The translations under genes and the position numbers were made by a program. From positions 1 to 40,758 of the forward strand of contig JAGUXT010000010.1 in NCBI GenBank assembly GCA_020061705.1: a stretch of 40,758 nucleotides of DNA. Direction: 5' to 3'. The notes below the pieces were generated by a model. The model worked only from the letters and a program-made list of their open reading frames with translations, did not search any database and had not been told where the DNA came from. Origin of the DNA: Halothiobacillus sp. (GTDB taxonomy: Bacteria; Pseudomonadota; Gammaproteobacteria; Halothiobacillales; Halothiobacillaceae). The stretch's first letter is position 1. The number at the start of each line of letters is the position of its first letter. Below, piece after piece: positions 1 to 40,758 of this stretch.

Positions 1-563
1 CCGATCTCCAGCACCCGGTCGCCCGGCCGTAACTCGCCGAGCGGCACATCCTCGCTCCTGCCATCGTCCCGCAGCCGATGAGCCACAGCGGGCAGCCGCC
101 GCACCAGTGCCTCCAGCGCGCCCGAGGCGCCCATCACCGAGCGCATCTCGATCCAGTGGCCGAGCAGCATGATGTCGATCAGGGTCGCCAGCTCCCAGTA
201 AAAACCCATGCCTTCAAGACCGAAGACCACGGCGCTTGAATAGAGCCAGGCCGTGGTGATGGCGACGCCGATCAGGGTCATCATGCCAGGCCGGCGTCCG
301 GCGACCTCTTCGGCCAGCCCCTTCAGGAACGGCCAGCCGCCGTAGAGATAGACCACAGTGGCGAGCGCGGACAGAACCAGGTGATCTCCCGTGAAGGTCA
401 GCAGGGGAGAGCGTCCGAACAGATGCCAGAAGTCGGCAGAGAGGGCGAGAATGGGCAGGGTCAGCACCAGAGAGAACCAGAACCGGCGCCGGAAGTCCTC
501 CACCATGTGAGCGTGGTGTCCGGCATGGCCGGAAGAGGGGGTTTCTACCTGGTGGTTGCGCAT
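1..563 (-). CDS. Copper-type P1B heavy-metal ATPase, N-terminal part (runs off the left edge)
   Basis: My own translation of the minus strand gives an uninterrupted frame from ATG 563 to the window edge, about 187 residues. It opens with a short His-containing leader (SSGHAGHHAHMVEDF), followed by hydrophobic segments (WFSLVLTLPILALS, LVLSALATVVYLYGGWPFL, MMTLIGVAITTAWLYSSAVVF, WELATLIDIMLLGHWIEM). It then enters the actuator-domain start (ALVRRLPAVAHRL and GELRPGDRVLEIG). This order, with the GHWIEM helix and a His-rich start in place of a CxxC metal-binding domain, is typical of CopB-like P1B ATPases that export copper or silver across the inner membrane. The CPx/CPH metal site, DKTG phosphorylation site and ATP-binding domain lie outside the window, so metal specificity is inferred. 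AGGAGG sits 7 nt before the ATG. The segment looks more GC-rich than the genes to its right, and a transposase lies next to it, so recent acquisition is possible. Confidence 0.85.
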   Translation of the reverse strand, partial: MRNHQVETPSSGHAGHHAHMVEDFRRRFWFSLVLTLPILALSADFWHLFGRSPLLTFTGDHLVLSALATVVYLYGGWPFLKGLAEEVAGRRPGMMTLIGVAITTAWLYSSAVVFGLEGMGFYWELATLIDIMLLGHWIEMRSVMGASGALEALVRRLPAVAHRLRDDGRSEDVPLGELRPGDRVLEI

Positions 564-710
564 GGACGATCCTCCTGGGAGGGGATGTTTACAGAGCGGC
601 ATCTCCGGTTTTCAGCATCCTGCTGATGATGACGCGCTCATGTTCACGAGCATAGACTGTAAATTGCGCTATCACTGGTGTTTAGCAACCCAATATCAAC
701 AACATCGAAT

Positions 711-736
711 CGTTCCCATGCTCCAGCGTGGGAACG
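711..736. repeat. REP palindrome upstream of the RAYT transposase
   Basis: An imperfect 26-bp palindrome with arms CGTTCCCA and TGGGAACG around GCTCCAGC. It is followed at 745-758 by a smaller palindrome, GACGCTCCAGCGTC. The same long palindrome recurs at 1353-1378, near 1462-1488, at 1692-1717 and near 1788-1815. The position just 5' of a RAYT gene is the usual place for REP elements. Confidence 0.85.
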
Positions 737-775
737 CCGCCTCGGACGCTCCAGCGTCGAGAAGCAGGTAAACCC

Positions 776-1309
776 ATGAGCCGAAGCCGATATGTTATCC
801 AAGAGGCGGATAAGCCCCACTTCCTGACCTGCACCGTCGTCGAATGGCTGCCCGTGTTTACCCGCCCGGATGCCGTTCAGATCATCCTCGATAGCTGGGT
901 GCATCAACGCGAGCACGACGGCCTAAAGCTCTTTGGCTACGTGATTCTGGAAAACCATCTGCATTTCGTGGCGCAGGCTCCGCGCTTGGACAAGTGCTTG
1001 AGCAGCTTCAAATCCTACACTGCTGCCCGGCTCATCGAACTGTTGGAAGCGCGCAAGGCCGAACATTTGCTCGCACGGCTGCGATTTGCCAAACGGGCAC
1101 ACAAACACGACCGGGAATATCAGTTCTGGCAGGAAGGTTCCCATGCCGAAATGATCTTCAGCGAAGCCGTGATGCGGCAAAAACTTGACTATATCCACCA
1201 GAATCCGGTCAAGCGCGGCTACGTAGAACTGCCCGAACATTGGCGCTATTCAAGTGCGCGGAATTATCTTGGGCAGCCTGGGCTGATAGAGATTGACCCG
1301 TGGTTTTGA
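776..1309 (+). CDS. REP-associated tyrosine transposase (RAYT; IS200-like Y1 HUH fold)
   Basis: This 177-residue protein belongs to the Y1-transposase (IS200/IS605 TnpA-like) superfamily, single-strand endonucleases that nick REP hairpins. The metal-binding HUH motif is visible as HLH at residues 61-63 (ENHLHFVAQ), where family members often have NHVHL. The candidate nucleophile is Tyr139 in KLDYIHQNPVKRG, a strongly conserved RAYT block. WRYSSARNYLG near the C-terminus also matches the family. The frame is open from 728, but an upstream start would lie inside the REP hairpin. I chose ATG 776, preceded by a weak purine-rich AGCAGG. No terminal inverted repeats or partner gene are present. RAYTs are usually single-copy domesticated genes, not mobile insertion sequences. 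REP palindromes lie on both sides. Confidence 0.92.
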   Translation: MSRSRYVIQEADKPHFLTCTVVEWLPVFTRPDAVQIILDSWVHQREHDGLKLFGYVILENHLHFVAQAPRLDKCLSSFKSYTAARLIELLEARKAEHLLARLRFAKRAHKHDREYQFWQEGSHAEMIFSEAVMRQKLDYIHQNPVKRGYVELPEHWRYSSARNYLGQPGLIEIDPWF

Positions 1310-1352
1310 GTCAAGCGAGTTGGTGAGTTGATCATAGCCGGGTGACCGTGAT

Positions 1353-1488
1353 CGTTCCCACGCTCCAGCGTGGGAACGCATTCTGAGCCGCTCCAGCGGT
1401 GCGTCTTGGCAAGTGGTACAAGCTTCTATCTCGCTCGTGACGCTGGAGCGTCTGGGGCGGCATTCCCACGCTCCAGCGTGGGAACGAT
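1353..1488. repeat. BIME-like unit: two REPs in opposite orientation
   Basis: A perfect palindrome at 1353-1378 (arms CGTTCCCACGC / GCGTGGGAACG) is followed by a GCCGCTCCAGCGG hairpin and the word GCGTCTTGG. After a spacer come GTGACGCTGGAGCGTCTGGG and a second palindrome near 1462-1488 in mirror orientation. Each outer edge carries TGATCG. The unit at 1692-1815 has the same order and shares the inner words, so these are two copies of one bipartite element. Confidence 0.88.
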
Positions 1489-1664
1489 CAATCTGCGAAA
1501 TGGCGACGGACATCTTCGACGTGTTTACCGACCTGATTCACTGCTTTGACAAGCTGCTCTTTTGTGACTCCAAATTCTTTCGACCAATATCCCAACTCCC
1601 AAGACTGATGCACATTGATCTGCTTAGGGTCTTGTGGTTGACGGATTTTTAAATTGTCAGACAT
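1488..1664 (-). CDS. DUF3606 small protein
   Basis: A 58-residue protein starting MSDNLKIRQPQDPKQINVHQ and continuing WELGYWSKEFGVTKEQLVKAVNQVG. This order (MSD, then PQDxxxINVxxxxELxYW, then FGVxxxxLxxAVxxVG) is the DUF3606 signature. These are short, widespread bacterial proteins of unknown function, often found in accessory DNA. The frame extends 12 codons upstream to 1700, but ATG 1664 has AAGG-type ribosome-binding sequence at suitable spacing and matches the family start. The TGA stop (1488-1490) is formed by the TGATCG edge of the neighbouring REP palindrome. The gene lies between two BIME units and may have been carried or stabilised with them. Confidence 0.8.
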   Translation of the reverse strand: MSDNLKIRQPQDPKQINVHQSWELGYWSKEFGVTKEQLVKAVNQVGKHVEDVRRHFAD

Positions 1665-1691
1665 ATTGCACCTTACTTCAGTTTTTTTGAT

Positions 1692-1815
1692 CGTTACCAC
1701 GCTCCAGCGTGGTAACGAATTCTGTACCGCTCTAGCGGCGCGTCTTGGCTGTGCCTACGCTCGTGACGCTGGAGCGTCTGGGGCGGCATTCCCACGCTGG
1801 AGCGTGGGAACGATC
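1692..1815. repeat. Second BIME-like REP pair
   Basis: The left palindrome at 1692-1717 reads CGTTACCACGC...GCGTGGTAACG, with a compensating T-to-A change in both arms that keeps the pairing. The right palindrome lies at about 1788-1815. Between them are the CCGCTCTAGCGG hairpin, GCGTCTTGG and TGACGCTGGAGCGTCTGGGG, as in the unit at 1353-1488. The compensatory change argues that the hairpin itself is under selection. Confidence 0.88.
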
Positions 1816-2131
1816 AAAATGCTTTGTTGTTTGTCTCGCAACTTGAGCTACTGGTTGCAGTATCGTTAATTTCTAATTCGATGATCAGACCGATTGCTTG
1901 ACCGGAAGCATCACGGTTAAATTTTGGGATTCCTGCCTCCTCCATGCCACGTGTGACTAGGTTGCTTATTTTTGCCAGTCGGTTAGCTTCTTTCAGTAGT
2001 TGACGTGAAGACAGCCAATAAGGGATGCCCGCGCAGATTGCTGTTACTAAACTGCCTAATAGAAATGAAGATAAGTTATCCAGTTGAAATGTCGATACTT
2101 TGCCCAATAGAAATGACCACGCGCTTTCCAA
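1814..2131 (-). CDS. Small single-span membrane protein, unrecognised
   Basis: A 105-residue frame I cannot assign. It has one hydrophobic segment near residues 24-40 (FLLGSLVTAICAGIPYWLS), then a basic, probably helical stretch (SSRQLLKEANRLAKISNLVTRGMEEAGI), then a polar Ser/Thr-rich tail. The layout suggests a membrane-anchored protein with a short cytoplasmic helix. The start is TTG 2131; GGAGG at 2141-2145 with a 9-nt gap supports it. The TGA stop at 1814-1816 is made by the edge of the REP palindrome, so the last residues may not be ancestral. It could be a real accessory gene or the remnant of a longer one cut by the REP insertion. Confidence 0.55.
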   Translation of the reverse strand: MESAWSFLLGKVSTFQLDNLSSFLLGSLVTAICAGIPYWLSSRQLLKEANRLAKISNLVTRGMEEAGIPKFNRDASGQAIGLIIELEINDTATSSSSCETNNKAF

Positions 2132-2181
2132 ATCGTGCTACCTCCAAAAGTTGTTGTAGGGGATCTGCATGCCAGGAAATC

Positions 2182-2208
2182 AAAAAACTTGACCGGGTTT
2201 CCCCGGTC
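2182..2208 (-). terminator. Rho-independent terminator of nrdAB
   Basis: On the minus strand the hairpin GACCGG-GGAAAC-CCGGTC (2191-2208) is followed by AAGTTTTTTG. It starts about 15 nt after the nrdB stop. Confidence 0.75.
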
Positions 2209-2222
2209 TGTTTCATTTCACA

Positions 2223-3401
2223 TCAATCCCAGCTCAACGCCCCCCCGGTCTGATACTCCGTCACCCGCGTCTCAAAGAAGTTCTTCTCCTTCTTCAGGTC
2301 GATGACTTCGCTCATCCACGGGAAGGGGTTGCCCGCTCCGGCGTATAGCTCTGGCAAGCCGAGTTGGTCGCAGCGGCGGTTGGTGATGAAGTGCATGTAT
2401 TCGGTGCACATCTCGACATTCAGTCCGAGCAGGCCGTTGGGCATGGTGTCGCGGGCGTAGGTGACTTCAAGCTCGCAGGCTTCGCGTAGCATGGTGAGCA
2501 CTTCGTTTTGGAATTCAGCCGTCCACAGGTGCGGGTTTTCGATGCGGATGGTGTTGATCACGTCGATGCCGAAGTTCAGGTGAATCGACTCGTCGCGCAT
2601 GATGTACTGGTATTGCTCGGCAATGCCGGTCAGCTTGTTGCGGCGACCGAGGCTGAGGATTTGCGCGAAGCCGGTGTAGAACCACATACCTTCAAATACC
2701 ACGTAGAAGGCGACCAGGTCGCGCAGGAAGCTTTGCGCGCCTTCGGTGGTGCTGGTGTCAAACTGGCCGTCCATCAGACCCTTGGTGTATTTGAGCGCCC
2801 AGGCATCCTTGTCGGTAATCGACGGCACTTCGCGGTACATGTTGAACACTTCGCCTTCGGACAGGCCGAGGCTGTCGACGATGTACTGGAAGGTGTGGGT
2901 ATGGATGGCTTCTTCAAACGCCTGACGCAACAGGTATTGGCGGCATTCCGGGTTGGTGATGTTTTTGTAGATCGCCAGCACGATGTTGTTGGCGACCAGG
3001 CTTTCGGCGGTGGCGAAGAAGCCAAGGTTGCGCAGTACCATGGCGCGCTCATCGGCGGTCAGGCCGTCGCGGCTTTTCCACATGGCGATGTCGGCTTGCA
3101 TGGAGACTTCGGTCGGCATCCAGTGGTTGTTGCAGGCCGCGAGGTATTTTTCCCACGCCCAGGTGTATTTCATCGGCATGATCTGGTTGACGTCGGCGGT
3201 GGCGTTGATGATGCGCTTTTCGGAGACATTCACGCGACCGGCGCCGGTTTCGATGCCGTCCAGGCCGCTTTTGTTGTCGTGTTCTTCGCTGGCGCTGGCG
3301 CTGGCTGGCGTGCTTGCGAATTGGTTGATGGTGCTGTCGATAACACTAGAGTGGGCGGCGCTTTTGCCGGTGGCGGTAATGGGGTCGTTCCAGTTCAACA
3401 T
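2223..3401 (-). CDS. nrdB: Ribonucleotide reductase R2 (beta) subunit, class Ic type
   Basis: This 392-residue subunit supplies the oxidising cofactor that starts catalysis in NrdA during dNTP synthesis. The metal ligands can be read off: Glu133 (TAESL), Glu164 and His167 (EEAIHTHTF), Glu237 (VFEGMWFY), Glu271 and His274 (RDESIH). Two positions decide the subclass. The first ligand is Glu, not the Asp of E. coli R2, and the residue four after His167 is Phe171, where class Ia enzymes have the radical Tyr. This Glu/Phe pair, plus [12 protein letters not shown] and EEAIHTHTF, matches Chlamydia trachomatis R2, the Mn(IV)/Fe(III) class Ic prototype. The C-terminal [11 protein letters not shown] tail that docks on NrdA is intact. 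The first ~60 residues are a low-complexity Ser/Ala-rich extension. The start is preceded by GAGGAT. It lies 64 bp after nrdA and is probably cotranscribed with it. Cofactor identity is inferred. Confidence 0.97.
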
Positions 3402-3428
3402 GGCGGTATCCTCATGAGTGCATTCATT

Positions 3429-3458
3429 CCCCCCTTTGAAAAAGGGGGGTTAGGGGGG
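3429..3458. repeat. Palindrome in the nrdA-nrdB gap
   Basis: CCCCCCTTT (3429-3437) can pair with AAAGGGGGG (3441-3449) across a short loop; a second G6 run follows at 3453-3458. It looks like a dispersed palindromic element and not a terminator, since no T-tract follows on the minus strand. It could tune the nrdA:nrdB ratio. Confidence 0.6.
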
Positions 3459-3465
3459 ATTTGAT

Positions 3466-6375
<2,910 letters not shown>

Positions 6376-6400
6376 CGCATCGTCTCCAAGGGTCGGTGAA

Positions 6401-6448
6401 TCACATCATATAGTGTCTTGGTTAGTCGTCAAGCACTACATGCTGTGT
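6401..6448 (-). promoter_or_regulatory. nrdA promoter with tandem NrdR-like boxes
   Basis: On the minus strand TTGACG (6427-6432) and TATGAT (6405-6410) are 16 bp apart, a good sigma-70 promoter. Two 16-bp palindromic boxes resembling the NrdR consensus ACACWATATATWGTGT are present. The box at 6401-6416 (13/16 matches by eye) covers the -10. The box at 6433-6448 (12/16) abuts the -35. Their starts are 32 bp apart, about three helical turns, the spacing known for NrdR box pairs. Repression by NrdR with bound (d)ATP is the expected mode. The nrdR gene is not in this window. Confidence 0.72.
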
Positions 6449-6534
6449 ATCGTTGTGTTTGCAATACACCTGAAAAGCTGTGGATAATCTGTGCTGAATA
6501 ATGCGCCTGCTCGGTATGGACGGGTGGAAACCCC

Positions 6535-6570
6535 AAAAAAAAAGGCCGCCGAAGCCAAGCTCCGGCGGCC
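6535..6570 (-). terminator. Rho-independent terminator of tal
   Basis: On the minus strand GGCCGCCG / CGGCGGCC arms (6544-6551 and 6563-6570) are followed by nine T residues (6535-6543). It lies about 30 bp past the tal stop. Confidence 0.9.
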
Positions 6571-6601
6571 TATGAGTGAAGACAGTTATTGATTGACTTG
6601 C

Positions 6602-7711
6602 CTAGCTATTAACCTGTTTGAGCAGCGCGTCGAAACCTTGCTGGAAAAGACTCAAGCCATCACTTTGCAGGCCATTGGCCACAGCACCGTCCATTTCGAT
6701 ACCCAAGGCAGCAAGCGCGGCAAAATGTGCTTGTGCCGCATCCAGGGCGGGGGCGTGGCGTGGCTTGATCTCCGCGTGGTCGGCCAGAGCACTCAAGGTG
6801 GCATCCGGTAGCGTGTTGATTGTTTCGGGCAGCATGACATCTTCGACATAGAGCAGGTCGCTGTAGGCCGGGTTTTTGGTTGCAGTGCTGGCCCACAACA
6901 GGTTTTGTGGGCGCGCGCCAAGTTCAAGCAGGTCGGCAAACGCCTCGCCGTGGTAGATCGACTGATACAGGGCATAAGCCTGCGCAGCGAGAGCCAGAGC
7001 GGCCTTGCCGCGCAAGGCCATGATGGCAACCTGATCGGCACCAGCGGTGCTTGCCAGAGCGTTGAGCTGATTGTCGACAAGCGTATCCACACGGCTCAGG
7101 AACACGCTGGCTACACTGCGCACGGCCAGTGGGTCATGACTATGAGCCATCCAGCGGCGCAGTCCGCGCACATGCGCCTCGAATACGGCACGTAATTGCT
7201 CCAGACCGAAAATCAGGGTGACATTGACCTTGTAACCACGTGCGGTCAACTCTTCGAAAGCATGCACACCCGCCTCCGTGGCGGGGACTTTAATCATCAA
7301 ATTGTCGCGCCCGGCAAGCAGGCGCAAACGTGCGGCCGCTGCCAGGGTCGCATCGGCATCGTGCGCCAGTGCAGGGGATACTTCCCAGCTCACATAACCA
7401 TCAATACCCAGACTTTCTTCCCACAAGGGCGCAAGAAGATCACAGGCCATTTGTACGTCACGCGCAATCAAATGCTCGTAAATCGTTTCGAGGTCGGTGT
7501 AATCCAGTCGCAAATTGCGCAAATCAGCACGGTAATACGCGTGGGATTCGCGCAGGGCTTTGTCCAGAATGGATGGGTTGGAGGTCACGCCGCGTATGCC
7601 CAGATGCGTCATTGCATGCTTGAGTCGCCCTTCCAGTACATGCGCCCGAGAGAGGTTGTCGAGCCACAGGCTTTGACCGGTAACTGTGGTGTAAGTAGAT
7701 AAATCGTGCAT
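6602..7711 (-). CDS. tal: Transaldolase
   Basis: A 369-residue cytosolic enzyme that moves a dihydroxyacetone unit between sedoheptulose-7-phosphate and glyceraldehyde-3-phosphate. Lys141 in NLMIKVPAT is the Schiff-base lysine. GVTSNPSIL (41-49) and VNVTLIFGLEQ are the other family blocks. The length fits the longer bacterial subfamily seen in actinobacteria, cyanobacteria and some proteobacteria, not the ~317-residue E. coli form. AGGAGT sits 6 nt before ATG 7711. It lies downstream of the phosphofructokinase on the same strand, 111 bp away, so both act on the same sugar-phosphate pool and may be cotranscribed. Confidence 0.95.
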   Translation of the reverse strand: MHDLSTYTTVTGQSLWLDNLSRAHVLEGRLKHAMTHLGIRGVTSNPSILDKALRESHAYYRADLRNLRLDYTDLETIYEHLIARDVQMACDLLAPLWEESLGIDGYVSWEVSPALAHDADATLAAAARLRLLAGRDNLMIKVPATEAGVHAFEELTARGYKVNVTLIFGLEQLRAVFEAHVRGLRRWMAHSHDPLAVRSVASVFLSRVDTLVDNQLNALASTAGADQVAIMALRGKAALALAAQAYALYQSIYHGEAFADLLELGARPQNLLWASTATKNPAYSDLLYVEDVMLPETINTLPDATLSALADHAEIKPRHAPALDAAQAHFAALAALGIEMDGAVANGLQSDGLSLFQQGFDALLKQVNS

Positions 7712-7805
7712 GACAAGACTCCTGGGCGCGAGGTGGGTTTACTTTGGCTATGAGGCTAGCCCATCCTCAAACGTATTGCTTATTCAGCGTGTTGATGCCC
7801 TTGCA

Positions 7806-7829
7806 GATTTAATGCTTGGACATTAAATC
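7806..7829. repeat. AT-rich inverted repeat overlapping the phosphofructokinase stop
   Basis: Perfect 9-bp arms GATTTAATG (7806-7814) and CATTAAATC (7821-7829) flank a 6-nt loop. The TAA stop of the phosphofructokinase (7823-7825) is inside the right arm. No T-tract follows, so it is a stem-loop of unknown role: an mRNA 3'-end protector, a weak attenuator before tal, or a protein site. Confidence 0.55.
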
Positions 7830-9070
7830 GTGAATGGTGGCAATTTGGCAGGGGTATGTTGCAGCTTGAGCTTGGCAAACACAGGCAAGCCATCACGGAA
7901 GGGTGGAGCGTCTTCACCCTGAATCAGTGGCAGCATGTAGTGACGTGCCGCCTGGGTGATGCCGTAACCGTCTTCGCGGATATATTCCGGCGGTACAGGC
8001 AATTCAATGTCAGCCACCTGATCGAGATGCACTGCGTCCAGCGTCCACAGATATGGCACATCGGACGTGCGGCGAATGGCGATCATGACATCGGTTTTGC
8101 CTTCATGGGCAAAGCTCACAGCCGCCGCACCGCAGGCATAAGCCTGCTCTACATCGACTCGCGATCCCAAGTGGCGTGCCGAACGTTGAAAATAATCGGA
8201 CACCGCCCAGTGGGTTTTGTAGCCCTGTTCGCGCGTGAGCTTGGCGAGCATGGGTGCGAGGCCGCCGAGTTGCTCGTGGCCGAAAATCTCACTCTCTGCC
8301 GCTTGCGTGCAAAATTGACCCTTGCACATCAAGCCTTCAGCAGCGACCACAATGCACCAGCCATGTTGGGCGACTTTGGCATGCAGGGCGGCGATGAAGC
8401 GCTGCGGTTCAAAGTCAATTTCCGCCAGTAGGATCAGCAAGGGAGAGTCGTCTTCTTCAAATGCCAAACCGGCGGCGGCGGCCAGCCACCCGGCATGGCG
8501 CCCCATGACTTCGAGAATAAATACCTTGGTGGACGTGCCGGACATGGCTGCCAAATCCAGTGAAACTTCACGTACGCTGGTCGCAATGTATTTTGCGACC
8601 GAGCCGAAACCAGGACTGGTGTCGGTCAAGGGCAGATCGTTGTCGATGGTTTTCGGTACGCCAATGACGGTCAGGTCCAAGCCATGCGCACGGGCAAAAC
8701 GTGCCACTTTAGCTGCAGTGAGCATCGAGCCGCCGCCGCCATTGTAGAAAAATGTGCCAATGTCATGTGCCTTGAATACTTCCACAAGGCGCGAATATTG
8801 CTCAGGGTGGGTTTCGGGCGAGCCGATATCCATGCGACATGAGCCAAACGCACCGCCGGGAGTGTGACGCAACATGGCGATCTGCGCCGGGTCTTCGTGG
8901 GATAGGTCGTACAGCTGCTCGCGCAATACACCGAGAATGCCTTCCTGCGCCGCAAACACCTTGCCGTATTTTTCAGGGAAGCGGCGCGCGGTTTCGATTA
9001 CGCCACAGGCGCTGGCGTTGATGACTGCGGTCACACCGCCGGATTGAGCGTAGAGAATATTGTGCGCCAT
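7823..9070 (-). CDS. pfp: 6-phosphofructokinase, PPi-dependent type family (donor uncertain)
   Basis: A 415-residue member of the phosphofructokinase A superfamily, interconverting fructose-6-phosphate and fructose-1,6-bisphosphate. Seen: AQSGGVTAVINAS at the N-terminus, TPGGAFGSCR, the phosphoryl-donor loop YNGGGGSMLTAAK (109-121), the catalytic block VPKTIDNDLPLTD (138-150) with Lys140, and EVMGRHAGWLA. PKTIDND is usual for the long PPi-type and X-type clades; E. coli-type ATP enzymes have PGTIDND. The loop reads GGGGS, where PPi enzymes generally carry Asp at the fourth position (GGxDS), so donor preference is ambiguous. I chose ATG 9070 (GAGG 8 nt upstream) over the frame's upstream extension to 9112. 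It is divergent from fbp across a 116-bp gap, which places opposing steps side by side. Confidence 0.9.
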   Translation of the reverse strand: MAHNILYAQSGGVTAVINASACGVIETARRFPEKYGKVFAAQEGILGVLREQLYDLSHEDPAQIAMLRHTPGGAFGSCRMDIGSPETHPEQYSRLVEVFKAHDIGTFFYNGGGGSMLTAAKVARFARAHGLDLTVIGVPKTIDNDLPLTDTSPGFGSVAKYIATSVREVSLDLAAMSGTSTKVFILEVMGRHAGWLAAAAGLAFEEDDSPLLILLAEIDFEPQRFIAALHAKVAQHGWCIVVAAEGLMCKGQFCTQAAESEIFGHEQLGGLAPMLAKLTREQGYKTHWAVSDYFQRSARHLGSRVDVEQAYACGAAAVSFAHEGKTDVMIAIRRTSDVPYLWTLDAVHLDQVADIELPVPPEYIREDGYGITQAARHYMLPLIQGEDAPPFRDGLPVFAKLKLQHTPAKLPPFTI

Positions 9071-9138
9071 GCCATAAACCTCATTGGGAGCTATGTGATT
9101 GGATTGTCGCATTGCGACGGCGGGTCTATCATGATCAA

Positions 9139-9148
9139 GTCATATGAC
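9139..9148. promoter_or_regulatory. Palindrome in the pfp-fbp divergent gap
   Basis: GTCATATGAC is a perfect 10-bp palindrome 39 bp before the fbp start and about 70 bp before the pfp start. TGATCA lies just beside it. It could be an operator shared by two opposing enzymes, but nothing ties it to a known regulator. Confidence 0.25.
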
Positions 9149-9186
9149 TAAACGATTGCGCTTTTTACTATAGAGAGGACTTTACC

Positions 9187-10191
9187 ATGCAACTTGGCAC
9201 CAGCTTGACCCATTTTTTGATCGAAAGCCAACGCGCTCACGCGGGTGCAACCGGTGAGTTCACCTTGCTGATGAACGATATTTTGAGTGCCTGCAAGGTG
9301 ATCTCCAACTATGTGAACAAGGGTGATCTGATCGGAGTACTGGGCAGTGCGGAAAGCGAAAACATCCAGGGCGAAACCCAGAAGAAACTCGACATTATTA
9401 CCAACGATGTATTCACCCACACTCTGATGCGTGGTGGCCAAGTTGCAGGTCTGGCCTCCGAAGAAATGGACGAGGTCTATCATCTGCCTGCCAACGCACG
9501 TCGCGGCAAGTATTTGGTCGTGTATGACCCGCTGGATGGTTCATCTAATATTGATGTCAACGTCAGTGTTGGCACTATCTTTTCCGTGTTGCGCGCGCCG
9601 GAAGATGTAATAGATCCGCAAGAGTCAGATTTCATGCAGCCTGGCACCGAGCAGGTTTGCGCAGGCTATTGCATTTACGGCCCATCCACCATGATGGTAC
9701 TGACCACCGGTCAGGGTGTGAATATGTTTACCCTGGACCAGAACATTGGCGAATTCATGTTGACCCATGAAAACATCCAGATCCCGGCCGACACCGCTGA
9801 ATTTGCCATCAACATGTCCAACCAGCGCTTCTGGGAAGCACCTGTCCAAAACTACGTGGCGGACTGCATTGCTGGCGAAACAGGCCCGTTGGGCAAGCGC
9901 TACAACATGCGCTGGATTGCCTCCATGGTCGCCGACGTACACCGCATCCTGACCCGTGGCGGTATCTTCATGTACCCGATCGACAGCAAGATCAAGGCAC
10001 AAGGCGGCAAGCTGCGCCTGATGTACGAAGCCAACCCAATGGCGATGCTGGTCGAGCAAGCAGGCGGCATGGCCATCACCGGGACCGAACACATCATGTC
10101 CATCAAGCCAAGCAAACTGCACCAGCGCGTTCCGGTCATTCTTGGCTCGAAGAATGAAGTGCAAAAGGTTATGGACTACCACAACGCCTAA
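9187..10191 (+). CDS. fbp: Fructose-1,6-bisphosphatase, class I
   Basis: A 334-residue enzyme that hydrolyses fructose-1,6-bisphosphate to fructose-6-phosphate in gluconeogenesis and, in autotrophs, the Calvin cycle. The metal and substrate blocks are complete: SEEMDE at 91-96, [20 protein letters not shown] at 113-132, [15 protein letters not shown], and [33 protein letters not shown] lies upstream of ATG 9187. A strong terminator follows the stop, so it appears to be monocistronic. Its length and motifs match the single-domain proteobacterial class I family. It is not the bifunctional FBPase/SBPase (GlpX) type. Nothing looks damaged. Confidence 0.97.
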
Positions 10192-10208
10192 GTTCTAGGT
10201 ATCAAGTG

Positions 10209-10242
10209 AAAAAAACCCCGCCCGTCTGTGCGGGGTTTTTTT
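10209..10242 (+). terminator. Rho-independent terminator of fbp
   Basis: CCCCGC (10216-10221) and GCGGGG (10230-10235) form the stem, flanked by an A-run on the left and seven T residues on the right (10236-10242). The symmetric A/T flanks would let it work in both directions. Confidence 0.92.
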
Positions 10243-10386
10243 GTGTCTGGAGTAATCGTTCGGAATAAAAAAGGGTGCTTTGTGCATCAAGGTTTTAGTT
10301 CCGTGAGGAGCGAAAAAAATGAATCTTGACTTGTTTTTAGTGGTTAATCGAGACTGAGTCTCTGAGTTAATTATTTGAGATACAAA

Positions 10387-11997
10387 ATGAAACCGCTCCT
10401 TGTTGCCTTGATGGCCACACTGCCATTTTTGGGGGTTTTCGATGCGACCGCGCGTGCGGACGACGTGACCGATTTTATTACGGCTATGGATGAACAGGAT
10501 GGGACGGGGGATTATTACTCCGCTGAGGAGCTGGATCGATTGTTGGCACCGATAGCCTTGTACCAGGATGATTTGCTGGCGCAGGTATTGATGGCATCCA
10601 CTTACCCGCTTGACGTAGTGGAGGCTGCACGTTGGTCGCAGGCCAATGCACATTTGCGGCCAGAAGATATTGAGAGTGCGATGCTGCAAAAGCCGTGGGA
10701 TCCATCGGTTAAATCTCTGACAGCCGTGCCGCAGGTTTTGCAGCAAATGAATGAAAATCTGCAGTGGACGAGGATGCTGGGTGACGCTTTTCTGCAGCAG
10801 CAACAAGATGTGATGAATACGATTCAGGCCTTGCGCAACAGAGCGCTGGCGGCCGGGAGTCTGAGCTCAAACGCTAACCTTGTGGTCAAGCGAGAAATCA
10901 GCTCTCAGGGCAATGTGGTTATTATCGAATCACCGCAGCCTGACGTGATTTATATTCCTAGCTATAACCCAACTGTGGTGTATGGCTCATGGTGGTATGC
11001 GTCGCCACCTTATTACATTTACCCGCCTGCTTATGTTTATCCATCGGGTATAGGTTTTATCACGGGCGTCGCTGTGGGTGCCGCCATTTGGGGTGGTTTT
11101 AACTGGCGACGCCATGATGTCAATATCAACGTCAATCGCTATAACCGCTACAACCGCACAACCATCAATAATGGATCATGGCACCATAATCCGAGTCATC
11201 GTCGTGGTGTCGATTACCGTGGAGATTACAACTCCAGGCCGCACGGCAGTTATCCGAATAATCGTGTAAATCATCCGCATGAAGATTTTCGGGGTGATTT
11301 TCGTGGTAATGATGGCCGAAACTCGCTTAATAGTGATTCCAATGGCAATCGAAATGGTGACCGAGGCGGTCGACAAACACCTGGAGCGATGCCTCATCAG
11401 CCTCCGCATTCGTCGCCTACAGGTCTTGCACCTAACCATGATGGGTCGGGAACTTACCGTCCGCCGCAGCGCGGAGCCCCACAGGGCTCAACATACCCGA
11501 CTGAGCCTCATGGCAGGCAGCAGGGTTTTCAGCCGTCACCAGGGTCGTACCCCCATCAGGGCGGCCGTCCAGTTCAAGGCGACCAGCAAGTGACACCCCC
11601 TCAGTATCAGAATCGCGGCCAGCCAATATCTCCACCGCATGCAGTGGAGCAGGGCGGAGCCGTGCAGCACACGCCGCACCATGCATATCCAGGTTCGAAT
11701 AATTCAGGCGGGATGCGTCCTCGTTCTCCGCAGGAAAATCCTGGCGGAACCTTGCCCCAATATCAACATCGTGGACACCCGATTGCACCAGCCCCGGCAA
11801 TGCCACAACAAGGTGGATCCATGCAGCCCCAGCCCCAACAACGCAATGCTTATTCGCCCTCAAATAATGCGGGAGACTCCAGTGGTGGGCGAGGGCAGTT
11901 CAACCAGCCAGGAATGAGTGGTGGTAATCGGGGCGGGCATAGTGATTTTGGTCGTGGCGGCTCAAATCTGGGCGGGCGTGGGGGTGGAGATCGATAG
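10387..11997 (+). CDS. DUF3300 secreted or outer-surface protein with low-complexity tail
   Basis: A 536-residue exported protein. A Sec signal peptide (MKPLLVALMATLPFLGVFDATARA) leads into the DUF3300 domain at about 35-240: YYSAEELDRLLAPIALYQDD, LLAQVLMASTYPLDVVEAAR, then VIYIPSYNPTVVYGSWWY and a Tyr/Pro-rich stretch. After a hydrophobic Gly-rich segment (ITGVAVGAAIWGGF) comes an Asn/Arg/His-rich region and a long Pro/Gln/Gly-rich tail. The tail holds two related units, QYQNRGQPISPPHAVEQGG and QYQHRGHPIAPAPAMPQQGG, and ends in Gly/Arg repeats. DUF3300 has no assigned function. I start at ATG 10387, where the signal peptide begins; the TTG at 10375 is possible but has no better ribosome site. 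GAGACTGAGTCTC (10350-10362) is a palindrome just upstream and might be an operator. Confidence 0.88.
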   Translation: MKPLLVALMATLPFLGVFDATARADDVTDFITAMDEQDGTGDYYSAEELDRLLAPIALYQDDLLAQVLMASTYPLDVVEAARWSQANAHLRPEDIESAMLQKPWDPSVKSLTAVPQVLQQMNENLQWTRMLGDAFLQQQQDVMNTIQALRNRALAAGSLSSNANLVVKREISSQGNVVIIESPQPDVIYIPSYNPTVVYGSWWYASPPYYIYPPAYVYPSGIGFITGVAVGAAIWGGFNWRRHDVNINVNRYNRYNRTTINNGSWHHNPSHRRGVDYRGDYNSRPHGSYPNNRVNHPHEDFRGDFRGNDGRNSLNSDSNGNRNGDRGGRQTPGAMPHQPPHSSPTGLAPNHDGSGTYRPPQRGAPQGSTYPTEPHGRQQGFQPSPGSYPHQGGRPVQGDQQVTPPQYQNRGQPISPPHAVEQGGAVQHTPHHAYPGSNNSGGMRPRSPQENPGGTLPQYQHRGHPIAPAPAMPQQGGSMQPQPQQRNAYSPSNNAGDSSGGRGQFNQPGMSGGNRGGHSDFGRGGSNLGGRGGGDR

Positions 11998-12174
11998 CAG
12001 GTTTGGTGGCCAACATGACTAATCAGGCGTGGCCTGTCTCCAGATAGCGCCCTGTTGAAATCTGAGAGGACAGGTATCTCAACCTAAGCTAACTTCAGCT
12101 TGGACGTTGCTGAGCTTGGACAGGTGTGACTAAGCAGCATGTTGGAGCCTGTTCCATCCAGTTGAGAGCATAAA

Positions 12175-13029
12175 ATGAACCCTACTTATTCGCTCCCCAC
12201 TTCCCCTGTCAGCCCCGCTGTCCGGCTGTTTATGCGGGCCGCAGCCGTATTTGTTGCCAGCGCTGGGGTGTCCCTTTTTTTCCTGAGTGAAGCAACTCAT
12301 ATTTACTTTGCCTGGACGATCAAGCCCCCTGTCACGGCCGCTTTCCTTGGCGGCGGATATTTGGCCGTCACCACTGCGTTGGTACTTGCGCTAAGGCAGA
12401 CAGACTGGACGCAGGTGCGCGTGGGTGTTGCAGTCGTAGCGACGGGGCTCCTTTCCATTCTCGCGGCGACGCTATTGCATATCGACAAATTTCATTTGCA
12501 CAACGCGGCCTGGAGCGCTGAGTTTTGGGCGTGGAGTTGGTTGATTCTTTATATCATCCTCGTGCCCGGGCTGATTATTGCGCTTTGGACACAACAAAAA
12601 CAGACAACTTCCATAGCACCACCGCAAGCGACGCTTCCAGCGTGGATGCGTATCGGCCTGCGGCTACTGGGTGTGCTGATGCTGGCGATGGGCGCGTTGA
12701 TGTTTGTAATGCCGGAAACCACTGAGCTTGTTTGGCCCTGGCCATTGACCCCGTTGACGGCGCGCATGATTGGGAGTTTTTATCTTGCCTTCGGAGTAAG
12801 CCTGCTGGCAGCGGCGAGAGAAAACGACTATGCACGCATCCACGTCGCAAGTTTTGCTTATCTGGCGTTTGTTATGCTTCAGACCATTAACGTTGTGCGC
12901 TATCAAGCGGTGAACTGGTTTGAACTACCCGGGCAGTTGCTTGCAGGAGTGTTGGTTGCGCTGCTCATTCTTGGTGCAACTGGGGTTTATGGTTACTTAA
13001 CCAGCCGTTCCGGTACGTCCAGCGCATAA
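12175..13029 (+). CDS. Integral membrane protein with internal duplication, unrecognised
   Basis: A 284-residue protein with about eight hydrophobic segments and no soluble domain. The halves resemble each other. SEATHIYFAWTIKPPVTAAF, then GGGYLA, in the first half lines up with PETTELVWPWPLTPLTARMI, then GSFYLA, in the second. Each is followed by a Leu/Ala helix and a short charged turn (RQTDWTQVRVGV versus RENDYARIHVAS). This points to duplication of a four-helix unit. A Gln/Thr/Pro linker (QQKQTTSIAPPQATLP) joins the halves. I do not recognise a family and infer no function. Only a weak GAG precedes ATG 12175. The 177-bp gap before it holds the near-repeat AGCTTGGAC twice and nothing else I can name. 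Confidence 0.75.
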   Translation: MNPTYSLPTSPVSPAVRLFMRAAAVFVASAGVSLFFLSEATHIYFAWTIKPPVTAAFLGGGYLAVTTALVLALRQTDWTQVRVGVAVVATGLLSILAATLLHIDKFHLHNAAWSAEFWAWSWLILYIILVPGLIIALWTQQKQTTSIAPPQATLPAWMRIGLRLLGVLMLAMGALMFVMPETTELVWPWPLTPLTARMIGSFYLAFGVSLLAAARENDYARIHVASFAYLAFVMLQTINVVRYQAVNWFELPGQLLAGVLVALLILGATGVYGYLTSRSGTSSA

Positions 13030-13230
13030 GTATCTCCTCCTGCTCTCAAACGAGTTTGACTCCCATTGGTTTCAAGTCGTTTAGGGCGCGCCATGGCGGG
13101 CTGATGCTTGCGGGGCAGAGGATGTGTTCGCCTCAGTTCGTAAGTTATCGGTGTGCAGTCGGCGGGTTGTGACTCGCCTTGAATCTGGGGTAAAGGCTAC
13201 GCGGGTTTATGATCGTGCGGGATGCGAGAG

Positions 13231-13614
13231 CTATTCCGAAGAATCTAAACTTGGTGGGCTTTCACACCACACACTGCCATCCTCTCGATAATACTTGTAA
13301 CCGGGTTGGCGCTTTCCGTTGAGATAAAACCCATGCTCTTTTAGAGCTCCACTATTCCATCGGCTTATGTATTCGCCATGCAAAACACCATAAACACAAT
13401 TTTCCTCAATGTAGCAAACGCCGGACTCTGTCCACATCCTGCATAACCCGTTGATTTTTCAGTAAACATAGGTGCACTCACAAAATAAAGAACCATCTTC
13501 ATAGTACATTCGCGAATCGCCGTGTTTTACCCCATCTAATTCAAAGTGTTCTGACTTGATGAGACCATTTTGGTCAAATTCCCGAATTAATAGCGGTGAT
13601 TTTGATGTTTTCAT
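13231..13614 (-). pseudogene. MORN-repeat protein split by one in-frame TGA
   Basis: Translating down from ATG 13614 gives 51 residues (REFDQNGLIKSEHFELDG, HGDSRMYYEDGSLFCEC) ending TYVY-TGA at 13459-13461. The same frame continues after the stop as KINGLCRMWTESGVCYIEEN, then HGEYISRWNSGALKEHGFYL, then NGKRQPGYKYYREDGSVW, to the stop at 13231. Both pieces carry the MORN_2-type pattern of YYxDGS and NG/DG turns, so one 127-codon gene is broken by a single nonsense codon. A TGG-to-TGA change would explain it. The downstream piece can restart at ATG 13437 (68 residues) but has no clear ribosome site. No good site precedes 13614 either, and a TAA lies just upstream in frame, so the 5' end may also be lost. 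Such proteins often belong to accessory or interbacterial loci. An assembly error is an alternative. Confidence 0.62.
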
Positions 13615-13989
13615 GGAAGCATATCCATGTCTTGTTTACTCCACTCCCCGGGGACATCTGATGGCAAAACACCTCTATTGGCATAACATAGCCTCAATCG
13701 ATCTGACGATAGTAAAATTAATCCGGATCCACCACTATATTGAGTTTAGGTTTTCACAAAAGCCAAGTCATCATTCGCAGGGCGTACAGAGCGGTTTTTA
13801 GTTCCGACTCCAATCTGTCGTTGATGGTGTGCATGAGGGTTTTAATTCGGTATTGGGGCGCTGGACGGGGGGCGTCCAAGCAGATCATAGGCGCGTGTTG
13901 GAATTGGAAATCCTTTGTCGGCGTGGTATTGGGCGCAGGCTCGATGGAGTCTTCATTCCCCTTGGCCGCTATTCCATATTCAGGTTTCT
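13615..13989. other. Gap without a convincing gene
   Basis: About 375 bp between the broken MORN gene and znuA. Several overlapping frames are open on the plus strand, but none has a ribosome site, family motif or plausible composition. On the minus strand an 86-codon open frame (13754-14011) lies in the same frame as znuA just past its stops. It contains protein-like words (TPTKDFQFQHAPMICLD, MHTINDRLESELKTALYALR) that I cannot assign. It may be the remnant of a gene. Confidence 0.4.
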
Positions 13990-14010
13990 CGAAACCCCCA
14001 AGGGGTTTCG
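13990..14010 (-). terminator. Hairpin after znuA, terminator-like
   Basis: CGAAACCCC (13990-13998) pairs with GGGGTTTCG (14002-14010) around a 3-nt loop, 8 bp past the znuA stop. No T-tract follows on the minus strand, so termination efficiency is uncertain. Confidence 0.5.
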
Positions 14011-14017
14011 ATCAATC

Positions 14018-14950
14018 CTACTGAAGGCATTGCAGCAGGTTGTTTGCAAGGTTTTGTATGAGTTGCTCATAGCCATCCATGCCGCCGGGCAGGCTTGCGC
14101 CCAGTGGGTCGAGTGTGCCGGTGCGGGCTGGGGTGCCTTCGATCAGGGTTTGCACCAGTTTGGGTTCGAATTGTGGTTCGCTGAAGACGCAGGTTGCGCC
14201 TAGGGTCTTGATTTTGTTGCGCATGTCGTTGACGCGCTTGGCGCTGGCCATGGCTTCGGGGTTGACCAGGATGGAGCCTGCGGCTTTGAGGTCGTAGGCG
14301 TGTTCGAAGTATTGGTAGGCATCGTGGAAGACGATGAAGGGTTTGTTTTGTACCGGGGCGAGCTGGCTGCGGATGATGTCGTCCAGCACGGTCAGGCGGT
14401 CGATGGCTTTTTCGGCGTTGCTCTGGTAGCGCGTGGCGTGCGCCGGGTCGATTTCGCTGAGGGTGCTGGCGGCGGCGCGCACGATCATGCTGGCATTGGC
14501 CGGGGATAGCCACATGTGGCCGTCCAGTGTGCTGCGGTGCTGGTGGTCGCCGTGGTTGTGCGCTTGTTGCGCCATCGGGCGTTTTCTTTCCCAGTCGCTG
14601 CCTGTGCGGGCTTGCAGTCTGTCCATATCCGGCAGGGCGGAGATGGTGATGATACGTGCGCCTTTGGGCAGGGAGCGGCTGACTTTTTCCAGTGAGGTTT
14701 CAACATCCGGGCCGATCCAGAACAGGACATCGGCGTGTTCTGCCGCCTGGCGTTCGGAGGGTTTGAGGGCGTAGGTGTGCGGCGAGCTGCCGGGGGGGAT
14801 CAGGCGGGTGGGTTCGCCTACGCCTTCCATGACGGCGGCGACGAGGTCGTTGACCGGTTTGATGCTGGTGACGACGTTCGGTGCGGCGCCAAGCTGGGCG
14901 CTGAAGAGGATGGCGATAAGGGCGAGTGTGCTGCGTGTGATGTGCTGCAT
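14018..14950 (-). CDS. znuA: Zinc ABC transporter, periplasmic binding protein
   Basis: A 310-residue periplasmic receptor that captures Zn(II) and delivers it to ZnuB. A signal peptide covers about residues 1-22 (STLALIAILFSAQLGAA). The cluster A-I (metal-binding lipoprotein) fold follows, with three likely zinc ligands: His58 (GSSPHTYALKPS), His145 (DGHMWLSP) and His209 (FHDAYQYFEHAY). Between the first and second is the short His-rich loop HNHGDHQH (131-138), found in ZnuA but not in manganese receptors. FSEPQFEP near the end is the fourth conserved block. The open frame runs far upstream through znuC, but AGGAAA and the signal peptide fix the start at 14950. It is divergent from znuCB with a Zur-like palindrome between them. 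Confidence 0.95.
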   Translation of the reverse strand: MQHITRSTLALIAILFSAQLGAAPNVVTSIKPVNDLVAAVMEGVGEPTRLIPPGSSPHTYALKPSERQAAEHADVLFWIGPDVETSLEKVSRSLPKGARIITISALPDMDRLQARTGSDWERKRPMAQQAHNHGDHQHRSTLDGHMWLSPANASMIVRAAASTLSEIDPAHATRYQSNAEKAIDRLTVLDDIIRSQLAPVQNKPFIVFHDAYQYFEHAYDLKAAGSILVNPEAMASAKRVNDMRNKIKTLGATCVFSEPQFEPKLVQTLIEGTPARTGTLDPLGASLPGGMDGYEQLIQNLANNLLQCLQ

Positions 14951-14978
14951 GATATTTCCTGTCGTGTGCGAGAATGCG

Positions 14979-14991
14979 GTTACTCTATAAC
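14979..14991. promoter_or_regulatory. Zur-like box between znuA and znuC
   Basis: GTTACTCTATAAC matches the Zur core GTTATANTATAAC at all but two positions (10 of 12 defined). It lies 28 bp before znuA and 22 bp before znuC, suited to repressing both divergent transcripts when zinc is plentiful. The zur gene is not in the window. Confidence 0.6.
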
Positions 14992-15013
14992 AAACTTGGG
15001 CTGGGGTGCGGGC

Positions 15014-15793
15014 GTGGATGCTTCTTTTTTGCTGCGAGCTGATGCGGTAAGTGTGCGGCGAGGTGGCAAGAACTTGTTGAATGCGGTGAGTTTGAGTCTG
15101 CGTGCGGGGCAGATTGTGACTCTGGTGGGCCCCAATGGTGCCGGTAAAACCACGCTGGTGCAGGTGTTGTTGGGTTTGATTGCGGCGGATGAAGGGCAGG
15201 TGGAGCGCCGCGAAGGTCTGGTGATCGGTTATGTGCCGCAGCGTTTTGCCGTGCCGCCGAGTTTGCCGATGGATGTGGACGGTTTTTTGCGTCTGGCGGG
15301 AAAGAGCAGCTTGGCGGAGCGGCGCGCGGTTTTGCGACGTTTGGATGTGCCGGATTTGCAGGGCGCAGCGTTGCATACGCTCTCCGGCGGCGAGTTGCAG
15401 CGGGTGTTGCTGGCGCGGGCGTTGTTGCGCACTCCCCAGTTGTTGGTGCTCGATGAGCCCGCGCAGGGGCTGGATGTGCATGGGCAGCAGGAGTTGTACC
15501 GCCTGATTGCGGAGCTGCGCGACGAAAGCGGTTGTGGGGTGTTGATGGTGTCGCATGATTTGCATCTGGTGATGGCGGCGACCGATCAGGTGGTGTGTCT
15601 GGAGCAGCATGTGTGCTGTGTGGGGACACCCGAGGCGATCAGTCAACATCCTGAATATTTGCGACTTTTCGGCACAGATTTGCGTGGTTTTGCGCTCTAT
15701 CAACACCATCATGACCATGTGCATGATTTGCATGGCAATGTGGTGTCAACATCGTCGTCCTGCGCATCCACGGGGGGCTGCAACCATGCTTGA
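15014..15793 (+). CDS. znuC: Zinc ABC transporter, ATP-binding protein
   Basis: A cytoplasmic ATPase of about 259 residues that powers ZnuB. Walker A is GPNGAGKTT, the ABC signature LSGGELQRV, Walker B LLVLDEPAQGLD and the switch histidine SHDLHLV; all are intact. The C-terminus carries HHHDHVHDLHG, a His-rich tail that could bind zinc, as in several ZnuC proteins. The frame is open far upstream across znuA on the other strand. I chose GTG 15014 (VDASFLLRADAVSVRR) with a G-rich upstream stretch, because it gives the normal ZnuC N-terminus. A start a few codons away cannot be excluded. Its last 8 bp overlap znuB, so the two are translationally coupled. Confidence 0.92.
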   Translation: MDASFLLRADAVSVRRGGKNLLNAVSLSLRAGQIVTLVGPNGAGKTTLVQVLLGLIAADEGQVERREGLVIGYVPQRFAVPPSLPMDVDGFLRLAGKSSLAERRAVLRRLDVPDLQGAALHTLSGGELQRVLLARALLRTPQLLVLDEPAQGLDVHGQQELYRLIAELRDESGCGVLMVSHDLHLVMAATDQVVCLEQHVCCVGTPEAISQHPEYLRLFGTDLRGFALYQHHHDHVHDLHGNVVSTSSSCASTGGCNHA

Positions 15794-16601
15794 GTCTTTG
15801 GCGCAGGTGTTGGGTATGCCGGATTTTTTGCTGCGTGCCGTATTGGGTGGCATGGGTATCGCCTTGCTGGCCGGGCCTTTGGGGTGTTTTGTAGTGTGGC
15901 GGCGCATGGCCTATTTCGGCGAAACGCTAACGCATTCGGCTTTTCTTGGGGTGGGGTTGGGCTTGCTGCTGCATGTCGAGCCGATGATCGGCGTGGCGGC
16001 GATGGGGGCGGTGATTGCGGTGATTCTGGCGCGCCGTCACCCGGCGGAGGGCTTGGCCGAGGACACCTTGCTCGGTTTGCTGGCGCATAGCAGTCTGGCG
16101 CTGGGGCTGGTGCTGCTGGCCTTCATGGAGGATGTGCGCGTCGATCTGTTCGCCTATCTGTTTGGCGATATTCTGGCGCTGAGCGCGTCGGAATTGATGT
16201 GGATCGGCTTGGCTGATGTGTTGGGGCTGCTGCTTCTGGTCAGCATGTGGCAGGGCTTGCTGGCGATGACCGTGCATGAGTCGCTGGCGGCGGTGGAGGG
16301 GCGCAGGGTGATGGCCTTGCGTCTTGGTTTCATGTTGGTGCTGGCAGTGTTTGTGGCGCTGGCCATGAAGCTGGTGGGCATTTTGCTGACGGTGTCGATG
16401 CTGATTATCCCGGCAGCGGCAGCACGGCGTTTGGCGCGTACACCCTTGCAGATGGCCGTGGGCGCGGTGCTGGTGGGGGTGCTGGCGACAGGGCTTGGGC
16501 TGGCGGTGTCGATGCTGTGGGATACGCCCGCCGGGCCGTCCATGGTAGTGGCGGCGGCTGCATTATTTGTGGTGATGATGCTTTTTCCGCGTCGGGGTTA
16601 G
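15786..16601 (+). CDS. znuB: Zinc ABC transporter, permease
   Basis: A 271-residue inner-membrane permease of the ABC-3 family. It is hydrophobic throughout, with about eight transmembrane segments. AYFGETLTHSAFLGVGLGLL and EDTLLGLLAHSSLALGLVLL are the conserved blocks, and KLVGILLTVSMLIIPAAAARR the block near the C-terminus. ATG 15786 lies inside the end of znuC, which supports coupled synthesis of the two subunits. ZnuA, ZnuB and ZnuC together make the high-affinity zinc importer. Confidence 0.95.
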   Translation: MLESLAQVLGMPDFLLRAVLGGMGIALLAGPLGCFVVWRRMAYFGETLTHSAFLGVGLGLLLHVEPMIGVAAMGAVIAVILARRHPAEGLAEDTLLGLLAHSSLALGLVLLAFMEDVRVDLFAYLFGDILALSASELMWIGLADVLGLLLLVSMWQGLLAMTVHESLAAVEGRRVMALRLGFMLVLAVFVALAMKLVGILLTVSMLIIPAAAARRLARTPLQMAVGAVLVGVLATGLGLAVSMLWDTPAGPSMVVAAAALFVVMMLFPRRG

Positions 16602-16626
16602 TGACTGTCCACGGTTGTTGTCCTTG

Positions 16627-16659
16627 GCAGGGTGGATGCGCTGCACTTATCCACCCTGC
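16627..16659. terminator. Hairpin between convergent znuB and ycgN
   Basis: Perfect 11-bp arms GCAGGGTGGAT (16627-16637) and ATCCACCCTGC (16649-16659) flank an 11-nt loop. It sits between the ends of two convergent genes. There is no long T-tract on either strand, so it may be a bidirectional barrier or a REP-like palindrome. Confidence 0.5.
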
Positions 16660-16699
16660 AAAACGTATCCCTGTGTTCAGTCTCCAAAAAAGACGGCGG

Positions 16700-17137
16700 T
16701 TAGTACCACTCAATCACATTGTCTTGATAATCATCGGGCGGAACCTGGCGTGCGGAAATGCAGCGCCCCGCCACGGAGTGACCTTGTGTGCGGGTCGAGA
16801 GCTTGTCACCAGTGACCAGTGGATGCCAATCGGGGAGTGGCAGATGTTGTGCCCGCAAGCGGTAGGCGCAGCTATGCGGTAGCCAGGTGTAGGCATCCAC
16901 GTCCTGGGGACGCAGCACCATGCAGTCGGGCACATGCGCTTGCCGATGGGGGTAGTCCTGGCATTGTGCTGTCGCGCAGTCGAGCAGTTCACAGGCGATG
17001 GCGGTGGTGTAAACCATGCCGTCGTCTTCATCTTCAAGTTTGTGCAGGCAGCACTTGCCGCAGCCATCACACAGGCTTTCCCATTGGCTGGGGCTGAGTT
17101 CGTTCAGCGGGAGGTGGTTCCACCAAGGAGTATTCAT
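16700..17137 (-). CDS. ycgN: YcgN-like UPF0260 cysteine-cluster protein
   Basis: A 145-residue protein of the YkgJ/YcgN zinc- or iron-chelating family. The N-terminal SLCDGCGKCCLHKLEDEDDG motif is diagnostic, and further cysteines follow (CELLDC, CQDYPHRQAHVPDC, then C in LPHSCAYRLRA and GRCIS). The cysteine set suggests a bound metal or Fe-S centre; the family's biochemical role is unknown. Length is close to the usual ~150. GGAAG lies 9 nt before ATG 17137. It is downstream of dnaJ on the same strand but separated by a palindromic repeat, so it is probably a separate unit. Confidence 0.92.
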   Translation of the reverse strand: MNTPWWNHLPLNELSPSQWESLCDGCGKCCLHKLEDEDDGMVYTTAIACELLDCATAQCQDYPHRQAHVPDCMVLRPQDVDAYTWLPHSCAYRLRAQHLPLPDWHPLVTGDKLSTRTQGHSVAGRCISARQVPPDDYQDNVIEWY

Positions 17138-17158
17138 GGGGTGATGACTTCCAAAAAA

Positions 17159-17231
17159 TTAGCCACAGAGATCACAGAGTTAATTGAGGGTTGATGCAAC
17201 CACTCAAAATCTCCGTGCCCACTGTGGCTAA
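17159..17231. repeat. GCCACAG palindromic repeat, copy 1
   Basis: TTAGCCACAG (17159-17168) and CTGTGGCTAA (17222-17231) are perfect 10-bp inverted arms. The inner side of the left arm reads AGATCACAGAGTT, a near-repeat of CACAGAG. It lies between ycgN and dnaJ. The same family occurs at 18423, 23972 and 39671. Confidence 0.8.
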
Positions 17232-17250
17232 AGGATTTTAATTGGATAGA

Positions 17251-18399
17251 TTAACTACGCAAATCATCCACGAACTTTTTCACGCGATCCAGCCATGAAT
17301 GTTCCTGTGGGCGGTGGTGATTGCCGCTCAGGGATTCTTCAAAGCGGCGTAGTAATTCCTTTTGCTCTTCGCTTAGTTTGACCGGGGTTTCGATGGTGAC
17401 CTTGCAAATCAAGTCGCCGGTGGCGCCACCACGCACGGGTGCCACGCCCTTGCCACGCAGGCGGAACAACTTGCCGCTTTGGGTTTCGTGCGGGATCTTC
17501 AGGCGCACGCTACCGCTCAGCGTTGGTACATCAACCTCACCGCCAAGTGCTGCAGTGGTGAAGCTTACCGGTACTTCGCAATACAGGTCGGCATCCTGAC
17601 GGGTAAAAATCGGATGCGCCTTGACATGTACCACGACGAACAAATCACCATGTGGTCCACCAAGCCCGCCGGGCTCGCCTTCACCGGAAAGACGAATGCG
17701 ATCCCCGGTATCCACACCCGCCGGGATTTTGACCGAGAGCGACTTTTGCGTTTTCACGCGGCCTTGACCGTGACAGACCGGGCAGGGGTCTTCGATGATT
17801 TCGCCGCGCCCCTGACAGGTGGGGCAGGTTTGTTGTACCGCAAAGATGCCTTGCTGAATGCGTACTGCACCCGCACCACCGCAGGTGGGGCAGGTTTTGG
17901 GTTTGCTGCCTCTTTTCGCACCCGTGCCATCGCACGCGGTACAGGGGTCGCTGGAGGGGATTTTGATGGTGACGGTGGTGCCGGACACCGCTTCTTCCAG
18001 GCTGATTTCGAGGTTGTATTGCAAGTCCGAGCCGCGATAGGCACGTGAACCGCCACGTCCACCCGCTTGGCCGCGAGCACCACCAAAAATATCGCCGAAC
18101 ACATCGCCAAAAATATCGGAGAATCCCGCGCCGCCATAACCACCCGCTGCGCCCGCACCGCCACCCATGCCTCCTTCAAACGCGGCATGGCCGAACTGGT
18201 CGTAGGCGGCGCGCTTTTGCGCGTCGGTCAAAATTTCATAGGCTTCCTTGGCTTCCTTGAATTTGGCCTCGGCATCCTTGTCGTCCGGGTTACGGTCAGG
18301 ATGGTATTTCATCGCCAAGCGGCGATAGGCTTTTTTCAGCTCGTCTTCACTGGCGTTTTTGCTTACACCAAGGATTTCGTAAAGGTCTTTCTTTGCCAT
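17251..18399 (-). CDS. dnaJ: Chaperone DnaJ (Hsp40)
   Basis: A 382-residue class A J-protein that brings unfolded clients to DnaK and stimulates its ATPase. The J-domain covers about 1-70 with HPD at 33-35 ([10 protein letters not shown]). A Gly/Phe-rich linker follows ([15 protein letters not shown]). The zinc domain has four repeats, [24 protein letters not shown] and CPVCHGQG. The C-terminal substrate domains end [13 protein letters not shown]. The frame extends 12 codons upstream, but ATG 18399 gives the standard start [11 protein letters not shown]; only a weak ribosome site precedes it. It lies 95 bp after dnaK with a palindromic repeat between, probably in the same transcription unit. 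Confidence 0.97.
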
Positions 18400-18422
18400 G
18401 AGGTGTTCCGAACAAATATTGA

Positions 18423-18477
18423 AGCCACAGAGCACGCAGAGTTAGGTTTTACCCGCTCCGCGCGCTCTGTGGCTAAA
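18423..18477. repeat. GCCACAG palindromic repeat, copy 2 (dnaK-dnaJ gap)
   Basis: AGCCACAGAG (18423-18432) and CTCTGTGGCT (18465-18474) are perfect 10-bp arms, followed by AAAGG. The element fills most of the dnaK-dnaJ gap and would form a stem-loop in the mRNA, which could lower dnaJ relative to dnaK. Confidence 0.8.
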
Positions 18478-18494
18478 GGTATAAAAGCCGTGAC

Positions 18495-20411
18495 TTACTT
18501 GTCTTTCACTTCTTCAAACTCGGCATCGACCACATCGTCGTCGCCTTTGTTTGCGCCTGCACCAGCCTGCGCACCGCCCTCGCTCTGTGCCGCTTGAGCG
18601 TAGGCTTTTTGCGCGATTTCGCCAGAGATTTTCGCCAGGGCTTCGGTTTTGGCTTCAATCGCGTCCTTGTCGTCACCCTTGATGGCTTCCTTCAGGTCGG
18701 CAATCGCTGCTTCGGCGGCCTGCTTCTCGTTGACATCCACCTTGCCGTCCAGATCCTTGAGTGACTTTTCAGTGGCGTGAATCATGCCGTCGGCCTGATT
18801 GCGCGCATCAATCAGCAGACGCATTTTGTGGTCTTCTTCCTTGTGCGCCTCGGCATCGTCCACCATGCGCTGGATTTCGGCTTCGCTCAGGCCGCTGGAG
18901 GCGGTGATGCGAATGGATTGTTCCTTGTTGGTAGCCTTGTCCTTGGCGGACACATGCAGAATACCGTTGGCATCGATGTCAAAGGACACTTCGATTTGCG
19001 GCATGCCGCGTGGAGCGGGCGGGATGTCATTCAGGTCAAAGCGCCCGAGCGACTTGTTGCCGCTGGCCATTTCGCGCTCGCCTTGCAGCACATGCACGGT
19101 GACGGCGGTCTGGTTGTCGTCGGCGGTGGAGAAAGTCTGGCTGGCCTTGGTCGGAATGGTGGTGTTCTTTTCGATCAGCTTGGTCATCACGCCGCCCATG
19201 GTTTCGATGCCCAGGGAGAGCGGGGTCACGTCGAGCAACAGCACATCCTTGCGCTCGCCACTCAGTACCGCGCCTTGAATCGCCGCGCCTACGGCCACGG
19301 CTTCGTCCGGGTTCACGTCCTTGCGTGGCTCTTTGCCGAAGAAGGCTTTCACCGCCTCGCGTACTTTGGGCATACGGGTTTGACCACCCACCAGGATCAC
19401 TTCGTCGATTTGCGCGGTGGTCACACCCGCATCCTTCAACGCAATGCGGCACGGCTCAATGGTGCGGGTAATGAAATCATCCACCAGAGCTTCAAGCTTG
19501 GCACGGGTGATCTTGATGTTCATGTGCTTCGGGCCTGTGGCATCGGCAGTCACATACGGCAGATTCACATCAGTCTGCTCGGTGGATGACAGCTCGATTT
19601 TGGCCTTTTCGGCGGCTTCTTTCACGCGCTGCATGGCGAGCGGATCCTTGCGCAAATCCACGCCTTGTTCGCTTTTGAACTCATCCACGAGGAAGTCGAT
19701 CAAGCGATTGTCGAAGTCTTCGCCGCCGAGGAAGGTGTCACCGTTGGTGGACAGCACTTCAAACTGCTTTTCACCGTCGATGTCGGCGATTTCGATGATG
19801 GAGACGTCAAACGTACCACCGCCCAAATCGTACACGGCGATTTTCATATCCTTGGACTGAACTTTGTCCAGGCCATACGCCAAGGCCGCTGCGGTGGGTT
19901 CGTTAATGATGCGCTTGACATCCAGGCCGGCAATGCGACCGGCATCCTTGGTGGCCTGACGCTGGCTGTCGTTGAAGTAAGCGGGCACAGTGATGACCGC
20001 TTCGGTGATTTCTTCGCCCAGATAGGCTTCGACATCCTTTTTGATTTTCATCAGCACACGCGCAGACACTTCCGGCGGTGCCATCTTCTTGCCCACGGCT
20101 TCCACCCAGGCATCGCCGTTGTCGGCCTTGAGAATGGTGAACGGCATCAACTTGATGTCTTTTTGTACGGCATCTTCCTGGAAGCGGCGGCCGATCAGGC
20201 GCTTGACCGCGTACAGGGTATTGGTTGGGTTGGTGACTGCCTGGCGCTTGGCAGGTTGACCCACGATGACCTCGCCGTCCTTGGTAAACGCCACTACAGA
20301 CGGCGTAGTGCGTGCGCCTTCGCTGTTTTCGATGACCTTGGGCTGGCCGCCTTCAAGAATAGCGACGCAGGAGTTGGTGGTGCCGAGGTCAATACCGATA
20401 ATTTTAGCCAT
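18495..20411 (-). CDS. dnaK: Chaperone DnaK (Hsp70)
   Basis: A 638-residue ATP-dependent chaperone. The nucleotide-binding domain shows [14 protein letters not shown] at the start, [12 protein letters not shown] and [16 protein letters not shown]. The linker [15 protein letters not shown] leads into the substrate-binding domain with [20 protein letters not shown] Gln/Ala/Gly-rich lid ends in [15 protein letters not shown], the usual EEVKDK-type tail. Length equals the E. coli protein. GGAG lies 9 nt before ATG 20411; the frame runs 13 codons further up without support. The 257-bp gap from grpE is unusually long and structured. Confidence 0.98.
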
Positions 20412-20500
20412 GGGAAATGCTCCGAAATGAGTTGAGTGTGTTTGTTGCAACTAATGTTGTTGGCAAATGCGCCCATTTCAAGGCGCACGGAATGGTATTT

Positions 20501-20663
20501 ATGAAAGCTCTGAATTTAATCAGAGCTTTCATTCCGGGGCATGGATGCCCCGTCGCATCAATGACATTAGTCATCGAAATGCAGTCATCGAAATGCGCGA
20601 GATAGTCCGGGCGTGTACCGGGCTGATCGAGTCTGAATGAATCCATGGAAGGATTCATTCAGA
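20501..20663. promoter_or_regulatory. Structured grpE-dnaK intergenic region
   Basis: Three inverted repeats lie within about 160 bp. 20501-20513 / 20520-20532 have 13-bp arms (ATGAAAGCTCTGA) and a 6-nt loop. 20535-20542 / 20545-20552 have 8-bp arms (CGGGGCAT) and a 2-nt centre. 20632-20644 / 20651-20663 have 13-bp arms (TCTGAATGAATCC) and a 6-nt loop. A 14-bp word (AGTCATCGAAATGC) is repeated in tandem at 20569-20596. On the minus strand CTTGAAA (20476-20482) resembles a sigma-32 -35 element, though a good -10 is not obvious. The region may carry a second dnaK promoter, an attenuator or a structured leader. Confidence 0.6.
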
Positions 20664-20668
20664 ATTTT

Positions 20669-21256
20669 TTATTGTGAAACAATCACCAGTGCCGGGCGCA
20701 AAATGCGCTCGTTGAGTTGGTAGCCCTTTTGTAGCACTTGCAGCACGGTGTTGGCTTCGCCTTCGCCTGGAACCATGGAGATCGCCTGGTGCAGGTCGGG
20801 GTTGAATGTCTGCCCCTGCGGGTCGATGGCTTTCACGCCAAAGCGCTCAAGGGTTTGGAAAAATTGGTTGTACATGATCTCGGTGCCTTTTTGCAGCGGC
20901 TCGACTTCGCTGGCATCCATGCAGGCTTTGAGGCCAAGGTCAAGGCTGTCGGCCACGCCGAGAAGGGAGTCTACAAAGCGTTCGAGTGCGTATTTGCGTG
21001 CATTGTCGATATCACGCTCCGTGCGCTTGCGCAGGTTGTCCATTTCGGCGCGCAGGCGCAGCACTTCGTCCCAGTGCTCGTCAGCCTTGCTGCGGGCATC
21101 TTCGAGCAACATATGAACCGTTGGCTCGGCATCGCTAGCTGCTGCGGTGTCTGGTGCGGTCGTCGTGTTGGCGGTTGTTTCTGTCGTACTTGTCTGGCTG
21201 CCTTGATCCATCGCGTCGTTGTCGGGAGTGGTCGCTGTGTTGTTTTGGGTCATCAT
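20669..21256 (-). CDS. grpE: Nucleotide exchange factor GrpE
   Basis: A 195-residue co-chaperone that releases ADP from DnaK. The first ~60 residues are a disordered Thr/Asp/Ala-rich stretch. A long helix follows (LLEDARSKADEHWDEVLRLR, AEMDNLRKRTERDIDNARKY), then the beta domain with GVKAIDPQGQTFNPDLHQAI. YQLNERILRPALVIVSQ near the end is the GrpE signature. GGAG (21261-21264) is 4 nt from ATG 21256 and 7 nt from the next codon, ATG 21253; either may be used. It lies between hrcA and dnaK, 58 bp after hrcA. Confidence 0.97.
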   Translation of the reverse strand: MMTQNNTATTPDNDAMDQGSQTSTTETTANTTTAPDTAAASDAEPTVHMLLEDARSKADEHWDEVLRLRAEMDNLRKRTERDIDNARKYALERFVDSLLGVADSLDLGLKACMDASEVEPLQKGTEIMYNQFFQTLERFGVKAIDPQGQTFNPDLHQAISMVPGEGEANTVLQVLQKGYQLNERILRPALVIVSQ

Positions 21257-21314
21257 GCTTCTCCAAAAGTGTATGGCCGGGATGTGTGGCGGAATGCGCT
21301 GTAAAAATTCGGTT

Positions 21315-22394
21315 TTAAACTGCGGGCGGGTTGGATGGATTCAAGGCCATGCCTAGCAGGCGTGCTGTGATGTCCACGCGTGGGATGATCTGGTCGTAGG
21401 GCATGCGCGTTGGGCCGATGATGCCCAGATAGCCAATGATGCGCCCCTCTTCCTGCCCGCCTTCACGGTATGGAGTGGTTATGAGGCTGCATTCCTGCAG
21501 CGGCGCATAGCCGGATTCACTGCCAATAAAGATTTGCACACCGTCAGCACGTTGACTGTGCTCGAAAAAATGCAGAAGTTCACGTTTGCTTTCAAAAGCG
21601 GCAAACAGGCTTTTCATGCGGCTGCGGTTGCTGATTTCGTCCAGTGCAATGAGGTTTGACTGTCCGCTGATCACCAGGTCTGGTGCGGGAGGGGTGTTGC
21701 TCAAGGTTTGCTCTGTCAGGCGGATGGCATCGTGCATCAGGCTGTTGAGGTCACTGCGCAGGCTATCCATTTCACATAGCAAATGTTCACGTATACGGCC
21801 TGGATCGTGACCAACCAGGCGTTCGGTCAATTGGGCGGCAAGTTGATGCAATTCTTGTGCGCTGTACTGGCGAGTGACAGGCAGAATGCGGTTTTGTACT
21901 TCGCCATCGCTCATCACCAAAATGGCCAGCACCTGTTGGGCGGAGAGAGGGATAAACTCAATTTGCAGCAGGCGGGCTTGTTCACGCTTGGGCAAGGTGA
22001 CCAGGCCGGTGAAGCCAGTGAGTTGCGAAAGCATTTGCGAGGCCGTGGCAACGAGGTTTTGGCGCGAGCCTTGCGATTGGTGTAATTCGTTGTGCAGGCG
22101 CTGCAGCTCGGTAGCCTCAATGGGGCGCATGGTCAAAAGCTGGTTGATGAACAGGCGATAGCCCTGGATCGTTGGTACACGCCCGGCGGAGGTGTGCGGT
22201 GCGTGAATCAGCCCCAAATCTTCGAGATCAGCCATGACATTGCGCACACTGGCGGCACTTAGGCTTAGTGCTGAGCTATGAGCCAGACTTTCGGCAAGGG
22301 TGCGTGAGCCGATCGGCACGCCTTCGTCGATGTAACGCTCGACCAGAGCCTTTAGCAGGTGTTGCGAACGTTCGTTAAGGATAGGCAGGCTCAT
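21315..22394 (-). CDS. hrcA: Heat-inducible transcription repressor HrcA
   Basis: A 359-residue repressor that binds CIRCE inverted repeats with help from GroEL. The N-terminal winged helix (LNERSQHLLKALVERYIDEG, VPIGSRTLAE, LSAASVRNVMADLEDLGLIH, SAGRVPTIQGYRLFINQLL) is complete. The GAF-like core ends with VQIFIGSES, EGRIIGYLGIIGPTRMPYDQ and the C-terminal VDITARLLGMALN. Its ATG overlaps the glgA stop by 4 bp (ATGA at 22391-22394), so it appears to be translated by coupling from the glycogen synthase message. I saw no CIRCE element (TTAGCACTC-N9-GAGTGCTAA) near hrcA, grpE or dnaK by eye, so its target may be elsewhere, such as groESL. Confidence 0.96.
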   Translation of the reverse strand: MSLPILNERSQHLLKALVERYIDEGVPIGSRTLAESLAHSSALSLSAASVRNVMADLEDLGLIHAPHTSAGRVPTIQGYRLFINQLLTMRPIEATELQRLHNELHQSQGSRQNLVATASQMLSQLTGFTGLVTLPKREQARLLQIEFIPLSAQQVLAILVMSDGEVQNRILPVTRQYSAQELHQLAAQLTERLVGHDPGRIREHLLCEMDSLRSDLNSLMHDAIRLTEQTLSNTPPAPDLVISGQSNLIALDEISNRSRMKSLFAAFESKRELLHFFEHSQRADGVQIFIGSESGYAPLQECSLITTPYREGGQEEGRIIGYLGIIGPTRMPYDQIIPRVDITARLLGMALNPSNPPAV

Positions 22395-23938
22395 GCTTTG
22401 CTGGCGGCGTGTGATCGGGTTGGTTTAGAAGATGGGAGTTTGACTTCCGGGATGGGTGCGATTGGGGTCGTGGTCGCAGCACTTGAGTCAGAAGGCTTTT
22501 GGGTAAGTTCTTGATAAAGTTCAAGATAGCGTTGTGCGCTGGCAGTCCAGCCAAAGTCTTGCGCCATACCGTGGGTTTGCAGGATTGCCCACACTTTCGG
22601 TTGCTGGAAAAACTCCAGGGCACGACTCACGCCCCAAAGAATGGCGGGAACGTCGAGGTTGCGCATCACAAAGCCGTTGGCGCTGCCATTGGCCAGCGTG
22701 GCTTCGTAAGTGTCAATCACGGTGTCGTTCAGTCCGCCGACCCCATGCACTATCGGCGGCGTGCCATAGCGCAGGCTGTAAAGCTGGTTCAGTCCACATG
22801 GTTCGAAACGCGATGGCATAAGAAATACATCACTGCCAGCTTCGATGCGGTGTGCAAGACCCTCGTTGTAGCCCAGGCGCACGCTGACACGACCGGGATG
22901 GCGTAGCATCAGCGCCTGGAACGCGGCTTCCAGTGTGGCATCGCCGCCGCCTAGCATGGCGAGTTGTACCGGGCGCTGCATGATTTGCTCGGCAGCGGCC
23001 AGTACCACGTCCAAACCTTTTTGCTCGGTCATGCGACCCACCATGCCGATGAGCATGGCTTCGGCATCCATGTCCAGACCCATTTCGCGCTGCAAGGCCA
23101 CTTTATTGAGCGCCTTGTTTTCCAGGCTGTTGAGCGTATAGGCGGCGGCAAGATGAGCATCTGCTGCTGGATTCCACTCGTCCATGTCGATGCCGTTAAT
23201 CATGCCGAGCACATCGGCTTGGCGCTGGCGCAACATGCCGTCCAGCCCCTGCCCAAAGGCGGGGGTTTGAATTTCACGCGCATAGCTTGGGCTGACGGTG
23301 GCAATTTTGCGCGCGGCATTCAGGCCGGCCTTGAGGCAATTCATTTCGCCCCAGTGTTCGAGAGCATCCGGTCGCCATAGACGTGCAGGCAGGCCAAGTT
23401 GCTCAAAGGTGGCGCGATCAAACACACCTTGATAGGCCAGGTTGTGGATGGTGATGAGGCTGGGCGGCGCCTGCGGATTATCGCGCAACAGCGAAAGCAG
23501 AATGCCGGTCTGCCAGTCGTTGCCATGCACGATGTCAGGCTGCCAATCGAGCATGGCCTGATCGAGCGCCAGCATTTCGCAAGCGCGGCTGAACAGGGTG
23601 AAGCGTTCGGCATTATCCGGCCACGCGTGGCCGGTGGTGTCGTTGTAGGGGTTGCCTGTGCGGGTGCTGAAACTTGGGTGTTCAATTAAGAACAGCGGTA
23701 CACGACTGCCTGGCATTTGGCTGCGCAACAGGCGGGCGCTGCCAAAAATCCCGAGGTTGAGTTCGCTCACAACCTGCCATGCCTTGAGGCGGCTGAGGGT
23801 GTCGGCGTACGCCGGCATCACCAGGCGAATGTCCACGCCGAGTTCAAACAAGGCATGCGGCAGGCTGGCAGATACGTCCGCCAGTCCGCCGGTTTTCATC
23901 AGTGGATGGATTTCAGAGGTTGCAAACAGAACGCGCAT
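22391..23938 (-). CDS. glgA: Glycogen synthase (ADP-glucose, GT5)
   Basis: A 515-residue retaining glucosyltransferase that extends alpha-1,4-glucan from ADP-glucose. The N-terminal MRVLFATSEIHPLMKTGGLADVSASLP contains the KTGGLADV ADP-glucose motif. HGNDWQTGILLSLLR, TIHNLAYQGVFD, TVSPSYAREIQTP and IDMDEWNPAADAHL are typical. The catalytic block near the C-terminus is FLMPSRFEPCGLNQLYSLRYGTPP with the Glu pair intact. The last ~35 residues (from TQKPSDSSAATTTPIAPIPE) form a Ser/Pro/Ala-rich tail not needed for the fold. AGGAA lies 7 nt before ATG 23938. It is preceded by glgB on the same strand, with a palindromic repeat in the gap, and overlaps hrcA downstream. Confidence 0.97.
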   Translation of the reverse strand: MRVLFATSEIHPLMKTGGLADVSASLPHALFELGVDIRLVMPAYADTLSRLKAWQVVSELNLGIFGSARLLRSQMPGSRVPLFLIEHPSFSTRTGNPYNDTTGHAWPDNAERFTLFSRACEMLALDQAMLDWQPDIVHGNDWQTGILLSLLRDNPQAPPSLITIHNLAYQGVFDRATFEQLGLPARLWRPDALEHWGEMNCLKAGLNAARKIATVSPSYAREIQTPAFGQGLDGMLRQRQADVLGMINGIDMDEWNPAADAHLAAAYTLNSLENKALNKVALQREMGLDMDAEAMLIGMVGRMTEQKGLDVVLAAAEQIMQRPVQLAMLGGGDATLEAAFQALMLRHPGRVSVRLGYNEGLAHRIEAGSDVFLMPSRFEPCGLNQLYSLRYGTPPIVHGVGGLNDTVIDTYEATLANGSANGFVMRNLDVPAILWGVSRALEFFQQPKVWAILQTHGMAQDFGWTASAQRYLELYQELTQKPSDSSAATTTPIAPIPEVKLPSSKPTRSHAASKA

Positions 23939-23971
23939 GGGGAGTTTCCTGGGAGGCGTGAATTTACTTTT

Positions 23972-24044
23972 GCCACGGAGGACACAGAGGACAAAGAGTT
24001 AGAAAGTCCATCACAAAAACGTCTCCATGCTCTCTGTGGCTAAA
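23972..24044. repeat. GCCACAG palindromic repeat, copy 3 (glgB-glgA gap)
   Basis: GCCACGGAGGACACAGAGG (23972-23990) faces CTCTGTGGCTAAA (24032-24044). The left side holds repeats of GGACACAGAGGACA. Outer arms pair with one mismatch. It lies between glgB and glgA. Confidence 0.75.
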
Positions 24045-24060
24045 TCCGCTTTCCGTGTAT

Positions 24061-26232
24061 TTAATCAACACGCTGCAAATACAGTGCTCCAAGTGGTGGC
24101 AGGGTGAGCACAATCGACTGCTCCATGCCCATCCACGGCACATTTTCCGACTGGGCTTCGATCAAGCCGACATTGCTGCCGCCATAGACTTCGGCATCGG
24201 AATTGAGCAGCACGCGGTAGCGTCCTTCTTGCGGCACGCCGAGGCGGTAGCCGTCGCGTACGACTGGGGTGAAATTGAGAGCCACGATAACGCTGTCTTC
24301 GCCGTTTTGACGGATGTAGCTGAGAATCGAGCGGCTGGCGTCGGTGCAGTCCAGCCAGTGGAAACCGTCCCAATCGAAGTCGCGGGCGTGCAGGGCATTT
24401 TCGCCGACATACAGGCTGTTCAAGTCTCCCACGAGACGTAACATCCCGGCGTGCAAGGGGAATTGCGTCACCCACCATTCGAGTTGGCCAGAGAATTTCC
24501 ACTCAGAAACCTGACCGAATTCTCCACCCATGAACAGGAGCTTCTTGCCGGGGTAGCTCCACATCATGGCGTAGAGCAGGCGCAGATTAGCGAAGCGTTG
24601 CCACTCGTCGCCGGGCATTTTGCCGAGCATCGAACCTTTGCCATGCACTACTTCGTCGTGCGAGAACGGCAGGACAAAGTTCTCGGTAAAGGCATAAAGC
24701 AGGCCAAACGTGAGTTGATTGTGCTGATATTGGCGGTGAATCGGTTCATTTTTCATGTAGCTGAGCGTGTCGTGCATCCAGCCCATGTTCCATTTCATGG
24801 TGAAACCCAGACCGCCATGATCGGTCGGGCGGGTCACGCCTGGCCATGCGGTGGATTCTTCGGCAATCACGCTGGCACCGGGGAACTGGTCATGCACCAC
24901 GCAGTTGAGTTCGCGCAGGAAATCAATCGCGCCGATGTTTTCCTTGCCGCCGTATTGATTGGGGAGCCAGTCATGTGGGTCGCGCGAATAATCGAGGTAC
25001 AACATGGAGGCCACGGCATCGACGCGCAGACCGTCGAGGTGGTATTCCTCCAGCCAGTTCACGGCGGATGCGAGCAGGAAATTGCGCACTTCGTTGCGGT
25101 CATAGTTGAAAATCAGTGTGCCCCAGTCGCGGTGCTCGCCTCGGCGCGGATCTTCGTGTTCGTACAGGGCACTGCCATCAAAGCGGGCAATGGCCCAATC
25201 GTCTTTGGGAAAGTGGCCGGGCGCCCAGTCGAGGATGATGCCGAAGTTGTTTTGGTGGCAATAATCAACGAAGTAGCGGAAGTCGTCCGGCGTGCCGTGG
25301 CGGGCGGTGGGTGCAAAATAACCGGTGGTTTGATAGCCCCAGGAATCGTCGAGCGGATGCTCGGTAATGGGCAAAAGTTCGATATGGGTGAAGCCGAGTG
25401 GCTTGAGATAATCCACCAACTGATGTGCGAGTTCGTGGTAATTGAGGAAGCTGTTGCCCTCCTCGCGCCGCCATGAACCAAGGTGCAATTCGTAGATTGA
25501 CATCGGGCGGTTGATCCAGCCTTCGCCACCGCGTTGTTGCATCCACGCGCCGTCGTTCCAGTCGTGGTGTGTGTTGGCGGCAATCATCGCAGCCGTACCG
25601 GGGCGGGATTCAAACTGCGCCGCATAGGGGTCGATTTTGACCAAAATCGCGCCGCTATCGCGGTTGCGGATTTCAAATTTGTACAAATCACCTAGGCACA
25701 GGCCGGGGATGAAAAGCTCCCACACGCCACTTGAGCCGCGCACGCGCATCATGTGGCGGCGGCCATCCCACTGGTTGAAGTTGCCGACTACGCTGACGCG
25801 CTCGGCGCTCGGTGCCCAAACCGCAAAACGCACACCATCAATATCGTCGACGCGTTGCGCATGCGCACCCAACATGCGATAGGCATACCAATGGCTGCCT
25901 TCACCAAACAGGTGCAGGTCAAGTTCACCAAGCAGGGGCTGGAAGGTGTAGGGGTCAATAATGCTGAATTCATGCCCGTCTTCGCCAGTGCAGACCAAGC
26001 TGTAATGCGCCGGGATGGTGTTTGCCTCGGCTTCGATCTGCCAAAGGCCACGAGGGTCAACCTGGGTCAAAGCCATGTTGTTGTGTGCAAAACGCACGGC
26101 GCGCATGGCTGGCAAAAATGCACGAGCCACGACGCGACCACCCTCAACGGGGTGACGACCCAGCAGGCTGAACGGGTCGTGGTGGCAGCCTGCAAACAGG
26201 CGTTCAAGTGACGGATCAATAGCTTGGAGCAT
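24061..26232 (-). CDS. glgB: 1,4-alpha-glucan branching enzyme (GH13)
   Basis: A 723-residue enzyme that cuts an alpha-1,4 chain and rejoins it as an alpha-1,6 branch. Two N-terminal beta domains are present: residues ~10-100 ([20 protein letters not shown]) and a CBM48 at ~115-210 ([20 protein letters not shown]). In the catalytic barrel the nucleophile Asp lies in [19 protein letters not shown], the acid/base Glu in [15 protein letters not shown], and the third acid in [15 protein letters not shown]. The C-terminal beta domain ends [16 protein letters not shown]. Length matches E. coli GlgB (728). AGGAAG lies 7 nt before ATG 26232. It is the first gene of the leftward glg-hsp run and is divergent from glgC across a 255-bp gap that must hold both promoters. 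I could not assign them confidently. Confidence 0.97.
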
Positions 26233-26487
26233 GGCATGTCTTCCTGCTTGTGCGCCGGCGTGCGCGCTGAAAATAATAGAACTTTCGCAAAAACGCCCCA
26301 GCTGCGCTCAAGCACCTCGCCTTGCTGGAACACTTTTGCGTAAGCCCCGAATAATACGAATCACGACTGAATTAGGCCATTCAAATCGGCATTTTACAAA
26401 TACGCTTTTTTGCAGTGGTTTTTTAACACTCTTCGGGCATAGTATAAGCCCAAGAACCGATTCAAACCTGTGTGAGGACACGCCGTC

Positions 26488-27759
26488 ATGAAGATCGAAC
26501 AGCCGCAACGTCTCGTTAGTCGTATTACCCGTGGCACATTGGCATTGGTTCTGGCAGGAGGGCGCGGTTCGCGTCTCAAACAGCTCACTGATTGGCGCGC
26601 CAAGCCCGGCGTGCCGTTTGGTGGCAAATTCCGCATCATCGACTTCCCGCTTTCCAACTGCGTAAACTCCGGCATTCGACGCATCGGCGTGTTGACGCAG
26701 TACAAGGCTCACTCCCTGATTCGCCACATTCAACTCGGCTGGAGCAACTCCAACCCGGCCATGGGTGAGTTCATTGAGCTGTTGCCTGCACAACAGCGGA
26801 TTGACGAAAATTCGTGGTACGCGGGCACGGCGGATGCGGTGTATCAGAATATTGACATCATCCGTTCGCACAATCCCGAATACGTGTTGATTCTGGCTGG
26901 CGACCATATTTACAAAATGGATTATGGCTTGATGCTGGCTTACCACGTTGAAAAACAAGCGGATATGACCATCGGGTGTATTCAGGTACCGGTGGATGAA
27001 GCCAAGGCATTTGGTGTGATGGGGATCGAAGAAAGCGGGCGCATCCTGCGTTTCCGTGAAAAGCCGAATGATCCTGATTCGATTCCCGGATTGCCAGGCA
27101 CGGCGCTGGCTTCGATGGGGATTTATGTGTTCAACACCAAATTCCTTTACGAACAATTGATTCGTGATGCAGATGATCCCAAGTCCTCACACGACTTCGG
27201 CAAGGATATTATTCCCTCAGTGATTGAGAAGTACCGTGTGTTCGCCTACCCATTCAAGGATGTGCAGAGCGGCAAGCAAAGCTATTGGCGCGATGTGGGG
27301 ACGATCGACTCCTACTGGTCATCCAATCTTGAGCTGATTGGTGTCACGCCGGATCTGAATTTGTATGACCGCGAGTGGCCGATCTGGACGCACCAGGAGC
27401 AACTGCCGCCGGCAAAATTTGTATTTGACGATGAAGATCGTCGTGGCATGGCAGTAGATTCAATGGTCTCCGGTGGTTGCATTATTTCCGGTGCCACGGT
27501 GCGCCATTCGTTACTGTTCTCCAACGTGGTGGTGAATGATGGTGCAACGGTGACGGATAGTGTGGTTCTGCCAAACGTGAACATTGGCGAAGGTGCGCGG
27601 GTCCACAAGGCGATCCTGGATAAGGGCTGTGAAATTCCTGCTGGTATGGTGATTGGCGAGGATCTTGCGTTGGATAGCGAGCGGTTTGAAGTCAGCGAAG
27701 GTGGTGTCGTCCTGGTGACACCGGAAATGCTGAATCAACAACTGCACCATGTCCGTTAA
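26488..27759 (+). CDS. glgC: Glucose-1-phosphate adenylyltransferase
   Basis: A 423-residue enzyme making ADP-glucose from ATP and glucose-1-phosphate, the committed and allosterically controlled step of glycogen synthesis. The nucleotide-binding loop [20 protein letters not shown] and [20 protein letters not shown] are exact family signatures. [16 protein letters not shown] and [15 protein letters not shown] are also present. [14 protein letters not shown]-type sequence ([14 protein letters not shown] here) precedes the C-terminal left-handed beta-helix ([20 protein letters not shown] and following). AGGA lies 9 nt before ATG 26488. Its 3' end overlaps the GH57 gene by 11 bp, so the three rightward genes form one operon. 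Confidence 0.97.
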
Positions 27760-29512
27760 GCCAATTGAAGAGGATGAGCCTTTGACCACACCCACAACGC
27801 CTGCTGCGCGCCTGAATGTCGTGCTGATGTGGCATATGCATCAGCCGGAATACCGCGACCCGTTTAGTGGGCAGTTTCAACGTCCTTGGACGTACTTGCA
27901 TGCGATTAAGGATTATGTCGATATGGCCGCGCACATTGAAGCACACCCGCACGCGCGGGCGGTGGTGAATTTTGTGCCGGTGTTGCTGGAGCAAATCGAA
28001 AATTACGCCGAAACCTTGCAGGCGCATTTGCTCAATCGACATGCCCTGTTGCCTGATCCACTGTTGACGGCATTGGCAGCGGATAGTGCTCCACAGGATG
28101 AAGCCGAGCGGATTGAGTTGATTGAATCGTGCTTGCGCGCCAATGAGCAGCGTCTGATTCAACGCTTCCCCGTCTATGCCGACCTTGTCAAGATGGCGCG
28201 CGATTTCATCAAGAACCCATTGCACCTGCGTTATCTCGGTCACGCCTTTTTTACCGACTTGTGCGTCTGGTATCACTTGGCCTGGATGGCTGAAACGGTG
28301 CGTCGTACCGACGCGCGCATTATCGCGCTGATGAACAAGGCTTGTGGTTTTGATGCGCACGACCGCCGGATATTGCTGGAAGTCATAGCCGAGCTTTTAA
28401 CCGGCTTGATTCCACGTTACCGTGCTTTGGCGCTGAGTGGTCAGGTTGAGTTGACCATGACGCCGTATGCACATCCCATCATGCCGCTCTTGCTGGATGT
28501 TTCCTCGGCTCGTGAAGCCTGGCCGGATGTGGTGTTGCCGCAGGAGGGTGCGACGGTCGCCGAGTATCCAGGCGGGAAAGAGCGCGTTCGCTGGCATTTG
28601 ACTGAAGGGCGGCGTGTGTTTGAGCGTGTGTTTGAGGTCAGCCCTGTGGGGTGTTGGCCGTCTGAAGGCAGTTTGAGCGAGGCGACCCTGCCCTTGCTGG
28701 CTGAGGCGGGTTTTACCTGGGCTGCGACAGGTAGCCAAGTGTTGCATAACAGCCTGCATGCCAGCGGAATAGCCGGGAAATACAAGGCGTGTCCACATCG
28801 TTTTTATTCCATGGACGCAAGTCCCTTGCCCAAGCTGGTATTCCGCGATGATGGTTTGTCAGATTTGATTGGCTTCAAGTATTCCACTTGGCATGCAGAT
28901 GATGCGGTGGGTGATCTGATTAACCATTTGGTGCATATCGCCGATGCGTGTCATGACGGGCATCACGTGGCCTCCATCATCATGGACGGTGAGAACGCAT
29001 GGGAATACTACCCGGAGAACGGCTATTACTTCCTTGATGCTTTGTACAAGCGTTTGTCGGTGCACCCGCGCCTGAACCTGACGACTTATCAAGAGCTTCT
29101 CAAGGATGATCCTGTGGTGACGACGCTACCCAAACTGGTGGCAGGCAGCTGGGTGTACGGCACCTTCTCCACCTGGATCGGTGAAAAGGATAAAAACCGC
29201 GCGTGGGACTACCTCATCGCGGCCAAGCGTGTGTGCGACGGTGTTTTGGCCGCCAAGACGCTTAGCCCTGAACAGGAGCAGGCGGTGTTGTTGCAACTGG
29301 CGATTTGCGAGGGTTCGGACTGGTTTTGGTGGTTTGGCGATTACAACTCGGCGGAAGCTGTGCGTGATTTCGAGCGCCTTTTCCGTTTGCAATTGGCGCG
29401 CCTGTATGAGTTATTGGGTGAAGCGCCGCCTGCCGTGTTATCAACAGTTATGGCAGTGGGCGCGGGAGATCCGGCTGCGGGTGGCGTGATGCGCACTGGA
29501 GCGCAAACTTGA
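27749..29512 (+). CDS. Glycoside hydrolase family 57 (alpha-amylase / glucanotransferase-like)
   Basis: A 587-residue GH57 enzyme acting on alpha-glucans. The family motifs appear in order: [10 protein letters not shown] near the N-terminus, [34 protein letters not shown] with the nucleophile Glu, and [20 protein letters not shown] with the acid/base Asp. [20 protein letters not shown] follows. GH57 covers amylase, 4-alpha-glucanotransferase, amylopullulanase and branching activities; sequence by eye does not choose among them. The annotated ATG 27749 overlaps glgC but lacks a ribosome site. TTG 27782, preceded by GAAGAGGA, is a credible alternative and would remove a short acidic leader. It sits between glgC and malQ and is probably a glycogen-remodelling step. 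Confidence 0.9.
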
Positions 29513-31020
29513 GCACGTTAAAATCAACACAAAACGTTCATTTGGAAACTGATCTACCTGAAGTATTGCGTGTACGCCGTGCTGGCGTATTGCTGCACCC
29601 CACCTCCTTGCCGGGCAGCTGTGGTTTGGGTGCAGCGGCCTTCCGCTTTGTTGACCAACTGGCGGCGGGAGGAATTACGGTGTGGCAAATGCTGCCCTTG
29701 GGGTCGACGCATAGCGATGGCTCTCCGTATCAATGCTTGTCATCCCATGCGGGTAGCCCAGGTTTGATTGATCTTGATGCCTTGCGTGCTCAAGGCTGGC
29801 TTGCTGAGCACAGCACGAGCCTGGAAGGTGCATGGCAATGTTTTGTGAGCGCTGCCAACGCAAATGAACTGGCGGATTTTGCGAGTTTTGTGGACGAAGA
29901 ATCCATCTGGCTCGACGATTACGCACTGTTTGTCGCTTTGCGTGAGCAACAGGGTAAACAGGCTTGGTTCGCATGGCCACAAGCCCTGCGCGAGCGAGAG
30001 CCCATGGCCATGCTACAGGCGCGCGAGCAATTGCATGAGCGTCTGCAGCAGATTCGCTTTGAACAATTCGTTTTCTTCCGCCAATGGCAGGCTCTTCGTG
30101 AATACGCTGCGGCGCGTGGTGTGTTGCTCTTTGGTGATATGCCGATTTATGTGGCACACGATAGTGCTGAAGTTTGGGCGCAGCCTGAGCTGTTCAGTGT
30201 CGATGCTCACGGTCAGGCCGAAGCAGTGGCTGGTGTGCCACCGGATTATTTTTCGGCCACCGGACAGCGCTGGGGCAACCCGCTCTACCGTTGGGAACGG
30301 CACGAGGCCGATGATTTCACTTGGTGGAAGGCGCGCTTTGCGACTCACCTCAAGCTGTTCGACCTGGTTCGCATTGACCATTTCCGTGGCTTGGAAGCGT
30401 ATTGGTCGATTCCTGCGGACTGCCCGACGGCCATGGAGGGTGAGTGGGTCAAAGCCCCCGGCGATGCCTTGTTAAACGCGTTGCGCGAGTCTTTCGGCAG
30501 CTTGCCGGTGGTCGCGGAAGACCTCGGTATCATCACCGAGGAAGTGACCGCCTTGCGCCAAAAACACGGTCTGCCTGGGATGCGTATTCTGCAATTTGCC
30601 TTCGATGGCAGCGCCGATAATCCGTATTTGCCGCATAACCATACGCCGGATAGCGTGGTCTATACCGGTACGCATGATAACGACACGACCTTGGGCTGGT
30701 GGCAGGGTTTGGACGATGATGCGCGAGACACGGTGCTCGAATACCTGGATGGTGCAAGCGAGCCCCTGCCTAAGTCAATGCCGTGGCGCTTGATCTGCGT
30801 TGCCCTGGAATCGGTGGCGCAACTTGCCGTGATTCCGTTGCAGGATTTACTCGAACTGGGTAGCGACGCGCGTATGAATACCCCGGGTACCACCGAAGGT
30901 AATTGGACGTGGCGTTATGCAGACGAGCAATGGACGGGCGAGCTTGCCTTGCATTTGCGGCAGGCTGTGATGCGTTATGGGCGCTTGCCGGGTGAGAGCG
31001 TGGTGGTGGGCAACAATTAA
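29509..31020 (+). CDS. malQ: 4-alpha-glucanotransferase (amylomaltase, GH77)
   Basis: A 503-residue GH77 enzyme that transfers alpha-1,4-glucan segments between chains. RRAGVLLHPTSLPGSCGLG and WQMLPLGSTHSDGSPYQCLS are the N-terminal blocks. The nucleophile Asp is in FDLVRIDHFRGLEAYWSIP, the acid/base Glu in VVAEDLGIITEEV, and the third acid in VVYTGTHDNDTTLGWW. It ends with the usual MNTPGTTEGNWTWR block. The start is TTG 29509, sharing TTGA with the GH57 stop, and GGAG lies 7 nt upstream, so translation is coupled. Without glgP or glgX in the window it is unclear whether it serves glycogen breakdown or maltodextrin recycling. Confidence 0.96.
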   Translation: MSTLKSTQNVHLETDLPEVLRVRRAGVLLHPTSLPGSCGLGAAAFRFVDQLAAGGITVWQMLPLGSTHSDGSPYQCLSSHAGSPGLIDLDALRAQGWLAEHSTSLEGAWQCFVSAANANELADFASFVDEESIWLDDYALFVALREQQGKQAWFAWPQALREREPMAMLQAREQLHERLQQIRFEQFVFFRQWQALREYAAARGVLLFGDMPIYVAHDSAEVWAQPELFSVDAHGQAEAVAGVPPDYFSATGQRWGNPLYRWERHEADDFTWWKARFATHLKLFDLVRIDHFRGLEAYWSIPADCPTAMEGEWVKAPGDALLNALRESFGSLPVVAEDLGIITEEVTALRQKHGLPGMRILQFAFDGSADNPYLPHNHTPDSVVYTGTHDNDTTLGWWQGLDDDARDTVLEYLDGASEPLPKSMPWRLICVALESVAQLAVIPLQDLLELGSDARMNTPGTTEGNWTWRYADEQWTGELALHLRQAVMRYGRLPGESVVVGNN

Positions 31021-31034
31021 CGCGGGCTTTGAAC

Positions 31035-31526
31035 ATGATGCGATGGCTATTCACCGTGGCTTTATATCTCTCCGCACCGCTGTGTCATGCGGAGATTTAT
31101 AAATGCGTCAACGAGGGGAAAACGGTGTTTAGCCAAGCACCATGCGCGCCGAACGCAGTATTGGTGAATCCGACGCTCTACGAACCGTCAGCGCAATCGG
31201 TACGCGATCAGCAACAAACGCAACAATCACTTGAAGCGATGTCGAAAGGTATTGATCGCGATTATGGCCTATTGGTTTTGCAACGGCGCATTGCCGATGC
31301 AGACGAGACGATTGCTCGGCTGCTGCATGAGCGCGATCAGCGTATTGCCGCGCTGCGATTGGAGCTTGCACAGGCAAGACAAGATCAGGCCGGGGCTGCA
31401 TCGCGCAAGACTTTATCCTCGGAAATCAGCAATCTGCGCGATCAATACAAAACAAGTATCGAGCTGGCGCGGGCAGATCAACGTCGCGCAGAAAAGGAAT
31501 ACAGTCGCTTGCAACGTGGACACTGA
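31035..31526 (+). CDS. DUF4124 periplasmic protein with coiled coil
   Basis: A 163-residue protein. The signal peptide (MMRWLFTVALYLSAPLCHA) is followed directly by EIYKCVNEGKTVFSQAPC, the DUF4124 signature, with two cysteines likely to form a disulfide. After a short spacer comes a long charged helix from about residue 65 to the end, rich in Arg, Glu, Asp and Gln with leucine spacing (ADADETIARLLHERDQRIAA), probably a coiled coil. DUF4124 proteins are periplasmic with no agreed function. Start is ATG 31035 or ATG 31038; no strong ribosome site is seen. It lies 14 bp after malQ and may be read from the same transcript, though a functional link is not evident. Confidence 0.82.
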   Translation: MMRWLFTVALYLSAPLCHAEIYKCVNEGKTVFSQAPCAPNAVLVNPTLYEPSAQSVRDQQQTQQSLEAMSKGIDRDYGLLVLQRRIADADETIARLLHERDQRIAALRLELAQARQDQAGAASRKTLSSEISNLRDQYKTSIELARADQRRAEKEYSRLQRGH

Positions 31527-31582
31527 GGTGTTGCTACTGCACTTGCGCGTTTCGACGTTCTCGCGGAATTAAAAAAGCTCAT

Positions 31583-31655
31583 GTAGCCCAAGTGGTAAAC
31601 CGGGGCAATTTTTACAATGGGTGCTCCCGATTCATCTACACTTCATCCGGGCTAC
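31583..31655. repeat. GTAGCCC-ended palindromic element
   Basis: GTAGCCC (31583-31589) and GGGCTAC (31649-31655) are inverted ends. The right part, read on the minus strand, is GTAGCCCGGATGAAGTGTAG, a pattern like dispersed GTAGCCCGGAT repeats known in proteobacteria. It lies between convergent genes and supplies the TAG stop of the DUF3482 gene (31652-31654). Confidence 0.6.
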
Positions 31656-33037
31656 GTGGCTAGCGAAAAAGAGGCCGCCAAGTTCTGAATGACTTCATCT
31701 CTCGTCACAGTAGCAGAAAAATCAGGGCTCATGGCCGACCATTCAGCATGGCTGCGCGCTTTTTTCAGCTCAGCGGGCAATGCGCCTTCGCGCCAGCGTT
31801 TGGTTTGCGGGTTGTCGAGTTGTGCATTCGGTTCAATCGTGTGCATGGCAGCGTGGCCACGTTGTTGCAGGGCGTTAACGAGCCATAACTGACGCAAGGC
31901 AAGCAGGCGCAAGATGCTGTCATCCACGGTCAGGCTGCGATAGCCGCGCAATTTGCCCAGTACGCGCTCGCCGTAAGTGTTGCCCAACTGCCATAAGCCA
32001 CCGGCGAGCGCACCGGCAACGGTGGCCGCGCCCAGGGTGAGACCTCCGACGATGAGGTCGATGCTTATCCCCGCGACAGCTCCGGCGACGAGGCCTTGGC
32101 TGAGGCGTATGCCCATGACACCAAGGGCTTCTCGACTGAAAAGATCATCTTCCCAGCGCCCGTCGAGTATCGGTAGACCACTTAACGTCACATCGTCGCG
32201 GCGAAAGCGGTAGAGTTTGAGCAGCTCGTGCACGCAGGACGCTTCGTGCTGGCGGATTTTTTCGCGCAGTTGTTGGATAGGCACTTGTAGCGCACTTTCA
32301 TCGGCATTTGGCACGGTGACGCGGTAGGCGGCGACATCAATCAGTAAACTAGCGATAAGTTGTGTGGCGGTTTGCAGGCGTGCGTCGGCTTCGTTTTGCC
32401 GAGCCAGCATCAGGCGTTGCAGGGCGGGTGCAAAGCCCTCCAGTAGCAAGGCTAGTTTGGCAAACAAGCGTTGTTCACCGTCGATTTCCGGGGTTACGGT
32501 GTCGAAGCTGATGACCGAGTGCAGGCCGACGCGCGCCAAGGCTTCGCGCCACACCTCTGCGTGATTGCCCGGAGTGTGCACAAAATTGAGTACGGGCAGC
32601 AAGGGTTTGCCGCAGTCGGCGAGGATGCTGAGTTCGTCGCGGTATTTGGTCAGCACTGGGTCGCGCACGTCGATCACCACCAGTCCGGCATCGGAAGCCA
32701 GCACTTGGCGCAGCACTTTGGCTTCTTGTTCAAAACGGCTGTGGGCGTCGGGGCTATCAAGAAAACGGGCAATGCGAGCCGGGCCATCCAGGCGCTCGCC
32801 AGGCGCGAGCAGCGCGTCTATCGCGTCGAGCAGGCTTAACGCATCTTCCAGGCCCGGTGTGTCGTAAAGCTCTACGACCACTTCGTCGCCCGCGAACAAA
32901 CGCGCGCCTTCGACATGGCGGGTGGTGCTGGGTCGTGCGGAAACCTCGCCAAAGCTCACGTCACGGGTGAGCGTGCGTAACAGCGAGGTTTTGCCGGTGT
33001 TAGTGTGGCCGACCACGGCCAGTTGCAGTGGGTTCAT
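31652..33037 (-). CDS. GTPase with DUF3482 domain
   Basis: A 461-residue P-loop GTPase. G1 is VVGHTNTGKTSLLRTL (8-23), G3 ELYDTPGLED, and LPVLNFVHTPGN holds a degenerate G4-like site. The switch region PSTTRHVEG precedes G3. The C-terminal half is DUF3482. It includes a Gly/Ala-rich hydrophobic stretch (GLVAGAVAGISIDLIVGGLT, LGAATVAGALAGGLW) likely to insert into or touch the membrane. Its role is unknown. Its ATG overlaps the end of the DUF2868 gene (ATGA at 33034-33037), and the two families usually occur as a pair, so they probably act together at the inner membrane. Confidence 0.88.
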   Translation of the reverse strand: MNPLQLAVVGHTNTGKTSLLRTLTRDVSFGEVSARPSTTRHVEGARLFAGDEVVVELYDTPGLEDALSLLDAIDALLAPGERLDGPARIARFLDSPDAHSRFEQEAKVLRQVLASDAGLVVIDVRDPVLTKYRDELSILADCGKPLLPVLNFVHTPGNHAEVWREALARVGLHSVISFDTVTPEIDGEQRLFAKLALLLEGFAPALQRLMLARQNEADARLQTATQLIASLLIDVAAYRVTVPNADESALQVPIQQLREKIRQHEASCVHELLKLYRFRRDDVTLSGLPILDGRWEDDLFSREALGVMGIRLSQGLVAGAVAGISIDLIVGGLTLGAATVAGALAGGLWQLGNTYGERVLGKLRGYRSLTVDDSILRLLALRQLWLVNALQQRGHAAMHTIEPNAQLDNPQTKRWREGALPAELKKARSHAEWSAMSPDFSATVTRDEVIQNLAASFSLAT

Positions 33038-34464
33038 GAGCTGTGTCCCTGCAACCAGATTTGCGCGGCGGCATCGTCCAGGAGGGCTTCTTGCGGCCAG
33101 CCCGACTCAAGCAGGCTATCGCGCCACACCGTGCGGCGTTCGTTCTGAGCGCCGGAGGCCTGCATCAGCCAAACCAGCGGTGTTGCGCTATGTTGCGCCC
33201 ATTGATTGATGGTATGCAAACTGCCGCGATCGGGCGAAAGGCGGGTGTCCACGGCAATCAGCAGGCTGGCGGGAGGTGTTGTTTGCAGCGAGGCAAGCAG
33301 GCGCTGGCGTTCTGCACGGCTTTCAATGCGCGGGTACACCATGAATTTGTCCGAGCCAGCGGGTGGCCAGGCAATGTCGGCACCGAGCTCCAGCCCAACA
33401 AGAGCCGGACGTGAGCCTTGAATTTGCTCATATGCTGGCCATGGGTGAAAACTGGAGGCGTGCAGTGCAGCGGGGGCAGGGTCAATGATGCCGATGTTTT
33501 GCATGTCTACATGCAGGCGTGCGCGCAGCATGGCAAAGCCGGGTTGCCTTAAATCGAGTTTAAGTTTTGCAACACCATGTTTCCATTGCCAAAAGGTAAG
33601 CAGGAAGGCGAGCAGACGCGGCAAAATGCCATATACGATGACACAGCCGATCAGCCACGCAGCCCAGGCATGACGTGCTGCATCGGATTGCATTGTGTGG
33701 CTGCTTCCACTGGCAAGGATCATTTCCGGGCTGGGGGTGGCAAGGCCCAGGTAGGCGGGTAAAACGCCAACCTGCGTGACAAAGTCCACAAACATTGCGT
33801 CGGGCAGAATGGTGGTTTCCCAAACAAAAATATGGCGCTGGGTGGCAAATATCAGTAGCAAGCCAAGCAAGGCGCTGCTTAAGGCTAGTAGCCAGAGTAG
33901 ATGGCTCAGGCTACCCATGGCCCAGCGCAGCAGGCGATGGTGGTTTAACAAATTAAATAGTGCATGACCGATAAGCAGCCGTGCCGGCGATTGGCCGGGC
34001 AGTTGGCGCTGCAACCAAAAACTGAATTGACCAAGCAGTGTTTGCCCATGGTTACCGGGCAAGATGATCAGGAGTAGCCAGACCAACAGGCTCAACACAG
34101 GCAGAAAAAGCAGCGCGCCAAGCGCCCACACCACATTTACCACACGTCCTTCGCTGCCATAAACTCCGCTGTTGAGCAGTCCGACAGCGGAGAGAAACCC
34201 GCTCAGTACAGCCAACGCAGCTAATACGCCAAGCAGAACACGCGCTTGAGTTTGCCAGGCGCGCATGTCGTCAATCCAGCTTGGGCGCTGAGCTTGCACC
34301 ACGTGTTCGGCACGTAGGAGGATGCGGTTTTCCTCGTCGGAGGACGCGTGTTGTAGCGCAGGCAAGAAGGCCGTATCGTCGAATGCGCCATGCTCGGCCT
34401 CATGCAGGCGCAGCGTTTCGGCAAGCCAGCGTTTTTCAAAAGGCGTGAGGGCAATGGCAGACAT
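33034..34464 (-). CDS. DUF2868 membrane protein
   Basis: A 476-residue protein with an acidic, soluble N-terminus (LTPFEKRWLAETLRLHEAEH). Two long hydrophobic helices follow at about 70-100 and 110-135 (VLLGVLAALAVLSGFLSAVG, ALGALLFLPVLSLLVWLLLI). Another pair begins near 190 (LLWLLALSSALLGLLLIFAT), and one more near 270 (WLIGCVIVYGILPRLLAFLL). The C-terminal ~200 residues are soluble and begin near LDLRQPGFAMLRARLHVD. This layout matches DUF2868. Function is unknown. It starts 3 bp after uppP and overlaps the GTPase gene by 4 bp, forming a tight three-gene unit. Confidence 0.87.
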   Translation of the reverse strand: MSAIALTPFEKRWLAETLRLHEAEHGAFDDTAFLPALQHASSDEENRILLRAEHVVQAQRPSWIDDMRAWQTQARVLLGVLAALAVLSGFLSAVGLLNSGVYGSEGRVVNVVWALGALLFLPVLSLLVWLLLIILPGNHGQTLLGQFSFWLQRQLPGQSPARLLIGHALFNLLNHHRLLRWAMGSLSHLLWLLALSSALLGLLLIFATQRHIFVWETTILPDAMFVDFVTQVGVLPAYLGLATPSPEMILASGSSHTMQSDAARHAWAAWLIGCVIVYGILPRLLAFLLTFWQWKHGVAKLKLDLRQPGFAMLRARLHVDMQNIGIIDPAPAALHASSFHPWPAYEQIQGSRPALVGLELGADIAWPPAGSDKFMVYPRIESRAERQRLLASLQTTPPASLLIAVDTRLSPDRGSLHTINQWAQHSATPLVWLMQASGAQNERRTVWRDSLLESGWPQEALLDDAAAQIWLQGHSS

Positions 34465-34467
34465 GCG

Positions 34468-35265
34468 TTACAGAAAATACATGAGAACCAGCGAGCCAAA
34501 CACAATGCGATACCAGGCAAAGCCGACAAAGCTGTGGCTGGACACATAGCGCAGCAGGAAGCGTACGGCGGCGAGGCCGGAGATAAAGGCCATGACAAAG
34601 CCGACCGCAATCATGCCCATGTCTTCGGTGTGGAGGTGTCCGGCATTTTTGTACAAATCGTAGGCAACTGCGGCGAACATGGTGGGAATGGCGAGGAAAA
34701 AGGAGAACTCGGTGGCCGCCGTGCGCGATAGGCCGAAAACCATGCCGCCCATGATGGTTGCGCCGGAGCGCGAGGTGCCGGGAAACAGCGCCACGCTTTG
34801 CGCCAGACCAATCTTGATTGCATCACCCCAGCGCATGTCGTCCACACTATGGATGCGTGGGGCGGGTTTGAAGCGCTCGACCAACAAGATGATGAAGCCG
34901 CCAACAATCAGCGCCCCGGCGACAGTCAGCGGGCTGAACAGATATTCCTTGATTAGTTTGTGAAACAGTAACCCGAAGACCATGGCCGGGATGAAGGCGA
35001 TAACCAGGTTGGCGGCGAAGCGCTGGGCGCTTGACTCACTAGGCAAGCCTTTGAAAACGCAGAAAATTTTGTCACGGTAGTGCCAGCAAATCGCCAGAAT
35101 GGCGCCGAGCTGGATGGCGATGGTGAACACCTTGGCCGCATCCGAGTCGTAATGCAGCAGGTCTTGCGCAATGATGAGATGCCCGGTGGAAGAAATGGGC
35201 AAAAACTCGGTCGCGCCTTCCAGTAAACCCAGAATGGCGGCTTTCAATAACATCCAAATGTCCAT
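34468..35265 (-). CDS. uppP: Undecaprenyl-diphosphatase
   Basis: A 265-residue integral membrane phosphatase that converts undecaprenyl diphosphate to the monophosphate, recycling the lipid carrier for peptidoglycan and O-antigen. The two signatures are exact: [20 protein letters not shown] near the N-terminus and [20 protein letters not shown] in the second half, carrying the catalytic Glu, Ser, His and Arg. About eight transmembrane segments are present. Length is normal (E. coli BacA 273). Only a weak GAGAC lies before ATG 35265. Two downstream genes of unknown role are tightly linked, so they may relate to the envelope. Confidence 0.96.
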
Positions 35266-35279
35266 TAATGTCTCGGTTT

Positions 35280-35367
35280 ATGTAGGTGCGACAAATACGC
35301 ACATGGAACTGGCAGAGTACGAATGAATTCGCACCTACATTTAGCCCTCTGAGTTCCAGTGGCTAAA
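35280..35367. repeat. Two nested inverted repeats between uppP and dapE
   Basis: ATGTAGGTGCGA (35280-35291) and TCGCACCTACAT (35329-35340) are perfect 12-bp arms with a 37-nt loop. TTTAGCC (35340-35346) and GGCTAAA (35361-35367) follow. The second resembles the outer ends of the GCCACAG family. Confidence 0.65.
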
Positions 35368-35380
35368 TGCTCAATTCAAT

Positions 35381-36520
35381 CTATTCCTCATCCAGCAAAA
35401 GCAAATCGAGGATGCGTTCATATACGGCTGCAAGGCGATCGAGGTCGTCCACGCCAACGCATTCGTTAACCTTGTGAATGGTGGCGTTGAGCGGGCCGAG
35501 TTCGATCACTTCCGCGCCGGTGGGGGCGATAAAACGTGCATCCGAGGTGCCGCCGGAGGTCGAAGGCCTGGTTTCCACCCCCAGAACATCCCGAATGGCC
35601 TCATGCACGGCATCTACCAGCACGCCGTCGGAGGGCGTGAGGAAGGGTAAACCGGAAAGGTTCCAATCGAGGCTATATTTGAGGTGGTGGCGGATGAAAA
35701 TTGCCTCAATCGCCGCTTTCAGGTTTTCGACTGTCCATTCGGTGTTGAAGCGGATATTGAACTCCACCGACAACTCGCCGGGGATGACGTTGTTTGCGCC
35801 CGTGCCCGCATTGATATTGGCAATTTGCAAGCTGGAAGGCGGGAAGTGTTCGTTACCCCGATCCCATTCGGTTACGGCGAGTTCTGCCAGGGCGGGAGCA
35901 GCCCGGTGCACGGGGTTGTCAGCCAAATGCGGGTAAGCGACATGACCCTGCACCCCTTGCACCAGCAAGCGCCCGGTGAGTGAACCGCGTCGGCCAATCT
36001 TGAATTCATCACCCAGCACCACGCGACTGGAAGGCTCGCCGACAATGGCGTACTGGATTTTTTCGCCCCGCGCTTCCAGTGTCTCGACAACCTTGACCGT
36101 GCCATTCACGGCAACGCCTTCTTCGTCCGAGGTCAACAAAAAGGCAATTGAACCGAGGTGATCGGGATGCGCCTGCACAAACCGTTCGGCAGCCACGGTC
36201 ATGGCAGCCACACCGCCTTTCATGTCCGCCGCGCCGCGTCCGTAAAGCATGCCATCGCGTACGCTGGGTGTGAACGGTGGTGATGTCCAGGCGCTTTCCA
36301 GTCCCGTGGGCACCACGTCGGTGTGTCCTGCAAAACAGAGCAGGGGGGCGTGCATGCCGCGTCGTGCCCAGAGGTTAAGCACGTCGCCGTGCTGCATCCA
36401 TTCAAGGGTAAAACCATGTCTTTCGAGGCGCTCCGCCAACAAGGCCTGGCAGCCGGCATCGTCCGGGGTGAGCGAGCGACGGGCGATCAATTCACTCGCA
36501 AGTTTAAATACGTCAGACAT
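35381..36520 (-). CDS. dapE: Succinyl-diaminopimelate desuccinylase
   Basis: A 379-residue di-zinc M20 peptidase-fold enzyme that releases LL-diaminopimelate in lysine and peptidoglycan synthesis. Metal and catalytic residues are in [39 protein letters not shown] and AIVGEPSS. The lid domain contains [20 protein letters not shown] and the C-terminus [12 protein letters not shown] followed by [16 protein letters not shown]. Length is that of the family (E. coli 375). It starts 3 bp after the ArsC-like gene; this yffB-dapE order is conserved in E. coli and other gammaproteobacteria. Confidence 0.96.
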
Positions 36521-36523
36521 GGC

Positions 36524-36889
36524 TTAATCCTTGGGTTGAAAGGCGGCGAGATACTGGCTTTCCACAAAGCCCGCCAAAATTCGTCCATCGGATAGCTCGG
36601 CAATTGGACGGCGAATCAGGTTGGGGTGTTCGTGTAAAAGGTGCAGCACTTTATCACGCGATAACTCTGTCTTGAGTTCATCTGGCAGGGCGCGCCAAGT
36701 GGTGCCGGTTTTTTTGAGCAGGGTTTCCCAGCCTACATTGGCTTCCCACGCACTGATTTGCTCTGGTGTGAGAGGCTTTTTTTTGTAGTCGTGGAAGTCG
36801 ACTTCATAGCGATGCTGAGCCAACCATGCGCGCGCCTTTTTGACCGTGGTGCAGTTGGGAATTCCATGAAGATTGATTAGGGACGGCAT
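36524..36889 (-). CDS. yffB: ArsC/Spx-family protein (YffB-like)
   Basis: A 121-residue thioredoxin-fold protein. NLHGIPNCTTVKKARAWLAQ holds the single N-terminal cysteine in a CTTV site, unlike the CxxC of Spx. VDFHDYKKKPLTPEQISAW is the usual second block. LIRRPIAELSDGRILAGFVE is the ArsC/Spx C-terminal signature with the cis-Pro. YffB-type proteins are thought to be glutathione-dependent thiol reductases; arsenate reduction is not shown. The frame continues five codons up to a TTG at 36904, but ATG 36889 is the likelier start. It is upstream of dapE by 3 bp. Confidence 0.9.
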   Translation of the reverse strand: MPSLINLHGIPNCTTVKKARAWLAQHRYEVDFHDYKKKPLTPEQISAWEANVGWETLLKKTGTTWRALPDELKTELSRDKVLHLLHEHPNLIRRPIAELSDGRILAGFVESQYLAAFQPKD

Positions 36890-36931
36890 TGCGTATTTGC
36901 TCAACGATAATTGATGCTCACCATGAACCTA

Positions 36932-36990
36932 GCAGCCTGTCGGACTTGAGCGGCTTTTGCAGCCAGGTTGTCTCAAGTCCGACAGGCTGC
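36932..36990. repeat. Perfect 19-bp inverted repeat
   Basis: GCAGCCTGTCGGACTTGAG (36932-36950) and its exact complement at 36972-36990 flank a 21-nt loop that itself contains GCCGC/GC-type pairing. It lies upstream of yffB, past the end of the 90-residue gene. It resembles dispersed CAGCCTGTCGGACTT palindromes of proteobacteria; no transposase is linked. Confidence 0.85.
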
Positions 36991-37007
36991 CCAGAGCAAT
37001 ATACACA

Positions 37008-37035
37008 AAACCCCGCTAACGCTGTACCGGGGTTT
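37008..37035 (-). terminator. Terminator of the 90-residue gene
   Basis: On the minus strand AAACCCCGG...CGGGGTTTT forms a stem-loop ending in TTTTG. It begins 45 bp past the stop at 37080. Confidence 0.75.
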
Positions 37036-37079
37036 GGATTTGAATCTGAACTGTGCCGCGTGGGTGTTTAGCCTTGCTT

Positions 37080-37352
37080 TTAGGGTGTGCTCCTAACCCA
37101 CAAGTCGCCGCAATCACTTCGGTGCTGTGCAATGACTTCACCTGTATCCAAATGGAACTCGACGCTGTGCAGATCACCAAGGTCAACAGCCTTGGCCATG
37201 CGGGAGGCGTGGTGATGCAGTCCGTGATTGAGTGCCGCGAGCACGTCCGGATCCCATTGAACGGGGTTATTGACGGGAAGTGGATGAGGCAGGCCGTGGG
37301 GATTGATTTTTAGAAGGACAGGGAACTCGTCGGCTTGATGGGCTAGCTGCAT
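37080..37352 (-). CDS. Small soluble protein, unrecognised (90 aa)
   Basis: A strong GAGGAG lies 8 nt before ATG 37352 and a terminator follows the stop, so this is probably a real single-gene unit. The protein has no membrane segment. It is His-rich in the middle (NHGLHHHASRMAK) and contains the words INPHGLPHPLPVNNPVQWDP and DLHSVEFHLDTGEVIAQHRS, then DCGDLWVRSTP at the end. It has a single cysteine. The histidines could bind metal, but this is speculation. I do not recognise a family. An inverted repeat AATTCA-CTTA-TGAATT (37383-37398) lies just upstream and may be an operator. Confidence 0.7.
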   Translation of the reverse strand: MQLAHQADEFPVLLKINPHGLPHPLPVNNPVQWDPDVLAALNHGLHHHASRMAKAVDLGDLHSVEFHLDTGEVIAQHRSDCGDLWVRSTP

Positions 37353-37467
37353 GGTGCTTACTCCTCATAAATATCCGTTGATAATTCACTTATGAATTAA
37401 AGGTTTTTACGCAGGCATAGTGAGCTCTATTTATTGCAGAAGTCTTACGGTTATCCATGAAGTTTTT

Positions 37468-37890
37468 TTAAGCAATGCGGTGAATGCACTCAAGATAGGC
37501 TTGTTCATCCGGTTCGTTTCCCGCTGCGTCCTGCAGGGTGCGCAGCAGGCAGGCGATCATGCGGTGTTCGCTTTCCATTACATCACCACTGCGTTGTACG
37601 AGTTTAGTGTAGGCAGCGCGGATGCCGGCAGGGCGGTCGGTGCTGATTTGCTCGCGCAGGCCGAGGTGCATCCCCAAGTGCAGGAAGGGGTTGCTGGTGC
37701 CTTGTTCGCTGGATTCCTCAAAAGCCAATGACTGATCTTCATCGCTGAGCAGCGCATGGTATTCGGGGTGCATGGCAATCACGTCGGCAATCATGTGCTC
37801 GAGTGCGTCCATGGGCAGGTTTTGGCAGCGCTTGTGCCAGGCGTGAACATACATTAGCCGCAGTTTGTTGCGGTCGTTGGAGAAAATCAT
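37468..37890 (-). CDS. DUF1841 protein
   Basis: A 140-residue protein. MIFSNDRNKLRLMYVHAWHK, ADVIAMHPEYHALLSDED, and NPFLHLGMHLGLREQISTDR followed by PAGI are DUF1841 signatures. It is a soluble, mostly helical protein of unknown function, restricted to beta- and gammaproteobacteria. ATG 37890 overlaps the nth stop by 4 bp (ATGA at 37887-37890), and pairing with nth is common. Coupled expression suggests, without proving, a role linked to DNA repair. The frame extends upstream inside nth without support. Confidence 0.9.
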   Translation of the reverse strand: MIFSNDRNKLRLMYVHAWHKRCQNLPMDALEHMIADVIAMHPEYHALLSDEDQSLAFEESSEQGTSNPFLHLGMHLGLREQISTDRPAGIRAAYTKLVQRSGDVMESEHRMIACLLRTLQDAAGNEPDEQAYLECIHRIA

Positions 37891-38543
37891 GGGGCAATGA
37901 TTCCTGCGCAGGGCGCGGTTTTTTGTTTGAAATCGCATAAATCGCACACCGGGCATTCGGCACATTTGGGGCTGCGGGCGGTGCAGGTGTAGCGGCCATG
38001 CAGGATGAGCCAGTGGTGCGCATCGAGGATGAACTCTTTGGGAATGACTTTGATAAGTTTGTCTTCGACGGCGCGCACCGTTTTGCCGGGCGCGAGGCCG
38101 GTGCGGTTAGCAACGCGGAAAATATGCGTATCGACGGCCATGGTGGGTTGACCGAAGGCAGTATTGAGTACCACATTGGCCGTTTTGCGCCCCACGCCGG
38201 GGAGTTCTTCAAGTTCGGCGCGCGTCTGTGGCACGTCGCCGTGGTGTTTTTCGAGTAGCAGGCGGCACAGGCCGATCACGTTTTTGGCTTTGGTCTGATA
38301 CAGGCCGATGGTTTGAATGAATTCGCGCAGGCGTGCTTCGCCAAGGTCAACGATGGCTTGCGGGGTGTTGGCGACGGGAAAGAGGCGAGCCGTGGCTAAA
38401 TTCACGCCTTTGTCGGTGGCTTGGGCGGAAAGCACCACGGCCACCAGCAGTTCAAAGACCGAGTTGTAATGCAGTTCAGTGACTGGCCGAGGATTGAGGG
38501 CGCGCAAGCGTTCGAAAAACTGACGGCGGGTAGTGGTGTTCAT
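37887..38543 (-). CDS. nth: Endonuclease III
   Basis: A 218-residue base-excision glycosylase/AP lyase for oxidised pyrimidines. The helix-hairpin-helix LEELPGVGRKTANVVLNTAF carries the catalytic Lys. VDTHIFRVANRTGL carries the catalytic Asp. The 4Fe-4S cluster motif CTARSPKCAECPVCDLC fits C-x6-C-x2-C-x5-C. QATDKGVN in the N-terminal domain is also typical. It is divergent from pyrD with 58 bp between starts. It overlaps the DUF1841 gene downstream. Confidence 0.97.
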   Translation of the reverse strand: MNTTTRRQFFERLRALNPRPVTELHYNSVFELLVAVVLSAQATDKGVNLATARLFPVANTPQAIVDLGEARLREFIQTIGLYQTKAKNVIGLCRLLLEKHHGDVPQTRAELEELPGVGRKTANVVLNTAFGQPTMAVDTHIFRVANRTGLAPGKTVRAVEDKLIKVIPKEFILDAHHWLILHGRYTCTARSPKCAECPVCDLCDFKQKTAPCAGIIAP

Positions 38544-38601
38544 GCGGCATGGATTGTTTGTGGCGGTGTTACGATAGCAAAAAATTGCAGAAGGCAGTGT
38601 T

Positions 38602-39657
38602 ATGAGTTGGTTATACGGTTTGGCGCGTCAGGGTTTGTTTATGTTGCCACCGGAAACGGCGCACGAATTATCGCTTGAGATGATGCGGCTGGCGTTACGT
38701 GATGGCTTGGCGCGCATCATGCGCGCGCGCGTTGTGGACAGCCCGCGTGAGGTGATGGGGTTGCTGTTCTCCAATCCGGTCGGCTTGGCTGCGGGGATGG
38801 ATAAGAATGCACGTTACATTGATGCCTTGGGCAGCCTGGGCTTTGGCTCGGTTGAGGTGGGGACCGTCACGCCGCGCCCACAACCGGGCAACCCGACACC
38901 GCGCCTGTTTCGCCTGCCCAAGGCGCGCGCAATTATTAATCGTATGGGTTTTAATAATTTGGGCGTGGAGCAGTTTATTGCCAATGTTGCGCACAGCCGT
39001 TTCCGTGAGCAGGGCGGTATTCTTGGGCTGAATATCGGCAAGAATTTTGATACCCCGCTGGAGAAGGCTGCTGAAGATTATATTTTTTGCCTGCGCCGGG
39101 TGTATGCCCATGCCTCGTATGTGGCGGTGAATATTTCATCGCCGAATACGGCGGGTTTACGCGGATTGCAGCATGGTGAAATGTTTGAGGATTTATTGCT
39201 GCGTTTGAAATCAGAGCAGCAGCGCTTGTCTGAGATACATGGGCGCTATGTGCCGCTGGCGGTGAAGGTTGCGCCGGACTTGAATGAGGATGAGGTGCTT
39301 TCGATTGCCGATACCTTGCGTCGTCAAGGCATTGATGGCCTGATTGCCACTAACACTACGCTTAGCCGCGAGGGTGTTGAGGGTTTGCCTTATGCCGAGG
39401 AGAAGGGTGGGCTATCTGGTGCGCCACTAATGGTGCGTTCAACTGAGGTGGTACGCCAATTCAGTCGGGCTTTGGCAGGAGAACTGCCGATTATTGCGGT
39501 GGGGGGCATTATGTCGGCGGCGGATGCGCAGGCCAAAATCGACGCAGGGGCGAGTTTGGTGCAGATTTATACCGGTTTTATTTATCAGGGGCCGGGGCTG
39601 ATTCGGGAGATTGCCGAAGGTTTGGCTCCCAAGCCATTTGTGTGTGGCTTGGGGTGA
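38602..39657 (+). CDS. pyrD: Dihydroorotate dehydrogenase, class 2 (quinone)
   Basis: A 351-residue membrane-associated flavoenzyme that oxidises dihydroorotate to orotate with quinone as acceptor, in pyrimidine synthesis. The N-terminal amphipathic helix (LYGLARQGLFMLPPETAHEL) is the membrane/quinone-binding extension of class 2. FMN and substrate blocks follow: NPVGLAAGMDKNARYIDALG, GTVTPRPQPGNPTPRLFRLP, INRMGFNNLGVEQF, NISSPNTAGLRGLQ, LAVKVAPDLNEDE, TNTTLSREGVEGL, and VGGIMSAADAQAKIDAGASL. AGAAGG precedes ATG 38602. It faces away from nth. Confidence 0.97.
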   Translation: MSWLYGLARQGLFMLPPETAHELSLEMMRLALRDGLARIMRARVVDSPREVMGLLFSNPVGLAAGMDKNARYIDALGSLGFGSVEVGTVTPRPQPGNPTPRLFRLPKARAIINRMGFNNLGVEQFIANVAHSRFREQGGILGLNIGKNFDTPLEKAAEDYIFCLRRVYAHASYVAVNISSPNTAGLRGLQHGEMFEDLLLRLKSEQQRLSEIHGRYVPLAVKVAPDLNEDEVLSIADTLRRQGIDGLIATNTTLSREGVEGLPYAEEKGGLSGAPLMVRSTEVVRQFSRALAGELPIIAVGGIMSAADAQAKIDAGASLVQIYTGFIYQGPGLIREIAEGLAPKPFVCGLG

Positions 39658-39670
39658 TAAATAACTTTTT

Positions 39671-39830
39671 GGCCACAGAGAGCGTGGAGATTGGGACGGT
39701 GGATATTTCTGGCAATGGGGGAGTTGTCATGTCCGTTTTTTTTTGGGGGGGATGGGCGTGCTCTGGTGAATGACTGAGCAATTTTCCGTGTGTGGCTTTC
39801 CTCTGAGAGATCTGTGTCCTTTTTGGCTAA
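39671..39830. repeat. GCCACAG repeat, degenerate copy 4 (pyrD-folD gap)
   Basis: GGCCACAGAG (39671-39680) marks the left end. CTGTGTCCTTTTTGGCTAA (about 39812-39830) resembles the right end with extra T residues. The interior includes a T-run and a G-run (39738-39754). No gene is seen in this 205-bp gap. Confidence 0.5.
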
Positions 39831-39862
39831 TTTAGTAACAAATTCAAGTACGGGAGTTTTGC

Positions 39863-40711
39863 ATGTCGGCTCAATTGATGGATGGCAAGCGGGTGGCGGA
39901 GGAGGTTCTGGCTGGCGTGCGAGCAGGTGTTGGACAGCTCAAGGATCAAGGGATGCGCGCACCGGGCTTGGCGGTGATTCAGGTTGGTGATGACCCGGCT
40001 TCCAGGGTGTATGTGGGCAATAAACGTCGCGCCTGCGAGCGCACTGGTATTGTTTCGACCGCGTTTGATCTGCCTGCCACCACAAGCATGGACGACTTGC
40101 TTGCGTTGATTGATAGCCTCAATGCCGATGACTCGATTGATGGGATTTTGGTGCAGCTTCCCTTGCCGCAGGGCTTGGACAGTGCGGCGGTGATTGAACG
40201 TATTGCGCCGCATAAAGATGTCGATGGCTTTCACCCGTACAACATTGGGCGCTTGGCGCAGCGTTTGCCCGGCTTGCGCCCTTGTACGCCATTTGGGGTG
40301 ATGCGCTTGCTGGAAACCTATGCCATTGAACCCATGGGCATGGAGGCGGTGATCGTGGGCGCGTCCAATATCGTGGGGCGGCCCATGGCGCTGGAGCTGC
40401 TGCTTGCGGGTGCAACCGTCACCGTGACACACCGCTTTACGCAAGACCTGGCGGCGCATGTGGCGCGGGCTGATTTGCTGGTGGTCGCGGCGGGTAAGCC
40501 TGGCTTGGTGCGTGGCGAATGGGTCAAGCCGGGGGCGGTGGTGATTGATGTCGGCATTAATCGTCTGGCCGATGGTTCGCTGGCGGGTGATGTGGTGTTT
40601 GAGACCGCCGTTGAACGTGCAGGCTGGATTACACCCGTGCCGGGTGGGGTGGGGCCGATGACGGTGGCAATGCTGATGTGGAATACCTTGCGGGCCAGAC
40701 AGATGGCGTGA
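39863..40711 (+). CDS. folD: Methylenetetrahydrofolate dehydrogenase / methenyltetrahydrofolate cyclohydrolase
   Basis: A 282-residue bifunctional enzyme interconverting 5,10-methylene-, 5,10-methenyl- and 10-formyl-tetrahydrofolate with [24 protein letters not shown] contains the catalytic YxxxK (Tyr, then Lys). [14 protein letters not shown] and [16 protein letters not shown] are the substrate blocks. [25 protein letters not shown] is the dinucleotide site. [19 protein letters not shown] is the C-terminal signature. GGGAG lies about 8 nt before ATG 39863. The last 47 bp of the window after the stop hold nothing I can identify. Confidence 0.97.
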
Positions 40712-40758
40712 GTGACAGCGGGCGGCGTAATTTTCAGCTACATTCATGGGCGTGTGTC

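Follow-up and report, generated by a model that had tools for sequence, protein, structure and literature searches.

The class I heat-shock regulon, which comprises hrcA-grpE-dnaK-dnaJ and groESL, is built on the repressor HrcA and its CIRCE operator. Among the regulons listed in Table 8 of PMC545781, groESL is the only constant HrcA target and no hrcA site is given for Desulfovibrio, while for Geobacter sulfurreducens a CIRCE is predicted ahead of rpoH and hrcA also has one. A link between carbon regulation and chaperone genes is described in PMC1676014, where dnaK and groESL of Lactobacillus plantarum come under carbon control by CcpA. As for the spacing of neighbouring genes, PMC10666635 reports 4-nt overlaps as by far the commonest arrangement among conserved co-directed pairs. 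Our own literature search, with many subscription journals outside its reach, found no published glgA-hrcA operon, which does not establish that none is in print.

Here, we analysed a stretch of 40,758 nucleotides (the window) from contig JAGUXT010000010.1 of a Halothiobacillus sp. (GCA_020061705.1, hereafter G000). NCBIfam profile matches against curated cut-offs bore out the leftward run glgB-glgA-hrcA-grpE-dnaK-dnaJ that had been proposed from the letters of the window (Table 1). HrcA is full-length and above the curated cut-off in both TIGR00331 and PF01628 (202.2 bits against 22.2 for the latter), can be aligned over its whole length with 8 relatives apart from a single 4-residue insertion near residue 36, and is encoded by the only hrcA match in the genome. 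There is likewise one full glgA in G000, the second match being a partial glycosyltransferase hit with 29% identity. The other junctions of the run are gaps: 122 bp between glgB and glgA, 58 bp between hrcA and grpE, 257 bp between grpE and dnaK, and 95 bp between dnaK and dnaJ. The next plus-strand gene after glgC encodes a GH57 glycosidase, and the divergent glgC/glgB layout is also found in G001, G002, G003, G005, G006 and G009.

Table 1. Positions of the genes and sites of the glgA-hrcA locus within the window.
Feature	Position	Strand	Basis
dnaJ	17251..18399	-	NF008035, 595.1 bits
dnaK	18495..20411	-	NF001413, 1043.1 bits
sigma-32-like promoter candidate ahead of dnaK	20452..20482	-	11/14 consensus positions
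grpE	20669..21256	-	NF010737, 181.7 bits
hrcA, heat-shock repressor, 359 aa, apparently intact	21315..22394	-	TIGR00331, 299.9 bits (cut-off 197.2)
ATGA, 4-nt overlap of glgA stop and hrcA start	22391..22394	-	sequence; identical junction in G003 and G004
glgA, glycogen synthase, 515 aa	22391..23938	-	NF001899, 586.2 bits (cut-off 459)
GlgA C-terminal tail, residues 479-515, 37 past core	22394..22504	-	
glgB-glgA gap, 122 bp, with dispersed repeat at 23972-23989	23939..24060	-	
glgB, glycogen branching enzyme, first gene of the run	24061..26232	-	NF003811, 990.6 bits
glgC, divergent from glgB	26488..27759	+	NF001947, 684.8 bits

Several other features of the window were observed. On the plus strand, glgC, the GH57 glycosidase gene and a 4-alpha-glucanotransferase gene follow one another in 26488-31020, with ends that overlap according to the starts in the open reading frame list. 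Between the divergent glgB and glgC, the element TGTTAAAAAACCACTGCAAAAAAGC at 26404-26428 (minus strand) was seen by eye to be letter-identical in G000, G003 and G002, and is perhaps a glg operator. A REP-associated tyrosine transposase is predicted at 728-1309 (NF047646, 92.6 bits, cut-off 80), with no Pfam match at 1e-5, and no Rfam family matched the window at gathering scores.

The ATGA overlap noted in the sequence-only reading is confirmed: read on the minus strand, the end of glgA is AAA GCA TGA and hrcA opens with ATG AGC. Since the hrcA start sits inside the glgA stop, hrcA has no leader of its own. A stop-start overlap or a very short gap is the structural criterion of termination-reinitiation, and such an overlap is present at glgA/hrcA in G000 and in two other members of the genus, G003 and G004. 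In G003 all genes from glgB through dnaJ lie within one 38-kb contig with the same ATGA, and in G004 the same overlap is found on a contig that stops 72 codons inside hrcA. A 4-nt overlap is in itself ordinary; what is unusual is the pair of partners, glgA and hrcA. The recurrence of the junction in these two further species puts it beyond chance, and the adjacency is not peculiar to one strain, whereas the original reading had named confinement to a single strain as counting against it. The five genomes of the genus are drafts, which would suit an artefact joining two contigs, but the junction is base-identical in three separate assemblies and the GlgA proteins of G003 and G004 are 82-86% identical to that of the window, so we give such an artefact next to no credence.

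Our surveys also agree with the earlier impression that this neighbourhood is unusual. In a script survey, glgA lay immediately upstream of hrcA at 3 of 111 hrcA loci, namely the window, G003 and G004. These 111 loci, with the window itself included, consist of 30 from relatives, 80 named records and G004 (L104); the set shares genomes with the class survey below and contains apparent near-duplicates (L016/L143 and L015/L149). The relatives numbered 35 genomes with an hrcA match, of which 30 yielded loci, G004 was added, and G019, G039, G047 and G051 stayed outside the script. The class survey sampled 185 genomes, 80 of which had both glgA and hrcA by the chosen cut-offs. None of the 79 besides G000 showed glgA-hrcA adjacency, a count in which 65 genomes carry the two genes on different contigs and could still hold them side by side across a contig edge. 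The closest pair among the 14 genomes with both genes on one contig was about 13 kb apart (G097). Within the genus, all five members searched have hrcA, and the fusion is present in three (G000, G003 and G004) and absent from G001 and G002.

We searched 27 family genomes (17 HrcA-positive and 10 HrcA-negative) for CIRCE operators with a relaxed pattern allowing up to 2 mismatches; a reversed pattern gave 8 hits in 7 of the 27 genomes at 2 mismatches, and hits of the two-mismatch class were not trusted on their own. The HrcA-positive genomes have 1 to 4 CIRCE sites each, while 8 of the 10 HrcA-negative genomes have none and the other 2 have two-mismatch hits only. A CIRCE precedes hrcA in 13 of the 17 HrcA-positive genomes, the exceptions being the three fused genomes and G026 (64% complete), in which the best site before hrcA is degenerate with 5 mismatches. 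The earlier statement that hrcA normally leads its own operon is supported within the family, where the gene usually has its own operator. More widely this is less general: only 50 of the 111 loci have, within 300 nt upstream of hrcA, a site with no more than 4 mismatches. In one genus of the family, all ten genomes (G006, G008, G010, G012, G014, G016, G018, G020, G022 and G024) have no detectable hrcA and no credible CIRCE; this genus looks like one that has lost the entire HrcA system.

The unfused G001 and G002 and the outgroup G005 carry three CIRCE sites each, at hrcA (11-13 nt before the gene), groES and rpoH. By position and tblastn, sites precede these three genes in the five g4 genomes checked as well. 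The fused G000, G003 and G004 carry two each, at groES and at the sigma-32 gene rpoH. In G000 a perfect CIRCE lies just before groES (C42:45407-45433) and another site lies shortly before rpoH (C8:142753-142779; L003 1501-1527). The rpoH site of G003, CTAGCACTC..GAGTGCTAG, is of the two-mismatch class with a full palindrome and was accepted for its place. A CIRCE shortly before rpoH was found in all 11 of the 17 HrcA-positive family genomes whose context was checked by tblastn, and HrcA probably represses rpoH through it. No CIRCE within 3 mismatches occurs anywhere in the window, and the best matches in the 300 nt upstream of hrcA in the fused genomes have 8, 9 and 9 mismatches out of 18. A degenerate CIRCE inside the glgA tail was considered and rejected on these 8-9 mismatches; the best match of the window, with 5, is far away at 12495. 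G000 thus lacks the CIRCE before hrcA by which an autoregulated hrcA-dnaK operon is recognised.

A maximum-likelihood tree of RpoH, GroES and a GroEL fragment (781 columns, ultrafast bootstrap) united G000, G003 and G004 with a support of 100, followed by G002 (99), G001 (99) and G005 (100); within the trio, G000 and G003 grouped with a support of 70. In the drafts of G001, G002 and G005, glgC and the GH57 gene are divergent to glgB-glgA, and CIRCE-hrcA-grpE-dnaK-dnaJ is at a separate locus (the glgA of G001 is split across two contigs). Because the fused trio is one clade with the unfused G002, G001 and G005 outside it, the simplest history is a single glgBA-hrcA fusion in the lineage of the trio once it had separated from G002.

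The fused GlgA proteins are longer at the C-terminus, with 37 (G000), 26 (G003) and 34 (G004) residues past the core compared with 8 in G001, 3 in G002 and 2 in G005; the unfused proteins end in YIELYRRALKD (G002), YLELYRQMLAEQSAKG (G001) and YVALYKRMLG (G005). This tail occupies the spot that in unfused relatives is taken up by the hrcA promoter region with its CIRCE, and an alignment of the fused junction with the hrcA leaders of G001 and G002 gave no convincing homology for it. The tail is poorly conserved (13 of 42 nt identical) except for the last 11 glgA codons, which have 24 of 33 identical nt against a body average of 24.2 of 33. Two further arguments from this region were set aside: fourfold-site conservation in the last codons (4/5, against 93/199 in the body) involves too few sites, and the open frame of the tail is no proof of selection, since a tail free of stops has a chance probability of 0.58-0.79 per pair, and partial openness is also seen in other frames. 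The hrcA gene starts ATGCC in G005. Because it begins ATGAG in the unfused G001 and G002, the TGA that now ends glgA probably already lay in the hrcA start before the fusion.

The glgB-glgA gap also differs, with 122 nt in G000, 164 in G003 and 455 in G004 (100 of them N), compared with 23 in G002 and an overlap in G005; the wider gap may separate a glgA-hrcA unit from glgB. In G000 the repeat CTCTGTGTCCTCCGTGGC within this gap (23972-23989) occurs at 17 places in the genome at up to 2 mismatches, with 0 in a reversed control, and similar repeats were seen by eye in the gaps of G003 and G004.

The main rival to a shared glg message is that the fusion is real but hrcA has gained a new promoter in the 3' part of glgA, with the overlap a by-product of joining and the glycogen genes without influence on HrcA. 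The TGA, which probably predates the fusion, suits this explanation, as any read-through in frame would stop there, and so do the last 11 codons, which are conserved like the body of glgA, unlike the rest of the tail, and could contain a promoter or initiation site. Against it, no sigma-70-like promoter was found in 20350-26600 by a crude scan in which shuffled sequences give 2.6, and which may have missed a promoter inside glgA. The sigma-32-like match inside glgA (10/14) was equalled by 12 of 100 shuffles and is missing in G003, and hrcA has no CIRCE before it. We consider a promoter inside glgA unlikely.

No minus-strand terminator-like site was found in the glgB-glgA gap or at the glgA/hrcA junction. 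Such sites occur on that strand inside glgA (22639-22613) and glgB (26139-26125), with 4 in all compared with 7.2 expected. Further along the run, dnaK may have its own sigma-32-like promoter, the candidate in Table 1. Of 100 shuffles each, 2 matched its score in G000 and 6 did so in G003, where CTTGAAA is at an equal distance. A sigma-32-like site before grpE, 11/14 in G000 and G003, was discarded as it falls within the last hrcA codons. The grpE-dnaK gap (20503-20663) contains two perfect hairpins, at about 20503-20530 and 20632-20663, which were found by eye and are both in G003; the second was also picked up by the terminator scan, and they are a possible processing or termination site.

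We also examined how ribosomes might be recruited to hrcA. Its predicted anti-Shine-Dalgarno (anti-SD) pairing is +1.2 kcal/mol in G000, +1.1 in G003 and +1.9 in G004, weaker in all three than is usual for random 17-mers of the window, a sample of 1000 having a median of -2.7 with quartiles of -5.1 and -1.5; all three values lie beyond the upper quartile. Its G000 neighbours glgB, glgA, grpE, dnaK and dnaJ range from -3.5 to -6.4, leaving hrcA as the sole gene of the run without pairing, although many random 17-mers pair at least as strongly as the neighbours at -4.2 to -5.8. Because hrcA is weak in the unfused G001 and G002 as well (-2.2), its weak SD may predate the fusion. The absence of an SD before hrcA is compatible with coupled translation. 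As reported in PMC6728339, the SD motif is not essential for reinitiation in Haloferax volcanii, where reinitiation nevertheless fell by about 20-80% in 6 of 7 pairs once the motif was removed, and SD use is about equal for overlapping and leading genes in 18 of 24 groups.

Taken together, we put a probability of roughly 0.6 on an ancestral fusion with loss of the CIRCE promoter, after which the glg(B)A message became the source of HrcA, chiefly through reinitiation, with its supply tracking the glycogen genes. A rearrangement in the ancestor of G000, G003 and G004 would have joined the 3' end of glgBA to the first codon of hrcA, removing the CIRCE-controlled, autoregulated hrcA promoter and putting glgBA in its place. 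GlgA would then have gained a short tail of low conservation that terminates at the TGA inside the old ATGAG start of hrcA, giving the ATGA overlap. The likeliest route to HrcA is translation coupled to that of glgA on the glg message, chiefly by ribosomes that would terminate on glgA and start again at the ATG within the overlap. HrcA would still repress groESL and rpoH through CIRCE, and sigma-32 would drive dnaK, but the hrcA gene itself would no longer be repressed and would be out of the feedback loop. Because HrcA would stand outside its own loop and be made from the glg message, the supply of repressor would follow glycogen-gene expression rather than heat. The coupling suggested in the earlier reading, which could tie HrcA level to carbon storage, is plausible. 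We suggest more tentatively that the operon fusion may have placed the heat-shock repressor under carbon-storage control, so that in this clade the expression of the glg genes, acting through HrcA-CIRCE at rpoH and groESL, would determine both the basal level of the heat-shock response and its ceiling.

The same anatomy overlaps with that expected from neutral reshuffling, which differs in function: read-through would supply sufficient hrcA, glgBA expression would hardly vary in a meaningful way, and carbon storage would play no part. The family genus with hrcA in 0 of 10 genomes and no credible CIRCE suggests that HrcA control is dispensable in this family, and hrcA genes without CIRCE occur elsewhere, two Desulfovibrio species having CIRCE only at groESL in Table 8 of PMC545781. 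However, HrcA is intact, with 81-82% identity between G000 and G003, and both remaining CIRCE sites are retained in all three fused genomes. Neutral reshuffling is in our judgement a rather doubtful account of the locus.

What gives the finding weight is that CIRCE has gone from hrcA but is still present at groES and rpoH, and that the genus also includes unfused species. Together these make up a natural experiment in network rewiring, in which one genus holds both closed and cut HrcA loops while the other predicted targets, groESL and rpoH, are unchanged. Comparing fused and unfused species could reveal the purpose that autoregulation serves in a heat-shock repressor, and show whether sharing an operon is enough to link stress control with carbon storage. 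The proposed carbon link is possible, and the sister species that retain CIRCE-hrcA make it testable.

With the class I HrcA/CIRCE regulon this locus shares the same HrcA, the gene order and a perfect groES CIRCE, but here hrcA is without CIRCE and stands behind glgA; a CIRCE-less hrcA is in itself not new. A CIRCE at rpoH is common to G. sulfurreducens and these genomes, whereas the hrcA CIRCE present there is missing in the three species here. The CcpA system of L. plantarum likewise joins carbon regulation to groESL and dnaK expression, if the link proposed here is real, but it does so through a catabolite regulator at cre sites, and here the means would be the operon membership of the repressor gene. 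The 4-nt overlap of co-directed genes is the same as at the termination-reinitiation sites described in PMC6728339 and PMC10666635, where such overlaps are reported to be enriched among subunits of one complex, whereas here they join a metabolic enzyme to an unrelated repressor. The glgA-hrcA junction is no new kind of system but a conserved rewiring of the known HrcA/CIRCE circuit in three species.
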